Assembly (NCBI GenBank): GCA_902774015.1
Contig: CACYHB010000002.1
Span: 57,775-121,774, forward strand
DNA: 64,000 nucleotides
Reading direction: 5' to 3'
Origin: Oscillospiraceae bacterium
GTDB lineage: Bacteria; Bacillota; Clostridia; Oscillospirales; Oscillospiraceae
Under the pieces are notes generated by a model. It worked only from the letters and a program-made list of their open reading frames with translations. It made no database searches and was not told the DNA's origin. Position numbers and translations under genes: made by a program. The stretch's first letter is position 1; the number at the start of each line of letters is the position of its first letter. Below, one piece after another: positions 1 through 64,000 of this stretch.

Positions 1-1
1 G

Positions 2-385
2 ATCCTCACCATGCTCTACCGGCTGGTGCCCACGCTGATCCGCGAGGGCTATGTATTCATCGCCGAATCTCCCCTGTATGAGATCGAGAGCAAGGGCAAG
101 ACCTGGTTTGCCTACTCCGACCGGGAAAAGGCCGAGATCGTGGAGAGCCTCAAGGGTGCGAAGGCCACCATCAACCGAAGCAAGGGCCTTGGCGAAAACG
201 ACCCGGACATGATGTGGATGACCACCATGAACCCGGAGACCCGCCGCCTCATCAAGGTCATGCCGGAGGACGCCGAGCGCATGGCGCAGGTCTTTGATCT
301 GCTGCTGGGGGACGATCTGGAGGGCCGCAAGAATCATATCGCGGAGTTCGGGGCCCAGTATCTGGATCTGGCGGATATATCCTGA
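2..385 (+). CDS. parE: Type II topoisomerase subunit B (ParE/GyrB), C-terminal fragment
   Basis: The gene enters from the left edge, so only the last 127 codons are present. They hold the end of the TOPRIM domain (EGYVFIAESPLYEI) and the C-terminal signature KGLGENDPDMMWMTTMNPET, typical of GyrB and ParE. With the A subunit it forms an A2B2 enzyme that passes DNA duplexes through a double-strand break using ATP. The A-subunit gene follows after one small ORF. I call it ParE because the partner lacks an obvious GyrA-box, but the B fragment alone cannot separate gyrase from topoisomerase IV. Confidence 0.85.
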   Translation: MLTMLYRLVPTLIREGYVFIAESPLYEIESKGKTWFAYSDREKAEIVESLKGAKATINRSKGLGENDPDMMWMTTMNPETRRLIKVMPEDAERMAQVFDLLLGDDLEGRKNHIAEFGAQYLDLADIS

Positions 386-414
386 GATACGGGACAGACA
401 GTGGAGGAACATAA

Positions 415-717
415 ATGAAAGCTAGATATGAGAGCAGCTTCGAACGCGGGCAGTATCTGGTCCGCTATTGCATGGTCGGGGCCATTGCCTGCGGCGTCTG
501 CGCCCTGTTCTTCACGCAGACGGGTACGCCCGCCAATATGGTGCTGATCTTCCTGTCCATGGCCCTGCTGATCGGAATGATCGTCTGCGCCTGGAAGCTT
601 TGCCGCTGCCCCTACTGCGGCAGGCGCATCATCGCGGGGGCGCTGGCGGTCACCGTCTGCCCCGCCTGCAGCAGGGATCTGCGCAGCGGTAAAAAAGTCA
701 AAAAATCCAGAAGATAA
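415..717 (+). CDS. Small membrane protein with zinc-ribbon-like tail
   Basis: A 100-residue protein of unknown function lying between the topoisomerase B and A genes, only 9 bp before the latter, so probably co-transcribed. Two hydrophobic helices (about residues 20-35 and 41-60) are followed by CxC-PYC (CRCPYCGRR) and CPAC pairs that look like a four-cysteine zinc ribbon, then a Lys/Arg-rich tail. The layout suggests a membrane anchor with a cytosolic zinc-binding end. I do not recognise the family. Confidence 0.7.
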   Translation: MKARYESSFERGQYLVRYCMVGAIACGVCALFFTQTGTPANMVLIFLSMALLIGMIVCAWKLCRCPYCGRRIIAGALAVTVCPACSRDLRSGKKVKKSRR

Positions 718-726
718 GGGGCATAT

Positions 727-2967
727 ATGGCAAAGAAAAAAGAAGCGGAAAAGAAAAAATACGACAATCCCAACGTCATCGGTCTGCGTGCCGCCGTGCT
801 GGAGCAGCCGATCACCGAGACGCTGGAGACGAACTTCATGCCTTATGCCATGTCGGTCATCGTCTCCCGCGCCATTCCCGAGATCGACGGCTTCAAGCCC
901 TCCCACCGCAAACTGCTCTACACCATGTTCAAGATGGGGCTGCTGGGCGGCAGCCGGACCAAGAGCGCCAACATCGTGGGGCAGACCATGAAGCTCAATC
1001 CCCACGGGGACGCCGCCATCTATGAGACCATGGTGCGTCTCTCCGCGGGCTATCAGGCGCTGCTGACGCCCTTTGTGGACTCCAAGGGCAATTTCGGCAA
1101 GGTCTACTCCCGGGATATGTCCTGCGCCGCTTCCCGCTATACCGAGGCGCGGCTTTCCGCCATCTGCGCGGAGCTTTTCCGGGATATTGACCGCGATACC
1201 GTGGATTTCACCGACAACTACGACGGCAGCATGAAGGAGCCTGCGCTCCTGCCCACGGCTTTCCCAAACGTATTGGTTTCCGCCAACTCCGGCATTGCCG
1301 CCGGCATGGCCAGCCAGATCTGCGGCTTCAACCTGGGCGAGGTGTGTGAAACAACGGTGGCCTATCTGAAGGACCCGGAGTGCGACATTCACGCCACCCT
1401 CCCCGCACCGGACTTTCCCACCGGCGGCGAGATCATCTATGACCGGCGGGAGATGGAGAGCATCTATCTCACCGGCCGAGGCAGCTTCAAGGTCCGCGCC
1501 CGGTGGCGCTATCTGCAGAAGGAAAACATCATCGAGATCTATGAGATCCCATACACCACCACCTCCGAGGCCGTCATCGACAAGGTGGCGGAGCTCATCA
1601 AGACCGGCAAGGTGCGGGAGATCAACGACATGCGCGACGAGACGGACCTGGGCGGCCTGCGCCTGGCGATCGACCTGAAGCGCGGCGCGGATCCCGACAA
1701 GCTGATGCAGAAGCTCTTCAAGATGACCACCCTGCAGGACGCCTTCCCATGCAACTTCAACATCCTCGTGGGCGGCAATCCCCGGGTCATGGGCGTCCGG
1801 GAGATCCTGGAGGAGTGGACAGCCTGGCGGATGGACTGTGTGCGCCGCCGGGTGTTCTACGAGCTGCAGAAGAAGAAGGACAAGCTGCATCTTCTGCAGG
1901 GTTTGGAGAGGATCCTGCTGGACATTGACAGGGCCATCGAGATCATCCGCAACACGGAACTGGAGAGCGAGGTCGTGCCCAATCTGATGATGGGCTTCGG
2001 CATCGACCAGATCCAGGCGGAATATGTGGCCGAGATCAAGCTGCGCAACATCAACCGCGAGTATATCCTCAAGCGCACCGCGGAGACCGAGGCCCTTGAG
2101 AAGGACATCGAGGAGCTGGAGGCCACGCTCCACAACCGCAGGCGCATCAAGAGCATCATCACGGATGAACTCAGGCAGATCCAGAAGAAGTACGCCGCGC
2201 CTCGGAAAACCGCGATTGTCTATGCCGACGAGATCGAGGAGTTTGACGAGACGGAGAACGTGCCCGACTATCCGGTGACGGTGTTCCTGTCCCGTGAGGG
2301 CTATCTGAAGAAGATCACGGCCCAGTCCCTGCGCATGAGCGGGGAGCAGAAATACAAGGAGGGCGACGGCCCGGCCCGCAGCTTTGAGGCAAACAACCGC
2401 AGCGAGCTTCTGGTTTTCACGGACAGACAGCAGGTTTACAAGACCCGCCTGAGCGAGTTTGAGGACCAGAAGGCCTCTTCTCTCGGCACCTATCTGCCCG
2501 CCAAGCTCCAGATGGACGAGGGGGAGAGCGTGTTCGCTGTGGTGGAACCCGGCGATTACCGGGCACACCTCCTGTTCGTGTTTGAAAACGGCAAGGCCGC
2601 GCGTGTGGAGCTCTCGGCCTACGAGACCAAGACCAACCGGAAGAAGCTGATCGGCGCCTATTCCGACAAGAGCCCCCTCAAGGCTCTGCTGGTTCTGAAG
2701 GAGGAGAAGGAAGTGGTCTGCTACGCAAGTGACGGCCGCTGCCTCCTGTTTCATACGAGCCTTCTGCAGGCCAAGACGAGCCGCAGCACCCAGGGCGTGG
2801 GCGTGATGGCCCTCAAGCCCCGCAGGACGCTGGAGCGGGCCGCCTTCCTCACAGATACCCCGCTGCAGAACCAGAGCCGCTACCGTGTAAGAAGCCTGCC
2901 CGCCGCCGGCGCGCTGCTCAAGCCGGAGGACAGGGGAGAAGAACAGTTATCGCTGATCGAGGAGTGA
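727..2967 (+). CDS. parC: Type II topoisomerase subunit A (ParC-like)
   Basis: A 746-residue DNA-breaking subunit. The winged-helix region and the catalytic tyrosine (Y138 in SRYTEARL) are clear, followed by the tower and a coiled coil (about 370-490). The C-terminal beta-propeller region is short and has no evident GyrA-box, which favours ParC over GyrA. At the quinolone-binding helix (HGDAAIYETM) alanine 96 and glutamate 100 occupy the places of E. coli GyrA Ser83 and Asp87. A Lys/Glu-rich N-terminal extension precedes the domain. It starts 9 bp after the small zinc-ribbon gene and ends 4 bp before the yitT-like gene. Confidence 0.9.
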   Translation: MAKKKEAEKKKYDNPNVIGLRAAVLEQPITETLETNFMPYAMSVIVSRAIPEIDGFKPSHRKLLYTMFKMGLLGGSRTKSANIVGQTMKLNPHGDAAIYETMVRLSAGYQALLTPFVDSKGNFGKVYSRDMSCAASRYTEARLSAICAELFRDIDRDTVDFTDNYDGSMKEPALLPTAFPNVLVSANSGIAAGMASQICGFNLGEVCETTVAYLKDPECDIHATLPAPDFPTGGEIIYDRREMESIYLTGRGSFKVRARWRYLQKENIIEIYEIPYTTTSEAVIDKVAELIKTGKVREINDMRDETDLGGLRLAIDLKRGADPDKLMQKLFKMTTLQDAFPCNFNILVGGNPRVMGVREILEEWTAWRMDCVRRRVFYELQKKKDKLHLLQGLERILLDIDRAIEIIRNTELESEVVPNLMMGFGIDQIQAEYVAEIKLRNINREYILKRTAETEALEKDIEELEATLHNRRRIKSIITDELRQIQKKYAAPRKTAIVYADEIEEFDETENVPDYPVTVFLSREGYLKKITAQSLRMSGEQKYKEGDGPARSFEANNRSELLVFTDRQQVYKTRLSEFEDQKASSLGTYLPAKLQMDEGESVFAVVEPGDYRAHLLFVFENGKAARVELSAYETKTNRKKLIGAYSDKSPLKALLVLKEEKEVVCYASDGRCLLFHTSLLQAKTSRSTQGVGVMALKPRRTLERAAFLTDTPLQNQSRYRVRSLPAAGALLKPEDRGEEQLSLIEE

Positions 2968-2971
2968 TCCC

Positions 2972-3853
2972 ATGGGCAATCTTTTTTCGGATAAACCGCT
3001 GCTCAGAGTCGCCTGGAAGTACCTGATGATCGTTGTGGGCGCGGTGATCTACGCCGTTTCCTTTCAGTTTTTCCTGTTCCCCAATGAGATCGTGGCGGGC
3101 GGCGTGACCGGTATCGCCATGATCGTCAATGCCATGACCCACTGGCCGGTCGGCGTAATGATCATTGTGATGAACGTGCCGCTGTTCCTGTTTTCCTGGC
3201 GCTTTTTCGGGATGGACTATATGATCGCCTCCCTGGTAGGCATGGGCCTGTCCTCCGTGCTGGTGGACCTGTTTTCTCTCAGCGGTCTGGTGCTCACGAA
3301 CGATCCCATGCTTGCCGCCATCATCGGCGGCGTCATCAAGGGCGCGGGCCTCGGCCTGATCTACTATGTCAACGGCTCCACCGGCGGTATCGACATTGTG
3401 ATCAAGATCCTGCGCCAGCGCTACAATCACATCAACTTCGGCACGATCATGCTCATCGTGGACGCGGCCATCGTCATGGCCTATGCCATGGTCCTGGGCA
3501 AATACCAGAGCGCCATGTATTCCATTATCGCCATGTTCGTGGTGACCAAGGTGGTGGATCTGTTCCTCTACGGCATCGACAATTCCGCCCTTTGTCTCAT
3601 CGTGAGCGATCAGAGCGAGACCCTGACCGACAAAATCCTCTCCGGGCACGTACATAGAGGCGTGACGATCCTGGAGGGCGAGGGCGCCTACTCCCACAGC
3701 AAGAAACACGTGATTATGTGCGTCGTCAAGCGCACCCAGATCCCGGAGCTGCGCCGCCTGGTCAGAAGCGTGGACGAGCGGGCTTTCTTCGTTGTCACAG
3801 ACGCCAAGAACGTGTTCGGCAAGGGCTTTGAGAGCATTTCGGAGGTCCGCTGA
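2972..3853 (+). CDS. YitT family membrane protein (DUF161/DUF2179)
   Basis: A 293-residue protein with five to six transmembrane helices in the first 195 residues (DUF161), including the conserved stretch around YYVNGSTGGIDIV. The soluble C-terminal DUF2179 domain (about 215-285) contains RGVTILEGEGAYS. The family is widespread in Firmicutes and its substrate is not established. The start lies 4 bp after the topoisomerase gene and the stop overlaps the next ATG by one base, so the two genes are translationally coupled. Confidence 0.9.
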   Translation: MGNLFSDKPLLRVAWKYLMIVVGAVIYAVSFQFFLFPNEIVAGGVTGIAMIVNAMTHWPVGVMIIVMNVPLFLFSWRFFGMDYMIASLVGMGLSSVLVDLFSLSGLVLTNDPMLAAIIGGVIKGAGLGLIYYVNGSTGGIDIVIKILRQRYNHINFGTIMLIVDAAIVMAYAMVLGKYQSAMYSIIAMFVVTKVVDLFLYGIDNSALCLIVSDQSETLTDKILSGHVHRGVTILEGEGAYSHSKKHVIMCVVKRTQIPELRRLVRSVDERAFFVVTDAKNVFGKGFESISEVR

Positions 3854-5094
3854 TGAAACGCGCCTGCGCTGTACTGCTCTGTCTGACTGCCCTGCTCTGC
3901 CTCTCCGGCTGCGGCAGCATGTTTCCGAAGGAATATGTGGTGGTGGGCGATTACACGCCCGTTATACCCGCAGACGATGCGGAGGAGGGACGGGTCACCG
4001 TCTCCGACCTTCCGCAGCTGCGGCGCGCCCTGCTGGAGATGGTCTCTGCCGGCGAGCAGGAGAGCAGCATCATCTTCGATGCGGACTACGAGGGGGAAAT
4101 CAGCGAGGACATGGCCAGCGCCTGCTGGCAGGTCCGTACGCAGGACGCCCTCTGTGCCTACTGCGTGGAGAACATCTCCTACGATCTGACCAAGATCGTC
4201 AACCATACCGAGGCGAAAATGACGGTGCGCTACAGCGACGCGGTCTGTTCCCCGACCGATGTGCAGCGCCGGACCTATTCCAGCGGCATGGACGAGCTTA
4301 TCCGGGAGATGCTGACCAAGGGCAGCACCCGGGAGGCCGTGCTCATCAACCAAAGCTATTACAGCTCCGAGGGAATGGAGGAACTCATTGCGGACGTCTA
4401 CCGGACCGACCCGATCCTATCGCCCCAGGCGCCGTCCATCAGCGTAATGATGCTCAGCGGCAGCGGGACCCAGCGGCTGTACGAGATCGACCTGGACTAC
4501 GGCATGAACGAGCAGGAGCGCCAGCGCCGTCTGGAGGCGCTGCAGGCGCTGGAACCCTTTGCGGGGATGGAACTGGAGGCGGCGGACGAAGCGCACCGGG
4601 CACTGGCGGCTGCCGAATGGCTCTCCGCCCATTGCCGCTATGCGCCGGATGGCAACGGCGACCTCTATTCTGCCCTCATTGAGGGAGCTGCCAATGACGA
4701 GGGCATGGCGTATGCGTATGTCTATCTGTGCCGGCTGCTGAATCTGGACTGCCGGATGGTCTACGGCCAGAAAAACTGGGAGGACGGCTGCTGGAATATC
4801 ATCTCCGCCGAAGGGAGCTATTACCATGTGGACCCAACGGTCTGCGCTGCGGGCGACTATAACGGCGGCTTCCTGCTGCGCGACGAGGTCATGTGGGAAA
4901 ACTGCCGTTGGGATGTGTCCGCTTATCCCGCCTGCACGGGTGAACTGAGCTGGTACACCCTCGCCGTGCAGGACGGATTGATAGAACCGCCTCCGGATGA
5001 GAGCGGCGGAGAGATTCCTGCGGAAGAATCCGCCCAGGAGGCGGTGGTGGAGATCGAGGAAGAAAGCGAAGCCGAAACCGCGGAGGAATCGTAA
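3853..5094 (+). CDS. Lipoprotein with degenerate transglutaminase-like domain
   Basis: A 413-residue secreted lipoprotein: the signal peptide ends in the lipobox LSGC (Cys20). Residues about 260-355 match the transglutaminase-like cysteine protease fold (LYSALIEGAANDEGMAYAY, then SYYHVDPT). The usual catalytic triad is broken. Asp282 stands where the family has Cys, and GCWN (312-315) replaces HAWN, so His is lost; Asp327 in VDPT remains. An acidic Glu-rich tail (about 380-413) ends the protein. It is probably a non-enzymatic cell-surface domain. Overlap with the yitT-like gene suggests joint expression. Confidence 0.8.
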   Translation: MKRACAVLLCLTALLCLSGCGSMFPKEYVVVGDYTPVIPADDAEEGRVTVSDLPQLRRALLEMVSAGEQESSIIFDADYEGEISEDMASACWQVRTQDALCAYCVENISYDLTKIVNHTEAKMTVRYSDAVCSPTDVQRRTYSSGMDELIREMLTKGSTREAVLINQSYYSSEGMEELIADVYRTDPILSPQAPSISVMMLSGSGTQRLYEIDLDYGMNEQERQRRLEALQALEPFAGMELEAADEAHRALAAAEWLSAHCRYAPDGNGDLYSALIEGAANDEGMAYAYVYLCRLLNLDCRMVYGQKNWEDGCWNIISAEGSYYHVDPTVCAAGDYNGGFLLRDEVMWENCRWDVSAYPACTGELSWYTLAVQDGLIEPPPDESGGEIPAEESAQEAVVEIEEESEAETAEES

Positions 5095-5102
5095 AAATCT
5101 TC

Positions 5103-5130
5103 TTGACAAGACGGCAGATTGTGATATAAT
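5103..5130 (+). promoter_or_regulatory. Sigma-A type promoter of tRNA-Gly
   Basis: TTGACA (5103-5108) and TATAAT (5125-5130) are separated by 16 bp, and the tRNA starts 13 bp downstream. Both boxes are perfect consensus. Confidence 0.9.
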
Positions 5131-5143
5131 CCTTTCTGCTGAC

Positions 5144-5219
5144 GCGGGCATAGCTCATCCGGTAGAGCGCCACCTTGCCAAGGTGGAGGTAGCGAGTTCG
5201 AGCCTCGTTGCCCGCTCCA
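5144..5219 (+). tRNA. tRNA-Gly (anticodon GCC)
   Basis: A 76-nt cloverleaf. The acceptor stem GCGGGCA pairs with TGCCCGC, the anticodon stem CACCT/AGGTG encloses TTGCCAA with anticodon GCC, the T-arm contains GTTCGAGCC, and CCA is encoded. It follows a consensus promoter and precedes a hairpin, then tRNA-Leu. Confidence 0.97.
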
Positions 5220-5223
5220 TATT

Positions 5224-5253
5224 GGCCTATCGCTTCGGCGATAGGCCATTTTC
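5224..5253 (+). terminator. Hairpin between tRNA-Gly and tRNA-Leu
   Basis: GGCCTATCGC pairs with GCGATAGGCC around a TTCG tetraloop and is followed by ATTTTCTTT. It could end the tRNA-Gly transcript or act as a processing stem in a Gly-Leu precursor, since no separate promoter for tRNA-Leu is obvious. Confidence 0.75.
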
Positions 5254-5262
5254 TTTCCCTTT

Positions 5263-5345
5263 GCGGGTATGGTGGAATTGGCAGACACGCTGGATTTAGG
5301 TTCCAGTGGGCAACCGTGCAGGTTCAAGTCCTGTTACCCGCACCA
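5263..5345 (+). tRNA. tRNA-Leu (anticodon TAG)
   Basis: An 83-nt class II tRNA with a long variable arm. The acceptor stem GCGGGTA pairs with TACCCGC, the anticodon stem CTGGA/TCCAG encloses TTTAGGT (anticodon TAG, reading CUA), the T-arm has GGTTCAAGTCC, and CCA is encoded. Confidence 0.97.
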
Positions 5346-5378
5346 AAAGAGGAGCCGCCGCCTGGCGGCTCCTCTTTT
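5346..5378 (+). terminator. Rho-independent terminator of tRNA-Leu
   Basis: A 14-15 bp perfect stem (AAAGAGGAGCCGCC / GGCGGCTCCTCTTT) with a 4-nt loop and a T-tract begins right at the tRNA CCA end. Its right half is the start of the tandem repeat that follows. Confidence 0.85.
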
Positions 5379-5684
5379 GGTGCAGGCAAGGGATGACTGG
5401 GTTCTGCCTGCCCGAGGGGCAGTGGCAGCGACGGACGACGCGAAGCGGCGTCCTAGTCCCTTCAGGGAGTTCAAGTCCTGTTGACACGGAATGCCGCCTG
5501 GCGGCTCCTCTTTTGGTGCGGGCAAGGGATGACTGGGTTCTGCCTGCCCGAGGGGCAGTGGCAGCGACGGACGACGCGAAGCGGCGTCCTAGTCCCTTTA
5601 GGGAGTTCAAGTCCTGTTGACACGGAATGCCGCCTGACGGCTCCTCTTTTGGTGCAGGCAAGGGATGACTGGGTTCTGCCTGCC
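5357..5684. repeat. 136-bp tandem repeats derived from the tRNA-Leu 3' region
   Basis: Two full copies (5357-5492, 5493-5628) and a partial third (5629-5684) with a constant 136-bp period and near identity. Each unit starts with the right half of the tRNA-Leu terminator and ends with TTCAAGTCCTGTT, identical to the tRNA-Leu T-arm region, then a degenerate acceptor end. Internal dyads (for example GGACGACGC/GCGGCGTCC and TCCCTTCAGGGA) make the unit highly structured. Open frames inside have no coding character. From 5685 to 5849 I see only a short hairpin near 5780 and the ribosome binding site of the next gene. Confidence 0.9.
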
Positions 5685-5849
5685 GGGAAAAGGGCCGGCC
5701 GGTCGCTGCGGGAAACGCGATGCGGAAAACCAGATAGAGCATCCGGCCAGAACCGTTGTTCCTTCGTATAAAAAAATATAACGGAAGGGAACTATTCCGT
5801 TTCTTGCACGTCTGATTGTATGCAAGTATACATGACAGGAGATAAAATA

Positions 5850-7016
5850 ATGAGATATCGTTCTTTCAAAAGTCTATTCTCTATGGCGCTCTCCGCCGCG
5901 CTGCTGCTGGGCCTGGGCTGCACGGCCTTTGCCGCTGAGGATGTGAGCAGATCGGTCACTGTCAGCGCCGCCGGCGCAGACGCCACGGCGACCTACGGTA
6001 CGGTCAGCGTCTCCATCTCGGACGCGCTGCAGTCCAACAACGCGCTGGAGGTCCTCTCCGAGAACGGTCACCGCGCCGAGGTCACGGCAGACTCCGTTTC
6101 GGCCGGCGGGGAATTTCCCACGGGTCTGTCCGTCTCCTCCAAGGCGAACGGCAGCCTGAGCCGTGTCACGGCGGGCGGGGTTTCCGCCAGGGGGGAGGAC
6201 AGCGCCATTGCGCTGGGCGTCACCGTCTTTGACGGGGGACGCGCCGAGATCAGCGTGGGTGAACAGGGTGTGACCGCGGTGGCGGACGACTATGCCATCG
6301 GTCTTCACGCAGGCGTGTTCGGTTCCGGTACCGTGAACGCCGAGCTGCTGGGCGATCTGGCGGTAAGCGGCGGCTATCAGGCCCGCGGAACTGTTCTTGT
6401 CGCGCCGCCCGCCGGCAGCGAAAGTGTGACGGTGAACGGTAATCTTACCGCCCGCAGCAACGGCGATGCGGCGGCAGCGGAGATCGACCTGGGCGAGAGC
6501 GCGGCCGGAGACGTGATGCTCCGCGTGCACGGTGATCTGCTCTCCAACGACGTCGGCCTGCTGATCCAGAACGATTCCGGCGTTCCTGCGGCAACGGTCG
6601 TTGTGGATGGGACTGTCAAAGGACAGAATACCGCCATCGTCGTTTCCGACCCGGAGACAGTCGGCAGCCTTCGCCTGGTGGCCTGGAAGATCGTTCGCAG
6701 CCGCAGCGGAAATGTGGCGGAGACCACGGGCGGCATGCCTGCGGCCGAGCTTCAGAAGGCCGTCAACTACATCGTACGCACGTCCGTCCCCGAGGGCGTG
6801 AAGCTGAGCGCTGCCGGCATAAGCTATCAGGAGGATCTGGGCCTTTATACCGCCCATGAAGGCGACGAGCTCAGCTTCTATGTGGAAGTGCCGAAGGGCG
6901 TGAAGCTGGAGGGCGTCTACAATGGGGAGAAGGCTCTGGAGCAGGGCTCCGACGGCGGCTTCCGCCTGAGCGTTCCCCGCGGCGGCGGCGTGGAGCTGCG
7001 CGTTGTTACGAAATAA
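5850..7016 (+). CDS. Secreted protein of unknown function
   Basis: A 388-residue exported protein. The start at 5850 is chosen over an ATG 30 bp upstream because AGGAG lies 8 bp before it and the signal peptide (MRYRSFKSLF..., cleavage near AFA-AED) begins there. The mature part is rich in Ser, Ala, Gly and Val in short alternating stretches, as in right-handed beta-helix or adhesin-like proteins, with no Cys motif, anchor or membrane segment visible. The gene is monocistronic, between the tRNA repeats and a strong terminator. I do not recognise a family. Confidence 0.75.
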   Translation: MRYRSFKSLFSMALSAALLLGLGCTAFAAEDVSRSVTVSAAGADATATYGTVSVSISDALQSNNALEVLSENGHRAEVTADSVSAGGEFPTGLSVSSKANGSLSRVTAGGVSARGEDSAIALGVTVFDGGRAEISVGEQGVTAVADDYAIGLHAGVFGSGTVNAELLGDLAVSGGYQARGTVLVAPPAGSESVTVNGNLTARSNGDAAAAEIDLGESAAGDVMLRVHGDLLSNDVGLLIQNDSGVPAATVVVDGTVKGQNTAIVVSDPETVGSLRLVAWKIVRSRSGNVAETTGGMPAAELQKAVNYIVRTSVPEGVKLSAAGISYQEDLGLYTAHEGDELSFYVEVPKGVKLEGVYNGEKALEQGSDGGFRLSVPRGGGVELRVVTK

Positions 7017-7030
7017 TAGTAAGCCGTCTT

Positions 7031-7069
7031 GCGGCGGCCCGCCCGGTTTTTCCCGGGAAGGGCCGCCGC
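7031..7069 (+). terminator. Terminator of the secreted-protein gene
   Basis: A 10-bp GC-rich stem (GCGGCGGCCC / GGGCCGCCGC), with an inner CCCGG/CCGGG dyad, lies 15 bp after the stop codon and is followed by TTCTTGC. Confidence 0.8.
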
Positions 7070-7072
7070 TTC

Positions 7073-7101
7073 TTGCATGAACAGGGAGGGTATGCTATAA
7101 T
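7073..7101 (+). promoter_or_regulatory. Promoter of the murT-gatD-dus group
   Basis: TTGCAT (7073-7078) and TATAAT (7096-7101) with a 17-bp spacer lie about 50 bp upstream of murT. Confidence 0.75.
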
Positions 7102-7152
7102 CTTTATTCAGCGGCGTGTTTCGCTGCCTATTCCGTGAACAGGAGCCAAGGT

Positions 7153-8523
7153 ATGACGATCCGTGCATTTTTTGCGATTCTGCTTTGTAAGCTGCTGCGC
7201 TTTGTCTCCCGGGTTCTGCACCGGGGCGGCACGGCTATGCCCGGCCGCTATGCGCTGAAGCTCTGCCCCGATCTGCTGGATCGGCTTGCCTGCCAGGTCA
7301 GCAGCGTGGCCATCACCGGCACCAACGGCAAGACCACCAGCGCCCGCATGATCGAAGAGGCCTTCCGCGAGCAGGGGCTGCCCTATCTGACCAACCGGTC
7401 CGGGGCCAATCTGATCGACGGCATCACCACCGAATTTGTGATGAACAGCAGCCTTTTCGGCAAGGTGAAGAAGGATTACGCAGTCATTGAATGCGACGAG
7501 GCGGCGGCCCGGAAGGTTTTCCCGAGGCTCAAGCCGAAAGTAGTCGTGGTAACGAATCTGTTTCGCGACCAGTTGGATCGTTACGGCGAGGTGACCCATA
7601 CGCTGGAGAATATCCGGGAGGCCCTGCACGGCGCGCCGGAGGCGCTGCTGTGCCTCAACGCCGACTGCTCGCTGACGGCGTCCCTTGCGGGGGATCTGCC
7701 CAATCCGGTGCGCTGGTTCGGCGTCGAGCAGGGGGCTGCGCCCTCTCGGGAAAAGCCCGAGATCTCCGACGCGACCCACTGTATCCGCTGCAAGACCGAG
7801 TATGAGTACGATTACATCAGCTACGGCCACCTGGGCGGTTTCCGCTGCCCCAAGTGCGGCTACCGCCGCCACCGGGCAGATTACGCCGTGACCGACGTTG
7901 TGGAGCAGCGGCCCGACGGCAGCGACATCGTCATGGAGGTCGGCGGCGAAAAGCATCTGATTTGCGTGAATCTCCCCGCCATGTACAACATCTATAACGC
8001 CGCCGGGGCTGTTGCCGCGGTGACGGAGATGGGTCTCGGCGTGCAGGCGGCGGCAGATGCGCTCAAAGGCTTCCGCTGCGGCTTCGGGCGTATGGAGCGC
8101 TTTGACCTGGCGGGCGGTACCCGGATGATGCTGGTCAAGAATCCTGCCGGCTGCAACCAGGTGATCGAATATCTTCAGACGATCAGGGAGAAGTTCATCC
8201 TGGTGATCTGCCTCAACGACCGGGCCGCCGACGGGCGGGATATCTCCTGGATCTGGGATGCAGACTTTGAGGGACTCAGCGCGCTGGCCGGAAGGCTGGA
8301 TCAGGTGATCGTCTCCGGCGACAGGGCCGAGGATATGCGCGTGCGCATCAAATACGCGGGCGTGGACGACCGCTGCATCCGTGTGGAGCGGGATTATGAG
8401 ACACTGGTGCGCTCTCTGGAGCAGGAGACGCGGCCCGTGTGCATGATGCCCACCTATACGGCCATGCTGGAGCTGCGGCAGACCGTGATCCGCCACTGCG
8501 GCGGCGAGGAATTCTGGGAGTAG
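7153..8523 (+). CDS. murT: Lipid II isoglutaminyl synthase, MurT subunit
   Basis: Mur-ligase-like subunit that, with GatD, amidates D-Glu of lipid II to isoglutamine in Gram-positive bacteria. The ATP loop is ITGTNGKTT. A four-cysteine zinc ribbon (CIRC ... CPKCG) inserted in the middle domain is diagnostic of MurT, and a DUF1727 C-terminal domain follows. I start at ATG 7153, with AGGAG 7 bp upstream, rather than a GTG 18 bp earlier. The partner gatD lies 76 bp downstream. Confidence 0.93.
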   Translation: MTIRAFFAILLCKLLRFVSRVLHRGGTAMPGRYALKLCPDLLDRLACQVSSVAITGTNGKTTSARMIEEAFREQGLPYLTNRSGANLIDGITTEFVMNSSLFGKVKKDYAVIECDEAAARKVFPRLKPKVVVVTNLFRDQLDRYGEVTHTLENIREALHGAPEALLCLNADCSLTASLAGDLPNPVRWFGVEQGAAPSREKPEISDATHCIRCKTEYEYDYISYGHLGGFRCPKCGYRRHRADYAVTDVVEQRPDGSDIVMEVGGEKHLICVNLPAMYNIYNAAGAVAAVTEMGLGVQAAADALKGFRCGFGRMERFDLAGGTRMMLVKNPAGCNQVIEYLQTIREKFILVICLNDRAADGRDISWIWDADFEGLSALAGRLDQVIVSGDRAEDMRVRIKYAGVDDRCIRVERDYETLVRSLEQETRPVCMMPTYTAMLELRQTVIRHCGGEEFWE

Positions 8524-8599
8524 CGTAAAGAAGAAACTCGCGCCGCTTCGCCTGGCGGTTTATAGCAGACAAGGAATTATTATGTAAACCGGTGATTGT

Positions 8600-9325
8600 A
8601 TGGAACTGAAAATCTGTCATATGTACCCCGACGTGCTGAACCTCTACGGTGACAGGGGCAACGTCATGTGCATGCGCAAACGTCTGGAGTGGCGCGGGAT
8701 CGACGCCGAAGTGACCCGGCTGCCCATCGGCTCAAGCGCGAATCTCGCGGGTTTCGACCTGGTGTTCATCGGCGGCGGGCAGGATTTCGAGCAGCAGGTG
8801 CTGCTGGATGACCTGCACCGGGGCAAAGATCGGGAGATCCTCTCCGCCGTGCGGGACGGCCTGCCCTTTCTGACCATCTGCGGCGGCTACCAGATGATGG
8901 GCAATTACTATGAGACCTACGACGGCGTGCGCTGCGATTTTATCGGCGCGGTGGATCTGTACACCGTGGGCTCGAAAAAGCGCATGATCGGCAACTATAA
9001 GTTTCAGTGCGGTACGGAATCCGGCGGCAGCGTCGTAGTGGGCTTCGAAAACCACAGCGGGCAAACCTTCCTGGGGGAGGGCGTGCAGCCCCTCGGGCAG
9101 GTGCTGGCCGGCTTTGGCAACAACGGCGAGGACGGCACGGAGGGCGTGCGCTGGCTGAATGTTTTCGGCACCTACAGTCACGGTCCGCTGCTGCCCAAAA
9201 ACCCGGCGTTCTGCGACCAAATCCTGCTCACCGCTCTGCAGCGCAAATACGGCACGGCGGAGCTGGCGCCGCTTGACGATGCGGCGGAGCTGGCCGCCCA
9301 CAACGAGATGGCGGCGAAGCTGTAA
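8600..9325 (+). CDS. gatD: Lipid II isoglutaminyl synthase, glutaminase subunit GatD
   Basis: A 241-residue CobB/CobQ-type class I glutamine amidotransferase that releases ammonia from glutamine for MurT. The nucleophile cysteine sits in LTICGGYQMMG (about residue 94) and the catalytic histidine in FGTYSHGPLLP (about 194). The N-terminus ICHMYPDVLNLYGDRGN is typical of GatD. The Shine-Dalgarno sequence is weak. The dus gene starts 13 bp after the stop. Confidence 0.93.
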   Translation: MELKICHMYPDVLNLYGDRGNVMCMRKRLEWRGIDAEVTRLPIGSSANLAGFDLVFIGGGQDFEQQVLLDDLHRGKDREILSAVRDGLPFLTICGGYQMMGNYYETYDGVRCDFIGAVDLYTVGSKKRMIGNYKFQCGTESGGSVVVGFENHSGQTFLGEGVQPLGQVLAGFGNNGEDGTEGVRWLNVFGTYSHGPLLPKNPAFCDQILLTALQRKYGTAELAPLDDAAELAAHNEMAAKL

Positions 9326-9338
9326 ACGGAGGAGTCCC

Positions 9339-10295
9339 ATGCATCTGGATTTCGCGCCCATGGAGGGCGTCACATCCTATCTGTACCGTCAAGTCCACGC
9401 CGCCTGCTTTCCCGGCGTGGACCGCTATTTTTCACCCTTTATCGCGCCGGACGGCTCCGGGCGTTTCAAGGGCGCGGCCCTGCGGGACGTGCTGCCCGAG
9501 AACAACCGGGATCTGAACGTGATCCCTCAGGTGCTCTGCAATTCGGCGGAGGCTTTTCTCACCGTGAGCCGCGAGTTGGGCGCCATGGGCTATGAAGAGC
9601 TGAACCTGAACGTGGGCTGCCCCTCGGCCACGGTGGTTCCCAAGCATAAGGGTGCCGGGATGCTGGCTGATCTGCGGAGTCTGGATGCCTTCCTTGCGGA
9701 GGTCTTCTCCCGCTGTACGCTGAAGGTCTCGGTCAAGACCCGCATGGGCCTGCAGAGTACGGCGGAGTTTCCCGCCGTTCTGGAGATCTATAACAGGTAT
9801 CCGCTCTCCGAGCTGATCATTCACGCCCGCGACCGGGTGGGAATGTACAAGAGCGTGCCGGATCTGGAGGCTTTTGCCGCGGCGTTCCCGCAATGCCGCG
9901 CACCGGTGTCCTACAACGGCAACGTGGTAGGGAAGGACAGCTTTGAAAAAGTTATGTCAACCAACCCGGGCCTTGAGCGCATGATGCTGGGCCGCGGCGT
10001 CGTGACGGACCCGGCGCTGTTTCGCCTGCTGCGCGGCGGCGCGGCGATGACAGACGACGAGCTGCGCGATTTTCTCAATCGCCTGCGCAGCGCTTTCCTG
10101 GCCGCAGGCCTGGGCGAGCATTTCACGCTCTCCCGCCTTAAGGAAGTCTGGTACTATACGATCTGGAAATTTCCCGATTCCGGGCGGATGCTGAAAGCGG
10201 TCAACAAATCCCGGCGTCTGGACGAATATGAGGCTGCGGTCTCCGCGCTCTTCGCCTCCGGACTGTATCGACAGGACGCCGTATTTCGCGGCTGA
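9339..10295 (+). CDS. dus: tRNA-dihydrouridine synthase
   Basis: A 318-residue FMN enzyme that reduces uridine in the tRNA D-loop using NADPH. Visible marks are FAPMEGVT at the N-terminus, the catalytic Cys94 in NLNVGCPSATVV, VSVKTRMG, and HARDR. The start at 9339 has GGAGG just upstream and begins directly at the TIM barrel; the open frame continues upstream through gatD in a different frame and is not coding there. It is probably in one transcript with murT-gatD. The exact subfamily (DusB-like or other) is not assigned. Confidence 0.9.
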   Translation: MHLDFAPMEGVTSYLYRQVHAACFPGVDRYFSPFIAPDGSGRFKGAALRDVLPENNRDLNVIPQVLCNSAEAFLTVSRELGAMGYEELNLNVGCPSATVVPKHKGAGMLADLRSLDAFLAEVFSRCTLKVSVKTRMGLQSTAEFPAVLEIYNRYPLSELIIHARDRVGMYKSVPDLEAFAAAFPQCRAPVSYNGNVVGKDSFEKVMSTNPGLERMMLGRGVVTDPALFRLLRGGAAMTDDELRDFLNRLRSAFLAAGLGEHFTLSRLKEVWYYTIWKFPDSGRMLKAVNKSRRLDEYEAAVSALFASGLYRQDAVFRG

Positions 10296-10355
10296 GTTCT
10301 GCGCGGAATATCCGTCTTTCAAGGGAAGATACTAAAGAAAAAGAGCATCTTTTTC

Positions 10356-10383
10356 TTGACATCCTGAAATGGTGTTGTATAAT
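10356..10383 (+). promoter_or_regulatory. Promoter of the peroxidase gene
   Basis: TTGACA (10356-10361), 16-bp spacer, TATAAT (10378-10383), both perfect consensus, about 40 bp before the ATG. Confidence 0.9.
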
Positions 10384-10422
10384 TAGATTGTAAGCAATTA
10401 AAAATATGATGGAGGTTGTGCA

Positions 10423-10962
10423 ATGAATATCTATGATTTTACCGTGAAGACCCGCAAGGGAGAAGAAGTCCCTCTGTCCAACTACAAGGGCCAGGTCCTG
10501 CTGATCGTCAACACCGCGACGGGCTGTGGCTTTACGCCCCAGTACAAGGAGCTGCAGGAGATCTATGACGCCCATAAGGCGGATGGGCTCGAGATCCTGG
10601 ACTTCCCCTGCAATCAGTTTGCCGATCAGGCACCCGGCACTGATGAGGAGATCCACACTTTCTGCACCGGCCGTTTCGGCATCACCTTCCCTCAGTTTGC
10701 CAAGTGTGACGTAAACGGTGAAAACGCCATCCCTCTCTATCGCTATCTGACTTCCAACACCAGCTTTGACGGCTTCAACGGCCCTATGGGTCTGATGCTC
10801 TCGGGCGTTGTAAAGAAGATGGACAAGGACTACAAGAATAACGGCAATATCAAGTGGAACTTCACGAAGTTTCTCATCGACCGCGAGGGCAACATCGTCT
10901 GCCGCATGGAGCCCACCTTGTCCATGGACAAGGTCAAGGCCGAGGTCGAAAAGCTCCTTTAA
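10423..10962 (+). CDS. Glutathione peroxidase family thiol peroxidase
   Basis: A 179-residue peroxidase that reduces H2O2 or organic hydroperoxides. The peroxidatic residue is a cysteine (Cys35 in TATGCGFTPQY) rather than selenocysteine. Gln69 (FPCNQFADQ) and Trp145-Asn146 (KWNFTKF) complete the tetrad. Cys81 in the HTFC position matches the resolving cysteine of thioredoxin-dependent members, so thioredoxin rather than glutathione is the likely donor. The gene is monocistronic with its own promoter, a GGAGG site and two terminators. Confidence 0.92.
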   Translation: MNIYDFTVKTRKGEEVPLSNYKGQVLLIVNTATGCGFTPQYKELQEIYDAHKADGLEILDFPCNQFADQAPGTDEEIHTFCTGRFGITFPQFAKCDVNGENAIPLYRYLTSNTSFDGFNGPMGLMLSGVVKKMDKDYKNNGNIKWNFTKFLIDREGNIVCRMEPTLSMDKVKAEVEKLL

Positions 10963-11008
10963 GGAGTGCTGCCGAAATGTCTCGCAGTTTTTTTCTGCGG
11001 ATCAATCA

Positions 11009-11074
11009 AAAGCAAGCCGGTCAGCCGGCTTGCTTTTGAATATAAGAAAACGGAGCGGGATCACCGCTCCGTTT
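11009..11074. terminator. Two consecutive terminator hairpins
   Basis: AAAGCAAGCCGG/CCGGCTTGCTTT (11009-11036) ends the peroxidase transcript. A second stem AAACGGAGCGG/CCGCTCCGTTT (11048-11074) follows and, with A and T tracts on both sides, can also serve the convergent acetyltransferase operon. I see no gene in 11075-11199. Confidence 0.8.
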
Positions 11075-11199
11075 CCTTGTATGGGATGAGGACAAAATGA
11101 AAAAGATGAAAAACTGTCACTTGCTGGAATAATACTATCCGAAACTTGTTACGCAAACAATCGATATTTTGTTAAACGAATGTAAAATATGCGGATGAA

Positions 11200-12000
11200 T
11201 CAGTCAAAAGCGAGGTTCCACACGCAATCCGGAGGGATCGCGCCGGGTTCGGCGGCGAGAAAGGGGAGGTCCTCCGTGCCGCCCGGCGAGAATAGCAGCG
11301 CGTGGGCGCAGCCCATGGCATCGGCCACAGCTGCGGCGCAGATCCGGCGCTGAGAAGCGTCGGGACAGAGCAGCTCCCGGATCACGGCATGTCCATTCTC
11401 CCGATAGGCGGCGGCGATCCCGTTCCCCACGGCGTAGAGGTCTCCGCCGAAGCAGCGGCAGTTGACGGATTCGTAAACGGCGGCGGCGGGGGAGAGCGTC
11501 ATGTGCTCCGCCCCTTCCAGCAACGCCTCGCGCCGCGCGTGATAGTCGCCGGGGCTGAGGACGGAGACTGTCGGGCCGGAGCGGGCGGGCAGCGTTTCTT
11601 CCCGGCGGTACAGGACACAGCGCGTGCCGATCAGCCCTTCATACCAGCCGTAGAGGGAAGCGGAGGCTGGCAGCGTACAGACAAAATCGGCGCCGCGTTC
11701 CCTGCCGAGTGCGGCGGCACGGCGGCTCAGCTTCCCGCCGAGGCCCAGACCCCGGTATCCGGGGGCGACGGCGACGGCGTAGAGATAGGCGGCGCGCTTT
11801 TGGCCGACCGTCAGAGCTGTCACGATATAGGCCGCCCCGACGAGAATCCCGTCCGCGAAGGCGGCGACGCCGCTCCCAAGATCGGGGAGCAGTTCCAGAA
11901 AGGCGGCCGCCAGCTCCTCCGGGTCCTCAAAGACGCGGTGCCAGAGCGCGATCAGAGCCTGTCGGTCCTCCGGCCGGATTTCACGGATTTCCGTCTTCAT
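11200..12000 (-). CDS. GNAT family N-acetyltransferase
   Basis: A 266-residue protein with the GNAT fold in residues 1-135. The acetyl-CoA loop is VAVAPGYRGLGLGGKL, and the C-terminal half is unlike standard small GNATs. The substrate is unknown. It is the last gene of a four-gene minus-strand group, and its start overlaps the DUF2156 gene by 20 bp, so translation is probably coupled. Confidence 0.8.
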   Translation of the reverse strand: MKTEIREIRPEDRQALIALWHRVFEDPEELAAAFLELLPDLGSGVAAFADGILVGAAYIVTALTVGQKRAAYLYAVAVAPGYRGLGLGGKLSRRAAALGRERGADFVCTLPASASLYGWYEGLIGTRCVLYRREETLPARSGPTVSVLSPGDYHARREALLEGAEHMTLSPAAAVYESVNCRCFGGDLYAVGNGIAAAYRENGHAVIRELLCPDASQRRICAAAVADAMGCAHALLFSPGGTEDLPFLAAEPGAIPPDCVWNLAFD

Positions 12001-12895
12001 CCTTCACCCTCGCAATATATTTTTCCAGCAGATATTCAGGCTTGTAGCTGAGCTTGGACTGGCGCAGAGACTCCAGCCCCATGTCGTCCTCCCGGTTGAT
12101 AAACTGCAGTGAGGGGTATTTCGCCATGAGCATACGCGTCAGCTCCCGGCATACCATGGGGTAAGCGCCGTTCATGTTGATGTCGGCTTTTTCAAAATGC
12201 ACGTCAAAGGTGTCGTCGTTTGCCATCTCGCCCATGGAGAAGCCCACGATTTTGCCGTTTGCATAGAGGACGCCGCCCTCCAGCCCCAGCTTTTCATAAG
12301 CGGCGAAAGCGCGGATCAGCGCGTCATGCTCAAAGCTGATGCTCGGGTCCAGCCGTTCCCGGTTTTCCTCGTTCCACTCCACCAGCATGTCGAGACAACC
12401 GGGGATCAGCTCCCGTGTCAGGGGGACAAAATGCCAGTCGTTTTCCGCCTCGAAGCGGTTGCAGTGATTTTTCTTGCCGTGCATGGACTTGCCGGAATAG
12501 GTGGCCAGCTTCTCGGCCCGATAGATGTAGTCGAAGTTTTTCGTCTCCGGATCAAAGGAAAAGCGGTCGGGGAACTCCGCTTCCAGCATCTCCCGGTGCT
12601 TTGCGGTGACGCCGCGGATCACCAGCGGGTAGCCGCGGAAGCGGGCGAACTCTTCCAACGCTTCCACCGCGGGGCGAAGCGGACCGCTGCCGATGGGAAA
12701 GACGAAGGCGGGTTTGCCTTCGTAGCGCAGCTTGGTCAGCATACGGTCGCCGAAGCGGCAGATCAGCTGCCGGTAATATTTATCCCATATAAAGATATTG
12801 CCGAAGTTATAGTCGGCGGAGGGACTGTTTTCGGCGCGGACGATCGCGTCCACCCAGGGTTTGTCACACAGCGTGACGGTTTTGAAGGAAATCAT
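11981..12895 (-). CDS. DUF2156 (LPG synthase C-terminal-like) protein
   Basis: A 304-residue soluble protein of the DUF2156 family, a double GNAT-like fold related to the aminoacyl-transfer domain of phosphatidylglycerol lysyltransferase. Typical stretches are ADYNFGNIFIWDKYY near the N-terminus and FSMGEMANDDTFDVHFEKAD. The ATG at 12895 fits the family start and lies 8 bp after the uracil-DNA glycosylase gene; its Shine-Dalgarno sequence is poor, suggesting coupling. The function of free-standing members is not established. Confidence 0.8.
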   Translation of the reverse strand: MISFKTVTLCDKPWVDAIVRAENSPSADYNFGNIFIWDKYYRQLICRFGDRMLTKLRYEGKPAFVFPIGSGPLRPAVEALEEFARFRGYPLVIRGVTAKHREMLEAEFPDRFSFDPETKNFDYIYRAEKLATYSGKSMHGKKNHCNRFEAENDWHFVPLTRELIPGCLDMLVEWNEENRERLDPSISFEHDALIRAFAAYEKLGLEGGVLYANGKIVGFSMGEMANDDTFDVHFEKADINMNGAYPMVCRELTRMLMAKYPSLQFINREDDMGLESLRQSKLSYKPEYLLEKYIARVKDEDGNP

Positions 12896-12903
12896 AAAAA
12901 AGC

Positions 12904-13479
12904 TCAGTATGTCCGGGTACAGATCTCCCGGATCTCCTTTCTCAATGCTCGCAGATCCATAAAGGCTTCCGGCCGCTTGCTCGGATCGCGCAGCAGAGCG
13001 GAGGGGTGATAGGTGGCCATATACATGCGGCCGCCCAGCGTAAACCACTGGCCGTGCTCGCGCGTGATGCGGAAATCATCCTTGATGATGCCCATGGCGG
13101 CGATGCGGCCCAGGCAGACGATGATTTTGGGGTCCACCAGCTCGATCTGCCTGTTCAGCCACCCGCGGCAGGCGACCTGCTCCGCCGGCTGCGGGTCCCG
13201 GTTGCGGGGCGGACGGCATTTGACCATGTTGGCGATATAGACCTTGTTCCGGTCCAGATCGATCATCTGCAGCATGCTGTCCAGCAGCTTGCCTGCCGGC
13301 CCCACGAAGGGAACGCCCTGCAGATCCTCCTGCTCGCCGGGACCCTCCCCGATGAGCATGATCTCACTCTCGGGATTGCCGACGCCGAAGACCAGATTGC
13401 TTCTGGTACGGCCCAGTTCGCAGCCCTGACAGCCGGCGCACTCACGCCGCAGCGTGTCCCAAGCTTCCTGATTCTTCAC
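12904..13479 (-). CDS. Uracil-DNA glycosylase, family 4/5-like Fe-S enzyme
   Basis: A 191-residue enzyme that removes uracil from DNA. Motif 1 is GEGPGEQED and motif 3 is HPSALLR. Cysteines 17, 20, 88 and 104 (CQGC, VKCRP, QVACRG) fit the [4Fe-4S] cluster pattern of these thermophile- and clostridia-type enzymes. The start is GTG with GGAGGAA upstream, 3 bp after the CCA-transferase stop, so it belongs to the same operon. Confidence 0.9.
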
Positions 13480-13482
13480 GGC

Positions 13483-14673
13483 TTATTCCTCCGTCCCGGC
13501 GCAGAGTGCCAGCAGCAGCTCCCGCCGGTTGTTGTCCGGATATTCCATTACGTATTCCAGCAGAAAGTCCAGCATTTCCCCAACGGCGCGTCCGCGCAGC
13601 CCCAGCGCGGTCAGGTCGTCGCCGCTCACCGCCAGATGCCTGAGAGAGAAGCATTCGCCGCTCTTGAGGATCCGGCGCAGCTCCCGGCTCTCATGTCCGC
13701 CGGTAAAGGCGTCGTAACAGGAGAGGGCGCATCGCACGGTCTCCACGCCGTACTGCCTGAGCCAGCGCTTCCGGTCCAGGTCCCTCTGGGGCAGGGGGGA
13801 CGCGAGGATCGCGCAGCTGTCCGCGGCGAGACGGATCGTGGCGTTGTCCAGACGCAGTGAACTGAGGAAACCCTCAACCGAATCGATGCAGCCTGCCAGC
13901 AGCAGGATTCGACAGAACCCCGCCCAGCGGGGCTGGGCCTTGCGCGGCAGGCGGGAGAGCCTGCGCAGCAGTGCGGGATCGGGCAGCCCGGGCCGAAGAT
14001 AGGACGAAAGCAGCCCCAGCTCGATCAGCGTGAACATGGTCTCGGGAGAACGGGTGAGCAGCAGCTTCTCCACTTCCTCCCGCACACGCTCGGCGGCGAG
14101 GCAGGCGGCAAGCGGCGCTTTGGCGCGGATGCCCTCCATGGTGAAAAGATCCACGGTGAAGCCCAGGCGGGCGGAAAAGCGCAGGGCGCGGAACATGCGC
14201 AGCGCGTCCTCTTCAAAGCGCTCTTCCGGATTTCCGACGCAGCGGATCAGCTGCCGCCGAATGTCCTCTGCACCGCCGAAGGGGTCGGCCAGCAGACCGT
14301 CGGCGGAGAGGGCGATGGCGTTCATGGTAAAATCCCGCCGACTCAGATCGGCCGTCAGGTCGCCGACGAACTGGACCATATCGGGGTGCCGGTGGTCTGC
14401 GTAAGCCCCCTCGGTACGGAAGGTGGTCACCTCCACCGCGTGGGAATCTACCAGCACGGTGACGGTCCCGTGGCGGAGACCGGTAGGACGGGAGTCGGGA
14501 AAAACCTCCATGATCTGTTCAGGCAGGGCGCCGGTGCAAATGTCCCAGTCCTGCGGACGCATGCCCAGCAGCATATCGCGCACACATCCGCCTACCAGGT
14601 AGGCGGGGTAGCCGCGCCCCTGCAGCGTCACCAGAACCTGGCGCACATATTTGGGAGGCTTTACATTGGCCAT
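13483..14673 (-). CDS. cca: CCA tRNA nucleotidyltransferase
   Basis: A 396-residue class II nucleotidyltransferase that adds or repairs the tRNA 3' CCA end. Motif A is YLVGGCVRDMLLG with DWDICT carrying the metal-binding aspartates, followed by RRDFTMNAIA and RMFRALRFSARLGF. ATG 14673 is chosen because the conserved fold begins about ten residues later; a TTG 60 bp upstream is also possible. It heads the minus-strand group cca-udg-DUF2156-GNAT. No HD domain was recognised. Confidence 0.92.
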   Translation of the reverse strand: MANVKPPKYVRQVLVTLQGRGYPAYLVGGCVRDMLLGMRPQDWDICTGALPEQIMEVFPDSRPTGLRHGTVTVLVDSHAVEVTTFRTEGAYADHRHPDMVQFVGDLTADLSRRDFTMNAIALSADGLLADPFGGAEDIRRQLIRCVGNPEERFEEDALRMFRALRFSARLGFTVDLFTMEGIRAKAPLAACLAAERVREEVEKLLLTRSPETMFTLIELGLLSSYLRPGLPDPALLRRLSRLPRKAQPRWAGFCRILLLAGCIDSVEGFLSSLRLDNATIRLAADSCAILASPLPQRDLDRKRWLRQYGVETVRCALSCYDAFTGGHESRELRRILKSGECFSLRHLAVSGDDLTALGLRGRAVGEMLDFLLEYVMEYPDNNRRELLLALCAGTEE

Positions 14674-14727
14674 AGACGACGCATTCTCCGCTTTCAAAAG
14701 AATCTCTCCCTCCGCGCAGACTTGGGC

Positions 14728-14756
14728 TTGCAATGTGGCGGGCGGGAGGATATAAT
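14728..14756 (+). promoter_or_regulatory. Promoter of murC with an overlapping dyad
   Basis: TTGCAA (14728-14733), 17-bp spacer, TATAAT (14751-14756). The -10 box lies in the dyad GATATAA-N8-TTATATC (14749-14770), which may be an operator. The 5' leader of about 120 nt to murC shows no known riboswitch. Confidence 0.65.
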
Positions 14757-14890
14757 AACACTGTTATATCCATGAAGCCTCCGGCAATCCCGGAGACGGA
14801 AACAGCATATACAGCGTATTTCAGTTTATCATCTTGACCGCCCAACATCAAGTGCGGAAAACAGATTAATTTCTCTTTGGAGCTTTTCAT

Positions 14891-16258
14891 ATGATTGATT
14901 TTGTGAATTTTCTCTCCCCCGGGCGCAAGGGCCATCTGGTGGGGATCGGCGGCGTCTCCATGTCCTCGCTGGCGGAAGTGCTGCAGGGAATGGGCATCGT
15001 CGTGACCGGGTCGGATATGAACGAGAGCCACAACGTCCGCGCGCTTCGGGAGCACGGGATTCCCGTGGCCATCGGGCACAGGGCCGAGAACGTGGCTGAC
15101 GATGTGGAGTTTGTCGTGCGTACGGCCGCGGTTCACAACGACAACCCCGAGATCATCTATGCCCGCGCCCATGACATTCCGGTCTTTGAACGCAGCCAGG
15201 CCTGGGGCGCCGTGTCCCGGGATTACAGCAACGCTCTCTGCATTTCCGGCACCCATGGCAAGACCACCACGACCTCCATGTGCACCCACATCCTGATGGC
15301 CGCGGACAAGGACCCCACCGTCATGATCGGCGGAACGCTGCCTCTGCTGAATGCGGGACACCGGGTGGGTCATGGCAACACAATCGTCATGGAATCCTGC
15401 GAGTACTATAACTCTTTCCTGTCCTTCTATCCCACGGTGGCCGTGATCCTGAACATCGAGGCCGATCATCTGGATTTCTTCCGGGATCTTGCGGATGTGG
15501 AGGATTCCTTCCGCGCCTTTGCCGAGCGCGTACCCGGCTACGGCACCGTGGTCGCAAACTATGACGACGCCAATACCATGCAGACCCTTGAGGGGCTGGA
15601 CCGGAAGCTGCTGACCTTCGGCCTGAGCAAGGAGGCGGACGTTCACGCGGAGAATATCCGCTATCACGGCGCAAACTCCGAGTTTGACATCTACTACAAA
15701 GACCGCTTCTTTACCGACGTGACCCTGCACGTTCCCGGCGAACACAACGTCAAGGACGCGCTGGCCGCCACCGCCGCCTGCATCTGCCTGGGCGTGCGGC
15801 CCAACGCGGTAAAATACGGCCTTGCGGGCTTCAACGGCGCCGGCCGCCGATTTGAGTTCAAGGGCAAGTTCAACGGCGCGGACGTCTATGACGACTACGC
15901 TCACCACCCCGGCGAGCTCAAGGCCCTGCTGGACACGGTGGAGGCTCTCAATTATCAGCGTACGGTTCTGGTCTTCCAGCCCCATACCTATTCCCGGACC
16001 CAGGCGCTCTTCGACGATTTCGTGGAGCAGCTGCGCCGGCCCGACGTGCTGCTGCTGGCGGAGATCTTTGCTGCCCGTGAGCAGAATACGATCGGCATCT
16101 CCTCCGCAGACCTGGCTGCCCAGGTGGAGGGCGCGGGCTTTTATCCCAGCTTTGAGGAACTGGAGAACGCCCTGCGGGAGACGGCCCGGCCCGGCGATAT
16201 CATTCTCACGGTGGGCGCCGGCAATGTGTACCGCATCGGTGAAGACCTCGTCAGATGA
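14891..16258 (+). CDS. murC: UDP-N-acetylmuramate--L-alanine ligase
   Basis: A 455-residue cytoplasmic ligase that adds the first peptide-stem residue of peptidoglycan. The N-terminal UDP-binding motif is GIGGVSMSSLAEV, the ATP loop is SGTHGKTTTT (about residues 118-127), EADHLDFF follows, and the C-terminal DDYAHHPGELKALL is diagnostic. Length and start (TTGGAG about 10 bp upstream of ATG) are normal. It is monocistronic, ending in strong hairpins. Confidence 0.96.
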   Translation: MIDFVNFLSPGRKGHLVGIGGVSMSSLAEVLQGMGIVVTGSDMNESHNVRALREHGIPVAIGHRAENVADDVEFVVRTAAVHNDNPEIIYARAHDIPVFERSQAWGAVSRDYSNALCISGTHGKTTTTSMCTHILMAADKDPTVMIGGTLPLLNAGHRVGHGNTIVMESCEYYNSFLSFYPTVAVILNIEADHLDFFRDLADVEDSFRAFAERVPGYGTVVANYDDANTMQTLEGLDRKLLTFGLSKEADVHAENIRYHGANSEFDIYYKDRFFTDVTLHVPGEHNVKDALAATAACICLGVRPNAVKYGLAGFNGAGRRFEFKGKFNGADVYDDYAHHPGELKALLDTVEALNYQRTVLVFQPHTYSRTQALFDDFVEQLRRPDVLLLAEIFAAREQNTIGISSADLAAQVEGAGFYPSFEELENALRETARPGDIILTVGAGNVYRIGEDLVR

Positions 16259-16262
16259 TTGA

Positions 16263-16338
16263 AATGAAGCGCTCACGGTCATCGCCCGGGAGCGCTTCAT
16301 TATGCTGAAAGCTCCGGCAGCGCAGCTGCCGGAGCTTT
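16263..16338. terminator. Two terminator hairpins between convergent genes
   Basis: AATGAAGCGCTC/GAGCGCTTCATT (16263-16301) and AAAGCTCCGGCAGC/GCTGCCGGAGCTTT (16308-16338) lie between murC and the convergent E2-like gene. The second is a 14-bp perfect stem with a T-rich 3' end in both directions. Confidence 0.85.
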
Positions 16339-16347
16339 GTATGCGTA

Positions 16348-17226
16348 TCAGAAAATGTCCTCGTTCACGCGGGTAGGGGGGGCTTCCACGATCTCGGGAT
16401 GCTGGAACATGTAGCGGAAGGCCTGCAGAAGCTGGGCATAATAATGACCGTCTACAATGCCCTCGTCAAGAACCATCTTGGTGTCGATGTACTTGTTGTC
16501 CTCCACCTGGCCCTTGCGGTTGATCTCATACTTGTGGTATTTGGCGCCGAACGCGATGAACACGGGAAGCGTGCCGAAGTTGTAGATGTGGTGATAGACC
16601 GGGCCGATGCGCAGGGAACCCAGATCGGTGATGATCATGGAGCCGTGGAAGGGACTCGCGTCCAGAATAGCCTGCGGCAGAAGGCCGAAGTAATCCATGA
16701 TGCGCAGGATCATCAGCACAAAGCGGATCAGGAAACGGGGCATCCGGGCGAAGGCGTCGGCGATGTCCTCGGTGTTGTTGTTATCGTCCGAGGTCTTGAT
16801 CTCCTCGATCTTCTCGTTCATCTTGCGGTAGACGTCAAAAATCGTGTCGGTCGGCTCAAAATGGACCTTGATGGTGGTCTCTGTGGCGTCTACGCTGATG
16901 GAGCGCTTGACGGTCATGACTACCTCAATATCGTCTCTCGCGTAGATACGGCGGCCCGCGACGAAGCGGTTGACGCCCGGGAGCATGGAGATACAGCGGA
17001 TATAGGCGGCGATGATGAAATGCAGGATCCCGATGCCCTTGAAGCCGTCAACCCGGAGCTTGCGCAGACGGCGATCCAGCGCCGTGATCTCAAAGCTCTC
17101 TTCGTAGTGGATGAAGCGGTCGTTCCGCTGGGGCATGATGAAGGGGATGAATTTGGCAAAGCCGGGAAGGGAACGAACCAGGCGGCCTTCCCTGCGGTCG
17201 CCGAAGCGACGTCTGTTCTGAGCCAT
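16348..17226 (-). CDS. 2-oxo acid dehydrogenase E2-like acyltransferase domain protein
   Basis: A 292-residue protein resembling the catalytic domain of E2 acyltransferases and chloramphenicol acetyltransferase, without lipoyl or peripheral-subunit-binding domains. The site that in E2 reads DHRVIDG is DEGIVDG here (residues 254-260), so the catalytic His is replaced by Glu255 while Asp259 remains. A Ser/Gly stretch HGSMIITDLGSL is also retained. No dehydrogenase genes are nearby. It may act on another acyl carrier or be non-catalytic. The gene is monocistronic, with GGAGG before ATG. Confidence 0.75.
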   Translation of the reverse strand: MAQNRRRFGDRREGRLVRSLPGFAKFIPFIMPQRNDRFIHYEESFEITALDRRLRKLRVDGFKGIGILHFIIAAYIRCISMLPGVNRFVAGRRIYARDDIEVVMTVKRSISVDATETTIKVHFEPTDTIFDVYRKMNEKIEEIKTSDDNNNTEDIADAFARMPRFLIRFVLMILRIMDYFGLLPQAILDASPFHGSMIITDLGSLRIGPVYHHIYNFGTLPVFIAFGAKYHKYEINRKGQVEDNKYIDTKMVLDEGIVDGHYYAQLLQAFRYMFQHPEIVEAPPTRVNEDIF

Positions 17227-17267
17227 AGGCGATCCTCCGAATTGTTTCTAATATTTGAAGCACCGAC

Positions 17268-17296
17268 ATTATAACGGGTAAGGATCAGGATTACAA
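17268..17296 (-). promoter_or_regulatory. Promoter of the E2-like gene
   Basis: On the minus strand TTGTAA (17291-17296), 17-bp spacer and TATAAT (17268-17273) lie about 40 bp upstream of the ATG. Confidence 0.75.
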
Positions 17297-17344
17297 GCTA
17301 AATGTGAAGATTTTGTAAAGAATTAAGAATTTGCCAGCGGAGGA

Positions 17345-18340
17345 TCACTTCCGGCGCAGGAGACGGATATCATCGCCCGCAAAGGGGAGGCACAGGAATT
17401 CTCCGGCCAGCCGGGAGGAAATCTGACCGCCGTACAGATCCTCGATCTGCTCGTTCGTGCAGTTGGTGCTGATGATGGTCTTTCTGCCGTTGACGAGGCG
17501 GGTGTTGATAAGGGTGTACAGCGCGCTGACGGACATGGGCGTGACCATTTCGGTGCCCAGATCGTCCAGGATCATCAGCTCACAGGAGAGCATGCGCTCC
17601 ACCCGGCGATTGGCCTGCTCCTGCTCCTCGGGGGAACGGGAGAACCTCTGCCGTTCGAAGGCGGAAAGCGCGGAAGCTGCGGTATCGTAGCACACGGAAC
17701 AGCCTTTGCCCGCCACCACGCGGGCAATGCAGGCGGAGAGATAGGTTTTGCCGAGCCCCGGCCGTCCCTGGAGGAGAAGGTTTGAGGAAACGCGGGGGAA
17801 GTTTTCCGCAAATTTGCGGCAGCTTTCCAGTGCGATCTGGGCCATTTCCCGGGGAATGCAGCCATACTTCGGCTCATAGTCGGCGGAATAGAGCGTCAGA
17901 TCGAAATGCTCAAAGCTCTCGTCTCCGCTCTGCAGCAGCACGCCCAGTTCCTTTGTCAGTTCCTGGTGATAGAGCCTGTCCAGACAGTCGCAGGGGCCGG
18001 AGGGGCCGTTGCCCGTGTCGCGGCATTTGGGGCAGCTCACGATCTCGTCCAGATAGTCCATGGGCAGACCGTTTTCCACCAGCAGCTCCGCGCGGAGGGC
18101 CTGGGTTTCCAGATTATCCTTCTCCAGTGCGGCGATCTGCTTTTTCATATCCGCGGGGTGGCGAATGGTAAGGGAAAGGAGTGTGCGCATCTGCTCGCGC
18201 ATCCGGGCGTCAAGACGGGAGATCTCGGGGATGCGCGCATAGACCGTGCGGACACGGCGCTGATGCTCGGCTTCGTTGTCGGCGCGGTTTTTCTCCAGTT
18301 GTGCTCTGGCACGCGCCAGAAGCTGTCCGTCATAGGGCAC
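17345..18340 (-). CDS. dnaC: DnaC/DnaI-like helicase loader ATPase
   Basis: A 331-residue AAA+ protein that loads the replicative helicase. An N-terminal coiled region and a small zinc-binding part (CPKCRDTG...CDCL, about 100-120) precede the Walker A GRPGLGKTYLS (about residue 192) and Walker B LMILDDLGTEM. The start is GTG with GGGAGG upstream, 14 bp after the dnaD-like gene, and the pair forms an operon as in other Firmicutes. Confidence 0.9.
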   Translation of the reverse strand: MPYDGQLLARARAQLEKNRADNEAEHQRRVRTVYARIPEISRLDARMREQMRTLLSLTIRHPADMKKQIAALEKDNLETQALRAELLVENGLPMDYLDEIVSCPKCRDTGNGPSGPCDCLDRLYHQELTKELGVLLQSGDESFEHFDLTLYSADYEPKYGCIPREMAQIALESCRKFAENFPRVSSNLLLQGRPGLGKTYLSACIARVVAGKGCSVCYDTAASALSAFERQRFSRSPEEQEQANRRVERMLSCELMILDDLGTEMVTPMSVSALYTLINTRLVNGRKTIISTNCTNEQIEDLYGGQISSRLAGEFLCLPFAGDDIRLLRRK

Positions 18341-18354
18341 AGCGTTCGCCTCCC

Positions 18355-19299
18355 TCAGATTTTGTCAATGATTTTGCGCAGCGCGTCCATGTCCACAGGC
18401 CTGGCCTCACTCTGGCCTTTCTGCCGCGTCGATGGGCGTCTGGTGTCCTTCTCCCGGATCTCTTCGGCAGTGTGCAGCCCCATGTTGTGCCAGCTCAGGA
18501 GGATTTTGTTCATGTAGGGCCATTTGAGGGCGTTGGTCTGGGTCAGGGTGCGGTCATAGGCAATGGCGATAGCGTCCTCATGAAAGCCCATGTCCAGCCA
18601 CGAGCCGATGTATTTTTCTTCAGTAGCCGTAAGCTCCCGGCCGTATATGTTCAGCAGGATTTTGATCTGCCCGAGCTCTCCCCGCCGGGCCTTCTGCTCG
18701 GCGATATAGCTCTCCGCCTGCTCGAGCGTCATGATCTCCTGCCGCGCCCACTCGTATGCCAGCTTCTCGATAGCCTTGGCGGAGGGACGGCGGCTGCTGC
18801 CGAAGCGCTCGGCAAACTGCTCGCCGCAGTTGGTGATCAGCATGATGATCACCTCCGCCGGCAGTCCCAGATAGTCGTAGATGCCGAAGAGCACGCGCAT
18901 ATCGTTGCTGCTGAGATTCCGGCCGATCACCCGGGCGGCCTCCGCCAGAACGGCGGAGAAGGCCGGATCCTCCCGGCTGCGGCGGGTCAGATCCTCTGCC
19001 GTATACTGCGGCGTCTCTTCCGCGGGCGGAAGGATCCCCCCCCGGGATACGGGCGGACGGGGCTCATCTCCGTCTGCGCCGCCGGGGGAGAGGGGGAGCA
19101 GCTGCATCCGGCTCAGTTTTTCCTCCGCCTCGCAGATTTCCCGCTTCGTGCGGCAAAGCGCTGCGGCGGCCAGCTCCAGGTCGGCGCTGCCGCTGCGCAG
19201 AATATGGAGATACAGCAGCGCCATGTCCCCGTCATGCGCGGCGACGAGCCTGTCCAAAGCCTGGGCGCTGATGCATTTTTCCGTGTTGCTTCCCTGCAT
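18355..19299 (-). CDS. dnaD: DnaD-domain replication protein
   Basis: A 314-residue protein with two consecutive DnaD/DnaB-II type domains, about residues 120-195 (LSSNDMRVLFGIYDYLGLP) and 200-280 (ELTATEEKYIGSWLDMGF, then WPYMNKIL). It acts in primosome assembly with DnaC. An N-terminal helical part and a low-complexity linker precede them; the linker is encoded through a run of eight G on the coding strand (19036-19043), a potential slippage site. It is first in the dnaD-dnaC operon. Confidence 0.9.
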   Translation of the reverse strand: MQGSNTEKCISAQALDRLVAAHDGDMALLYLHILRSGSADLELAAAALCRTKREICEAEEKLSRMQLLPLSPGGADGDEPRPPVSRGGILPPAEETPQYTAEDLTRRSREDPAFSAVLAEAARVIGRNLSSNDMRVLFGIYDYLGLPAEVIIMLITNCGEQFAERFGSSRRPSAKAIEKLAYEWARQEIMTLEQAESYIAEQKARRGELGQIKILLNIYGRELTATEEKYIGSWLDMGFHEDAIAIAYDRTLTQTNALKWPYMNKILLSWHNMGLHTAEEIREKDTRRPSTRQKGQSEARPVDMDALRKIIDKI

Positions 19300-19347
19300 G
19301 TTTCAGCCTCTGTGTTCCGATTCAAAATTTATTTACAAGCAAAAAGC

Positions 19348-19376
19348 ATTATAGCATCAAAATTGACTTGTCGCAA
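19348..19376 (-). promoter_or_regulatory. Promoter of dnaD-dnaC
   Basis: On the minus strand TTGCGA (19371-19376), 17-bp spacer, TATAAT (19348-19353). It overlaps the divergent promoter for the U32 peptidase side, so the two could interfere or be co-regulated. Confidence 0.75.
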
Positions 19377-19397
19377 TAGGCAGCTGTGTGTTATAAT
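19368..19397 (+). promoter_or_regulatory. Promoter in front of hairpin element A
   Basis: TTGTCG (19368-19373), 18-bp spacer, TATAAT (19392-19397) on the plus strand. A second TATAAT (19407-19412) corresponds by alignment to the -10 box that precedes copy B at 39 kb. Transcription from here would run through the hairpin element into the U32 peptidase gene. Confidence 0.6.
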
Positions 19398-19420
19398 ACC
19401 ATGAATTATAATGATTATAT

Positions 19421-19612
19421 GATGGCGAAAAGCCAAACAGTTTTTCGCCGCGCCGCTTAAGCGGCGCAGCAAAACAGCCCGGCTGTTTTGCCATATACGC
19501 ATTGCAGCGTCCATCGGGCGAATGATTCCAGAAATCACTCGCAGCCAGACGGGTCGTTTGGCTGCGCATTCAATCGAATTCTCGGTTGATTGCGTTATCC
19601 GAGGATCAATAA
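19421..19612 (+). repeat. Seven-hairpin structured element, copy A (possible leader RNA)
   Basis: Seven consecutive stem-loops: GGCGAAAA/TTTTTCGCC, GCGCCGC/GCGGCGC (19450-19467), GCAAAACAGCC/GGCTGTTTTGC, ACGC/GCGT, GCGAATGATT/AATCACTCGC, GCAGCCA/TGGCTGC, and TCAATC/GGTTGA. The same string of hairpins in the same order is found on the minus strand at 38913-39105, with compensatory changes in stems 2, 4 and 6. It lies between a promoter and the U32 peptidase gene. No reading frame is supported in it. It may be a structured leader, an independent RNA or a repetitive element forming cruciforms. Confidence 0.8.
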
Positions 19613-19684
19613 CATGATTATCGCGCAGGAAAACCGCATCCCGGAGAAGGACTTTTTCTGCGAAGGATATAAAGGAGCAAAGAC

Positions 19685-21766
19685 ATGATAGAGCTGCTCT
19701 CGCCGGCTGGCGCGCCGGAAGCTGTGATCGCCGCCGTGCAGAACGGAGCGGACGCCGTGTATCTGGGCATGGGCGACTTCAACGCCCGCCGCGGCGCCAG
19801 GAATTTCTCCGACGAGGAGTTTGAAAAGGCTGTCCGATACTGCCGCATCCGCGGCTGCAAGGTCTATGTGACCCTCAACACCCTGGTCAACGACAGGGAA
19901 GTGGAGAGCGCGGTCAAGGCCGCGGGCCTCGCCTCCGACCTGGGGGCGGACGGCATCATCATCCAGGATCTTGGCCTGATCCGGGCTGTGCGCAGGGCGC
20001 TGCCGGATATCCCGCTGCATGCCAGCACCCAGATGAGCATCCACAATCTGGCGGGCGTCGAAGCTGCCGCGGAGATGGGCCTGACCCGTGCTGTGCTGGC
20101 GCGGGAGCTGAGCCTGGAACAAATCAAATATATTACGAGCCGCGCCTCCATCGAGACGGAAGTCTTCGTGCACGGGGCGCTGTGCTTCTGCCATTCAGGC
20201 CAGTGTTACATGTCCGCCATGATCGGCCGCCGCAGCGGCAACCGGGGCATGTGCGCCCAGCCCTGCCGCATGCAGTACAGCCTCACCGGCAGCAACGAAG
20301 AGCACCCGCTCTCCCTGAAGGACTGCTGCCTGGTGGACCGGCTCGACGAGCTGGAGGAGGCCGGCGTCGCATGCCTGAAGATCGAAGGACGCATGAAACG
20401 GCCGGAGTATACGGCCATCGTCACGGGGATCTATGCCAAAGCCCTCAAGGAGCACCGCAAGCCCACAAAAGAGGAGATGCAGCTTCTGGAGCAGGCTTTC
20501 TCCCGCCAGGGCTTCACCCAGGGTTATTTCAACGGCGACAAACAGGATATGCTCGGTACCCGCACGGAGCAGGATCGGGCGGACGAGGCCATTTTTACCA
20601 CCGCGCGCAAGGCCTATGCCGACGGCGAACTGCGCCGTGTGCCGGTGCACTTTTACACGGTGGCGGAGAAGGGCATGCCCATCCGCGCCATTGCTTTTGA
20701 CGATGAAGGGCACAAGGCCGTGACCTACGGCGCGGTGCCGGAGCGGGCACGGCGGCAGGGCCTGACCGACGGCTACCTGACCGAACAGATGTTCAAAACC
20801 GGCGGCACGCCGTACAGCGTGGTGGAAAACAGAGCAAAGACCGAGCCGGGCCTGTTCCTCCCCGCGGCGGAGATCAACAAGCTGCGGCGGGACCTGGTGT
20901 CCCAGCTTTCCGAGGAGCGGGCGAAGCCCCCGATGCGCGCCCACGGTCCTCTGCCCGCGGCACCCGGGAACGTGACGCCCGTGGGGGACCCGAAGATCAT
21001 CTTCCAACTGCGCACCGAGGAGCAGCTCACGCCGGAACTGGCGGAGCTGAAGCCGGATTATCTCTACGTCCCCGCACAGCTGATGGCCGAGCGCTATGAG
21101 CGCATCCTGCCCTTTGTCAACCAGGGCGTCGTCCCTGTGGCGGTGCTTCCACGCATCGTGACCGACGGGGAGATGCGGCCGCTGTATGAGAATCTGCAGA
21201 AGCTCTTTGATCTTGGCGTGAACGAGGCGCTGGTGGGCAATCTGGGGCACATCGTACTCGCCCGCAGCGTGGGCTTCAAGCTTCGCGGCGATTTCGGACT
21301 CAATGCCTTCAACGCCCATTCCATGGAGGTGCTGCGGGAGGCGGGCTTCCTCTCGGCGACGGCCTCCTTTGAGCTGCGCCTGAGCCAGATCCGCGATATG
21401 GCGAAGCCCATCGACACCGAGGCGATCATTTACGGGCGCCTTCCTGTGATGGTCTCGGATCAGAATCTGCTGAAAAACGCCTCCGGCCGCGCTAACCCCT
21501 TGCCGGGAGAACTGGCGGACCGGATGGGTTCTGTTTTCCCCGTTGTCAGCGAACCTGGCGAGCGGACCGTGATCTACAACGCCCATAAGCTCTATCTCGC
21601 CGATAAGAAGGAAGACCTCTATGCCGCCGGCCTCTGGGGGCTGCGGCTGCTGTTCTCCACCGAGAGTCCGCGCGAGTGCGTGGAGGTTGCCAAGGGCCAC
21701 CTGGGCTATTCCGACTACCGGCCCAATGTGCTGACACGGGGACTGTACTACCGGGGCGTTGAGTGA
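19685..21766 (+). CDS. U32 family peptidase / RlhA-like, with DUF3656
   Basis: A 693-residue protein of peptidase family U32. The N-terminal barrel holds the signature HGALCFCHSGQCYMS followed by GNRGMCAQPCR (about residues 165-200), cysteines that in RlhA-type members belong to an Fe-S cluster site. A DUF3656-type C-terminal region follows. Relatives hydroxylate tRNA or 23S rRNA cytidine or uridine (RlhA, TrhP); classical collagenase activity is doubtful. AAAGGAG lies 8 bp before the ATG. maf follows after 41 bp. Confidence 0.88.
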   Translation: MIELLSPAGAPEAVIAAVQNGADAVYLGMGDFNARRGARNFSDEEFEKAVRYCRIRGCKVYVTLNTLVNDREVESAVKAAGLASDLGADGIIIQDLGLIRAVRRALPDIPLHASTQMSIHNLAGVEAAAEMGLTRAVLARELSLEQIKYITSRASIETEVFVHGALCFCHSGQCYMSAMIGRRSGNRGMCAQPCRMQYSLTGSNEEHPLSLKDCCLVDRLDELEEAGVACLKIEGRMKRPEYTAIVTGIYAKALKEHRKPTKEEMQLLEQAFSRQGFTQGYFNGDKQDMLGTRTEQDRADEAIFTTARKAYADGELRRVPVHFYTVAEKGMPIRAIAFDDEGHKAVTYGAVPERARRQGLTDGYLTEQMFKTGGTPYSVVENRAKTEPGLFLPAAEINKLRRDLVSQLSEERAKPPMRAHGPLPAAPGNVTPVGDPKIIFQLRTEEQLTPELAELKPDYLYVPAQLMAERYERILPFVNQGVVPVAVLPRIVTDGEMRPLYENLQKLFDLGVNEALVGNLGHIVLARSVGFKLRGDFGLNAFNAHSMEVLREAGFLSATASFELRLSQIRDMAKPIDTEAIIYGRLPVMVSDQNLLKNASGRANPLPGELADRMGSVFPVVSEPGERTVIYNAHKLYLADKKEDLYAAGLWGLRLLFSTESPRECVEVAKGHLGYSDYRPNVLTRGLYYRGVE

Positions 21767-21807
21767 TTGCAAAGGACAGAAATCAATAAGGGATAAACAG
21801 GGGTATT

Positions 21808-22380
21808 ATGACTTTTATTTTGGCCTCCGGCTCTCCGCGACGCAGGGAACTGATGGAGATGCTGGGCGTAAAGGATTTGAAAATCATCCCCGCAAAAGGG
21901 GAGGAGCACGGCCCCGAGGGGGCGGGACCCCGGGAGCTGGTGATGGCGCTCGCCGCCGCGAAGGCGGAGGAGGTCGCCGCTGAGGCCGGGGAGGACGACG
22001 TGATCATCGCGGCCGATACCATTGTGTGGTACGACGGGCGTCCCTTCGGGAAACCCCGCTCTCGGGAGCACGCCGCCGAGATGCTGCGCATGCTCTCGGG
22101 CAACACCCACCATGTCTATACCGGCGTGGCGGTGCTGCGCGGTGGAGTGGAGCGGCTGGGCTTTGAGTGCACGGCCGTGCATTTCCGTGAGATCGCCGAG
22201 GAGGAGATCCAGCGCTATATCGAAAGCGGCGAACCCATGGACAAGGCCGGCGCCTACGGGGCGCAGGGCCTGGGCGCGCTCTTCGTGCGCGGCATCGAGG
22301 GTGACTTTTTTAACGTGATGGGCCTGCCCCTCTGCAGGCTGGACGCAATGCTGAAAGAGCAGGGAGTTGGACTTCTTTGA
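21808..22380 (+). CDS. maf: Maf-family nucleoside triphosphate pyrophosphatase
   Basis: A 190-residue house-cleaning enzyme that hydrolyses dTTP/UTP or modified nucleotides to monophosphates. ILASGSPRRRELM at the N-terminus, IIAADTIVWYDG, GKPRSREHAAEML and DKAGAYGAQG are the standard family motifs. Its stop overlaps the TTG start of mreC, placing it in the shape-determination operon as in many Firmicutes. Confidence 0.95.
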   Translation: MTFILASGSPRRRELMEMLGVKDLKIIPAKGEEHGPEGAGPRELVMALAAAKAEEVAAEAGEDDVIIAADTIVWYDGRPFGKPRSREHAAEMLRMLSGNTHHVYTGVAVLRGGVERLGFECTAVHFREIAEEEIQRYIESGEPMDKAGAYGAQGLGALFVRGIEGDFFNVMGLPLCRLDAMLKEQGVGLL

Positions 22381-23219
22381 AAGAATATCTGAAGAAAAAC
22401 GGAATCCGGATCGCCGTGATCGTGCTGGCGGTGGCGCTGCTGGTGGGCTTGGGCAATGCGGCGCGCGACGGACAGATCGGCGTCGTGCACAATGCTACCG
22501 GCGTTTTGAGCGCACCTATGCAGAAGGTCTTGAGCTCCACGGTCAATCTTTTCAACAGTATCTACGGCTATCTGTACAAATACGATTCCCTGATGGCGGA
22601 GAATGAATCGCTGCGCGCCCAGCTTGCCGATGCGCAGAAATCGGCCCGCGACGGCATCGAGGCCTCGGAGGAGAACGTGCGCCTGCGCGAGGCGCTCTAT
22701 CTGCGCCAGAAGCACACGGACTATATTCTTGAATCCGCCAAGGTGGTGCTCTGGTCCTCCTCCAACTGGTCCTCCTCCTTTACCATCAGCAAAGGAGCCA
22801 CCAGCGGCATCGAGCTCAACGACCCGGTCATCACCGAATACGGCGCCCTGGTCGGGCAGGTCACCGAGCTGGGGGCTACCTGGGCCACCGTCAGCACGCT
22901 CATTGACGTGGATATGAGCGTGGGCGCCTATGTGGGCTCCAATGGCAGCTCCGGCATGGTAGTGGGAGAATATGCCCTCATGCGCGACAAAACGGCCAAG
23001 CTCACTTTTCTGGCCGACGGCGCGCAGATCTTCACCGGCGACGAGGTCCTGACCTCCGGCTCCGGCGGCGCGTTTCCGGCCGGTCTTGTGATCGGCACGC
23101 TCACCAGTGTCCAGTCCGAGGCAGGCGGCCAGATCGAGTACGGCGTGGTCACGCCCCAGTGTGATCTGGACGCGCTGGTGCAGGTTTTCATCATCAAGGA
23201 TTTTCAGGTGATAGAGTGA
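22377..23219 (+). CDS. mreC: Rod shape-determining protein MreC
   Basis: A 280-residue bitopic membrane protein of the elongasome. One N-terminal transmembrane helix (about 9-27), a coiled coil (about 65-105), then the extracytoplasmic beta-barrel domains with NWSSSFTISKGATSGIELNDPVI. The start is TTG, overlapping the maf stop (TTGA), with GGGAG upstream. It is followed by mreD with a GTGA overlap. Confidence 0.93.
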   Translation: MKEYLKKNGIRIAVIVLAVALLVGLGNAARDGQIGVVHNATGVLSAPMQKVLSSTVNLFNSIYGYLYKYDSLMAENESLRAQLADAQKSARDGIEASEENVRLREALYLRQKHTDYILESAKVVLWSSSNWSSSFTISKGATSGIELNDPVITEYGALVGQVTELGATWATVSTLIDVDMSVGAYVGSNGSSGMVVGEYALMRDKTAKLTFLADGAQIFTGDEVLTSGSGGAFPAGLVIGTLTSVQSEAGGQIEYGVVTPQCDLDALVQVFIIKDFQVIE

Positions 23220-23740
23220 GCTTGAACGAACTGAGAGATTATATCGCCAGGGAAATCCTGTCGCGGATCAAGGTGCGGCGGGTGCTGCTGTACGCGCTGT
23301 ACATGTTCCTGGCGCTGCTGACGCAGAACATGCTGTTTACGGAGCTTCGCATCGCGGGGGTATGCCCGATGATCCTTCCGGCGGTCGTCGTGGCGGTGGG
23401 CATGTTCGAGGGCGCCACCTGGGGCGCTCTGTTCAGCCTGATCCTGGGCGTTTTCGCGGATATGGCCTTTGTGGAGAACATGATCCTCTTCACGCTGCTG
23501 TTTCCCGCGCTCGCCTTTGCCTCGGGCTTCGTCTCCACGTTTTTCATCAACCGCCGCTTCTTCGCCTTTATGGGCGCAGCCTTTCTGGCGCTGCTCATTA
23601 CGGGCTTCGTGCAGATGCTGCGGACCGTGGCCGTGGACACCTTCGCCGTTGTCATGTTCCGCACCGTGATCCTGCAGACCCTCTGGTCCCTGCCCTTTGC
23701 CATCCTGGCTTACCTCCCGCCGGCCAGATGGATCGAGTGA
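23216..23740 (+). CDS. mreD: Rod shape-determining protein MreD
   Basis: A 174-residue polytopic membrane protein with about five hydrophobic helices, lying between mreC and the class B penicillin-binding protein, the usual place of mreD. The GTG start overlaps the mreC stop by three bases. Sequence identity of this family is low, so the assignment rests on size, topology and context. Confidence 0.88.
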   Translation: MSLNELRDYIAREILSRIKVRRVLLYALYMFLALLTQNMLFTELRIAGVCPMILPAVVVAVGMFEGATWGALFSLILGVFADMAFVENMILFTLLFPALAFASGFVSTFFINRRFFAFMGAAFLALLITGFVQMLRTVAVDTFAVVMFRTVILQTLWSLPFAILAYLPPARWIE

Positions 23741-23796
23741 TTCTCCGCCCCTCCGCAAGGGGCGGCAGAGGGACGGGAAAGTCCAGGACGAAAACA

Positions 23797-23849
23797 AATA
23801 ACCTTCAGTCTGGTCTGTGACCAGCCGGCTCCCTTTGACAGGGAGCCTA
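23797..23849. repeat. Two-hairpin intergenic repeat, copy 1
   Basis: CCTTCAGTCTGGTC-TGT-GACCAG followed by GGCTCCC-TTTGACA-GGGAGCC. A related unit with different stems occurs at 28156-28200. A further stem CGCCCCT/AGGGGCG lies just upstream (23745-23765). It may work as a terminator or processing site between mreD and mrdA. Confidence 0.7.
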
Positions 23850-23864
23850 TAAGGAAAAAGACTT

Positions 23865-25994
23865 ATGAGCAGAAATCTGATCAAACCCGGCCGGATCGCC
23901 GCCATGGCGGTGATCCTGGTCGTCATCCTTTCCATCTTCCTGGTCCGGCTCTATAACCTCCAGATCGTGGAGGGAGAAAAATACTACAGCCAGGCCAGCG
24001 CGATCAGCGAAACCCAGCGCGCCGTTACGGCGGCCAGAGGCAACATCCTTGACCGCTACGGCCGCGTCCTGGTGAGCAACAAGGAATGCTACAACCTGAA
24101 GATCGACGTGACCAAGCTTTTCGCCAACTCCGACCCCAACGCGATCATTCTGCAGCTGGTGAAGATGGTGCAGAGCTATGGCGACAGCTATACCGACGAT
24201 CTGCCGATCAGCATGGAGCCGCCCTTTACCTACAACGAGAACATGACCGAGATCCAGCGCACCATGCTCCAGGCCTACTTCAAGGACAAAGGGAAGGCAC
24301 TGCCGGAGAATCCTACGGCGGTGGAACTTCTCAGTTACATGCGCACCCGCTACGACATTGACAACAGCTACACCTCTGAGGAAATGCGCATGATCGCGGG
24401 CGTCCGCTACTCCATCAACGTGCGCTACGCCGTCAACACAGCCGACTACATGTTTGTCGAGGACGCCAGCATGGAGCTCATCTCCTCCATCATGGAGAAC
24501 AAGCTCTCCGGCATCGAGGTGGAGCGGGCTTTCACCCGCGACTACGGCACACCCTATGCTGCCCATCTGCTGGGCTATGTGGGCCTGATGACCCAGGAGG
24601 AGTTCGAGCGCTACTCACTGCTGGACTACGCCAATGACGCGGTGGTCGGCAAGGACGGGATAGAGTACGCCTTCGAGACCGACCTGCACGGCAAGGACGG
24701 TGAAGTGATCGAGTATCGCAACGCTGCCGGCACCATCCTCTCCACGGTCTATCTGGAGGACCCGGAACCCGGGCACCATATCTACCTGACGATTGACATT
24801 GCGCTGCAGGAGCAGGTGGAGAAGATCATGGCCCACGGCATCGACATCATGCGCACCGACCGCTCCCAGCTCCGCGCCGAGCGAACCGCCGCAGGCGAGT
24901 ACGATCCGGAGACCAAGGACGAAATCACCGGCGCCGCCATCGTGGTGGTGAACGTCAAGACCGGCGAACCCCTGGCCATCGCCAGCTGGCCCACCTTTGA
25001 CGTGTCCACGATCATAGAAAAATACGCGGAACTGCTGGAGACGCCCAACGCGCCGCTCTTCAACCGGGCTCTGATGGGCGCCTACGCCCCCGGCTCCACT
25101 TTCAAGCCGTGCGTGGCCATGGCCTGCCTGACCGAGGGCATCATCAACACCGAGTTCAAGGTCAAGTGCGAGGGCGTCTTCACCCGATATGCGGCGGAAG
25201 GCTACGCGCCTGAGTGCTGGATCTGGCGTGCAAGCTCAAACCCCAACGAGCATTGGACCCACGGCGAGGACAATGTGGTCCTCGCGCTGCGCGATTCCTG
25301 CAATTACTTCTTCTACACCATCAGCCACGAGCTGGGCATCGACGAAATGGGCAACTATGCCCACGCTTTCGGACTGGGCGTCCCCACCGGGATCGAGCTG
25401 GTGGAGACCTACGGCAACATGTCCAACGCCGCCAACCACGCCGACTATACCGGGACCACGTGGCGTATCGGTGACACGCTGCAGGCAGGCATTGGTCAGT
25501 CCGACTCCATCTTCTCTCCGCTGCAGATCGCGGAATACTGCGCCACGGTCGCCAACTCCGGCTATCGGCACTCCGCCTCCATCCTGAAGGCCATCCGCAG
25601 CTACGATTACAGCCAGGTCCTGTACGAGCGCGAGAGCGAGGTGCTCAGCATCGTGCAGTCTGACGAGTGGAACTGGGACGCTGTGCACGAGGGCATGCAT
25701 CTGGTGCTTCATGACTGGTCTGTCAACTCCGCCAACGCCGAGTGGTGGGCGGACTGCGCCTGGGACGTGGCCGGCAAGACCGGGACCGCACAGAAGGGTG
25801 AAAAGATCACCAACGACGGTATTTTCATGTGTTATGCTCCCTTTGACGATCCGGAAGTTGCGATCGCCGTGGTGGTCGAGCGCGGCGGCAGCGGCGCCAG
25901 CACCCAGTTCATGGCCCGCCAGGTCATGGACGCCTATATCAACATCAAGAGCTACAGCGACACCTCCGAACCGGAGATGGGGCTGCTCAAGTGA
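23865..25994 (+). CDS. mrdA: Penicillin-binding protein 2 (class B transpeptidase)
   Basis: A 709-residue elongasome transpeptidase. One N-terminal membrane anchor (about 9-30) and the pedestal domain precede the transpeptidase domain. The three motifs are visible: S411 in APGSTFKP, S478-C-N480 (RDSCNYFF) and K638-T-G (GKTGTA). It cross-links peptidoglycan during elongation with MreC, MreD and a SEDS glycosyltransferase (not in this window). It ends the U32-maf-mreCD-mrdA group. Confidence 0.94.
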   Translation: MSRNLIKPGRIAAMAVILVVILSIFLVRLYNLQIVEGEKYYSQASAISETQRAVTAARGNILDRYGRVLVSNKECYNLKIDVTKLFANSDPNAIILQLVKMVQSYGDSYTDDLPISMEPPFTYNENMTEIQRTMLQAYFKDKGKALPENPTAVELLSYMRTRYDIDNSYTSEEMRMIAGVRYSINVRYAVNTADYMFVEDASMELISSIMENKLSGIEVERAFTRDYGTPYAAHLLGYVGLMTQEEFERYSLLDYANDAVVGKDGIEYAFETDLHGKDGEVIEYRNAAGTILSTVYLEDPEPGHHIYLTIDIALQEQVEKIMAHGIDIMRTDRSQLRAERTAAGEYDPETKDEITGAAIVVVNVKTGEPLAIASWPTFDVSTIIEKYAELLETPNAPLFNRALMGAYAPGSTFKPCVAMACLTEGIINTEFKVKCEGVFTRYAAEGYAPECWIWRASSNPNEHWTHGEDNVVLALRDSCNYFFYTISHELGIDEMGNYAHAFGLGVPTGIELVETYGNMSNAANHADYTGTTWRIGDTLQAGIGQSDSIFSPLQIAEYCATVANSGYRHSASILKAIRSYDYSQVLYERESEVLSIVQSDEWNWDAVHEGMHLVLHDWSVNSANAEWWADCAWDVAGKTGTAQKGEKITNDGIFMCYAPFDDPEVAIAVVVERGGSGASTQFMARQVMDAYINIKSYSDTSEPEMGLLK

Positions 25995-26030
25995 GCCGCG
26001 GCCGCGGTGTTCATTAAGTTTTTTTAATTG

Positions 26031-26059
26031 TTGCATCCATAGTTTTTTCGGTTTATAAT
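26031..26059 (+). promoter_or_regulatory. Promoter of the methylglyoxal synthase-like gene
   Basis: TTGCAT (26031-26036), 17-bp spacer, TATAAT (26054-26059), about 40 bp before the TTG start. Confidence 0.8.
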
Positions 26060-26099
26060 AAATCGGATACATTCTTAGATAAAAGGAAGTGAGCGGCGC

Positions 26100-26504
26100 T
26101 TGAATATTGCATTGATGGCACACGACAGGAAAAAGGAATTGATGGTCCAGTTCTGTATCGCGTACTGCGGAATCCTGGCGGAGCATTCTCTCTGCGCCAC
26201 CCATGTCACGGGCAAGCTTGTCTCGGAGGCCACGGGGCTGCCCATTACGCTCTATCTGCATGCGGATCAGGGCGGCGCCCAGCAGATCGGCGCGAGGATC
26301 TCCTTCAATGAGATCGACCTGGTGCTCTTCTTCTGCGATCCGGCCAACCCCAAGGGCTTTGACGACATCAACAAGGTCGAGCGCCTGTGCGATCAGTATC
26401 AGATCCCCTTTGCCACGAATGCGGCCACGGCCGAGGTGTTGGTTCAGGGCCTGCGCAGGGGCGATCTGGACTGGCGCAATATCGTCAATCCGCAAAAGCG
26501 GTAA
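26100..26504 (+). CDS. mgsA: Methylglyoxal synthase-like protein lacking key residues
   Basis: A 134-residue single-domain protein clearly of the methylglyoxal synthase fold: MNIALMAHDRKK, then GGAQQIGARI, FFCDP and PFATNAATAE. The enzyme makes methylglyoxal from dihydroxyacetone phosphate. Compared with the E. coli protein, the catalytic Asp71 (GGDQQ) is Ala60 here, His98 is Phe87 and Asp101 is Ile90, while His8-Asp9 and Asp80 are kept. It is therefore probably inactive as a synthase or has another activity. The start is TTG, supported by AAGGAAGTGAG upstream and the conserved N-terminus. Confidence 0.85.
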   Translation: MNIALMAHDRKKELMVQFCIAYCGILAEHSLCATHVTGKLVSEATGLPITLYLHADQGGAQQIGARISFNEIDLVLFFCDPANPKGFDDINKVERLCDQYQIPFATNAATAEVLVQGLRRGDLDWRNIVNPQKR

Positions 26505-26526
26505 GACCACGCAGCTTTGTATGATC

Positions 26527-26548
26527 GGCGCGGCTTAACGGCCGCGCC
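26527..26548 (+). terminator. Hairpin after the methylglyoxal synthase-like gene
   Basis: GGCGCGGC/GCCGCGCC with a short loop, 22 bp after the stop. It lacks a T-tract, so termination is uncertain. Confidence 0.5.
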
Positions 26549-26565
26549 ATATGCTGTTATGATTC

Positions 26566-26706
26566 GATCGCGAAGCTCGGCTTCTCGATCGAGAACTCGC
26601 GCTTATCGCGCGAGGCTCGCGTGAGATCGCCTCACTTGGTCGGCGCGAGGGCTTACACAGTTCGCCTTAGGGTGTTTTTGCTGCGGCAAAGCTGCAGCAA
26701 AAACGT
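26566..26706. repeat. Four-hairpin intergenic structure upstream of hisS
   Basis: Consecutive stems: CGATCG-GAAGC/GCTTC-CGATCG, CTCGCGC/GCGCGAG, CTCGCG/CGCGAG enclosing GTGAG/CTCAC, and GTTTTTGCTGC/GCAGCAAAAAC. The style resembles the seven-hairpin element, but I could not align it with copies A and B. It may be a hisS leader or a different repeat family. No T-box sequence was found in it. Confidence 0.6.
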
Positions 26707-26755
26707 TTTTTAGTATGAAATGTAACTAAGCTGGTATAGAAAAAGGAGTATATAA

Positions 26756-28114
26756 ATGGCAAAAGTTGCCCCGCGCACGCTCTCCGGCTTCATGGAGCTG
26801 CTTCCCCGGGAGCAGATGAAGATGGAAAAGATGATGAGCGTTCTGCGCGATACCTATTCACTCTATGGCTTTACGCCGCTGGATACGCCGGTGATCGAGT
26901 CTGCGGAGGTGCTGCTGGCCAAGGGCGGCGGCGAGACCGAAAAGCAGATTTACCGCTTCCAGAAGGGCGACAGCGATCTGGCGCTGCGCTTTGATCTCAC
27001 GGTGCCCCTGGCGAAATACGTTGCCGGACACTACGCCGATCTCAGCTTCCCCTTCCGCCGCTTCCAGATCGGCAAGGTGTACCGCGGAGAGCGCGCCCAG
27101 CGCGGCCGCTTCCGGGAGTTTTATCAGGCCGATATCGACGTGATCGGCGACGGAAAGCTCGACATTATGAACGAGGCGGAGATCCCCGCCATCATCTATG
27201 AGACCTTCACCCGCCTGGGGCTCAAAAAGTTCAAGATCCGCGTGAACAACCGCAAACTCTTAAACGGCTTCTACGCCATGAACGGCATGAGCGAGAAGGC
27301 CGGGGAGATCATGCGCACCGTGGATAAGCTGGACAAGATCGGTCCCCAGAAGGTCAAGCAGCTTCTGATCGAAGAGGTCAAAATGCTGCCCGACAAGAGC
27401 GAGAACGTGCTGGATTTCATGGCGATCTGCGGCACGAACGCGGAGGTCATCGAGCGGCTCGAGATGTACCGCGGTATGGACGAGACCTTTGACCAGGGGC
27501 TGGACGAGCTGATTGCCGTCACCCGCTATCTGAAGGACTTCGGCGTTCCGGAAGAGAACTTCGCCGTCGATCTGACCATCGCCCGCGGCCTGGACTACTA
27601 TACCGGCACAGTCTATGAGACCGTCATGACCGAGCATCCGGAGATCGGCTCCGTCTGCTCCGGCGGCCGATACGACAACCTGGCCGAGTACTATACCGAC
27701 AAGCAGCTTCCCGGCGTGGGTATCTCCATCGGCCTGACAAGGCTTTTCTACGTTCTCAACGAGCAGGGTCTTCTGTCCGATGAGATCGTCACGTCCCCCT
27801 GTGACGCGCTTGTGCTGCCGATGACGGAGGATCTGGCGCCTGCCGTAGCCGCTGCCACGGCGCTGCGTCAGGGCGGCGTGCGTACCCAGCTCTACGGCGA
27901 AAAGAAGAAGTTCAAGGCCAAGATCGGCTACGCAGACAAGATCGGGGTACCCTTTGCCGTGCTGATCGGCGAGGACGAGGTGAAGGAGGGCGTCGTCTCC
28001 GTGAAGAACATGGAGAGCGGCGAGCAGCTGAAAATGCCCGCTGAGGATGCCGCGGCCTACATTCGCTCCGCCGTAGAAGAGCGCAGCCGCGCGGCCGTGA
28101 TCCTGGAGAAGTGA
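26756..28114 (+). CDS. hisS: Histidyl-tRNA synthetase
   Basis: A 452-residue class II synthetase. Motif 1 region LSGFMELLPRE, motif 2 FRRFQIGKVYRGERAQRGRFRE, the histidine loops ARGLDYYTGTVYE and GGRYDNL, and the C-terminal anticodon-binding domain (from about 345) are all seen. The start has AAGGAG 8 bp upstream. It lies behind a hairpin-rich leader, with aspS 103 bp downstream, a common his/asp synthetase pairing. Confidence 0.95.
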   Translation: MAKVAPRTLSGFMELLPREQMKMEKMMSVLRDTYSLYGFTPLDTPVIESAEVLLAKGGGETEKQIYRFQKGDSDLALRFDLTVPLAKYVAGHYADLSFPFRRFQIGKVYRGERAQRGRFREFYQADIDVIGDGKLDIMNEAEIPAIIYETFTRLGLKKFKIRVNNRKLLNGFYAMNGMSEKAGEIMRTVDKLDKIGPQKVKQLLIEEVKMLPDKSENVLDFMAICGTNAEVIERLEMYRGMDETFDQGLDELIAVTRYLKDFGVPEENFAVDLTIARGLDYYTGTVYETVMTEHPEIGSVCSGGRYDNLAEYYTDKQLPGVGISIGLTRLFYVLNEQGLLSDEIVTSPCDALVLPMTEDLAPAVAAATALRQGGVRTQLYGEKKKFKAKIGYADKIGVPFAVLIGEDEVKEGVVSVKNMESGEQLKMPAEDAAAYIRSAVEERSRAAVILEK

Positions 28115-28155
28115 TCCGCGTCTCCCTGTGTTAGGGAAGACGAATAATAGAAAAC

Positions 28156-28200
28156 CCTCAGTCTGCGATGCAGACAGCCCCCCTCCGGCAGGGGAGTCCG
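28156..28200. repeat. Two-hairpin intergenic repeat, copy 2
   Basis: CCCTCAGTCTGC-GAT-GCAGAC followed by CCCCT-CCGGC-AGGGG. It aligns with the unit at 23797-23849 by the constant CCYTCAGTCTG entry and by stem order, while stem bases differ. It lies between hisS and aspS. Confidence 0.7.
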
Positions 28201-28217
28201 ACAGGAAAGTGAGGATA

Positions 28218-30002
28218 ATGAAAATGATGCAGTCCCGTACGCATACCTGCAATGAGCTCCGGATGGAGCATGTGGGTCAGAAGGTCAAGATCGTCGGCTG
28301 GATGGAAAACGTGCGCGAGGTGGGCAGCAATTTTGCCTTCGTCGTCGTCCGCGACTTCTACGGCACCACCCAGGTCGTCATTGAGACCGAAGAGATGATG
28401 AAGACCGTCAAGGCCATCAACAAGGAGTCCACGATCTCCGTGGAGGGCACCGTGCGCGAGCGCGCCAGCAAGAACCCCAAGCTCCCCACCGGCGACATTG
28501 AGATCGTCCCCGAGAAGATCGAGGTCCTGGGCCGCTGCCGCTACAATGAGCTGCCCTTTGAAATCAACCGCAGCCGCGAGGCCGACGAGGCCCAGCGTCT
28601 CAAATATCGCTATCTGGACCTGAGGAATCCCGCCGTCAAGCAGAACATCGTTCTGCGCTGCAACGTGGTCTCCGCGCTGCGCCAGGCCATGACCGCCCAC
28701 GGCTTCCTGGAGATCACCACCCCGATCCTGACGGCTTCTTCTCCCGAAGGCGCCCGGGACTATCTGGTGCCCGCGAGAAAGCACCCCGGCAAGTTTTACG
28801 CGCTGCCCCAGGCTCCGCAGCAGTTCAAGCAGCTTCTGATGACCTCCGGCTTTGACCGCTATTTCCAGATCGCCCCCTGCTTCCGCGATGAGGACGCCCG
28901 CGGCGACCGCAGCCCCGGCGAGTTCTATCAGCTGGACATGGAGATGGCTTTCGCCACCCAGGACGACGTGTTTGCGGTCCTGGAGGACGTGCTGCCCCCG
29001 ATCTTCGCCAAGTACGGTACCTATAACATAGCTTCCTCCGCGCCCTTCAAGCGGATCCCCTATCTGGAGGCCATGGAGAAGTACGGCTCCGACAAGCCCG
29101 ACCTGCGCATCGACCTGCTGGTGGACGACATTACCGCCCTGGTGCAGGGTACCGAGTTCGGCCCCTTTGCCGCGGGCAACACGGTCAAGGCCGTTGCCGT
29201 CTCCGGCTGCTCCCTCACACGCAAGCAGATCGACAAGCTCTGCTCCGACGTGGAGGTCCAGTCCGGCGCCAAGCCCTACTGGACGAAGGTGGAAAACGGC
29301 GCCTTCGTGGGCGGCGTCGCCAAGTTCCTGAACGACCGCTTCGACGCGATCAGCCAGGCGCTGCAGCTCTCGGACGGCTGTCTGCTTGCCATCGCGGCCG
29401 GCGTCCATGATCAGGCGGTCAAGACCGCCGGCGTCATGCGCAAAATGCTGGGCGCCGCCGTCCCCGGCCATATGGACAAAGAGCGCTACGAGTTCTGCTG
29501 GATCGTGGACTTCCCGATGTACGAGATCGGCGAGGAATCCGGCGAACTGGAATTCTGCCACAACCCCTTCTCCATGCCCGCAGGCGGCCTTGAGGTCCTG
29601 CTGCAGGCCGAGCGGGGTGAGATCGATCCGCTGACCATCACCGCCGATCAGTACGACCTGGTCTGCAACGGCGTGGAATTATCCTCCGGCGCGGTGCGAA
29701 ACCACGATCCCGAGATCATGGTGAAGGCTTTCGAGATGGTTCGTCTGGGCGAAGAGGACGTGAAAAAGAAGTTCCCCGCCATGTACAACGCTTTCTGCTA
29801 CGGCGCGCCCCCTCACGCGGGCATCGCACCGGGCGTGGACCGCATGGTCATGCTCCTCGCGGGAGAGGACTCCATCCGTGAAGTCATTCCCTTCCCGATG
29901 AACAAGAGCGCGCAGGACGTGATGATGGGAGCCCCCTCCGAGGTCACGCAGAAACAGTTGGACGAGCTGCACATCGCCGTCGTCGGAGACGTCGAAGAAT
30001 AA
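28218..30002 (+). CDS. aspS: Aspartyl-tRNA synthetase
   Basis: A 594-residue bacterial-type class II synthetase. The N-terminal OB-fold anticodon-binding domain (VGQKVKIVGWMENVREVGSNF), motif 2 (FQIAPCFRDEDARGDRSPGEF), an inserted GAD domain and motif 3 (GIAPGVDRMVMLL) are visible. I start at ATG 28218; an open frame further upstream runs through the hairpin repeat and is not coding. A 42-bp copy of its own 3' end lies 124 bp after the stop. Confidence 0.95.
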   Translation: MKMMQSRTHTCNELRMEHVGQKVKIVGWMENVREVGSNFAFVVVRDFYGTTQVVIETEEMMKTVKAINKESTISVEGTVRERASKNPKLPTGDIEIVPEKIEVLGRCRYNELPFEINRSREADEAQRLKYRYLDLRNPAVKQNIVLRCNVVSALRQAMTAHGFLEITTPILTASSPEGARDYLVPARKHPGKFYALPQAPQQFKQLLMTSGFDRYFQIAPCFRDEDARGDRSPGEFYQLDMEMAFATQDDVFAVLEDVLPPIFAKYGTYNIASSAPFKRIPYLEAMEKYGSDKPDLRIDLLVDDITALVQGTEFGPFAAGNTVKAVAVSGCSLTRKQIDKLCSDVEVQSGAKPYWTKVENGAFVGGVAKFLNDRFDAISQALQLSDGCLLAIAAGVHDQAVKTAGVMRKMLGAAVPGHMDKERYEFCWIVDFPMYEIGEESGELEFCHNPFSMPAGGLEVLLQAERGEIDPLTITADQYDLVCNGVELSSGAVRNHDPEIMVKAFEMVRLGEEDVKKKFPAMYNAFCYGAPPHAGIAPGVDRMVMLLAGEDSIREVIPFPMNKSAQDVMMGAPSEVTQKQLDELHIAVVGDVEE

Positions 30003-30125
30003 ACCCAATCAAAGCTCAGCGAAGCGGGTTTGATTGGGAGAGGAAGAAGGAGATTGCGGATCTGTAGTTTTTCCGGCGCTTACGGAAACCGGAGAAACGG
30101 AAGGGAGCAAACTTCTTCTGACGAA

Positions 30126-30167
30126 GACGAGCTGCACATCGCCGTCGTCGGCGATGTCGAGGAATAA
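30126..30167 (+). pseudogene. Remnant copy of the aspS 3' end
   Basis: These 42 bases repeat the last 14 codons of aspS including the stop (29961-30002). There are three differences, all at third codon positions and all synonymous, so both copies encode DELHIAVVGDVEE. The sequence between (30003-30125) holds a CCCAATCAAA/TTTGATTGGG hairpin but no gene. It is best explained as the old tail left after recombination replaced aspS, or as a decayed duplication. Confidence 0.75.
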
Positions 30168-30185
30168 AGAGAGACAAAAGCATTG

Positions 30186-30212
30186 TAGGGGCGACCCTTG
30201 CGGTCGCCCCTG
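30186..30212. repeat. GC-rich intergenic hairpin before yifB
   Basis: GGGGCGACC-CTTGC-GGTCGCCCC, a perfect 9-bp stem in the form GTAGGGGCGACC...GGTCGCCCCTGCC, about 25 bp upstream of the yifB start. It looks like a dispersed intergenic hairpin repeat; copy number cannot be judged from one window. Confidence 0.6.
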
Positions 30213-30235
30213 CCATTTGAAGGGGGATGCGGCAT

Positions 30236-31759
30236 ATGTTCGCAACGATCACATCCTTCGGCGTCAGCGGCATCGGCGGCTATCCTGTGTCGGTGGAGGT
30301 GAATATCTCCAACGGCCTGCCGTCCTTTGATATCGTGGGCCTGCCGGACGCGGCGGTGAAGGAATCCCGGGAGCGTGTGCGCGCCGCCATCAAAAATACC
30401 GGCTTCCGCTTTCCGGTCAGCCGCATTACGGTGAACCTCGCCCCTGCTGACAAGAAAAAGGCCGGTACGGTCTATGATCTTCCCGTGCTCGTCGGCATCC
30501 TTGCCGCCGCGGGAGAGATCAGGACGCCTGGGGCGGACTGTGCGTTTCTGGGAGAACTCTCCCTCACAGGGGAGCTGCGCCCGGTTTCCGGCGCGCTGCC
30601 CATGGCCATCGCCGCGGAGCGAGCGGGCGTCAAAAGCCTCTTTGTTCCGGCGGAGAACGCGCCGGAGGCAGCTTTTGCCGAAAACGTCGAGGTCTACGCC
30701 GTGGAGACCGTTGCTCAGCTTATCCGGCATCTGAGAGGTGAGGAAGCCATTTCACCCGCTCCGGTCCCGGATGTGCACGCAGAGGAACTGCCCCTGCCGG
30801 ACTTTGCGGACGTGAAGGGACAGGAAAACGTCAAGCGCGCGCTGGAGATCGCTGCCGCGGGCGGGCACAACATCCTGCTCATCGGCCCCCCGGGGGCCGG
30901 CAAGTCCATGATGGCCAAGCGCCTGCCCGGCATCCTGCCCGATATGAGCCGGGAGGAGATGATCCAGTGCACGGAGATCTGGTCTGTGGCCGGACTTACA
31001 AGCCGCAGTCATCCGATCATCTCCACGCGGCCCTTCCGCTCGCCCCATCACACGGTTTCCGCCACCGCGCTGGCTGGCGGCGGGACTTTCCCGAGGCCGG
31101 GAGAGATCAGTCTTGCGCACAACGCCGTCCTGTTTCTGGACGAACTGCCCGAGTTTCGCGCCGATGTGCTGGAGGTGCTGCGTCAGCCCATGGAGGACGG
31201 CCAGGTGACTGTATCCCGCGTGGCGGGGACGGTTACCTTCCCGGCGCGCTTCATGCTGGCCTGTGCCATGAATCCCTGCAAATGCGGCTGGTACGGGCAC
31301 CCCTCCGGGCGCTGCCGCTGCACGCCCCAGGAGGTACGGCGCTATCACAGCCGCATCTCCGGCCCCTTATTGGACCGCATCGACCTGATCGTGGAGGTCC
31401 CGGCGCTGGAATATGACGAGCTGCGGCGCAGGACGCCCGCGGAGAGCTCAAAGGCGATCAAGGAGCGCGTCAACGCCGCAAGGAACATCCAGCGGCAGCG
31501 CTTCGGCGACGACGGCGCCATGTCCAATGCCCGCATGGACAGCAAGGCGCTGCGCCGCTTCTGCGCGCTGAGCGCGGAAGGGGAGGAGCTGATGCGCGGA
31601 GCTTTTGAAAGCATGGGGCTTTCGGCCCGCAGCTATGACCGCATCCTCCGCGTGGCCCGCACCATTGCGGATCTGGCTGGCAGCGGGGAGATCATGCCTG
31701 AGCATCTGGCCGAGGCGATCCAGTATCGGAGCTTCGAGCTGAATCCTGTTGATTCCTGA
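30236..31759 (+). CDS. yifB: YifB/ComM family Mg-chelatase-like ATPase
   Basis: A 507-residue AAA+ protein. An N-terminal Lon-protease-like fold (MFATITSFGVSGIGG..., residues 1-170), Walker A GPPGAGKSMMAKRLPG (about residue 220), Walker B LFLDELPEF and a C-terminal region with a Cys-rich patch (CAMNPCKCGWYG). Relatives (ComM) are branch-migration helicases in transformation. The start at 30236 is preferred over 30227 because GAAGGGGG is then about 9 bp upstream. Confidence 0.92.
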   Translation: MFATITSFGVSGIGGYPVSVEVNISNGLPSFDIVGLPDAAVKESRERVRAAIKNTGFRFPVSRITVNLAPADKKKAGTVYDLPVLVGILAAAGEIRTPGADCAFLGELSLTGELRPVSGALPMAIAAERAGVKSLFVPAENAPEAAFAENVEVYAVETVAQLIRHLRGEEAISPAPVPDVHAEELPLPDFADVKGQENVKRALEIAAAGGHNILLIGPPGAGKSMMAKRLPGILPDMSREEMIQCTEIWSVAGLTSRSHPIISTRPFRSPHHTVSATALAGGGTFPRPGEISLAHNAVLFLDELPEFRADVLEVLRQPMEDGQVTVSRVAGTVTFPARFMLACAMNPCKCGWYGHPSGRCRCTPQEVRRYHSRISGPLLDRIDLIVEVPALEYDELRRRTPAESSKAIKERVNAARNIQRQRFGDDGAMSNARMDSKALRRFCALSAEGEELMRGAFESMGLSARSYDRILRVARTIADLAGSGEIMPEHLAEAIQYRSFELNPVDS

Positions 31760-31776
31760 AAAAAGAGAGATTGGTT

Positions 31777-33120
31777 ATGAAAAAGGCAAACGCGGCAGCC
31801 CTGCTGCCGATCGGTGTGTTTCTGGTTTTTTATCTGGGGCTCGGCATCCTGTTTGAATACGGGATGAAGATCCCCATGGGTTTTTACAATATTCCCATCG
31901 TTGTGATCTTCCTTCTGGCGCTGTTGGTGGCCTGCCTGCAAAACCGCAGTCTGAGCTTTGATGAAAAGCTTGAGTTGATGGGCAGGGGCATCGGTGACAA
32001 GAACATCGTCACCATGATCCTTATTTTCATGGCGGCGGGCATCTTCGTCGGTGTGGTGGGCCGGAGCAGCGCAGAGAGCGTGGCTTACTTCATGCTTTCC
32101 GTCATCCCGCCGCGCTATGCCGTGGCCGTTCTTTTCGTTGTGAGCTGCTTTGTCTCCACCGCCATGGGCACCTCTGTGGGCACCATCACGCTCATTACGC
32201 CCATCGGCGTCGCGGTGGCGGACGCCTCCGGCGTATCGCTGGCACTGTGCATCGGCTCCGTCATGGGCGGCGCCATGTTCGGTGACAACCTTTCTTTCAT
32301 TTCCGACACTACCATTGCCGCCTGCCAGGGCCAGGGCTGCCAGATGAAGGACAAGTTCCGTGAAAACTTTGCCATCGCGCTGCCGGCAGCAATCGTGACC
32401 CTGATTTTGATCCTCGTACTGAGCCTGCGGGAGGAGATCCCGCCGCTGCATCTGCCCGGCTACAACCTGATCCAGATCATTCCCTATGTGCTGGTGCTCA
32501 TCGGCGGCATCGCCGGCGTCAACGTTTTCGTGGTGCTGCTGATCGGCATCGTCTCCGGCGCGGTGATCATGCTGGCCACCGGAGCCATCCCGGCAACCCA
32601 GCTGCTCTCCAGCATGGGCGCCGGCGCCGCCGGCATGTTCGAGACGACCATGGTCGCCGTGCTGGTCTCCGCAATCTGCGCGCTGATCCGGGAATACGGC
32701 GGTTTTGAGGCGCTGCTCGGCTGGATCCAGCGAGCCTTTCGCGGCAGGAAAGGAGGCCAGCTGGGCATGGGTCTTCTGGTCGGCGCGATGGACGTTGCTA
32801 CGGCCAACAACACGGTCGCCATTGTGATGGCAAACCCCATTGCTGCCCAGATGGCGACAAATTATGGGATTTCCAAACGGAAAACTGCCTCTCTGCTGGA
32901 TACCTTTTCCTGCGTCTTCCAGGGTATAATCCCCTACGGCGCGCAGATGCTGGTGGCTATCTCCGCGGCAAACGCCCTGGGTCACCCGGTGTCTGCCTTT
33001 GAGATCATCCCGAATCTCTATTACCCCTTCCTGCTGCTTGCGAGCTCTCTGGTGTTCATTTTCCTGATCCCGGAGAAAAAGGAGGCGCAGACGGAAAACG
33101 GAGGAAATAACAATGCATGA
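31777..33120 (+). CDS. NhaC-type Na+/H+ antiporter family protein
   Basis: A 447-residue polytopic membrane protein with about eleven hydrophobic helices, resembling the NhaC/YheL (TC 2.A.35) superfamily: GTSVGTITLITPIG, MFGDNLSFISDTTIAACQGQG and TANNTVAIVMANPIA. It is likely a Na+/H+ or amino-acid-linked antiporter. AGAGAG precedes ATG 31777; a TTG two codons earlier is less likely. It overlaps thiI by 8 bp. Confidence 0.85.
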   Translation: MKKANAAALLPIGVFLVFYLGLGILFEYGMKIPMGFYNIPIVVIFLLALLVACLQNRSLSFDEKLELMGRGIGDKNIVTMILIFMAAGIFVGVVGRSSAESVAYFMLSVIPPRYAVAVLFVVSCFVSTAMGTSVGTITLITPIGVAVADASGVSLALCIGSVMGGAMFGDNLSFISDTTIAACQGQGCQMKDKFRENFAIALPAAIVTLILILVLSLREEIPPLHLPGYNLIQIIPYVLVLIGGIAGVNVFVVLLIGIVSGAVIMLATGAIPATQLLSSMGAGAAGMFETTMVAVLVSAICALIREYGGFEALLGWIQRAFRGRKGGQLGMGLLVGAMDVATANNTVAIVMANPIAAQMATNYGISKRKTASLLDTFSCVFQGIIPYGAQMLVAISAANALGHPVSAFEIIPNLYYPFLLLASSLVFIFLIPEKKEAQTENGGNNNA

Positions 33121-34288
33121 TTTGATTCTGCTCAAGCTGGGAGAAATCGTGCTCAAGGGTCTTAACCGAAAGGCCTTTGAACAGAAGCTGATGGGCAACA
33201 TCCGCCGTCGGCTCCTGGGCCTCGGCAAATTCAAGGTAAGCTGCATGCAGTCCACCATTTACGTGGAGCCGGAGAGCGGGGATGCGGATCTGGACGCCGC
33301 CTTTGAGGCGCTGCAGGACGTGTTCGGCATCGTGAAGATCAGCCGCGCCGCCGCCTGCGAGAAGGACAGCGACGCCATCGCAAAGCTCGCCATCCGCTAC
33401 CTGGCCGACGATATGCGCCGGGCGAAGAGCTTCAAGGTGGAGTCGAAGCGCAGTGACAAGAGCTTCCCCATGACCAGTATCGAGCTGAGCCAGTATGTGG
33501 GCGGCGAGCTGCAGGAGGCTTATCCCAACTGCACGGTGGACGTGCACGAGCCGGAGCTGGTGGTGCATATCGAGATCCGCGATCTGGCGGCCTACGTGCA
33601 TGCCCAGCCGGTAAACGGCGCGGGCGGCATGCCGGTGGGCTCCAACGGCACGGCGGTGACGCTCCTCTCCGGCGGCATCGACAGCCCCGTGTCTTCTTAC
33701 ATGATCGCAAAGCGCGGCGTGCGGCTTATTCCGGTCCACTTTTTCTCCTTCCCCTATACCTCTCAGCAGGCAAAGGACAAGGTGGTGGAGCTGGCCCGGA
33801 TCCTGACCCGTTACTGCGGGAAAATGACCATCGAAGTAGTGCCTTTTACCCACATCCAGGAGGAAATCCGGGACAAGTGCCCGGAGGAATACTTCACGCT
33901 CATCATGCGCCGCTTCATGATGCGCATTGCCGAGCGGATCGCCAACGAGTGGAACGCCAAGGCCATCGTCACCGGCGAGAATCTGGGCCAGGTGGCCAGC
34001 CAGACTATGGAGGCCATGGCCTCCACCCAGGCGGTCATCGACCTGCCGGTGCTGCAGCCGCTGATCGGCATGGATAAGGAGGAGATCGTGCAGCTTTCCC
34101 GGAAGATCGGCACCTTCGATACCTCCATCCTGCCCTACGAGGACTGCTGTACGGTTTTCACGCCGCGCCACCCCCGCACCCGCCCCAAGGTGAACGAGGT
34201 CGCCGCCGCCGAGAGTGTTCTCGATGTGGAGGCGCTGGTGGAGGAAGCCTTCCGGGGCATCGAGAGGATCACGGTGGAGCATGAATAA
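33113..34288 (+). CDS. thiI: tRNA 4-thiouridine synthase ThiI
   Basis: A 391-residue enzyme that thiolates U8 of tRNA. N-terminal ferredoxin-like and THUMP domains (to about 165), then the PP-loop LLSGGIDSPVSSYM (about 183-196). The length shows the Firmicutes form without the rhodanese domain, so sulfur comes directly from a cysteine desulfurase. GGAGG precedes the ATG. It overlaps the genes on both sides by 8 bp. Confidence 0.93.
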   Translation: MHDLILLKLGEIVLKGLNRKAFEQKLMGNIRRRLLGLGKFKVSCMQSTIYVEPESGDADLDAAFEALQDVFGIVKISRAAACEKDSDAIAKLAIRYLADDMRRAKSFKVESKRSDKSFPMTSIELSQYVGGELQEAYPNCTVDVHEPELVVHIEIRDLAAYVHAQPVNGAGGMPVGSNGTAVTLLSGGIDSPVSSYMIAKRGVRLIPVHFFSFPYTSQQAKDKVVELARILTRYCGKMTIEVVPFTHIQEEIRDKCPEEYFTLIMRRFMMRIAERIANEWNAKAIVTGENLGQVASQTMEAMASTQAVIDLPVLQPLIGMDKEEIVQLSRKIGTFDTSILPYEDCCTVFTPRHPRTRPKVNEVAAAESVLDVEALVEEAFRGIERITVEHE

Positions 34289-35537
34289 GGATTACAACAC
34301 CGAAATCATCTCCGTCGGGACGGAACTGCTCCTCGGCCATATCACCAACACCGACGCCCGGGATATCTCGGAACTCCTGTCGAAGATCGGCGTGAACGTC
34401 CGCTATCATACGGTGGTGGGGGACAACCCCCGGCGTTTGGCCGACTGTGTGCGCATCGCAAAGGAGCGGGCCGACGTGATCATCACCACCGGGGGCCTCG
34501 GCCCCACCTGCGATGATCTGACCAAGCAGATCCTGGCCGAGTGCTTTGACCTGAGGCTGGTGGTGAACGCAGCGGAACGGGCCGGGCTTTATGATTACAT
34601 CCACCCGGACAGAGCCTACACGCCCAACAACTTCACCCAGGCCATGCTGCCCGAGGGCTGCACGGTGTTTCATAATGAATGGGGCACGGCCCCCGGCTGC
34701 GCCTTCGAGAAGGACGGCAAGGTGGTCGTGATGATGCCGGGGCCGCCCAACGAGTGCGTTCCGATGTTCCGGAAATGTGCGATCCCGTATCTGAAAAAGC
34801 TCTCCGAGGAGCAGATCGTCTCCCACTCCGTGCGCATCTTCGGTATCGGCGAGAGCGGTGTGGACGATATATTTGCCGAGGAGATGAACGCCATGACAAA
34901 CCCCACCATGGCGCCCTATGCCAAGGAATGCGACTGCCTGCTGCAGATCACTGCCAAGGCGAAAAGCGAGGCGGAGGCGGAGGCGATGATGGCCCCGGTG
35001 ATCGCCCACGTGAAGGCGCGTCTGGGGGAGTACGTCTACGGGATGGATATTGAGTGCATCGAGGAGGCGGTGCTGCCGCTTCTCAAGGAGAAAGGCATGA
35101 CCTTTGCCGCGGCCGAGAGCTGCACCGGCGGAGACGTTGCCCGCCGCTTCACGGAGATCCCCGGCGCCAGCGCGGCCTTTGCGGGCGGCGTCGTGACCTA
35201 TACCAACGAGGTCAAGGCGAGGCTTCTGGGCATTGATCCGGCGCTGATCGAAGAAAAAGGCGCCGTGAGTTATGAGGTGGCCAAAGAGATGGCAGAGCGC
35301 GTCCGCACCCTGACCGGCGCAGACATCGGCGTGGGTGTGACCGGCCTCGCCGGACCGGACGGCGACGGTGTTCACGAGGTGGGCACGGTGTTCGTCTCCA
35401 TGGCAGTGGAAGGGCAGAGCTTTGTGCGTGAGCTTCACCTGGGAACCAGGCGGACCCGCAGCTTCATCCGGCGCATGGCGGGAAACCATATCTTCGATAT
35501 GATGCGGCGTTACCTCACGGGGCTTTCGGTCCTGTGA
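34281..35537 (+). CDS. cinA: CinA competence/damage-inducible protein
   Basis: A 418-residue protein with an N-terminal molybdopterin-binding-like domain (EIISVGTELLLG, TTGGLGPTCDD), ADP-ribose pyrophosphatase in studied members, and a C-terminal nicotinamide-nucleotide amidase domain (AAESCTGGDVARRF, GVTGLAGPDGDG). It cleans up damaged pyridine nucleotides. The ATG overlaps the thiI stop by 8 bp (ATGAATAA). Confidence 0.93.
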   Translation: MNKDYNTEIISVGTELLLGHITNTDARDISELLSKIGVNVRYHTVVGDNPRRLADCVRIAKERADVIITTGGLGPTCDDLTKQILAECFDLRLVVNAAERAGLYDYIHPDRAYTPNNFTQAMLPEGCTVFHNEWGTAPGCAFEKDGKVVVMMPGPPNECVPMFRKCAIPYLKKLSEEQIVSHSVRIFGIGESGVDDIFAEEMNAMTNPTMAPYAKECDCLLQITAKAKSEAEAEAMMAPVIAHVKARLGEYVYGMDIECIEEAVLPLLKEKGMTFAAAESCTGGDVARRFTEIPGASAAFAGGVVTYTNEVKARLLGIDPALIEEKGAVSYEVAKEMAERVRTLTGADIGVGVTGLAGPDGDGVHEVGTVFVSMAVEGQSFVRELHLGTRRTRSFIRRMAGNHIFDMMRRYLTGLSVL

Positions 35538-35679
35538 CAGGGCCAGCGGCGGAGAGCGCCGCGGATGCTTTTTGCGGCGATTGTTTCACCGACTTTTTAC
35601 AATTGCGCTCTTGCTTCCCGACGGGAAACATGTTAAGCTACTTATAACAAAGGAAATAAGTTTAAGGAGGTTGATCCCC

Positions 35680-36093
35680 ATGGTCAACATCATTATGGGT
35701 CTGAAAGGATCCGGCAAGACAAAGAAGCTGGTCGATCTGGTGCGGGATGCCGTCAATGCCGAGACCGGCGACGTTGTTGTGATCGAGAGAGAGCGCAAGC
35801 TCACCTTTGACATTCCTTACCAGGCCCGCCTGATCGACGCAGGCAACTATGACATCGGAAGCTACGAGTTCCTCAAGGGCCTTATCTGCGGTGTCCATGC
35901 CGGCAACTATGACATTACCCATTTCTTCATTGATAACTTCTACAAGCTCGTCAACGACAAAAGCGCGGAAGCCCTGGAGACCTTCCTCTCCTGGCTGGAA
36001 AAGTTCTCCGAGCAGGAGAACATCAGCTTTATCATCTCCGTCTCGGCGGATCCCGAAACCGTGAGTGAAAAGGTCCGCAGTTATATTCTCTGA
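35680..36093 (+). CDS. Small P-loop protein of unknown function
   Basis: A 137-residue protein beginning with a Walker A loop (IIMGLKGSGKTKKLV), ISVSADPETVSEKV near the end and FFIDNFYKLV as a possible Walker B. It has AAGGAGG 9 bp before ATG, indicating strong translation, and stands alone. It resembles short ATPases often mislabelled twitching motility protein PilT; no pilus genes are nearby. The role is unknown. Confidence 0.8.
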   Translation: MVNIIMGLKGSGKTKKLVDLVRDAVNAETGDVVVIERERKLTFDIPYQARLIDAGNYDIGSYEFLKGLICGVHAGNYDITHFFIDNFYKLVNDKSAEALETFLSWLEKFSEQENISFIISVSADPETVSEKVRSYIL

Positions 36094-36112
36094 TCGTTCT
36101 GAGCTGATACTG

Positions 36113-36145
36113 AAAACCGCCCGCTCTTTTTGAGCGGGCGGTTTT
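36113..36145. terminator. Bidirectional terminator
   Basis: AAAACCGCCCGCTC/GAGCGGGCGGTTTT, a 14-bp perfect stem with a 5-T loop, sits between the convergent P-loop gene and the fau gene and has A and T tracts on both sides. Confidence 0.92.
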
Positions 36146-36148
36146 GCG

Positions 36149-36694
36149 TCAATAGATCATTTCCTCCGTTACCACGGCGTCCATGCGCCGGTCGTGCTCC
36201 TCACAGGCAATGGCGGGAAGCTTCTGGCATTCATAGGCGACGGCGATCCGCGCCGCATCTTCGCAGCGGGGCAGATAGCGGTCATAGCAGCCTGCGCCGT
36301 GACCGAGCCGCGCGCGGTTCTCGTCAAAGGCTACGCAGGGGATGAGCACAAGGTCGATCTCTTCCGGCGGCACCGGGTTGGACGTGCGCGGATCCGGTTC
36401 GCGGATGCCGTATAGGCCGTCACACCACCCGCGCGGCTCATAAGCCTCTATCCGTCCGTGGCGAAAGCTCACAGGAAAGACGAGGCGGACGCCCCGGCTG
36501 CAGAGCGCTTCGTTCACCGCTCGCAGATCGACTTCGTCGTACAGAGCCATATAACTGAGCACGGTTTTGGCTTTCTGCACCTGCGGCAGCGTAAGAAGAC
36601 GTTTACAGATCGCGGCGGAAGCCGCCGCGCGCTCCGCTTCGCTCAAGGCGCGGCGGGCGGAGAGGGCAAGGCCGCGCTGTTCCTGTTTCGTCAT
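36149..36694 (-). CDS. fau: 5-formyltetrahydrofolate cyclo-ligase
   Basis: A 181-residue enzyme that converts 5-formyl-THF to 5,10-methenyl-THF with ATP. The C-terminal signature ARLGHGAGCYDRYL is canonical (usual form RLGxGxGYYDR) and DLVLIPCVAFDE precedes it. The ATG overlaps the folT stop (ATGA), so it is co-translated with the folate importer and falls under the same riboswitch. Confidence 0.92.
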   Translation of the reverse strand: MTKQEQRGLALSARRALSEAERAAASAAICKRLLTLPQVQKAKTVLSYMALYDEVDLRAVNEALCSRGVRLVFPVSFRHGRIEAYEPRGWCDGLYGIREPDPRTSNPVPPEEIDLVLIPCVAFDENRARLGHGAGCYDRYLPRCEDAARIAVAYECQKLPAIACEEHDRRMDAVVTEEMIY

Positions 36695-37194
36695 GATACG
36701 GATCCTTTCAGCTGCGGCAGCAGCCTGACCAGAAGGGGGATCAATGCCAGCTGCACAGCGGCAAGGATCGCGCACTGGGGTAAGCGGGAGATCAGCAGCG
36801 GCGGGTAGGGGGAGCCGTAGAGCACGGAGATCCAGAGCGTGTTGAGCAGCAGGCTCAGCAGAAGCTGGTGCACGGCCACCGCGCAGAGGATACGCGGAAA
36901 GCTCTGCTTTCGAAAGAGAAAGAGGCCGTAACACGCACCCATCAGGAAGGCAGTCAGCGTAAAGCCGGGGAAATAAGCCCCCACGGGAAACAGGACGGCG
37001 CCCAAAAAATCAGCCAGCGCCGCAACGATGCCCGCGTAAAGCGGACCCAGCAGCATGGCGGCCAGTACAACCGGAATAAAGGCAAAGCCGATCTTTGTGT
37101 TCCAGGCGCTGATGGACAGAAAGCGGGAGAGAACGATCTCCAGCGCCGTCAGCAGCGCCATGGCGGTCATGGTTTTGGTGCTGAATCTGGACAT
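36691..37194 (-). CDS. folT: ECF transporter folate-binding S component FolT
   Basis: A 167-residue membrane protein with six hydrophobic helices, typical of ECF S components: the AxxxAxxxxLSR-type start (TMTAMALLTALEIVLSRFL) and SRLPQCAILAAVQLALIP near the end. It binds folate and works with the shared EcfAA'T module, not encoded here. The THF riboswitch and an SD-sequestering hairpin upstream fix the substrate as folate. Confidence 0.9.
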   Translation of the reverse strand: MSRFSTKTMTAMALLTALEIVLSRFLSISAWNTKIGFAFIPVVLAAMLLGPLYAGIVAALADFLGAVLFPVGAYFPGFTLTAFLMGACYGLFLFRKQSFPRILCAVAVHQLLLSLLLNTLWISVLYGSPYPPLLISRLPQCAILAAVQLALIPLLVRLLPQLKGSVS

Positions 37195-37202
37195 GAATAA
37201 TT

Positions 37203-37232
37203 CTCCTTTCGTGACAGTTGCCACGAAAGGAG
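37203..37232 (-). promoter_or_regulatory. Shine-Dalgarno sequestering hairpin of folT
   Basis: In the transcript CTCCTTTCGTG pairs perfectly over 11 bp with CACGAAAGGAG around an 8-nt loop. The right arm contains the folT ribosome binding site, 8 bp before the ATG. It is the likely expression platform of the riboswitch just upstream, acting on translation. Confidence 0.8.
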
Positions 37233-37249
37233 GACCCTTTGGTGGCAGC

Positions 37250-37337
37250 GGAAGCGGAGACAGCACCGATTTCGTCCGCGGACAACTTCCCATTCCGCGG
37301 CACTCCAGGCTTACGCCAACGCGCTGCTCCTACTCTG
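37250..37337 (-). ncRNA. Tetrahydrofolate (THF) riboswitch
   Basis: The minus-strand leader of folT contains GAGTAGGAGCAGCGCGTT, then CCGCGGAATGGGAAGTTGTC, then CGCGGACGAAATCGGTGCTG and CCGCTTCC. These match, in order, the conserved blocks of the Firmicutes THF riboswitch (GUAG...GCGUU, GAAUGGGAxGUYGUC, ACGAA, CGGUG, CCGCUxC). Its place before a folate transporter is the classical one. A TATAAT -10 box lies at 37364-37369. Confidence 0.88.
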
Positions 37338-37404
37338 ACACAGATACTGACATTTTTGCTGAGATTATAGCCTTTCGGCCTTTTGGGAGGAAGGACGACA
37401 GTCC

Positions 37405-38253
37405 TTAAAACAGGTTTTCCGCGGCCGAAACAACGTGCCGGGCAAGGATCGCCGTGGTCACGGTGCCAACGCCCCTGGGGACGGGACTGATTGCCCGCAC
37501 CAGCGGCGAAACTCGATCAAATGCCACATCACCGCAGATGTTGCCGTCAATACCCTCATTAACACCCACATCGAGAACAATTTGACCGGAGTGAACAAAG
37601 CCCTCATCCACCATGCCCGCTTTGCCCACGGCAGAAATCAGAATATCCGCCTGGCGGGAAAGAAAAGCGGGATCGGGAGTCCTGCTGTGGCAGAGTGTCA
37701 CGGTGGCGTCGCGCGCACACAGGAGCATGCTCAGCGGACGCCCGACAATAAGGCTGCGGCCCAGGATCACCACACGGCTGCCGGACAGAGGGACGCCGTA
37801 ATGATCCAGCATGGCCACGCAGGCTTCGGCGGTGCAGGGAGCGAAGCCCCAGTCCCTGCCTACAAAAACACCGGCCAGGGACGGGACGGTGATGCCGTCC
37901 ACGTCCTTGTCGTTTCGCAGACGGCGGAAGACGCGCTGCGTGTCGATCTGACGGGGCAGCGGGCGAAGGACCAGAATCCCATGTATGGCAGAATCGCCGT
38001 TTGCGCGGTCCACTTCATGCAGCAGTTCCTCCGTATCGGCAGTCCATGGGAGTGCGATGCATCGGGTCTGGATCCCGGCAAGCTCGCAGCCGCGGATCGC
38101 GGCCCGCTCGTAGGACAGCGCGCCCGGATCTTCGCCGCAGCGCAGGATCGCAAGGCAGGGCTCCCTGCCGCGCTGCTTCAACAGGGCGATCCGCTCCTCC
38201 AGAGAAGCGCGGATGGCCTTCGCCACCGGCGCCCCGGTAAACAGCTCGCTCAT
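37405..38253 (-). CDS. folD: Methylenetetrahydrofolate dehydrogenase FolD, cyclohydrolase lysine missing
   Basis: A 282-residue FolD. DKDVDGITV, GRSLIVGRPLSMLL (NADP-binding) and DVGVNEGIDGNICGDV are conserved. In the YxxxK motif that gives cyclohydrolase activity, Tyr48 is kept but the lysine position is Ala52 (SYERAAIRG). The enzyme is thus predicted to be a dehydrogenase only. The gene overlaps fchA by 4 bp (ATGA), and FchA can supply the missing cyclohydrolase step. Confidence 0.92.
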   Translation of the reverse strand: MSELFTGAPVAKAIRASLEERIALLKQRGREPCLAILRCGEDPGALSYERAAIRGCELAGIQTRCIALPWTADTEELLHEVDRANGDSAIHGILVLRPLPRQIDTQRVFRRLRNDKDVDGITVPSLAGVFVGRDWGFAPCTAEACVAMLDHYGVPLSGSRVVILGRSLIVGRPLSMLLCARDATVTLCHSRTPDPAFLSRQADILISAVGKAGMVDEGFVHSGQIVLDVGVNEGIDGNICGDVAFDRVSPLVRAISPVPRGVGTVTTAILARHVVSAAENLF

Positions 38254-38876
38254 ATTTCGTTCAGACAGGCTGCCACGGCGGCGGAGACGGCTTCGGCCCT
38301 GGGCAGATACTCCGCCCGCAGCCGCAGCACCTCGTCCCGGAAGTGACAGCTCTCCGCATCTTCCGGAAGCGTGCGGGTATTGACCAGTACGTTCATGGCA
38401 GCACACTCAATGGCAGCCCTGGCAAGGGCGGCGCCGCAGCCCACGTCGCTGATGAGCAGGGGACTGGAGAGCGTGCGCGCCTGCTCCAGCAGCTCCGTCA
38501 CCGCGCAGGCGCAGCGCAGCATCTCCAGCGGGGCTTCACAGGCACCCAGCGTTGCCGCGCGAAGAAGAGAGGGCGTATCGGGATCGCTCCGGGGCAGAGA
38601 ATAAGCGGCAGCCAGCGGGGCGAAGTTCACGGCGTCTTCCTGAACAAGCAGTACCAGCCTTTGCCGCAGCTCCTCAGCCCGGGCCGCTGTTTCCAGCAGA
38701 AGGGCAGTGCGGTCGGCATATTTTTTGCGTCCGGCGGTGAGGCTGACAGCCATGGCGCATAAAGAGGACGCAAGAGCGCCGCAGAGTGCAGCAGCTCCTC
38801 CGCCGCCGGGCGTGGGCGAGACGGAGGCCAGGGCGGACGTAAAATCTCCGATTCCGATGCAGGTCAAATCTTCCAT
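38250..38876 (-). CDS. fchA: FchA-type cyclodeaminase / methenyl-THF cyclohydrolase
   Basis: A 208-residue all-helical protein of the formiminotransferase-cyclodeaminase family. SPTPGGGGAAALCGALASSL near the N-terminus is the signature, and DVGCGAALARAAIECAAMNV follows near the end. Free-standing members act as 5-formimino-THF cyclodeaminase or methenyl-THF cyclohydrolase. It is translationally coupled to folD, and its leader contains hairpin element B behind a consensus promoter. Confidence 0.92.
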   Translation of the reverse strand: MEDLTCIGIGDFTSALASVSPTPGGGGAAALCGALASSLCAMAVSLTAGRKKYADRTALLLETAARAEELRQRLVLLVQEDAVNFAPLAAAYSLPRSDPDTPSLLRAATLGACEAPLEMLRCACAVTELLEQARTLSSPLLISDVGCGAALARAAIECAAMNVLVNTRTLPEDAESCHFRDEVLRLRAEYLPRAEAVSAAVAACLNEI

Positions 38877-38912
38877 TCACAGCCCTCCCGTCCTTTGCTT
38901 TCCGATGTCCTT

Positions 38913-39105
38913 ATTATAATGATCATCGGATGGCAAAATCAATCGAGGATTCGATTGATTTTGCTGCCAAACGACAAGTATGGCAGCGAATGATTCTAAA
39001 ATCATTCGCCCGATACTCATTGCAATGAGTAGTTGGCAAAACAGCAAGGCTGTTTTGCTGCGCAGCAAAGCTGCGCAGCGAAAAGCTTTTTCGCTTTTCG
39101 CCATC
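38913..39105 (-). repeat. Seven-hairpin structured element, copy B (possible leader RNA)
   Basis: Read on the minus strand this is the same ordered set of seven stem-loops as at 19421-19612. Examples are GCGCAGC/GCTGCGC, GCAAAACAGC/GCTGTTTTGC, ACTCATT/AATGAGT, GCGAATGATT/AATCATTCGC, GCTGCCA/TGGCAGC and AATCAATCGA/TCGATTGATT. Loops and linkers such as ATCGGGCGAATGATT are conserved, and stems differ by paired changes. It lies directly after a TTGACA/TATAAT promoter and before fchA. No coding frame is supported. Confidence 0.82.
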
Positions 39106-39113
39106 ATATAAAC

Positions 39114-39141
39114 ATTATAGAGGAAAAGCGCGGCTTGTCAA
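39114..39141 (-). promoter_or_regulatory. Promoter of element B and fchA-folD
   Basis: On the minus strand TTGACA (39136-39141), 16-bp spacer, TATAAT (39114-39119). The hairpin element starts about 9 bp after the -10 box, near the expected +1. Confidence 0.85.
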
Positions 39142-39153
39142 GAAAAAATGCCC

Positions 39154-39182
39154 TTGCGCCGAAGCGGCAAAGGCTGTATACT
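39154..39182 (+). promoter_or_regulatory. Promoter of the small membrane protein and rdgB
   Basis: TTGCGC (39154-39159), 17-bp spacer, TATACT (39177-39182), divergent from the fchA promoter. Confidence 0.65.
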
Positions 39183-39216
39183 CATAAAGAAAATCACGAA
39201 AGAACGGAGAAAGAGA

Positions 39217-39501
39217 ATGAGCAGCACGAAGCTTGGTTCCCAGTGGATCGACCGCCTTTTCGGCGTCAGCGTTGCCCTGATGGGGGTGACTTCCCTGATC
39301 CTCAGCGTGACCGGCCTGGCCGACATTTCGCTGCCGGTCTGGGCGATGCGCCTTGTCGGTATCGTCAATCTGGCTTCCCTGCCGGTCCTGGGCTATTCCA
39401 TGGTCAAGAGTTTTCAGGAAAAACTCAACATGCGCAAGGCCGCGGAGGCTAAGCCCAATCGCGGCGGCGTCAAAAAGAAGAAAAAGGGGAAGAAAAAATG
39501 A
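39217..39501 (+). CDS. Small membrane protein with Lys-rich tail
   Basis: A 94-residue protein with two hydrophobic helices (about 16-37 and 43-63) and a strongly basic C-terminus ending in KKKKKGKKK. The function is unknown. ATG 39217 has GGAGAAAGAG upstream. Its stop overlaps the rdgB ATG (ATGA), so the two are translated together. Confidence 0.75.
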   Translation: MSSTKLGSQWIDRLFGVSVALMGVTSLILSVTGLADISLPVWAMRLVGIVNLASLPVLGYSMVKSFQEKLNMRKAAEAKPNRGGVKKKKKGKKK

Positions 39502-40079
39502 GACTCATCATTGCGTCCAACAACACGCACAAGCTCATCGAGATCCGGGAGATCCTGGGCAGCGAGTTTGACGATATCCTCTCCATGCGGGAGGCGGGCA
39601 TCGACCATGAGACGGTGGAAGATGGGAGCACCTTCATGGAAAACGCGGAAAAGAAAGCCCGCGAAATCGCCGACATCTCCGGCTGCTGTGCGCTGGCGGA
39701 TGACAGCGGCCTCTGTGTGGATGCGCTCGACGGCGCCCCGGGCATCTATTCTGCGCGTTTTTCGGGCGTCCACGGAGACGATGCCGCGAATAACCGCCTG
39801 CTGCTGGAGAAGCTGAAGGGCGTTGAAAACCGCGGCGCCCACTATACCTGCGCCATGGTCCTGGCCAGACCGGACGGGAGCATCGTGGAGGCCGAAGGCT
39901 ATCTCTATGGGGAGATCGCGCACGAGGAGGCCGGCAGCAACGGCTTCGGCTACGATCCGCTCTTTTATCTTCCCGAGCGCGGCTGCACAACCGCTCAGAT
40001 CAGCAGCGAGGAGAAGAACGCCATCAGTCACCGCGCCAACGCCCTGCGAGAGCTTCTGAAGAAGCTCCGGGAGGAATAG
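39498..40079 (+). CDS. rdgB: XTP/dITP pyrophosphatase
   Basis: A 193-residue HAM1/RdgB enzyme that hydrolyses ITP, dITP and XTP to monophosphates. IIASNNTHKLIEI, ADDSGLCVDALDGAPGIYSA and GSNGFGYDPLFYLPE are the family motifs; EEKNAISHRANAL closes it. It is the last core gene before the tRNA-Gln island. Confidence 0.95.
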   Translation: MRLIIASNNTHKLIEIREILGSEFDDILSMREAGIDHETVEDGSTFMENAEKKAREIADISGCCALADDSGLCVDALDGAPGIYSARFSGVHGDDAANNRLLLEKLKGVENRGAHYTCAMVLARPDGSIVEAEGYLYGEIAHEEAGSNGFGYDPLFYLPERGCTTAQISSEEKNAISHRANALRELLKKLREE

Positions 40080-40126
40080 GGCCTCACGTTCCGGGTGAAA
40101 ACGACAGAGAATTTGAAAAATAATTC

Positions 40127-40154
40127 TTGACAAACGGAAAGAATTGCGTATAAT
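40127..40154 (+). promoter_or_regulatory. Promoter of tRNA-Gln
   Basis: TTGACA (40127-40132), 16-bp spacer, TATAAT (40149-40154), both perfect, 13 bp before the tRNA. Confidence 0.92.
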
Positions 40155-40167
40155 AGCTTATGCGCTT

Positions 40168-40241
40168 AGCGGGATTGTGTAAAGGTAGCACAGCGGACTC
40201 TGACTCCGTATGTGAGGGTTCGAATCCTTCTCCCGCTGCCA
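40168..40241 (+). tRNA. tRNA-Gln (anticodon CTG), island integration target
   Basis: A 74-nt cloverleaf. The acceptor AGCGGGA pairs with TCCCGCT, the anticodon stem GCGGA/TCCGT encloses CTCTGAC (anticodon CTG), the T-arm carries GGTTCGAAT, and CCA is encoded. Its last 23 bases are duplicated at 60480-60502, so the gene is kept intact by the inserted island. Confidence 0.96.
40219..40241. repeat. attL: 23-bp direct repeat in tRNA-Gln 3' end
   Basis: These 23 bases, from the T-loop to the CCA end of tRNA-Gln, recur without mismatch at 60480-60502. Identity stops sharply on both sides (G versus C before, G versus T after). Confidence 0.93.
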
Positions 40242-40244
40242 GAT

Positions 40245-40284
40245 ATCGGCTTGAATCGTTACGATTCAAGCCGATTTTCTTTGT
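40245..40284 (+). terminator. Terminator after tRNA-Gln (island-borne)
   Basis: ATCGGCTTGAATCG/CGATTCAAGCCGAT, a 14-bp perfect stem with a TTA loop, followed by TTTCTTTG. It lies inside the island boundary, so the element brought its own terminator for the tRNA. Confidence 0.88.
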
Positions 40285-40328
40285 TTTCGGCCTCTTTTCG
40301 CTCCAAAAAGTTCCGAGCGAAAAAGTTG

Positions 40329-40350
40329 TACCCTTACCGTACCCTTACCG
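40329..40350. repeat. Arm-type integrase sites, left end
   Basis: Two adjacent copies of TACCCTTACCG (40329-40339, 40340-40350), about 90 bp inside attL. The same pair occurs in the same orientation near attR. This is the expected layout of arm sites bound by the N-terminal domain of Tn916-type integrases. Confidence 0.8.
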
Positions 40351-40407
40351 CAATGAAAATAGCCCGAAAAAATGGGATAAATACAGGGCTTTTCGGCATT
40401 TGGGTCA

Positions 40408-41607
40408 TCATATTCCGGGGATTTGTCGTACATATTCCTCCATCCGGTTTGCACTGGCCGTTTTCATGGCATCAGAGACATGCCCGTATACGTCAAGGGT
40501 AAAGGCCGCTGTGGCGTGACCCAGATTCCCCTGAACGGTCTTCACATCGTCCCCGTTTTGGAGAGACAGTACCGCGTAAGTATGGCGCAGATCATGGACT
40601 TTGGCGTTAGGCGCGCCGATCTCGACAGCAAGTTTCTTGAAATGGTTATAGACCGTTTGCGGCTGCAGCGGCGTTCCGAAGAGCGTCGTGAAGGCCAAGG
40701 CGATCCGATGCTCCGCCTCCGTCTGCCAACCTTGCCAGGCAACAGAGGCGTCTTCCTTTTGTCGGATCTGCTGCTCATAGCGCTTCTTCATCAGTTCCAT
40801 GACGTACGGAGCCGGCTTCAGGACGCGGCCCTTCCCGTTTTTGGAGGAAGCAAAGACAACGCCGCCGTCTCTCTTGGGACGCTTTTGCAGCTGCTTGTTG
40901 ATACGAATCACGCCGCGCCGGAAATCTACACAGTCCCAGGTGATACCCATGGCTTCCGCCTTGCGGACGCCGGTCAGGAGGATCACCTTCAGCAGGATGC
41001 CGTATTCCTCATCCTCCTCCGCCATCTGAAGGAGCAGCGCGACCTGATCGTCCGTCAGCGGTTCGACTTCATGCTTCTCCACACGGGGAAGGATCGTGCC
41101 CACACAGGGATTGGATCGGATATAGCCGTTGACGACCGCGACACTCATCGCCTTGCTCAGAACACCGTGCGTATTTTTGATGGTCTTCGGACAAATCCCC
41201 TGAGAGCCGTCCGGCGGCTTGAGCAGCCGATTATAAAACTGCTGAATATCCGTCCTGGTAAGTTTTCCAAGCGGAATACTGCCGAGCTGAGGCTTGATGT
41301 GCGTCTTGACACTGGCACGATAATTCTTGACGGTCGAATACTTCTTATCGCCGCAGTACTCCTTCAGCCAGAGATCCAGCCACTCGCTCAGCTTCATCTT
41401 GGACGGTTCGATATACGTTCCGTCATCGATTTCCGTTACGACTTTTGCAAGCTTTTGCCGGACTTCCTGCTGCGTCGCGCCGTAGATGGATTTCTGGATC
41501 TGCTTGCCGTCTTTATCGAAGCCGTTCGAGTATCGGCCTTCCCAGCGGCCGCCAGGACGTCTTCGGATTGTTCCGGCTCCGTTGGGATTCTTTTTAGCTT
41601 TAGACAA
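40408..41607 (-). CDS. int: Tyrosine site-specific integrase
   Basis: A 399-residue phage/Tn916-type recombinase. An N-terminal arm-binding domain (GAGTIRRRPGGRWEGRYSNG), a SAM-like core-binding domain (about 70-170) and the catalytic domain with Arg215 (LTGVRKAEAMG), His338-Asp-Leu-Arg341, His364 (LGH) and nucleophile Tyr374 (LDVYGHV). All catalytic residues are present, so it should be active. The start is TTG with a GAGG 6 bp upstream. Its stop faces the tRNA-Gln att site. Confidence 0.93.
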   Translation of the reverse strand: MSKAKKNPNGAGTIRRRPGGRWEGRYSNGFDKDGKQIQKSIYGATQQEVRQKLAKVVTEIDDGTYIEPSKMKLSEWLDLWLKEYCGDKKYSTVKNYRASVKTHIKPQLGSIPLGKLTRTDIQQFYNRLLKPPDGSQGICPKTIKNTHGVLSKAMSVAVVNGYIRSNPCVGTILPRVEKHEVEPLTDDQVALLLQMAEEDEEYGILLKVILLTGVRKAEAMGITWDCVDFRRGVIRINKQLQKRPKRDGGVVFASSKNGKGRVLKPAPYVMELMKKRYEQQIRQKEDASVAWQGWQTEAEHRIALAFTTLFGTPLQPQTVYNHFKKLAVEIGAPNAKVHDLRHTYAVLSLQNGDDVKTVQGNLGHATAAFTLDVYGHVSDAMKTASANRMEEYVRQIPGI

Positions 41608-41729
41608 TTCAACCTCGCTTTCTTCGAGTTTCCCCCAACCTGTCCGTTCGGGTTCAATACGATTATAACACTTTCGCGCTTTAAAGCAAGAAATTTATTT
41701 GCTGAGAATAGACTTTTCTGACAGAAATG

Positions 41730-41798
41730 ATGACGATCATGACGGTATGACGGTATTCAGGGGGTGCCGGAATACCGTCATGACCGTCATATCGTCAT
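41730..41798. repeat. 29-bp near-perfect inverted repeat built of ATGACGGT units
   Basis: The left arm (41730-41758) and right arm (41770-41798) are complementary except for a few bases, and contain repeated ATGACG / ATGACGGT words. It lies 4 bp beyond the stop of the RepA-like helicase. It may be the terminator of the rep operon or an iteron-type site for replication of an excised circle. Confidence 0.7.
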
Positions 41799-41802
41799 GG
41801 GG

Positions 41803-43053
41803 TCAGGCCGGCAGCTCGGAGAGCGTGATCATTCTCGCGTCCGGGGTGCGGCTGAAATCGTAACGGACGCCGTATTGCTGTGCGAGGGTATGGACGCTCG
41901 CGTTGAGCTGTCGGGTCAATGCGTTGGGTTTGGTATTCGGCGGCAGGACGGTGGTCAGCGCTCCCGTCAGCTCAGTGGGCGTGCCCTGCCATCCGTGACA
42001 CTCGGATACCAGTTTCTGTACGGCGGCGAGCAGCTTGTTCGAACTCTCATCCGGCTTGTCCGTCCCGTACTCGATGAATTGCCAGTGCTTGCTCTCGTCA
42101 AATTCCAGCTTCAGCCGGAGATCCGCCACCTCGCGCCCGGTGATATCCAGCGTGGCTTCCCTGCCGATGCGGGAAGGCTTTTGCAAAACCATCGCCCCGT
42201 CCGCGCAGCCGAGCAGGCCGTTGGTGCCGGAGATTTTGTTGAAGGAATCGTCGGAGTCCTCCTTGCGCGTGTGGTGTACCACCAGGATCGTGATGTTGAA
42301 GCGGTCGGCGATGGTTTTCAGCGAGGTCATGACCTCATAGTCTCCGCCGTAGCTGTAGCCCTCGGTTTTCATCTGCCGGATGCGCTGCAGCGTATCGACG
42401 ATCACGAAGCCCACGTTCTGGTGCGCGGTGAGGAAATTTCCGATCTGCTGCTCGAAGCCTTTGCCCAAAAGCTCGGCCTCGGTGGCGATCCAGATCTTGT
42501 CCGCTTCGCCGCCCGTCACCTCGCCCAGCCGCTGCTGAATGCGCTGCTCGGTGTCTTCCAGACTGACGTACAAAACCTCGCAGGGCGAGGTCTGGAAGTC
42601 CCAGACCTTTTCGCCCTTGCTCACACGGTCTGCCAGCCAAAGCACCAGCCAGCTCTTGCCGATTTTCGACGCGCCGGCCAAAATGTACACGCCCTTGCCG
42701 AGCATTTTCTCGATCAGCCAGCCGGTGGGCTGAAAGTCCATTTCCATCAAATCGTTGGCATTTACGGCATCGAGTTCGAGGATTTTTTCGCCCAGCGTTC
42801 TCTGGATGTGCCGAACAGCTTCGCGCTCTTTCATGTTCGGATGGCCGCACAGAACGTAGTCCAACAGGTCTCCTCTCCGGTTGCAGTGCATGCACAGCCA
42901 GGTGTCATCCTTCATGATCCCTGCGGTGTCACCACAGATCGGGCAGGTTGTAAGGAACTCATCTTCGTCCAGTTCGATATGCGCTGCTTTGAGATAATCT
43001 CGAAGCTGCGGCTGCACCCGTTTCCGAAATAATTCGATCTTTTCTTCGGTCAT
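41803..43053 (-). CDS. RepA-like hexameric helicase with primase-type zinc finger
   Basis: A 416-residue protein. An N-terminal zinc finger like that of primases (CPICGD...CMHCNRRGD, about 37-63) is followed by a RecA-fold ATPase: Walker A ILAGASKIGKSWLVLWLA (about 125-140), Walker B GFVIVDTLQRI, and the VVHHTRKEDSDDSF loop of RepA/RSF1010-type helicases. It probably drives autonomous replication of the excised element. ATG 43053 has GAGGTG 7 bp upstream. It lies 10 bp after the excisionase-like gene. Confidence 0.87.
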   Translation of the reverse strand: MTEEKIELFRKRVQPQLRDYLKAAHIELDEDEFLTTCPICGDTAGIMKDDTWLCMHCNRRGDLLDYVLCGHPNMKEREAVRHIQRTLGEKILELDAVNANDLMEMDFQPTGWLIEKMLGKGVYILAGASKIGKSWLVLWLADRVSKGEKVWDFQTSPCEVLYVSLEDTEQRIQQRLGEVTGGEADKIWIATEAELLGKGFEQQIGNFLTAHQNVGFVIVDTLQRIRQMKTEGYSYGGDYEVMTSLKTIADRFNITILVVHHTRKEDSDDSFNKISGTNGLLGCADGAMVLQKPSRIGREATLDITGREVADLRLKLEFDESKHWQFIEYGTDKPDESSNKLLAAVQKLVSECHGWQGTPTELTGALTTVLPPNTKPNALTRQLNASVHTLAQQYGVRYDFSRTPDARMITLSELPA

Positions 43054-43063
43054 GGGCGGCACC

Positions 43064-43297
43064 TCACGATGCAAGAGAGTTCTCGTTCATCCAGTTCAAC
43101 AGGTTGTCGCGAGAAACGAGCAGGCGGCGGCCGATGCGAAGTGTGGGAAAGTTTTCGCTGCGAAGCAGGCAGTAGGCATTGGTCAGGGAGATATTCAGCA
43201 CACCTGCGAGCTGATTGGCGTTGAGGACCACGGGGACCTCGGAAAAAGAAAAATAGGCGTTGGGCTTGTTGACGGTAGTGGCAGCAGTAGTAGTCAT
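43064..43297 (-). CDS. xis: Excisionase-like HTH protein (left copy)
   Basis: A 77-residue protein whose residues 22-72 form a MerR/excisionase-type winged helix (VLNANQLAGVLNISLTNAY, then FPTLRIGRRLLVSRDNLLNW). GGAAGGAG precedes ATG 43297; longer upstream frames are not supported. It lies just upstream of the helicase gene, as in many integrative elements. A paralogue with the same domain lies at the other end of the island (59734-60327). Confidence 0.88.
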   Translation of the reverse strand: MTTTAATTVNKPNAYFSFSEVPVVLNANQLAGVLNISLTNAYCLLRSENFPTLRIGRRLLVSRDNLLNWMNENSLAS

Positions 43298-43483
43298 GGC
43301 AATCGCTCCTTCCTGGCAATTCATTTCGTTATTCAGTTTAAAAGGTGCATCCGTTTTCGATTCGATGATGCATGCAGACAGAGTCTCGGTTTTTATCACG
43401 TCCTTTTCTTTTGTTTGTTTGTTTTTTTGGGACAGCTCCCGGGGGCGGCCTTGCATTGTTCATCTTTTTTCTCCTTGCTCGTT

Positions 43484-43858
43484 CTAAGCCATTTCATATT
43501 CACTCTCGACTGCGCGATTGAAATCATGGATCGAGATGTCCAGGTCGTAATGTACCTTTTCGATCTTGTCCAAAATCGGCTTTGTGAACTCGCCTCCTTC
43601 TTTGAGATACCGCGCGATCTGATCGAGATCCTTTTCGAGCTTGTCGATGTTTCGCAGCTCTTGAACGATATATCTTTCGTCGTGAATGATGACCGGGAGT
43701 TTTTTGATTGGTCGGTTTAGAAGAACGCGGCGGCAAAACTCGGATATGGATAGCCCGCATTGCTTTGCCTCATGGGCGAGTACTTCGTAAAATGCTTCCG
43801 AAACACGAAAGTGAATGGTTTTCTCTTTCGTTCCAAGCTCATCTTTCTTTCTTGCCAT
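43484..43858 (-). CDS. mobC: MobC-like relaxosome accessory protein
   Basis: A 124-residue protein. The first part is a ribbon-helix-helix-like DNA-binding fold (KTIHFRVSEAFYEVLAHEA, then GLSISEFCRRVLLNRP); a coiled C-terminal part (about 70-118) fits MobC of mobilizable plasmids. AAAAGGAGG gives a strong ribosome site. MobC normally works with a MobA relaxase at oriT, but no relaxase gene is encoded in the island. Confidence 0.83.
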   Translation of the reverse strand: MARKKDELGTKEKTIHFRVSEAFYEVLAHEAKQCGLSISEFCRRVLLNRPIKKLPVIIHDERYIVQELRNIDKLEKDLDQIARYLKEGGEFTKPILDKIEKVHYDLDISIHDFNRAVESEYEMA

Positions 43859-43939
43859 TTTTGCCTCCTTTTGATTTGCGAAGCTTAATCAAAACTGTGT
43901 TTGCTGCAAGCAGACACCGCAACGATAGTTGCCAAAATT

Positions 43940-44030
43940 CATGCGGGATTGGGGAGCGAAATCCCCAACAAGTGTCTCGGCTGAAAATGCAAAAATGCAT
44001 TTTTGTAGCACGAGGCGAAACTTGCTCTCC
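43940..44030. other. Candidate oriT region upstream of mobC
   Basis: Between mobC and the zinc-ribbon gene (43859-44271, 413 bp, no gene) are a TTGGGGA-GCGAAA-TCCCCAA hairpin (43950-43969) and, about 20 bp further, the 16-bp palindrome CAAAAATGCATTTTTG within TGCAAAAATGCATTTTTGTAGCA. Hairpin plus AT-rich palindrome directly before mobC is the usual oriT arrangement. The nick site cannot be named from sequence alone. Confidence 0.45.
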
Positions 44031-44090
44031 GAGGGGGATCGAGATTTCTGTTGCAGTTTTTTTCAAAACACCTCCTTTGCGGCAAACAAA

Positions 44091-44164
44091 AAACTCGCAG
44101 CATCACAACAAAAGCGTACCAGGAAGTATACCTGTTCCACTTAAAGTTGTGACGCTGCGAGTTT
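44091..44164. repeat. 19-bp inverted repeat with 36-nt loop
   Basis: AAACTCGCAGCATCACAAC (44091-44109) pairs with GTTGTGACGCTGCGAGTTT (44146-44164) with one mismatch. It lies downstream of the convergently pointing lexA/zinc-ribbon genes and upstream of mobC. It may be a terminator, part of oriT or a small RNA. Confidence 0.65.
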
Positions 44165-44271
44165 AAGACCTACCCTTTGTTGTTCAGTAGTCGCGTATCT
44201 GACCCTGCAGTACTTTCGAAAACCTATGCGCTTCTCAACGCCCCATATTCACAGATGGGCGGATGGCCGGC

Positions 44272-44616
44272 TTAGTCAAAACCGATATTCAATTGTTCTT
44301 GCTCATCTGACAACTGCAGGTATGCTGTAGCAATAGTAATGTTGAGTCGTTTTCGAATATCACGAGTCAGGTAAAGTATACCGACCATGTTGTGACAACG
44401 AGGGCAGCGATGTATGTAACTGGGGCAAAAAGAAGAAAGCAATTCATTTTGAAGATCGTACGCCAACATAGCGTTGCGCATTTGCTTGTTCGGCACGGAG
44501 AACAAGATTTTTTTGCAAACAGGGCATTTAATCGCTGGAAGCTTTTCTTTTCTGGGGTTTGAGCCTTTTCTCTTTTGCAGCAAGATAGGCTCAATTTGTC
44601 CTTCTGGGCGAATCAT
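44272..44616 (-). CDS. Small zinc-ribbon protein of unknown function
   Basis: A 114-residue protein with two CxxC pairs (CPVCKK and CPRCHN, about residues 32 and 71) that would bind one zinc. The start at 44616 has GGTGG 8 bp upstream. It lies 22 bp after the LexA-like repressor and is probably in the same transcript. No family is recognised. Confidence 0.65.
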   Translation of the reverse strand: MIRPEGQIEPILLQKRKGSNPRKEKLPAIKCPVCKKILFSVPNKQMRNAMLAYDLQNELLSSFCPSYIHRCPRCHNMVGILYLTRDIRKRLNITIATAYLQLSDEQEQLNIGFD

Positions 44617-44638
44617 TAGTGATCCACCAGCGGGATAA

Positions 44639-45259
44639 TCACGTTTGGTTTTCAAGGCTGTGATAAACTCCGATCGCGATGCCCTGGATCTGCAGCTCAT
44701 CTACAATGATATCCGGAAATGATTCTTTGTCCGGATTGCAGGACTGCAGAATGAATTTCTGATTCTTCTCATCCAAGGCCAGTTTCTTCAAATTGTTTTT
44801 TCCGTCCGAGAGTGCAATGATGAGATCGCCCGGACGTGCGGTCTGCTGTCTGCGCACGATCACATAATCGCCGGGATGAACTCCCGCGCCGATCATGCTC
44901 TCGCCTTTGGCAATCAGAGCGAAGCATTCGCCTTTGCCCACCATGCACTCCGGCATGTGAATGTACTCGATGAAACGTTCCTCTTCCTCCTGGCCGGGAC
45001 CGCAGGCAACAAAGCCGAGCACGCGCAGAAGATTCTTCGGACTGTATCGCAGAGTTTCCGGTCGGGTGCTGCGTCGGCCTCCGTCGGAAACAAATTCGCC
45101 GCTCTCTTTCAGCTCGTTCAGATAGCGGTGAACCGATCCCGCGGGAATGCCGGTTGCGTCCACAATATTCTTTTCGCTGGGGAAGCAATCATACTGCACG
45201 AAATAATCTGTCACGAACTGCGCGATGACTTCTTTCCTGGAATTCATTTTGGGGCGCAT
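44639..45259 (-). CDS. LexA-like S24 family repressor
   Basis: A 206-residue self-cleaving repressor. The N-terminal winged helix (about 8-65) has IPAGSVHRYLNELKESGEF as recognition region. The cleavage site is Cys86-Gly87 (VACGPG), the catalytic Ser121 is in KGESMIGAG and Lys158 in NNLKKL; the Ser-Lys spacing equals that of E. coli LexA. It probably controls the island in response to DNA damage. Two operator-like dyads flank its own promoter. Confidence 0.9.
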   Translation of the reverse strand: MRPKMNSRKEVIAQFVTDYFVQYDCFPSEKNIVDATGIPAGSVHRYLNELKESGEFVSDGGRRSTRPETLRYSPKNLLRVLGFVACGPGQEEEERFIEYIHMPECMVGKGECFALIAKGESMIGAGVHPGDYVIVRRQQTARPGDLIIALSDGKNNLKKLALDEKNQKFILQSCNPDKESFPDIIVDELQIQGIAIGVYHSLENQT

Positions 45260-45279
45260 ACAAACACCTCATTCATAAC

Positions 45280-45364
45280 GGAGTTATTTACTCCATTTAT
45301 TCTGTGTGCTAATAGTAACGCTGCTTGACAGAAATGTCAAGAACTTTTTGGAGTGATTTACTCT
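45280..45364 (-). promoter_or_regulatory. Promoter of the LexA-like gene with two operators
   Basis: On the minus strand TTGACA (45335-45340), 17-bp spacer, TACTAT (45312-45317). Dyads GGAGTTATTTACTCC (45280-45294) and GGAGTGATTTACTCT (45350-45364) share GGAGTNATTTACTC and flank the promoter on both sides, a layout typical of autorepression, possibly by looping. A CTTGACA-GAAA-TGTCAAG palindrome overlaps the -35 box. Confidence 0.8.
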
Positions 45365-45388
45365 AAAATTTTCTTTTTGCACCGGCTA

Positions 45389-45466
45389 TTGATTTGTGCG
45401 ATTATTTGAGTATAATATATATTGAAATGTGTAAATCAAATCTCGCCTGTCATATTGAAATGTGTA
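45389..45466 (+). promoter_or_regulatory. Promoter and direct repeats before the AAA ATPase
   Basis: TTGATT (45389-45394), 16-bp spacer, TATAAT (45411-45416). Just downstream the 15-mer ATATTGAAATGTGTA occurs twice (45419-45433, 45452-45466), 33 bp apart, or about three helical turns. This suggests a repressor bound cooperatively on one face; its identity is unknown. Confidence 0.6.
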
Positions 45467-45509
45467 TTTCACTGAGAAGAGACCCTGCTGAAAAGTGCGG
45501 AGGTGCGCT

Positions 45510-46844
45510 ATGTTATACCGAAAAATCCAACCATATATTGAGGACTATCTGAAGTCGGACTCCAACAAGGTGCTGATCATCGACGGCGCGCGGCAGATCG
45601 GCAAGACCTTTATCATCCGCCACGTCGGGCAGCAGCTTTTTGAAAACTATATCGAGCTGAACTTCGCGGAGGATCAGAACGGCCCGAAGCTCTTTGAGCA
45701 AGTGCGCACCGTCAGGGACTTTTATTTCCAGGTCAGCACCATCGCCGGCGAAAAGATGGGCGAAAAGAAAAACACGCTGATCTTTCTTGACGAGATCCAG
45801 GCCTATCCCCACCTGCTGACCATGCTCAAATTCCTCAAGCAGGATGATAAGTTCACCTACATCGCCAGCGGATCTTTGCTCGGCGTGACTTTGAAGAAGA
45901 CGAGCTCGATCCCCATCGGCAGCATCGAGGTCAAGCGCATGTTCCCGCTGGACTTTGAAGAGTTCCTTCTCGCCAACGGCTTCAACCGCTTTGCCATCGA
46001 CATGATGCACGAGAAGTTTCTCTCCGGTGAGAGTTTGGACGCGGCAGCGCACGATAAGGTGATGGATCTTTTCAAGAAATATCTGCTGATCGGCGGGCTA
46101 CCCGACGCCGTCAACTCTTTTATTGCCGATACGAACATCGTGAAGGTGCGCGCGATCCATCGCGATATCCGCGCGTTCTATGCCGACGATGCGGCGAAGT
46201 ATGAAGCCGACAACAACCGGAAGCTGAAGATCCGCAGGATCTATGAGATGATTCCCTCCAATCTGGAGAGCAAAAAGAAGCGGGTGGTCTTTCAGGATAT
46301 CGAGGACAAGCGCGGCAAGCGCTTCTCCGATTATCAGGACGAGTTTGAGTATCTAATCTCCGCGGGCATTGTCCTGGATGTCAACGCGATCTCCACGCCG
46401 GTGTTCCCGCTTACGCAGGCGGTCGGCAAAAACCTGCTCAAGCTCTATCTGAACGATGTGGGGCTTTTGACCGACGTTCTGTACGGCAGCAATATCCGCG
46501 CGATCCTGGACGACGAGACGGGGATCAATCTCGGCTCCGTGTATGAAAGCGTAGTGGCCCAGGAGCTGGCCGCCCACGGCTGCAAGCTGTTTTATTACGA
46601 TAACCGCAACAAGGGCGAGGTCGATTACCTGATCGACGATTACGACAGCCTGTCTGCTGTTCCCATTGAGGTCAAGTCCGGCAAGGATTACACCATCCAC
46701 AGCGCGCTGAGCGCCTTCGTGAAGAACGAAGATTATCATGTAAAGAAGGCCTATGTACTGTCCAACACCCGCGAGATCACAACGAGCGGGAAGATCACGT
46801 ATATCCCGATCTATGATGTGATGTTCTTGGGGGCTGAAAGATAA
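45510..46844 (+). CDS. AAA ATPase with DUF4143 domain
   Basis: A 444-residue protein of the AAA_14/DUF4143 family. Walker A is GARQIGKTF (about 31-39) and Walker B LIFLDEIQAYP (about 88-98). The C-terminal domain has EVDYLIDD...PIEVKSGK, the E-D-ExK pattern of a PD-(D/E)XK nuclease fold. The family is common in accessory regions and its role is not established. GGAGGTG lies 8 bp before the ATG. It stands upstream of the TIR gene and may be expressed separately. Confidence 0.85.
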   Translation: MLYRKIQPYIEDYLKSDSNKVLIIDGARQIGKTFIIRHVGQQLFENYIELNFAEDQNGPKLFEQVRTVRDFYFQVSTIAGEKMGEKKNTLIFLDEIQAYPHLLTMLKFLKQDDKFTYIASGSLLGVTLKKTSSIPIGSIEVKRMFPLDFEEFLLANGFNRFAIDMMHEKFLSGESLDAAAHDKVMDLFKKYLLIGGLPDAVNSFIADTNIVKVRAIHRDIRAFYADDAAKYEADNNRKLKIRRIYEMIPSNLESKKKRVVFQDIEDKRGKRFSDYQDEFEYLISAGIVLDVNAISTPVFPLTQAVGKNLLKLYLNDVGLLTDVLYGSNIRAILDDETGINLGSVYESVVAQELAAHGCKLFYYDNRNKGEVDYLIDDYDSLSAVPIEVKSGKDYTIHSALSAFVKNEDYHVKKAYVLSNTREITTSGKITYIPIYDVMFLGAER

Positions 46845-46916
46845 GTGCACTTGCGTTGAGCGCGAAAGATTGCAAAAAAATAAATGGTTTACAAAGGCAA
46901 AAAGAAAGGGGAAAAA

Positions 46917-47753
46917 ATGAACCCTCAATTGAAAGATATAAATGAGATACTTTCACTATGCGATTCGATGATCGTTGATATTCAAAAGAATGGAATTATC
47001 AACAGAGGAAACTCCAACTATGAAGAGTACAAAGCGAGAATAAAAGCATTTTTGACAACTCATAATTTGATGCGTCCCGACTACGGACTCTATGCAGTAT
47101 TAGATGCACTGTACTTTACTCCAAACGAACGTACCGTCAGGTTTGCTGTTGGCAACTATTCAAATAATTATACTCTGAATATGAGCGAAGCTCTAACGAT
47201 CCGAAATGCAGTCATTGCGTTGAAGCATGAACACTTTCCAGACACATTTGAACGAATTTTTATCAGTCATAGGGAAAAAGATGCCGCCCAGGTGTCGGCT
47301 TTCATAGAGTTGCTCTATGCAATTGGTATTTCACGCCCTACAGTTGGTAATGATGAGAAAGTGATTTTTTGCACGTCGCATCCTGCTGCATATTTAGAGA
47401 ACGGTGCAAGGAATCTGGATGAAATACGGGAAAAGTTCAATTGCTCTGATCACACTTTCTTTATCATGTGGTACACAGATAACTATTTTGAGAGTCAGGC
47501 TTGTTTGAACGAAGCCGGAGCAATCTGGGCATTAAGCAAAAAATACCAAGAAATACTGATCCCCGGCTTTGACAGTTCAAAAATAGGCGGACTACTGGAT
47601 AAGCAATCGGTTTGGTTCCGGGCGAATGACAAGTTCCGTCTTAACACATTTAAGGAGCAACTTGAATCCATGTTTGGATTGGATCCCCTGACGACTAATG
47701 CTTGGGAAACTGCACGAGATTCTTTTATATCAAAAATCAATTCTTTGATCTGA
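46917..47753 (+). CDS. TIR-domain protein
   Basis: A 278-residue protein. Residues about 112-235 form a TIR-like domain: RIFISHREKD (113-122), IFCTSHP, FFIMWYTDNYFESQACLNEAG and the putative NADase glutamate E199. The N-terminal 110 residues are of unknown type. Bacterial TIR proteins of this kind cleave NAD+ or make signalling nucleotides in anti-phage defence. AAAGGGG precedes ATG 46917. Base composition is AT-rich, and the nuclease-methylase gene follows after 58 bp. Confidence 0.83.
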   Translation: MNPQLKDINEILSLCDSMIVDIQKNGIINRGNSNYEEYKARIKAFLTTHNLMRPDYGLYAVLDALYFTPNERTVRFAVGNYSNNYTLNMSEALTIRNAVIALKHEHFPDTFERIFISHREKDAAQVSAFIELLYAIGISRPTVGNDEKVIFCTSHPAAYLENGARNLDEIREKFNCSDHTFFIMWYTDNYFESQACLNEAGAIWALSKKYQEILIPGFDSSKIGGLLDKQSVWFRANDKFRLNTFKEQLESMFGLDPLTTNAWETARDSFISKINSLI

Positions 47754-47811
47754 TGAGAGTAGCCACTCCATCGAATAACGGGAACGAAAAAGCTAACAAG
47801 GAGATGTAGAC

Positions 47812-49797
47812 ATGACTATCTACGACATCTTAAAAGACACAAATTACAAAGCTGAACAGTTTTCAGCTGAGGCGATTGATAAGTTAAATGCCCGGATCGA
47901 GGAAAGAACAGATAAAAAAGGAAAAGTGTCCGCTTTTGTAAAATGCCTCGTCCGCAAGAAAGACATTGTTCTCAAGCCTGAAGAGGTGGTTCGCCAGCTT
48001 TTCATTGATCGCCTTGTTAATGAATATGGCTACCCCGTCTCCAGAATGCAGGTGGAATACCCTGTCTATTTTGGCCGGGAAGTCAAGCGCGCCGATATAG
48101 TCATAATGGATGAGGATCGGCCGACCGTTCCTTATATTGTGATCGAGGTGAAAAAGCCGAAACTTAAAGATGGCAAGGATCAGCTGAAAAGCTATTGCAA
48201 CAGCACCGGTGCCCCGATTGCTGTCTGGACAAACGGAGATCAGATTGCTTTCTACAATCGTCAGGATCCTAACTATTTCAAAGATATTCGCAACATTCCT
48301 ACTGCGACGCAGACCCTGGAAGACATTATTTCTGTCAGATGGACAATTCAGGATCTAAAAGAGAACGATCGACTTCAAAAAGAACGTATCTCCCTTAAAG
48401 ACGTGATTCTTGATCTCGAGGATGAAGTTCTGGCCAATGCAGGCGTCGATGTGTTCGAGGAATGCTTTAAGCTAATTTTCGCAAAGCTTTATGATGAGTT
48501 CCTCAGTGGGCAGACGCCTACTCGCTACTTGGAGTTCACCAATGCTGGGCGCACTGATTTCAAGCTAAAAGAGAAAATTCAAGAGCTTTTTGATAAAGCC
48601 AACCAGAAATGGAAGGGCGTATTCGATGAGAATACGAAGATTTTGCTTTCCCCCTCGCATCTAGCTATCTGCGTATCCTCCCTCCAGAGTGTCAAACTGT
48701 TCAATAGCAACCTTGATGTAGTGGATGATGCTTTTGAATATTTGATGAGCAAATCCAGCAAAGGTGAAAAAGGGCAGTTCTTTACGCCTCGCTATGTAAT
48801 TGAGATGTGTGTGAGAATGCTCAATCCCAAAGAAGGAGAAACAATGATCGATACCGCTTGCGGCAGCAGCGGTTTCCCTGTGCATACGATTTTCCATGTA
48901 TGGCGCCAGATGGCAAAAGATAGAGGCCTCAATATCAGCGAGTTCTTTTCCTTGGATCAGAAGCCCTATGAGTTCACTGAATATGTAAAAGACAATATCT
49001 TCGGCATCGATTTTGATGAAAAAGCAGTACGTGTTGCAAGAACCTTAAATCTAATTGCTGGGGATGGACACACAAATGTGCTGCATCTAAATACGCTGGA
49101 TTACACACAGTGGACGGAAACCGCGAAGCAGGAGGATTGGCTTAGCACCTATTTTGAAGGCTTTGATCGGCTGAAAAAGATGCGGAAAGACAGCAAGAGC
49201 TTTCGCGACTTCAAATTTGACCTGCTTATGGCCAATCCGCCGTTTGCTGGGGATATTAAAGAATCCCGTATTCTCAGCATGTATGAGCTCGCAAAGAACG
49301 CACAAGGGAAGCAGCAGAGCAAAGTGGGCAGAGATATTTTGTTTATTGAGCGCAATCTTGATTTTCTAAAGCCGGGAGGAAGAATGGCGATTGTCCTCCC
49401 ACAAGGCCGTTTCAACAACAGTAGCGATAAATATATCCGCGAATACATTGCGGAACGATGCCGTATTCTTGCCGTCGTAGGAATCCATGGTAATGTGTTC
49501 AAACCGCATACCGGAACGAAAACCTCAGTTCTGTTTGTCCAGAAGTGGGACGATGAACTGTGCCCGAAAAGGGATGATTATCCCATTTTCTTTGCAACAA
49601 TGCAGGAACCCAGCAAAAAGAACTCCGGTGACATAATTTATGTGAAAGACTCTGTAACGGGAGAGAAAAAGCTTGATTCTCACGGTCATATGTATGTGCA
49701 GCATGATCTGTATAATCATGAGGGATTAACACAAGATGGAATCGCTGAAGCCTTTATTGAATTTGCCAAGAAAGAAGGATTAAGTTTTTTCCGCTAA
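47812..49797 (+). CDS. Restriction nuclease - adenine methylase fusion (HsdM-like with N-terminal HsdR_N domain)
   Basis: A 661-residue fusion. Residues about 45-200 are a type I restriction R-protein N-terminal nuclease domain with Asp95, Glu112 and Lys114 (RADIVIMD...IEVKKPK). From about 215 comes an HsdM-type N6-adenine methylase: helical N-terminal part, SAM motif DTACGSSGF (Asp347) and catalytic NPPF (475-478). No HsdR translocase exists in the window, so cleavage is likely done by this protein, as in type IIB/IIG systems such as BcgI. The gene ends in a TTTTTTC slippery site two codons before its stop. Confidence 0.9.
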   Translation: MTIYDILKDTNYKAEQFSAEAIDKLNARIEERTDKKGKVSAFVKCLVRKKDIVLKPEEVVRQLFIDRLVNEYGYPVSRMQVEYPVYFGREVKRADIVIMDEDRPTVPYIVIEVKKPKLKDGKDQLKSYCNSTGAPIAVWTNGDQIAFYNRQDPNYFKDIRNIPTATQTLEDIISVRWTIQDLKENDRLQKERISLKDVILDLEDEVLANAGVDVFEECFKLIFAKLYDEFLSGQTPTRYLEFTNAGRTDFKLKEKIQELFDKANQKWKGVFDENTKILLSPSHLAICVSSLQSVKLFNSNLDVVDDAFEYLMSKSSKGEKGQFFTPRYVIEMCVRMLNPKEGETMIDTACGSSGFPVHTIFHVWRQMAKDRGLNISEFFSLDQKPYEFTEYVKDNIFGIDFDEKAVRVARTLNLIAGDGHTNVLHLNTLDYTQWTETAKQEDWLSTYFEGFDRLKKMRKDSKSFRDFKFDLLMANPPFAGDIKESRILSMYELAKNAQGKQQSKVGRDILFIERNLDFLKPGGRMAIVLPQGRFNNSSDKYIREYIAERCRILAVVGIHGNVFKPHTGTKTSVLFVQKWDDELCPKRDDYPIFFATMQEPSKKNSGDIIYVKDSVTGEKKLDSHGHMYVQHDLYNHEGLTQDGIAEAFIEFAKKEGLSFFR

Positions 49798-49852
49798 GCC
49801 CATCCGTTGAATCCTTTGACGAAGCCAAATATAAGGCTTTGATGGATGGGCT
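49785..49852 (+). promoter_or_regulatory. Candidate -1 ribosomal frameshift signal joining methylase and specificity genes
   Basis: In the methylase frame the end reads AGT TTT TTC CGC TAA, giving the X_XXY_YYZ heptamer T_TTT_TTC (49785-49791). After 5 nt, AGCCCATCC (49797-49805) pairs perfectly with GGATGGGCT (49844-49852), extendable by G-U, U-A and U-G pairs. An inner AAGCC/GGCTT stem lies in the loop. The -1 frame is open and protein-like before the first ATG of the specificity gene. Slippage would yield an about 1141-residue nuclease-methylase-specificity protein. Confidence 0.6.
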
Positions 49853-51236
49853 GGAAATAGGCGAAATACAGTTAAGCGACTTGGAACGTACAATGCGAAT
49901 CGATGCTGAGTTTTACAGAAAAGAGAACTTGGCAATAGCTGCATTGTTAAAGAAGCCAGTCTTCCACCCAGTTACAGACTTTTTCGCAATTTCAGATGGA
50001 AATCATATGTCTATTAGCGAGGCATTCCAAGCAGAGGGGGTTCCATATTATCGCGGTCAGGATATCTACAACACTTTTATTGAGGAAGCATCTCCTGTTT
50101 GTATAGATGATGATACCTTCCTGCACCCTCATATGCTTCGATCGCACCTAAAAGCCGGCGATGTGTTGATGTCGATTGTCGGAGCTATTGTCGGTAATAG
50201 CGCAATTGTTTCATCCGACAATGCGGCCACATGCAGTTGTAAGTTGTCCATCATTCGATCGAAGAGCAAAGGCGTTCTTCCGGAATTCCTGCTTGTTTAT
50301 ATTAAAACTAAATATGGCCAAAACCAAATTCAGAAATTCAAGCGCGGTGCAGCTCAGACAGGATTCCTTCTCGAAGACTTTGACCAGATCTATCTACCGC
50401 AGTTTAGCGTTCGGCTGCAAAACGAGGTTAAGCATGTTGTTGAACTGGCCCATAATACTATTGTTAAAGGCGATCAAGTTTACAACCAAGCGGAACAATT
50501 GATTCTTTCCAATCTCAGATACAAAGAACCAGAGGTAGAGGAAATTGTCTCATCTGTAAAGACTTTCCAAAGTAGTTTTTTGGCTTCTGGAAGGCTTGAC
50601 GCTGAATACTATCAGCGCAAGTATGAGGCGATATCAAACAACTTGAAAACACCTGAGACAGTGTCCTCTATTTGCACAATACATGATAACCCATTTGTTC
50701 CAAAGGAAGATAAGGAATATAAGTACATTGAGTTAGCAAATGTCGGCCGCAATGGAGAAATATCGGATGTTGAGCTTGTAGTAGGAGGAGAACTTCCATC
50801 TAGAGCGCGAAGAAAAGTGGCAGGGGGACAAGTAATAATATCTTCTGTTGAGGGATCGCTGCAGAGCTGTGCCATGATCGAAGATGATTATGATGGAGCC
50901 CTTTGTTCTACCGGGTTTTATGTAATAGATTCTGATATAATCAACTCTGAAACTTTGCTAGTGCTGTTCAAATCAAAACCGATACAGGCACTATTAAAGC
51001 AGAGATGCTCAGGGACTATTTTGACAGCTATCACAAAAGACGAACTTCTCGCCATGCCGCTTCCCAAAATTGATACGAATGTGCAGGAAGCAATAGCTGA
51101 AAAAGTACAGGAATCCTTTGCGCTACGCCGCAAATCGAAAGAGTTGATTGAATACGCAAAGCGAGCCGTTGAAATGGCGATTGAGCAAGGAGAAGATCTG
51201 GCGCTGGATTGGCTGAAAGAGATGGTGGCACAATGA
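49842..51236 (+). CDS. Restriction-modification specificity subunit (HsdS-like)
   Basis: From ATG 49842 a 464-residue protein with two target-recognition domains (about 20-190 and 240-420), each followed by a helical spacer (VRLQNEVKHVVELAH; VQEAIAEKVQESFALRRKS). It determines the DNA sequence recognised by the methylase. The ATG lies inside a stable stem and has only AAGG as ribosome site. The same frame stays open upstream to the slippery site with protein-like sequence (FPLSPSVESFDEAKYKAL), so the true N-terminus may come from frameshifting. It overlaps the next gene by 4 bp (ATGA). Confidence 0.88.
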   Translation: MDGLEIGEIQLSDLERTMRIDAEFYRKENLAIAALLKKPVFHPVTDFFAISDGNHMSISEAFQAEGVPYYRGQDIYNTFIEEASPVCIDDDTFLHPHMLRSHLKAGDVLMSIVGAIVGNSAIVSSDNAATCSCKLSIIRSKSKGVLPEFLLVYIKTKYGQNQIQKFKRGAAQTGFLLEDFDQIYLPQFSVRLQNEVKHVVELAHNTIVKGDQVYNQAEQLILSNLRYKEPEVEEIVSSVKTFQSSFLASGRLDAEYYQRKYEAISNNLKTPETVSSICTIHDNPFVPKEDKEYKYIELANVGRNGEISDVELVVGGELPSRARRKVAGGQVIISSVEGSLQSCAMIEDDYDGALCSTGFYVIDSDIINSETLLVLFKSKPIQALLKQRCSGTILTAITKDELLAMPLPKIDTNVQEAIAEKVQESFALRRKSKELIEYAKRAVEMAIEQGEDLALDWLKEMVAQ

Positions 51237-52534
51237 GCGAGGATAAGCAGTCCGAAAACCAGCATCCATATGAAAACTGGAAAGCTGTAACAGAGGCGGA
51301 CTTTGTAACACTCTTCATTAAGACGTGGTTTGCGTTTGTGTCGACTCTGCGAGAGCTATATCCTCAAGCCAGACCATACTATGAAGCAACCGGTGATTCT
51401 CCATTTGTGCAGGCATATAAAACGGAGTTTGCCGATAAGTTTTATTTCTTATGTCCGCTCACAAATGGAGTCGAACAGAGTCTTCATAGTACATATAAGG
51501 CCGGTCTAAAGATCATTTCAGAGAAATACCCTCGGTTTCTCGTAGACGATTTCTATCACATCAATCTTTCATACGCTGATAAGATTGAAGAGAGTTTTTC
51601 CAGCGTAGGAGGTTATTCAGGGAAGCTGTCTTTATCAATAAAATGTGTATCCAAAGAGTACGTCAAAATAGTCCTTCATTGTTCTGATAACAAGTTTCTA
51701 ACGAAGGCAGGCGAAGATACTGTCCTCGTGGTCAAAGATATTCAATATAAGGACATTCTTGACAGTTTCATTGAAGAATTAGAGCGGAACCCTCGAACGA
51801 TTGACGAAGGTGAGCTGATTAAGTTTTTCTATGAAGCGCTCTTTCAAGTGATTTCAGACGAGTTAATGGAGACTCTTATTGAAAAGCAAGCTTCTCTGCC
51901 GGATAAAGGGTTCTTACAGGTAAAGCAAGTATACGCTGTTATACAGTCTTTCTGCCACCGTGCGGTTGACTCTATGAGAAACTCTTGCCTGGATTCAGCT
52001 ATTGGGGCAGAGCACAAGCTCCTTTCACAAGCCCCGATTGCAGATTTTCTTCAGAGCTTCGGTGGAATGACTTCTTTAGACGAGCAAAATGCATACTTGT
52101 GGTTTATCGGATTTGTCTATCGGCTAAGGAACGCTTTGTTCCATGAGATTATTAACCCGCTGGACCCCTCATGGCAACTGGTGTTCAAAAACGCTTATCT
52201 TGTGCTAAAGCAAGTCGTTGATGCGAACATCTCTCGCCTCAAGACCGTATCACTGCTTCTTAATCTTGCTCCACTTGTTTATAGGGACGACTTCGAAAAG
52301 GCTCCGCCGCCCGAAATCCTAATTAAGGAGAATGACGAAACAAAGTTCATTTATGACAATGTCTCTTTAACGAATTTCAATCCGGACGGAGCGAAGGTTC
52401 ATATCGTTTCTACAATCATTTGCAAAGGGGAAACATTTCGGGTCCAATGCAATGTAAAGTGGGACGCGGGCCTCAAACAGCACAAAGTGAAGAATGTGCA
52501 AATTTGCAAAATAGAAGATCTCGTTACTGTGTAA
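51233..52534 (+). CDS. HEPN-motif protein in the restriction operon
   Basis: A 433-residue soluble protein without close family that I recognise. Residues about 210-345 are helical and contain the HEPN RNase motif RX4H (R299-NALF-H304 in YRLRNALFHEI). The first 180 residues and the C-terminal beta-rich part (about 370-433) are of unknown type. The ATGA overlap with the specificity gene means they are co-translated. HEPN RNases are common toxin effectors, and PrrC-type anticodon nucleases sit in similar positions in type I operons, so a guard role is inferred. Confidence 0.72.
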   Translation: MSEDKQSENQHPYENWKAVTEADFVTLFIKTWFAFVSTLRELYPQARPYYEATGDSPFVQAYKTEFADKFYFLCPLTNGVEQSLHSTYKAGLKIISEKYPRFLVDDFYHINLSYADKIEESFSSVGGYSGKLSLSIKCVSKEYVKIVLHCSDNKFLTKAGEDTVLVVKDIQYKDILDSFIEELERNPRTIDEGELIKFFYEALFQVISDELMETLIEKQASLPDKGFLQVKQVYAVIQSFCHRAVDSMRNSCLDSAIGAEHKLLSQAPIADFLQSFGGMTSLDEQNAYLWFIGFVYRLRNALFHEIINPLDPSWQLVFKNAYLVLKQVVDANISRLKTVSLLLNLAPLVYRDDFEKAPPPEILIKENDETKFIYDNVSLTNFNPDGAKVHIVSTIICKGETFRVQCNVKWDAGLKQHKVKNVQICKIEDLVTV

Positions 52535-52576
52535 GGCGATACAAGGCCTTGACACAAGAAAAAGAGAGGTAAAATC

Positions 52577-53233
52577 ATGGAAAAGACAGGCGTAATCTAC
52601 ATACTTACTAACCCCTCCTTCCCTGAATACGTAAAAATCGGGTACGCGGACGATATCGACAAACGGCTGCAGCAGCTGAACCGGAGCGAATGCATTCCTT
52701 TTGCGTTCCGGGTTTATGCGACGTATGAGGTCAACTCCCGGCTTTCTGATCTGAAGATTCACAGCATCATCGACAAGCTGAACCCCAACCTGCGTTCCAT
52801 CGAGAACTTCAATGGGAAGCAGCGCGTCCGTGAATTCTATGCCATGTCGCCGGAGGATGCCTATTCCATTCTCGAAGCAATCGCGGAGATCCACGGCCGT
52901 GCGGACAAGCTGAAACGGATCGCCATGGATGAAGAGCAGAAGCAGGCCGAAGAAACCGCCCAGGAGATTGACGCAGAGCATAAAGAGCGCTTGGCTCCGT
53001 TCCGCTTCTCCATATGCAATATTGCTCCCGGCGAAGAGATCGAGTATTGTTATAATCCGGAGATCAAATGCAAGGTCGTCGATGATAAGCAGGTGGAGTA
53101 TCAGGGACAGAGGTATTCTCTGTCGGCGCTTGCCCAGATCCTGACTGGCAGCAAGTGGCCCGTCGCCGGACCGCGGTATTTCAAATACAAAGGTGAATGG
53201 CTAAACGATATCCGGCATCGGCTGGAAGATTAA
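52577..53233 (+). CDS. GIY-YIG nuclease (T5orf172 type) with RAMA-like C-terminus
   Basis: A 218-residue protein. The N-terminal domain matches T5orf172/GIY-YIG endonucleases: GVIYILTNPSFPEYVKIGYA with Arg30 and the later EVNSRLSDLKIHSII. After a charged coiled linker (about 95-140), the C-terminal QGQRYSLSALAQILTGSKW...W resembles RAMA/DUF4357 modules found fused to restriction and methylase proteins. It is GC-rich unlike its AT-rich neighbours, suggesting a separate origin. It lies 42 bp after the HEPN gene. Confidence 0.8.
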   Translation: MEKTGVIYILTNPSFPEYVKIGYADDIDKRLQQLNRSECIPFAFRVYATYEVNSRLSDLKIHSIIDKLNPNLRSIENFNGKQRVREFYAMSPEDAYSILEAIAEIHGRADKLKRIAMDEEQKQAEETAQEIDAEHKERLAPFRFSICNIAPGEEIEYCYNPEIKCKVVDDKQVEYQGQRYSLSALAQILTGSKWPVAGPRYFKYKGEWLNDIRHRLED

Positions 53234-53254
53234 GAGATAACAGGTGTATAACAC

Positions 53255-56200
53255 ATGGCAACAATTACTACGATTAAGCAAAGAATAGAGCAGCTTGATG
53301 CGGGGCATTTTCAAATACTCTGTGATGCTTATCTGTCAAGAGAAGGGTACCCCAATCTTGTCGCGTTGGGAACGAGAGCCGGTACTTCAAAAACGACGCT
53401 CGGAACCCCTGATACTTATTTTTGCATGGCCGGAGACAAATACGTTTTTGCAGAGTATACAACGCAGAAAGACGGGCTGGTAAGTAAAATTCAGGATGAT
53501 TTGCAGAAGTGCTTCGATGTTGCATTTACAGGTATCCCAGCCAATCTGATAGCAGAAATCGTTTATTGCCATACATCATCCAATCTTCCACCCAAGAAAG
53601 ATACGGAACTAAAGCAATACTGTATTGAAAAAGGTGTTGCGTTGCGACTAATCGGGATTGACTTTCTGGCAGAAGAGTTAAGCAGAAAATACCCTGTCAT
53701 TGTAAAAGATCACCTTGGATTGACAATTGATACTGAGCAAATACGGTCTTTATCTGATTTTGTTAGCCATTATGATTCCAATGAGCTTGCTGCGCCTCTG
53801 AACACCAACTTTCAGTATAGGCAGCACGAAACTGAATTGATTAGTTCTGCTTTAGATCGTTGTGACATCGTCGTGTTGACCGGCGTTGCAGGTGCAGGAA
53901 AAACAAGGCTTGCGCTAAAATATGCAAACGATTACTCCTTAGAAAATGGCTACAAACTATTTATTATACACAGCAATGGGCTTCCATTGTTTGAGGACTT
54001 GAAGCTGCACTTTGAACGGCCTGGTAACTATTTTGTCGTTATAGATGATGCAAACCAGATTTCCCAATTGGGGCATATTATTGAGTATGTAAACAAAAAG
54101 AGCGACGGTTATAATGTGAAAATGATTATAACCGTGCGAAGCTATGCTCTTGATAGAGTAAAAACAGATCTTAGAGGAAAGGCGCGTTACGAAGAGCTTA
54201 GCATTGGTGCTTTTTCGGACGATGAAATCAAGTCTATTGTAAAAGACCAGTTTGGCATTGCCAATTATCGTTATCTGGACCGCATTGCCCAGATTGCGGA
54301 GGGAAATGCTAGAATTGCCATTATTGCTGGAAGGATTGCAACAGATGCAAATCGCTTGGATTCCATTAATGATGCATCAGAACTGTACGAGGATTACTTC
54401 GGAAAAGCATTTCAGGAAGCAAATCTGGAAGAAGATCAACAACTTCAAATCACTGCCGGTGTTATAGCTTTTTTAAACTCTGCGCACCTAGACTATCTTG
54501 AGCCAATTGTGCCTGTCCTTTCGGAATTAGGGATAGACATCAGCGTGCTAAAAAGCTGTGTCTATAAGCTCCACGAGATGGAACTCGTTGATATCTGCCA
54601 TGACAAGGCTGTTGTTATCTCCGATCAGTGCTTTGCTAACTTTATTCTCAAGCATGTTTATTGTGATAAGAAATCTATTAGTCTTGCGGCAATGCTAGAT
54701 GTTTGTTTTAAACCATTTCGTGAGAAAACAATGCTAGCAGTAAATACACTTATAGATGTATTCAGAACTAAGGATGTCCGAGATTTTGTAACCAAAGAAA
54801 TCAAAGCTGTATGGAAAAAGAAGAAAGATGAAGGATCGGCAGACTTTTGGGAATGGGTAAAAGCGTTTTATCCAATAAACCAAGAAGAAGCTCTTCTTAT
54901 GCTCAAAGAGCGTATTGATAACACAGAGCAAGTATCTCTTCCTGTTGCAAGCATCGATGTAAATGAACGGCGCAACTATATAAACGTAAATGACGACATA
55001 ATAACTATGTTGGGGGGGTTCGCCAATACTGGTAATCTTGATACCGCTCTAGAATTGTTCTTTACGTATTATTTGAAGCGTCCAGATTTGTTCATTCAAT
55101 TCTATCATGCAATAAACATGTATTATGGGATAAACCTGCGCGCTGTTGAAAACGATTTTTACACTCCTATTCGCCTGATAAATCAGTTTATTACCAGTTC
55201 TAATCAGTGGAAGAATGACTATATTCGTCTATTATTCTTCAATGTGGTCGGAAAGCTGCTTCAAGTCCATTTTTCGTCATTTGAAGATGGAAAGAAAGCC
55301 AACAGCATCGTTATTTGCAATTTTGCTTTGCGCCCATCTGAGGGGGCATTCATGTATCGCAATATGATTTGGCGCCAGATACTTGCAATTCAAAGCGAAA
55401 CAGAGTGTAAGTCAGAGATTCAGTCTTTGTTAAGACAGTATGCCGGTGCAATCGAAGACTGCAGTTATGAAATAATCGAAAAAGATGCTCCGTTCATTGA
55501 CGAATTGCTCAGCCAAGGTTTTTCAATCGAAGACGTAAATGATTGTGTTTTAGCCGAGCATGTTAATTCCATAATTGCACTAACAGATTATAATTCAGAT
55601 GTCCTCCAAAGATTTCTTGGTAGTGAAAAGCTCAAAGCCTATCATTTGCTCATTGGCCCCAAGTGGGATTTAACTTCTGACTTCCAAGAAAACAAGAGAG
55701 AAAAACAGCGTGTCATTTCAGAACATCTAAGGAAAGCAAACGACGCATGTGCAGCGTTTGACAGATTGTTCGATATCTATCTTTCCTGCATGAGCAGTGA
55801 GGCTCATACAAATTGGGAAATCGGCGAAGGAATGCAAAGAGCCGTCAATTACATGTCAAGTGATGCTCAGAATTGCAAGTATGCGGCCGAAAAACTAGTT
55901 CGCGCGCAACGGCTTGATGGAATACACGTTCTCGACATTGTAAACAGCTTGTTTTCGTATTATCCTCCGGAAGAGGTTCTTTCAGTTATTAGGTGTGCAA
56001 ATAAAGAGACTCTGGATTATTGGCTTTTTGCTTACTATCATGAGTTTCCTGCTGAGTTGATAACGGATAGCACAGTACAAGATTTCTATAAGTATCTTTT
56101 GTGTGAATATGATCGTGATTATCGTGGCGGTCCGAATAGGGAGTTGCAGTTCTTAACTAATTATGAGAAATATGACCCCGATGTCTTCATAAAAACTGTG

Positions 56201-56989
56201 CAACTCATTTTCAACAAACGCAGTTATTCTCCGTTAATTGTGACCTGTTACTTTACTTTGCTCTTTCATAGCCAATGCTACGAGGCAAAAGAGATCATAC
56301 AAAAGTTTGGAAGAGATCTTGCTCTTTTGGAAGACATCTACATTTTTGAGTGCTTGAATTATAGCCTTACTGATCTTGACGGAGCGCTGCTCAAAGAGAT
56401 TTGCGAAATCGATGAATCCTTTAGCAAGAGATATTATGCTGAAGTATATGCGGAAAAACAATATCATCGACATGAGGATAGCTCTAAGCTGCAAGTTTTT
56501 TTCAGATGTAAGAACTATATCCAAATTATAGATTCTATCGTAAATGAATGCTCGAACAAAGGACGGTATGTATATTTCGATCTTACGCCAGTAATGAAGA
56601 CCTTTGTTGCGGTACCAAATGATTTAGTTCAAGCAAGTGATACTTGGATTAATCACTACATTTCTGAATACAATCAAGATTCGGATAAAATGTGTGCGCT
56701 ATTCGAAGCAATCGCTGAGTTGGGTAATGAGGATAGAAAGATTACATTTCTTCGTTATTTGATATCATGCAATGCTGATGTCGAGTTGTTCAGGAGAATC
56801 GAGTTGCTTCCAAGGGAAGTATCATGGTCAGTAACTACGTTTTACGAATGGATAAAATATTTGGAGAAGCTTCGCCCTCTTTTTGTTGGCCTTCCATATC
56901 TGAAGCATAGGATCATTGTAAATGAAGAGATAGACAGGTTGCATGCGATGATAGAAAGGGTAGAAATCGAGGATGTTCTCAGAGGATAA
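53255..56989 (+). CDS. STAND-like NTPase with N-terminal nuclease-like domain
   Basis: A 1244-residue protein. Residues 1-150 look like a restriction-endonuclease fold with Asp53 (GTPDTY) and Glu67 (FAEYTTQ), the usual ExK lysine being Thr69. The NTPase has Walker A GVAGAGKT (210-217) and Walker B FVVIDDAN (D264-D265), with a sensor-like ITVRS. The remaining about 800 residues are helical and repeat-like, as in sensor regions of STAND proteins. Architecture and context fit antiviral STAND (Avs-like) proteins, which detect a phage protein and cut DNA. A seven-G run (55012-55018) is a possible slippage site. Confidence 0.8.
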   Translation: MATITTIKQRIEQLDAGHFQILCDAYLSREGYPNLVALGTRAGTSKTTLGTPDTYFCMAGDKYVFAEYTTQKDGLVSKIQDDLQKCFDVAFTGIPANLIAEIVYCHTSSNLPPKKDTELKQYCIEKGVALRLIGIDFLAEELSRKYPVIVKDHLGLTIDTEQIRSLSDFVSHYDSNELAAPLNTNFQYRQHETELISSALDRCDIVVLTGVAGAGKTRLALKYANDYSLENGYKLFIIHSNGLPLFEDLKLHFERPGNYFVVIDDANQISQLGHIIEYVNKKSDGYNVKMIITVRSYALDRVKTDLRGKARYEELSIGAFSDDEIKSIVKDQFGIANYRYLDRIAQIAEGNARIAIIAGRIATDANRLDSINDASELYEDYFGKAFQEANLEEDQQLQITAGVIAFLNSAHLDYLEPIVPVLSELGIDISVLKSCVYKLHEMELVDICHDKAVVISDQCFANFILKHVYCDKKSISLAAMLDVCFKPFREKTMLAVNTLIDVFRTKDVRDFVTKEIKAVWKKKKDEGSADFWEWVKAFYPINQEEALLMLKERIDNTEQVSLPVASIDVNERRNYINVNDDIITMLGGFANTGNLDTALELFFTYYLKRPDLFIQFYHAINMYYGINLRAVENDFYTPIRLINQFITSSNQWKNDYIRLLFFNVVGKLLQVHFSSFEDGKKANSIVICNFALRPSEGAFMYRNMIWRQILAIQSETECKSEIQSLLRQYAGAIEDCSYEIIEKDAPFIDELLSQGFSIEDVNDCVLAEHVNSIIALTDYNSDVLQRFLGSEKLKAYHLLIGPKWDLTSDFQENKREKQRVISEHLRKANDACAAFDRLFDIYLSCMSSEAHTNWEIGEGMQRAVNYMSSDAQNCKYAAEKLVRAQRLDGIHVLDIVNSLFSYYPPEEVLSVIRCANKETLDYWLFAYYHEFPAELITDSTVQDFYKYLLCEYDRDYRGGPNRELQFLTNYEKYDPDVFIKTVQLIFNKRSYSPLIVTCYFTLLFHSQCYEAKEIIQKFGRDLALLEDIYIFECLNYSLTDLDGALLKEICEIDESFSKRYYAEVYAEKQYHRHEDSSKLQVFFRCKNYIQIIDSIVNECSNKGRYVYFDLTPVMKTFVAVPNDLVQASDTWINHYISEYNQDSDKMCALFEAIAELGNEDRKITFLRYLISCNADVELFRRIELLPREVSWSVTTFYEWIKYLEKLRPLFVGLPYLKHRIIVNEEIDRLHAMIERVEIEDVLRG

Positions 56990-57048
56990 TGCGGTAAAAA
57001 TGTAGAGAAAATATCTGGTTTTCTTTATAGTAAAAGAAGGAGTGTCTT

Positions 57049-57798
57049 TTGAAACACTACATCACCGCCGATATTCACGGCTTTTATACGGAATTTCATA
57101 AGGCGCTGGATGAGGCGGGGTATTTCACCGATCCCGAGCCGCACAAGCTGATCATCCTGGGCGATCTGTTCGACCGCGGGCAGGAAGCCGTGGCGATGCA
57201 ACGGTTCATTCTCTACCTTCTGGAGCAGGACGCCGTGATCCTGATTCGGGGAAACCATGAAGATCTCTACGAGGAAATGATCACGATCGACGAGGGCCTG
57301 CCGGTCCGGCACCACAAGAGCAACGGGACTTACGGAACGGCCCTGCAGCTGACGGGCTACGACCCCGGGCTGGCGATCATCCGCAATTTCGATTTCGCCG
57401 AGGCGGCGCAGAACACAGCCTATTATCGACAAATCATCCCCGCGATGGTAGACTATTATGAGACCGCGCATTATGTTTTCGTGCACGGTTGGATTCCCTG
57501 CATCCAGGAGCGTGACGGCAACTACAGCCATCGCTCCGACTGGCGCGAGGCCACACCCGAGGAATGGCGTCGGGCACGGTGGTGTAACGGGATGGACGCG
57601 GCGCAGGCCTGCACGGAAGAAAAGACGATCCTCTGCGGCCACTGGCATTGTTCTTACGGCCACGCGCGGTATGAGAACAAAGGTTCCGAGTTCGGGCCGG
57701 ACGCGGATTTCAGTCCCTACTACGGCCCCGGGGTGATCGCGCTGGATGCCTGCACCGCATACAGCGGAAAGATCAATATCCTGACGCTTGAAGATTAA
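57049..57798 (+). CDS. Calcineurin-like metallophosphatase
   Basis: A 249-residue enzyme of the Ser/Thr phosphatase (PPP-like) group. ADIHG (D8, H10), GDLFDRG (D39, D42), RGNHED (N69, H70) and CGHWH near residue 200 are the metal-binding motifs. The start is TTG with GAAGGAG 7 bp upstream. The substrate is unknown; in the island it may reverse a modification made by the adjacent HipA-like kinase (inference). GC-rich composition contrasts with the STAND gene before it. Confidence 0.87.
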   Translation: MKHYITADIHGFYTEFHKALDEAGYFTDPEPHKLIILGDLFDRGQEAVAMQRFILYLLEQDAVILIRGNHEDLYEEMITIDEGLPVRHHKSNGTYGTALQLTGYDPGLAIIRNFDFAEAAQNTAYYRQIIPAMVDYYETAHYVFVHGWIPCIQERDGNYSHRSDWREATPEEWRRARWCNGMDAAQACTEEKTILCGHWHCSYGHARYENKGSEFGPDADFSPYYGPGVIALDACTAYSGKINILTLED

Positions 57799-57837
57799 CG
57801 TACCCATGAGGAGTACGGAATGGGAGGAGTTGCTGAT

Positions 57838-58962
57838 ATGAGCATTGCTGTGAATCATGCCGTCCTGGCCAAGGGCTGGGAGCGGTTCACGATCATGCAC
57901 AAGGAGCGCAAGGTCGCGGCCATTCGCGAGGACGGCACCTGCACGATCTATGCCCCGTCCTTTATGCCCTACAATCTCTATCTGGAGACGGCGGATGATC
58001 TGGACACGCGGCTCAACAACCTGAACAATTTCTACTATTGGTGTTCCTCCCGCGTCCTGACCCTGGATCGCCGATTCGCCAAGGAGATCCTGAACAGCAT
58101 CGGAGCCAAGCAGGCCACGACGGATCGCGACCGCGCCGCCATCGCCATTTCCTATCACGGGCTGAGCCTGACTGACGTGTACTGGATCAAGTTCAGCCGG
58201 GAGAACGTTAGTTTCGCCGACCTCAGCCTGTTCCGGCATTCCCTGTCTGGGGCCTTCGCCGACGTCAGTCTGAACGGCCGCTCTCTTACCGTTCAGAACG
58301 CAGAGCTGCTGAAACCCAACGACGCGGCCGGGGACATCGGGACCCAGGGCGTCGCAGCGAAGGCGTGGATTCGGGAGAACGGGTCATTCTATCTCCTGAA
58401 GAACGGCGATGAGCGCGACGTAAACGCCGAGCTGCTAGCCTCAAAGATCGCTCGCTGTTTCCAGGCCGAAAGCGTGGCCTATGAGCCGTCCACCTTCGAA
58501 GACAAGCCGGTTTCCCGGAGCCGCATCATCACTTCCGAAGATGCGAGCCTTGTCTCCATGGAGGCGGTGGATGTGTACTGCGTCAATCATGAGCTGGATC
58601 GGGATGCCTTTGTGCTGAAGAAGGACGCCTACGCCTATCACATGATGAACCTGATCGACTACCTGGTAGGCAACACCGACCGGCACTGGGGCAACTGGGG
58701 CTTTCTGGTCAGCAACGACACGAACAGGCTGGAAAAGCTCTATCCCCTGATGGACTTCAACAAGTCCTTCCTGTCCTATGATTTGATCGACGGTGCCCGC
58801 TGCCAGACGAGCAGCCGGAAGCTCTCGCAACGGGAGGCGGCCATCGAGGCCGTCCGCGCCGTGGGGCTGAACCAGATCGTAGAGATCAATCCGGAGTGGT
58901 TTGAAGATCAGGCCACGCGGGATATGTTCTTCCGGCGGTTGGAGGCCGTGAAAAGCGTATAA
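57838..58962 (+). CDS. HipA-like kinase domain protein
   Basis: A 374-residue protein whose C-terminal half carries the HipA/PI-kinase-like catalytic motifs: VGNTDRHWGNW (D281, N286) and LMDFNKSF (D306). The N-terminal 130 residues differ from classical HipA and no HipB antitoxin gene adjoins. ATG 57838 has GGAGGAG about 8 bp upstream. It probably phosphorylates a protein target; whether it is a toxin is not shown. It follows the phosphatase by 39 bp and ends at a strong hairpin. Confidence 0.78.
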   Translation: MSIAVNHAVLAKGWERFTIMHKERKVAAIREDGTCTIYAPSFMPYNLYLETADDLDTRLNNLNNFYYWCSSRVLTLDRRFAKEILNSIGAKQATTDRDRAAIAISYHGLSLTDVYWIKFSRENVSFADLSLFRHSLSGAFADVSLNGRSLTVQNAELLKPNDAAGDIGTQGVAAKAWIRENGSFYLLKNGDERDVNAELLASKIARCFQAESVAYEPSTFEDKPVSRSRIITSEDASLVSMEAVDVYCVNHELDRDAFVLKKDAYAYHMMNLIDYLVGNTDRHWGNWGFLVSNDTNRLEKLYPLMDFNKSFLSYDLIDGARCQTSSRKLSQREAAIEAVRAVGLNQIVEINPEWFEDQATRDMFFRRLEAVKSV

Positions 58963-58980
58963 GCTGAGTAATATGAATAT

Positions 58981-59026
58981 AAAAGCCCCGAAGCACACAT
59001 TCTGATATGAGCTTCGGGGCATTTCT
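58981..59026. terminator. Bidirectional terminator after the HipA-like gene
   Basis: GCCCCGAAGC (58985-58994) pairs with GCTTCGGGGC (59011-59020), preceded by AAAA and followed by ATTTCTTTAT, between the convergent HipA-like and 103-residue genes. Confidence 0.88.
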
Positions 59027-59338
59027 TTATCCTCGATAGTATGCTGCCCAGCCGACATAGCAGCCGTCAACAGGCACCACGAGCACACCATCCGTGCGGC
59101 CGCGCTGCTGCACCAGGAGGCAGCGCCAAGCATCGCCCTCCGCGCACAGGGCCGCGTATTCTTCAATGAACTGCCGATCTGCGATCATGTCCGTGATGAA
59201 GTTTTCATAGTCGATTTTCGCCAGCTTCACCGTATTTACGATTTCATACTGCGTCTCTTGTTCGATCGGGTGCGGTGCCAGCAGATCCTCGATGATCCGC
59301 GGGCTTTCAACGAAATAGGCAAAACCAGTTCTATCCAT
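59027..59338 (-). CDS. Uncharacterised 103-residue protein
   Basis: A small acidic protein starting MDRTGFAYFVESPRIIEDLL, with ATG 59338 chosen because GGGAG lies 8 bp upstream. I recognise no family. It is divergent from a small Arc-like DNA-binding protein, and the shared intergenic region carries four TGTACTT half-sites, so the pair may form an autoregulated module. Confidence 0.65.
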   Translation of the reverse strand: MDRTGFAYFVESPRIIEDLLAPHPIEQETQYEIVNTVKLAKIDYENFITDMIADRQFIEEYAALCAEGDAWRCLLVQQRGRTDGVLVVPVDGCYVGWAAYYRG

Positions 59339-59362
59339 ATCCCCAGCTCCCTTCAAATGTTA

Positions 59363-59438
59363 TGTACTTAAAATAAGTACACTTTGCACATTCTAACATG
59401 TACTTGAAATAAACTCAAATTATCTTGTATCAAGTACA
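59363..59438. promoter_or_regulatory. TGTACTT operator array in a divergent intergenic region
   Basis: TGTACTT-N5-AAGTACA (59363-59381) is a complete dyad. A second TGTACTT (59399-59405) and AAGTACA (59432-59438) form a widely spaced pair. All lie between the 103-residue gene and the Arc-like gene, the probable binding protein. Confidence 0.7.
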
Positions 59439-59451
59439 CGGAGGATGTCGC

Positions 59452-59634
59452 ATGGATGCTTTGAAAAAAGAAAAGGATAAGCACCTTGGGCTTCGCATCG
59501 ACAGCGAACTTCACTATAAACTGCATTATATCTCTCAATACGAGGGCCGCTCGGCAAACGGCGAAGTGATCTACCTGATTCGCAAAGCTATCGAGGACTT
59601 CGAAAAGCAGCACGGGAAGATCGAACTGCAGTAA
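59452..59634 (+). CDS. Arc-like ribbon-helix-helix DNA-binding protein
   Basis: A 60-residue protein of the Arc/MetJ type: a beta strand (KHLGLRIDSEL), then two helices (HYKLHYISQYEGRSANGEVIYLIRKAI cut here as HYKLHYISQY and GEVIYLIRKAIEDF). GGAGG precedes ATG 59452. It probably represses the divergent pair through the TGTACTT sites. A hairpin terminator follows. Confidence 0.82.
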   Translation: MDALKKEKDKHLGLRIDSELHYKLHYISQYEGRSANGEVIYLIRKAIEDFEKQHGKIELQ

Positions 59635-59653
59635 TACCGATCTACGCAGAAAA

Positions 59654-59701
59654 GCACCCGGAAGGCCGTTGATATCAACGGTTTCCGGGTGCCGATTCTT
59701 T
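59654..59701. terminator. Long hairpin terminator
   Basis: GCACCCGGAA (59654-59663) pairs with TTCCGGGTGC (59683-59692) around the inner palindrome CCGTTGATATCAACGG, followed by CGATTCTTT. It separates the Arc-like gene from the convergent excisionase-like gene. Confidence 0.85.
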
Positions 59702-59733
59702 ATGGGCTGATTATCCTATTTCTAGGATTCTGG

Positions 59734-60327
59734 TCACTTTTCCTGACTCTTGATCCACTCCAGCAGGCGCTCCCGTCTTACAAGCATGCGATGACCGATC
59801 TGCAAAGTCGGAAAGTCGGCGCTGCGCATCAGGCGATATGCGTTCGCCCGGGAAATATTAAGCGCTTCACCTAACTGATTTGCATTAAGAACAGCCGGCA
59901 GATCGTCGAACGAGTTAAACCGCGGCTTGATTTCCCTTGGTTTCTCTTTTTTCCCTTCCAGCGTATAAATGAACTCTTCCAAAACCATTTCCTCTGCAGT
60001 GGCCCGCGCTGCATTCATTTCCCGAACCCAGCGGAGCTGATCCTCGGCTTTCAGTTTCTCAGTGATTCCCCGCTGCACTGAGAGCTGCACCACGATCTGA
60101 TCAAAGCGTTTCTGCGCCTCCTGTTCGACCTGAGCCAGATGCTTGTCCAGTTCGCCGGTGAGCATCCAACTGGAATAAAGCGCTTTGTGGTTATCCATCA
60201 GATAGTGCTTGCGCAGCAATCCCCACTTGCCGAGAGGGGCTGTTTCTGCTATACTCAGTTCAGGAATCAGACAGTCATTGGTCATTTTGTAGGTTCCTCC
60301 GATGCTTTCAAACGTTGTGTTTTTCAT
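59734..60327 (-). CDS. Excisionase-like HTH protein (right copy) with N-terminal extension
   Basis: A 197-residue protein. Its last 55 residues (VLNANQLGEALNISRANAY, FPTLQIGHRMLVRRERLLEW) are closely similar to the 77-residue excisionase at 43064-43297. The first 140 residues are helical and of unknown function. ATG 60327 is chosen because AGGAGG lies 8 bp upstream; an open frame beyond it runs into the att region. It sits just inside attR and may help excision or regulate it. Confidence 0.82.
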   Translation of the reverse strand: MKNTTFESIGGTYKMTNDCLIPELSIAETAPLGKWGLLRKHYLMDNHKALYSSWMLTGELDKHLAQVEQEAQKRFDQIVVQLSVQRGITEKLKAEDQLRWVREMNAARATAEEMVLEEFIYTLEGKKEKPREIKPRFNSFDDLPAVLNANQLGEALNISRANAYRLMRSADFPTLQIGHRMLVRRERLLEWIKSQEK

Positions 60328-60347
60328 GTTTTTTCCTCCTGTAATTG

Positions 60348-60370
60348 TACCCTTACCGCTACCCTTACGG
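60348..60370. repeat. Arm-type integrase sites, right end
   Basis: TACCCTTACCG (60348-60358) and TACCCTTACGG (60360-60370), the second with one mismatch to the left-end copies, lie about 110 bp inside attR in the same orientation as the left pair. Confidence 0.78.
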
Positions 60371-60479
60371 GAACGCAAATAAACATTTTTTACTTGTTGA
60401 CAGGTTGGGAAAATCGACGTTTTTTTATAATTTACTTGCTTTTGCAGATAAAAAAGTTCAACGCAGATCTGCCTTTCTC

Positions 60480-60502
60480 TTCGAATCCTTCTCCCGCTGC
60501 CA
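60480..60502. repeat. attR: 23-bp direct repeat of tRNA-Gln 3' end
   Basis: Exact copy of 40219-40241. No cloverleaf can form upstream of it, so it is the displaced 3' end that marks the right border of the island. Confidence 0.93.
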
Positions 60503-60613
60503 TCATAGAAAGCTCTTTTGTCTACCAAAGGCAAAGGGGCTTTCTTTATTGATATGACGAATAAAGTTTGGTATAATTTTCTCAACAAATTGAGGTGTAT
60601 AGGAGGGACACTT

Positions 60614-61078
60614 GTGCTGATTCTATACAAACCAAAATATGAGGATTTGTGGTTTAGACAATTGATGCTGTCTGATGAAGAAACAATGTCTTACAATCAT
60701 ACTTGGGGAGGCATTATTCCATGGCCTGAAAAAGAATGGAAAGATTGGTATGACTATTGGATTATTAACCATGAGGGAAAGCGATATTACAGATACCTAA
60801 TGAATCAAGACGGTCAATTTGTTGGAGAAATCGCATATCACTATGATGCAGATATTCAACATGAAACCGCAAATGTAATCATCTACTCACAATACAGAAG
60901 AAAGGGCTATGGTGAAGAAGGATTGAGCCTGCTATGTTCTGCAGCTAAGAAAAACGGGATTTCTATTCTTTATGACGATATCGCCATTGACAACCCCGCA
61001 ATCAAGCTCTTCCTGAAACACGGCTTTACAGAAGAATATCGAACAGCAGAAAAATTATATCTAAAGAAAGAGTTGTAG
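60614..61078 (+). CDS. GNAT family N-acetyltransferase
   Basis: A 154-residue acetyltransferase. The acetyl-CoA motif is VIIYSQYRRKGYGEEGLSLL, followed by DDIAIDNPAIKLFLKHGF, a common GNAT ending. The start is GTG with AGGAGGG 7 bp upstream; earlier ATG codons in the frame reach toward attR and are not preferred. The substrate is unknown. It is the first gene outside the island on the right. Confidence 0.82.
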   Translation: MLILYKPKYEDLWFRQLMLSDEETMSYNHTWGGIIPWPEKEWKDWYDYWIINHEGKRYYRYLMNQDGQFVGEIAYHYDADIQHETANVIIYSQYRRKGYGEEGLSLLCSAAKKNGISILYDDIAIDNPAIKLFLKHGFTEEYRTAEKLYLKKEL

Positions 61079-61166
61079 TACAAATTCCTGCTTATCGAGT
61101 TGCTCAACATGTATCTTTTAGGCGTACTTAGCTCGGTTTCGTACCTTTTGGGCGTACTTAGGCATA

Positions 61167-61208
61167 AAAGTACTCTGATTTTAATAGAATCAGAGTACTT
61201 TTCTTTTT
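61167..61208 (+). terminator. Terminator after the acetyltransferase region
   Basis: AAAAGTACTCTGATT/AATCAGAGTACTTTT, a 15-bp perfect stem followed by CTTTTT. Two direct copies of CTTTTRGGCGTACTTAG (61115-61131, 61145-61161) precede it. The remaining 61209-61320 shows a GGCC-rich hairpin ending in TTTTTT (61252-61284) and no gene. Confidence 0.85.
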
Positions 61209-61323
61209 CTCAAAAACCCCAGTAAAATCAAGCTTTTCAGCGTTTTAAGGCCAATCTCGGATGCTCCCGGGACCGGCCTTTTTTGCTTTTATGCGGTTTT
61301 TCGGCGCTGCTGGCAAGAACTGG

Positions 61324-61414
61324 GTTCGTTGGATTATTCCTTGGGTTCGTTGGTTTTATGGGTAAGTTCGTTGGAATATTGAGAGGTTCGTTGGTTTTTA
61401 GGGCAAATCGTTGA
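61324..61414. repeat. Direct repeats of GTTCGTTGG with 20-21 bp period
   Basis: GTTCGTTGG occurs at 61324, 61345, 61366 and 61386, with a degenerate fifth (TCGTTG, 61408). Spacing near two helical turns is iteron-like. The array abuts the truncated end of a cysteine desulfurase fragment. Confidence 0.75.
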
Positions 61415-61591
61415 TATACAGATCCCTAAAAGATCAAGCCTATGAAGAATTGCTTCCCCATCGAATCCCGGAAATGAAAGGCTTATAAGGCCAGGTAGAC
61501 TATTATCTCTGCCATTTCTCTGGATGCTTATTCTCTTTTCCTTTATAGAGCCTACCAATTGTTCTTCAAGGGAGCGTATGTGTTTCTGATG
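61409..61591 (-). pseudogene. Cysteine desulfurase (NifS/IscS) fragment
   Basis: The minus strand encodes NGRDNSLPGLISLSFPGFDG then EAILHRLDLLGICIST, the part of NifS/IscS just before the catalytic-loop region (normally GICISTGSAC). Upstream only about 30 further residues are alignable, and downstream the frame runs into the GTTCGTTGG repeats. No PLP-binding part is present, so it is a remnant. Confidence 0.75.
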
Positions 61592-62132
61592 ATTCTGTTG
61601 CTTTCTCAGCCTGCAGATGGTGAAGAATGTGGTTGCCGATTCGCTCCTCCAGTTTATGGTACTGCCGAATTTCTTCATCTGTGAATAAACACACCGTGTC
61701 TACATCCTGATCCAACTGCTGCAGTTCTTTTGTAAGTTCCGGTGCATAGAAAGAGAAGCGTTCTTTGCCTCCAAGCGGTGACTCACGTCTCACCAGACCA
61801 TCCGCCAGGAGTCGGGCCATTGCCACAATCACAGCAGGTTTTCCCATGCCAGTCAGCAGACACAGACTTTCAACGCTGCAGGGTTCTTTCATCTTTTCCA
61901 TGAAGTATAGAAGCTTTATTCTGGCCTCATCCATTCCGTGTTTTCGAGCCAGCGTTTCCAGATAGCGTCCAAGCAGCCGTGCTTCAAGAACCGCACTGCG
62001 CATCGGGATGGCCGCGCCGCATTCACCGGAAAGGGCCGACAAGTCTATGCCCGCATTTAGCTTTCGGGTTCCCGGCGTGAACGGCAGCGCCAGACTATCG
62101 TGACTGACGGCCAGCAGGTAGCCGTAAATCAC
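61566..62132 (-). CDS. MarR-like winged-helix protein with glycosyltransferase-tail N-terminus
   Basis: A 188-residue frame (GTG 62132). Residues about 50-135 form a winged helix (EARIKLLYFMEK, LCLLTGMGKPAVIVAMARLL, DGLVRRESPLGGKE). The first about 40 residues (YGYLLAVSHDSLALPFTPG then TRKLN) look like the C-terminal tail of GT2 glycosyltransferases. The same frame stays open upstream to 62206 with further tail-like sequence (SVIGYYNEFFRKTFDAPSY). It therefore may be the second part of a glycosyltransferase-MarR protein split by a frameshift. The regulator's ligand is unknown. Confidence 0.6.
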   Translation of the reverse strand: MIYGYLLAVSHDSLALPFTPGTRKLNAGIDLSALSGECGAAIPMRSAVLEARLLGRYLETLARKHGMDEARIKLLYFMEKMKEPCSVESLCLLTGMGKPAVIVAMARLLADGLVRRESPLGGKERFSFYAPELTKELQQLDQDVDTVCLFTDEEIRQYHKLEERIGNHILHHLQAEKATESSETHTLP

Positions 62133-62206
62133 CGGCAGCCGCTCCTGATAGGAGGGTGCGTCAAAGGTCTTTCTGAAAAACTCGTTATAATAACCGATGA
62201 CGCTTT

Positions 62207-62851
62207 TCAGCCTTTGGTGTACTGGTAGTAATAAACGGGTGCTTTCAGGATCGCTACGGACTTGACATGGAGTAGGTACTCCAGATTGAAAATCATATCC
62301 TCGCTATAGCTGATGTTTTCGTCCATGCGTATGCTGTATTGTTCAATGATGTCTCTTCGGTATAACTTGTTCCACAGGACACCATAGTAAAGGTCCGCTG
62401 GAGAGAGCATCATCGCATTGGCATACTGTTGGAGAGTAAGGGCTCCTCCCATTTCGATAGAGCCCTTTTCCGACACGTTTCCATCAACGACCCGGTAAAA
62501 ATCACCTACCACGAGCTCCGCCGATTGTGCTTCCATCTCCCGCACCAACATCTTTGTTGCGTCCATTGGCAACCAGTCATCCACATCCGCGAACTGCACA
62601 TACGTCCCACTCGCCTCGGCAAGGGCCCGGTTGCGTGCGGAGGACACGCCCCCGTTTTCCTGGTGGATCGCCTTCACTCTGTGATCCGCAGCGGCAATCG
62701 CCTGTATGATTTCCCAGGAGCGATCCCGGCTGCCGTCATCTACCAAGATTAGCTCCAACTCAGGGTAGTCCTGGTTGAGAATGCTGCCCGCGCAGCGCTC
62801 AATGCTTTTCTCTCCGTTGTAAACGGGAACGATGACACTGACCTTTTCCAT
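62207..62851 (-). CDS. GT2 family glycosyltransferase, C-terminus possibly frameshifted
   Basis: A 214-residue GT-A glycosyltransferase. VSVIVPVYNGEKSIERC at the N-terminus, VDDGSRDRSW, GGVSSARNRAL and the DxD-like ADVDDW are standard. It stops at YYYQYTKG, where relatives continue for about 60-100 residues; such a continuation is found in the -1 frame directly afterwards. GGAAGGAA lies upstream of the ATG, 3 bp after gtrA. It probably transfers a sugar to a lipid or cell-surface polymer together with the GtrA protein. Confidence 0.78.
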   Translation of the reverse strand: MEKVSVIVPVYNGEKSIERCAGSILNQDYPELELILVDDGSRDRSWEIIQAIAAADHRVKAIHQENGGVSSARNRALAEASGTYVQFADVDDWLPMDATKMLVREMEAQSAELVVGDFYRVVDGNVSEKGSIEMGGALTLQQYANAMMLSPADLYYGVLWNKLYRRDIIEQYSIRMDENISYSEDMIFNLEYLLHVKSVAILKAPVYYYQYTKG

Positions 62852-62854
62852 TCT

Positions 62855-63385
62855 TTATTCCTTCCTAAACAACACGTATTTTTCCAATGGGAACAACACC
62901 GCTACCTGTACAAGCCCTGCGGCTGTGGCGGCAATGGTTCTGGCCAGCCTCGCAAAGGCAGTTGCTGTCAATCTGGCAGTGATCCATCCTTGCAGCCAAG
63001 TGGAGAAGAGGATCAGCGCTGTCAAAATCAACAGATAGGCGATGAGACCGCTGCGGCTTCCCTTGCCGCGGAATGTGGTCTTCATATTCATGAAATAGCC
63101 GTAAATATTGGCAATAAAATTTGACAGGAAAAATGGGAGCACGTATCCCCAGGTTACAACACCGTCAACCACATAGGGGGAAGGCCCGTTAAAAAGCGTG
63201 TCCGGTTGAAATACCGGTCGTATAACCGGGGGCAGTTTGGCCGTAACGCCGTCAAAGATCAGCGGAAGCAAATTGGCAAGAGCAAGCTGCAGCAGCGTGA
63301 TACTAAAGGATACCATGTTAAACTTTACAAACTGCCAAATGGTATTGTCACCGAAACGGGTATCGATCTTTTTTAGTAAAGACAT
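62855..63385 (-). CDS. GtrA-like membrane protein
   Basis: A 176-residue protein with four hydrophobic helices, beginning WQFVKFNMVSFSITLLQ and ending FPLEKYVLFRKE, as in the GtrA/DPMS family that flips or helps transfer lipid-linked sugars. ATG 63385 has GAAGG upstream. The adjacent glycosyltransferase gene supports a joint role in cell-surface glycosylation. Confidence 0.83.
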   Translation of the reverse strand: MSLLKKIDTRFGDNTIWQFVKFNMVSFSITLLQLALANLLPLIFDGVTAKLPPVIRPVFQPDTLFNGPSPYVVDGVVTWGYVLPFFLSNFIANIYGYFMNMKTTFRGKGSRSGLIAYLLILTALILFSTWLQGWITARLTATAFARLARTIAATAAGLVQVAVLFPLEKYVLFRKE

Positions 63386-63403
63386 GCCAGAACAAACCTT
63401 CAT

Positions 63404-63956
63404 TCATTTTGTGCTGTTTGCTTTTCTACAGGCAATTATAGCAACCACGGGCTGCAGCCTAAATAGATCAGCGCCCAGTCCCAGCATGGGGTTGAGAATA
63501 ACGATCAAGCCAAAAATGGTCAGAAGGATACCGAGAATCAGCGCGATCCACCAATTAGAGCCGATTATTTCTCCGAAGCTAAATCCTTCAGATTCTCTCT
63601 TGATGTTCAGCAAATGGAAGGCGTGAACAATACGAATGATACCAAGTGCCAGAATCCACCAGCCTGTCAGCAGAATTACAACCACACCAATGGACATTTG
63701 CAGCACCGGCGAGAACATAAGCATAAGACCAAAAATCAGGGACACAACGGCGCTCACGAGTACCCAAGCGCTCTGCCGCACAATATCGCGGATATCGAAC
63801 CAGGTAACGATACGCCCAATACCGTCACCGACCATTACAATTCCCAGCACAAACGGGATTACAGTTGATGTTTCCACAGGTGTGAAGAAACAATACACAC
63901 CCGCTATGATCATCAGCACGCCGAGGATTACAGATACAGCTTTTCTTGTCATCATG
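63404..63956 (-). CDS. HdeD/DUF308 family membrane protein
   Basis: A 183-residue protein with five to six hydrophobic helices and repeated motif VSVILGVLMIIAGVYCF / NWWIALILGILLTIFGLIVI, typical of HdeD/DUF308. ATG 63956 gives proper spacing to AGGAAGGGAG. The last about 20 residues (after NPMLGLGA) are polar and unlike the family, while the +1 frame reads ALIYLG, so the end may be altered by a frameshift. The role is unknown. Confidence 0.75.
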
Positions 63957-64000
63957 ATGAACATCTCCCTTCCTGAAAGCAAACTCCCCACCGTGATTGG

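Follow-up and report, generated by a model that had tools for sequence, protein, structure and literature searches.

Does a nuclease-methylase gene that ends on a slippery sequence, with a specificity subunit encoded in the frame one base back, yield one protein or two? The question is raised by a locus, all features of which lie on the + strand, in the stretch of DNA analysed here (64,000 nucleotides, hereafter the window). The M gene (47812..49797, frame 0) encodes a nuclease-methylase of 661 aa, in which an HSDR_N_2 nuclease domain is followed by an N6_Mtase domain; its C-terminus, read directly from the codons AGT TTT TTC CGC TAA, is ...GLSFFR*. These codons hold the slippery heptamer T_TTT_TTC (49785..49791), an X_XXY_YYZ motif in the M frame composed of T (49785), TTT (49786-88) and TTC (49789-91), which is followed by CGC and the stop codon TAA (49795-97). 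After a spacer of 5 nt (49792..49796) a stem begins, whose first 9 bp are perfect (AGCCCATCC at 49797-49805 pairs with GGATGGGCT at 49844-49852) and which G-U pairs lengthen to 15 bp (5' arm 49797..49811, 3' arm 49838..49852). The RNA from 49792 to 49865 folds with −28.9 kcal/mol (z −4.07), and 0 of 200 shuffles were as good. The S part (49791..51236, 481 aa, two target-recognition domains, TRDs) is read in the −1 frame, which is open from 49791, where its translation begins with PLSPSVESFDEAKYKALMDGLEIGEIQLSDLE..., to a stop codon ending at 51236 (481 codons). Its first 22 codons (PLSPSVESFDEAKYKALMDGLE, 49791..49856) form a linker that also encodes the stem, and its first ATG, codon 17 counted from 0 (49842), is located within the 3' arm; a simple test found no Shine-Dalgarno match before it.

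An earlier note on this DNA had taken the heptamer in the M frame two codons before TAA, the five-base spacer, the perfect 9-bp stem and an S frame open ahead of an ATG buried in that stem with a poor ribosome site as a candidate programmed frameshift, leading to a fusion of about 1141 residues. Direct reading of the sequence and its ORFs confirmed each of these elements, including the length of the fused product (660 + 481 = 1141 aa). We propose that a programmed −1 ribosomal frameshift at the junction very probably makes both M and the M-S fusion. Ribosomes staying in frame would stop at the TAA two codons past the heptamer and release the free 661-aa nuclease-methylase, and those slipping one base back on T_TTT_TTC would read on into S to make the 1141-aa M-S fusion, a slip that would be aided by the stem five bases further on and, in many relatives, also by an upstream AAGGA. 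The tryptic peptide predicted across the M-S junction is EGLSFFPLSPSVESFDEAK.

For comparison we assembled relatives from several sources. One scan of genome contigs with M gave 74 loci. Matches were present in 9 of 400 genomes of the window's family (its own genome included, E ≤ 1e-60), in 2 of 394 genomes of its order and 2 of 391 of its class (both at E ≤ 1e-120), in 3 of 16 genomes of Campylobacter (the genus of L050), in 25 of 189 Selenomonadaceae (the family of the L073 genome) and in 20 of 81 Synergistaceae (the family of the L059 genome). Matches occurred in 82 phage and 318 plasmid records, of which three were taken; viral contigs gave 13 loci with an alignment query, three of them without a readable junction, and no relative when searched with a single protein. 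Of the resulting loci L001 to L151, of which L001 and L002 both represent the window, 141 have readable junctions and ten do not (nine lack a C-terminal anchor, one had no hit). The fractions reported here are not counts of independent events, as the loci are related by descent and many come from MAGs.

A slippery heptamer was found at the junction of 123 of the 141 readable loci, with S in the −1 frame in 80, fused to M in frame 0 in 40 and ambiguous in three, in which S is cut or broken. With identical junctions removed, 111 distinct heptamer-bearing ones remained (74 in −1, 34 in frame 0, three ambiguous), the classes being defined by presence of the heptamer. According to the deposited labels, which may be wrong for MAGs and viruses, the heptamer-bearing loci belong to eleven phyla (Bacillota, Bacteroidota, Spirochaetota, Verrucomicrobiota, Lentisphaerota, Chloroflexota, Campylobacterota, Synergistota, Thermodesulfobacteriota, Cyanobacteriota and Pseudomonadota), and the signal also occurs in contigs filed as phage, viral or plasmid. 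The 80 loci of the −1 class carry TTTTTTT (52), TTTTTTC (21), GGGAAAG (4), GGGAAAA (1) or CCCTTTT (2), and the 40 frame-0 loci TTTTTTT (24) or TTTTTTC (16). Five loci thus have G_GGA_AAR and two C_CCT_TTT in place of T_TTT_TTY at the same junction, the G type requiring three or more changes on the tree. The two C_CCT_TTT junctions are those of L006, which comes from the window's own genus, and L116; they form a distant subfamily (48% identity) with a longer M. Elsewhere in M such motifs are rare: frameshift-prone heptamers occupy 105 of 51,206 other M-frame codons of the surveyed relatives, 13 of the 105 being T_TTT_TTY. For the 67 distinct T-type −1 loci, the encoded residues and the codon usage of each gene predict 15.5 T heptamers, and for the 34 distinct frame-0 fusions 4.3; Phe-Phe pairs elsewhere in the same M genes take this form in 10 of 125 cases (−1 class) and 11 of 74 cases (fusions). 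Conservation of heptamer, spacer and stem among relatives, and the existence of genomes in which M and S form one fused gene, were the sequence checks proposed in the earlier note, and both were observed.

But, why should a gene that already joins M to S in one frame keep a slippery heptamer? A −1 stop lies within six codons in 34 of 34 distinct fusions (background 42.5%) and within one codon in 28 of 34 (background 14.9%), following the slip at once in 18, after one codon in ten and after five to six codons in six. A slip in the frame-0 fusions would thus release free M, as a mirror image of the window. Since these genes need no heptamer for read-through, yet keep both heptamer and early stop, selection seems to maintain free M in them. 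No fusion was left out of this count, because none of the 18 heptamer-less loci is a frame-0 fusion (their longest M extension, 51 aa in L076, contains no S). The fusion of the laboratory strain Picosynechococcus sp. PCC 7002 (pAQ6, SYNPCC7002_RS15140, 1179 residues) is annotated as a single 'N-6 DNA methylase'; the predicted free M of this strain would end in ...KLSFF. On a tree of 115 rows (sequences below 500 aa, ambiguous loci, four distant L006-like loci and five of the 18 heptamer-less loci were not included), a quick method indicates that the fused state must have been gained or lost at least four times according to supported branches and five times at best, although several of these switches rest on single rows such as L118, L132, L133 and L088. 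The frameshift reading of the earlier note is hence supported at the sequence level, with a first refinement: because the fused relatives retain the heptamer and a prompt −1 stop, the purpose appears to be both products and not the fusion alone.

The stem was followed through the relatives in two ways. A first MAFFT alignment of 64 junctions misregistered short linkers, so that pairs were counted by codon register and in two length classes. Across 62 junctions (not counting duplicates, the truncated L055, or L051 and L052, which form a stem with a different 3' arm), 447 of 496 pairs, eight per junction, are Watson-Crick, compared with 262.9 (sd 9.7) after synonymous recoding and a highest value of 290 in 500 runs; all 62 reach at least their own 95th percentile of recoding. 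The pair adjoining the core occurs in all four Watson-Crick types (A-U 28, G-C 12, C-G 9, U-A 8). In the ungapped class of 33 loci 92.7% of cells are paired against 23.8-48.3% when slid, and in that of 16 loci 97.9% against 38.0-65.1%. In both length classes the number of cells with double changes and the covariation score exceeded all 500 shuffles. Two other measures lay within the shuffles: how many pairs show double changes (equalled in 108 and 177 of 500 for the 33- and 16-locus classes) and how many further pair types occur (442 and 46 of 500). A fixed-register count placed only 17 of the 34 fusions over their own 95th percentile, many Synergistaceae fusion stems being shifted by one base, and was therefore replaced by a register-free test covering the 108 distinct junctions of unambiguous class, in which the helix starts 3-7 nt after the heptamer. 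The best helix was significant against 100 synonymous recodings in 73 of the 74 −1 junctions and in 32 of the 34 fusion junctions at p ≤ 0.05, and in 63 and 27, respectively, at p ≤ 0.01; L038, L130 and L133 did not reach significance. Of eight junctions that were folded, seven gave z-scores of −3.2 to −5.7, and L059 showed no advantage over shuffling (z −0.90; 39 of 200 shuffles folded equally well).

Codon choice upstream and nucleotide changes downstream of the heptamer fit the same picture. Among M proteins ending in FAKKE, the last Lys is encoded by AAG in 51 of 67, as compared to 38% AAG among all M Lys codons (binomial P 2e-10, ignoring relatedness), a choice which in many relatives yields AAGGA about 9 nt before the heptamer. 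The window has AAA at the equivalent site, and its Shine-Dalgarno-like AAGGA (49775..49779) sits five bases before the heptamer instead. Between the two arms of the stem, 31 independent nearest pairs differ at 37, 29 and 69 first, second and third codon positions of the −1 frame, a third-position bias indicating that the linker evolves as −1-frame coding sequence.

In nine of the 18 heptamer-less loci S follows M directly, with a start codon at −4 to +15 of the M stop that is preceded by a Shine-Dalgarno match of at least four bases; L057 to L080 among these nine have no linker, the 22 codons being missing in relatives that start S separately. In L070 the long ORF behind M is a different one, and in the other eight no long ORF starts there. 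Eleven of the 12 heptamer-less rows in the tree form one supported group, and the twelfth, L050, has no S beside M. As their M proteins share only 54-69% or 29-32% identity with that of the window, we do not regard them as close homologues, although some heptamer-bearing relatives are equally distant. Close homologues with an S start codon and ribosome site but no heptamer would have spoken against the frameshift according to the earlier note; this combination was found only in relatives set apart in this manner. The Shine-Dalgarno contrast between the two classes is one of degree, as 35 of the 74 distinct −1 loci also show a match of at least four bases before the best of several possible starts.

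These matches lead to a competing explanation, i.e. that ribosomes ending M just upstream re-initiate at an ATG or TTG in or near the stem and make a separate S. It is in line with the 35 loci just mentioned, with an ATG within the first 25 S codons of 49 of the 74 distinct −1 loci, with the plasmid record of L089 (NZ_LR890357.1), where S is annotated from a TTG 13 codons inside the −1 linker, and with the nine heptamer-less relatives that start S at its own codon. However, the remaining 25 of the 74 have no ATG in this region, that of the window lacks a Shine-Dalgarno match, the linker upstream of the ATG is conserved as protein and the heptamer is kept, and 40 loci fuse S in frame 0 with heptamer and early −1 stop. 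We thus consider re-initiation highly improbable as an account of the junction, yet some free S may also be made, because 49 of 74 loci offer an ATG and 35 of 74 a Shine-Dalgarno match in the first 25 S codons.

The extra base could also be added by RNA polymerase in the T run, followed by standard translation. Such transcriptional slippage is used by the dnaX genes of some species (described in PMC3711429), and the T run measures seven or eight in 49 of 67 distinct T-type −1 loci and seven in 19 of 34 fusions. The same source notes, though, that slippage often occurs on homopolymers of at least eight, while the run is only six in the window, in 18 of 67 −1 loci and in 15 of 34 fusions and never exceeds eight. 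G_GGA_AAR and C_CCT_TTT loci exist as well and the stem is spaced as in ribosomal signals, leaving slippage improbable. Least of all do we believe in a sequencing error, a decayed gene or a phase-variable tract, to which we assign practically no probability: most loci do have a homopolymer at the junction, many are from MAGs and three S parts are truncated, but the same junction occurs in the named isolates L021, L022 and L035 (−1 arrangement), the complete chromosome of Bacteroides fragilis L032 (−1) and the complete plasmid L088 (frame 0) keep the signal, the catalytic residues are invariant in 55 of 55 rows and each arrangement retains an early stop in its other frame. Phase variation, sequencing error, re-initiation alone and transcriptional slippage were accordingly rejected as main cause. 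As far as sequences can, comparison of the relatives demonstrates that the signal exists, that the linker has coding potential and that both products are under selection, mirror-image genes included; from this we infer that the programmed shift occurs on the ribosome and at a high rate.

What would the two products do? The activity of M is predicted from its PD-(D/E)XK residues D95, E112 and K114 and its NPPF motif, all of which are invariant in the 55 aligned rows (those of 64 loci with a match starting no later than query residue 6). The best PDB sequence match of M is the BsaXI RM subunit (8w0p_A, E 2.4e-27). For a fused relative, of whose poor model (pLDDT 64.7) only the PDB neighbours were used, BsaXI RM was the top fold match as well, with a Type I S and the BsaXI S (rank 6) within the first six. 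S consists of repeats: its N-terminal half matches its C-terminal half by blastp in 58 of 58 complete S parts of at least 400 aa, and a stricter motif search recovered both motif copies in 45 of 58. Lengths of just 28, 78 and 254 aa in three of 61 complete S parts suggest that some copies are broken. The S parts of L021, L032 and L075 measure 725-727 aa, about one TRD unit above the usual 464-501, and seem to carry a third repeat. An extra ORF downstream of S in L049 resembles the C-terminal half of S and might be a spare recognition module. The earlier note had expected a Type IIG-like enzyme of nuclease, methylase and specificity parts; as a second refinement, the known enzymes that come nearest belong to Type IIB (BsaXI/BcgI, with a two-TRD S and 2RM:1S) rather than being one-TRD Type IIG enzymes. 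In loci L001-L151 two queries detected no HsdR, the separate translocase subunit of Type I systems, with 3 kb upstream of M and 2.5 kb past S available in only 48 of 111 distinct loci; a SWI2_SNF2 domain is present somewhere in eight of nine genomes or records searched, and the queries could miss a distant HsdR.

In the window, the system has the surroundings of a defence island (45495-56989) with an AAA/DUF4143 protein (PDC-S01), a TIR/SpbK-like protein, a GIY-YIG-type T5orf172 protein (PDC-S57) and a large STAND-like NTPase. A gene for a 433-aa protein (51233-52534) overlaps the S stop codon, and its family is found just downstream of S in 14 of 64 surveyed loci. Its RNALFH sequence (Rx4H), which we take to be HEPN-like, is invariant in 11 aligned rows; no significant Pfam family and, with a good model (pLDDT 84), no PDB fold at E ≤ 0.001 were found for it.

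Known enzymes offer a possible reason for making both products. BcgI-like enzymes are 2RM:1S, whereas the mode of action of AloI/CjeI/TstI-like single-chain enzymes, with two TRDs at 1RM:2TRD, has been called a mystery in a review, as they lack a second RM (both in PMC3874165). An artificial EcoKI M-S fusion required added free M for cleavage in vitro; together with HsdR it restricted phage in vivo without added M, for which its authors suspect traces of free M (PMC3510504). TstI, a single-chain two-TRD Type IIB enzyme, acts as a homotetramer (PMC4027205), so that free M is not always needed. We suggest that one M-S and one free M would assemble such that each TRD of S is served by a nuclease-methylase (2M:2TRD, like the 2RM:1S of BcgI and BsaXI). 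On this view the shift ratio would probably be held near one half, because lineages swapped the frame-0 product at least four times. Whether this amounts to a restriction-modification family that fixes its complex stoichiometry by recoding, with M and M-S near 1:1 and pairing into a two-TRD enzyme, we regard as evenly balanced. Restriction enzymes are dangerous to an unmodified host, and the frameshift might be real but serve dosage or timing, keeping the full nuclease-methylase-specificity enzyme scarce. Shift rates at heptamers in E. coli ranging from 0.018 to 54%, depending on motif and stimulator (PMC4066793), would leave room for this, but a switch of arrangement, of which there were at least four, would turn the ratio of the products round unless about half of the ribosomes shift, and we consider such a role possible but less likely than not.

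If true, the 1:1 assembly would answer how fused two-TRD Type IIB enzymes could supply a second catalytic subunit. A recoding signal here sits in a defence gene, with two opposite arrangements that would give the same protein pair, and annotation can split or hide the M-S protein: the L089 record starts S at the linker TTG, and another plasmid record shows the fusion alone. U_UUU_UUC, U_UUU_UUU, G_GGA_AAG and C_CCU_UUU are among the motifs that shift in E. coli (PMC4066793). Insertion elements, prfB and dnaX are the most familiar cases of recoding in prokaryotes, and restriction genes are not named in the available part of the GeneTack paper (both PMC3711429). In a limited literature search we found no report of a programmed M-S frameshift, which may nevertheless be listed in the supplements of GeneTack (134 unconfirmed clusters) or PMC4066793, both outside that search; the word frameshift is absent from PMC9159934 and PMC3874165.

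How does the system compare with those already known? M itself is covered by PADLOC-DB PDLC03034 (MTase_I), which matches it over its whole length (1107.7 bits), and its protein family is thus already known as a Type I methyltransferase model, but this model stops at the end of M and is silent on S fusion or frameshift. NCBIfam models of MAD2 and MAD5 from the MADS system match M and S; with 311 and 107 bits against cut-offs of 720 and 400 the two are not members. BsaXI and BcgI (Type IIB, [RM]2S) likewise combine a nuclease-methylase with a two-TRD S, which is however a separate subunit there. AloI, CjeI and TstI resemble the fusion in joining a nuclease-methylase to a two-TRD S (about 1250 aa), the difference being that they are not known to release free RM and that TstI is a homotetramer; when the genus of L050 was searched for fused Type IIB genes, 3 of 16 genomes gave matches, none of use. 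The EcoKI 'Type IMS' enzyme illustrates that M joined to the N terminus of S works, but its fusion was engineered by a one-base insertion, native EcoKI having overlapping genes and a separate HsdR. The closest parallel in expression is dnaX (tau/gamma), as described in PMC3711429: one gene gives two products with a common N terminus by means of a heptamer, an upstream Shine-Dalgarno-like element and a downstream stimulator, at about 50% efficiency matching the stoichiometry of the complex. Both arrangements are known for dnaX too, the long product being made in frame 0 in E. coli and dependent on the shift in others, for which transcriptional slippage is the presumed mechanism. The system described here differs from dnaX in belonging to another gene family with T_TTT_TTY, G_GGA_AAR or C_CCT_TTT heptamers, and in that the M-S extension adds a whole DNA-recognition subunit.
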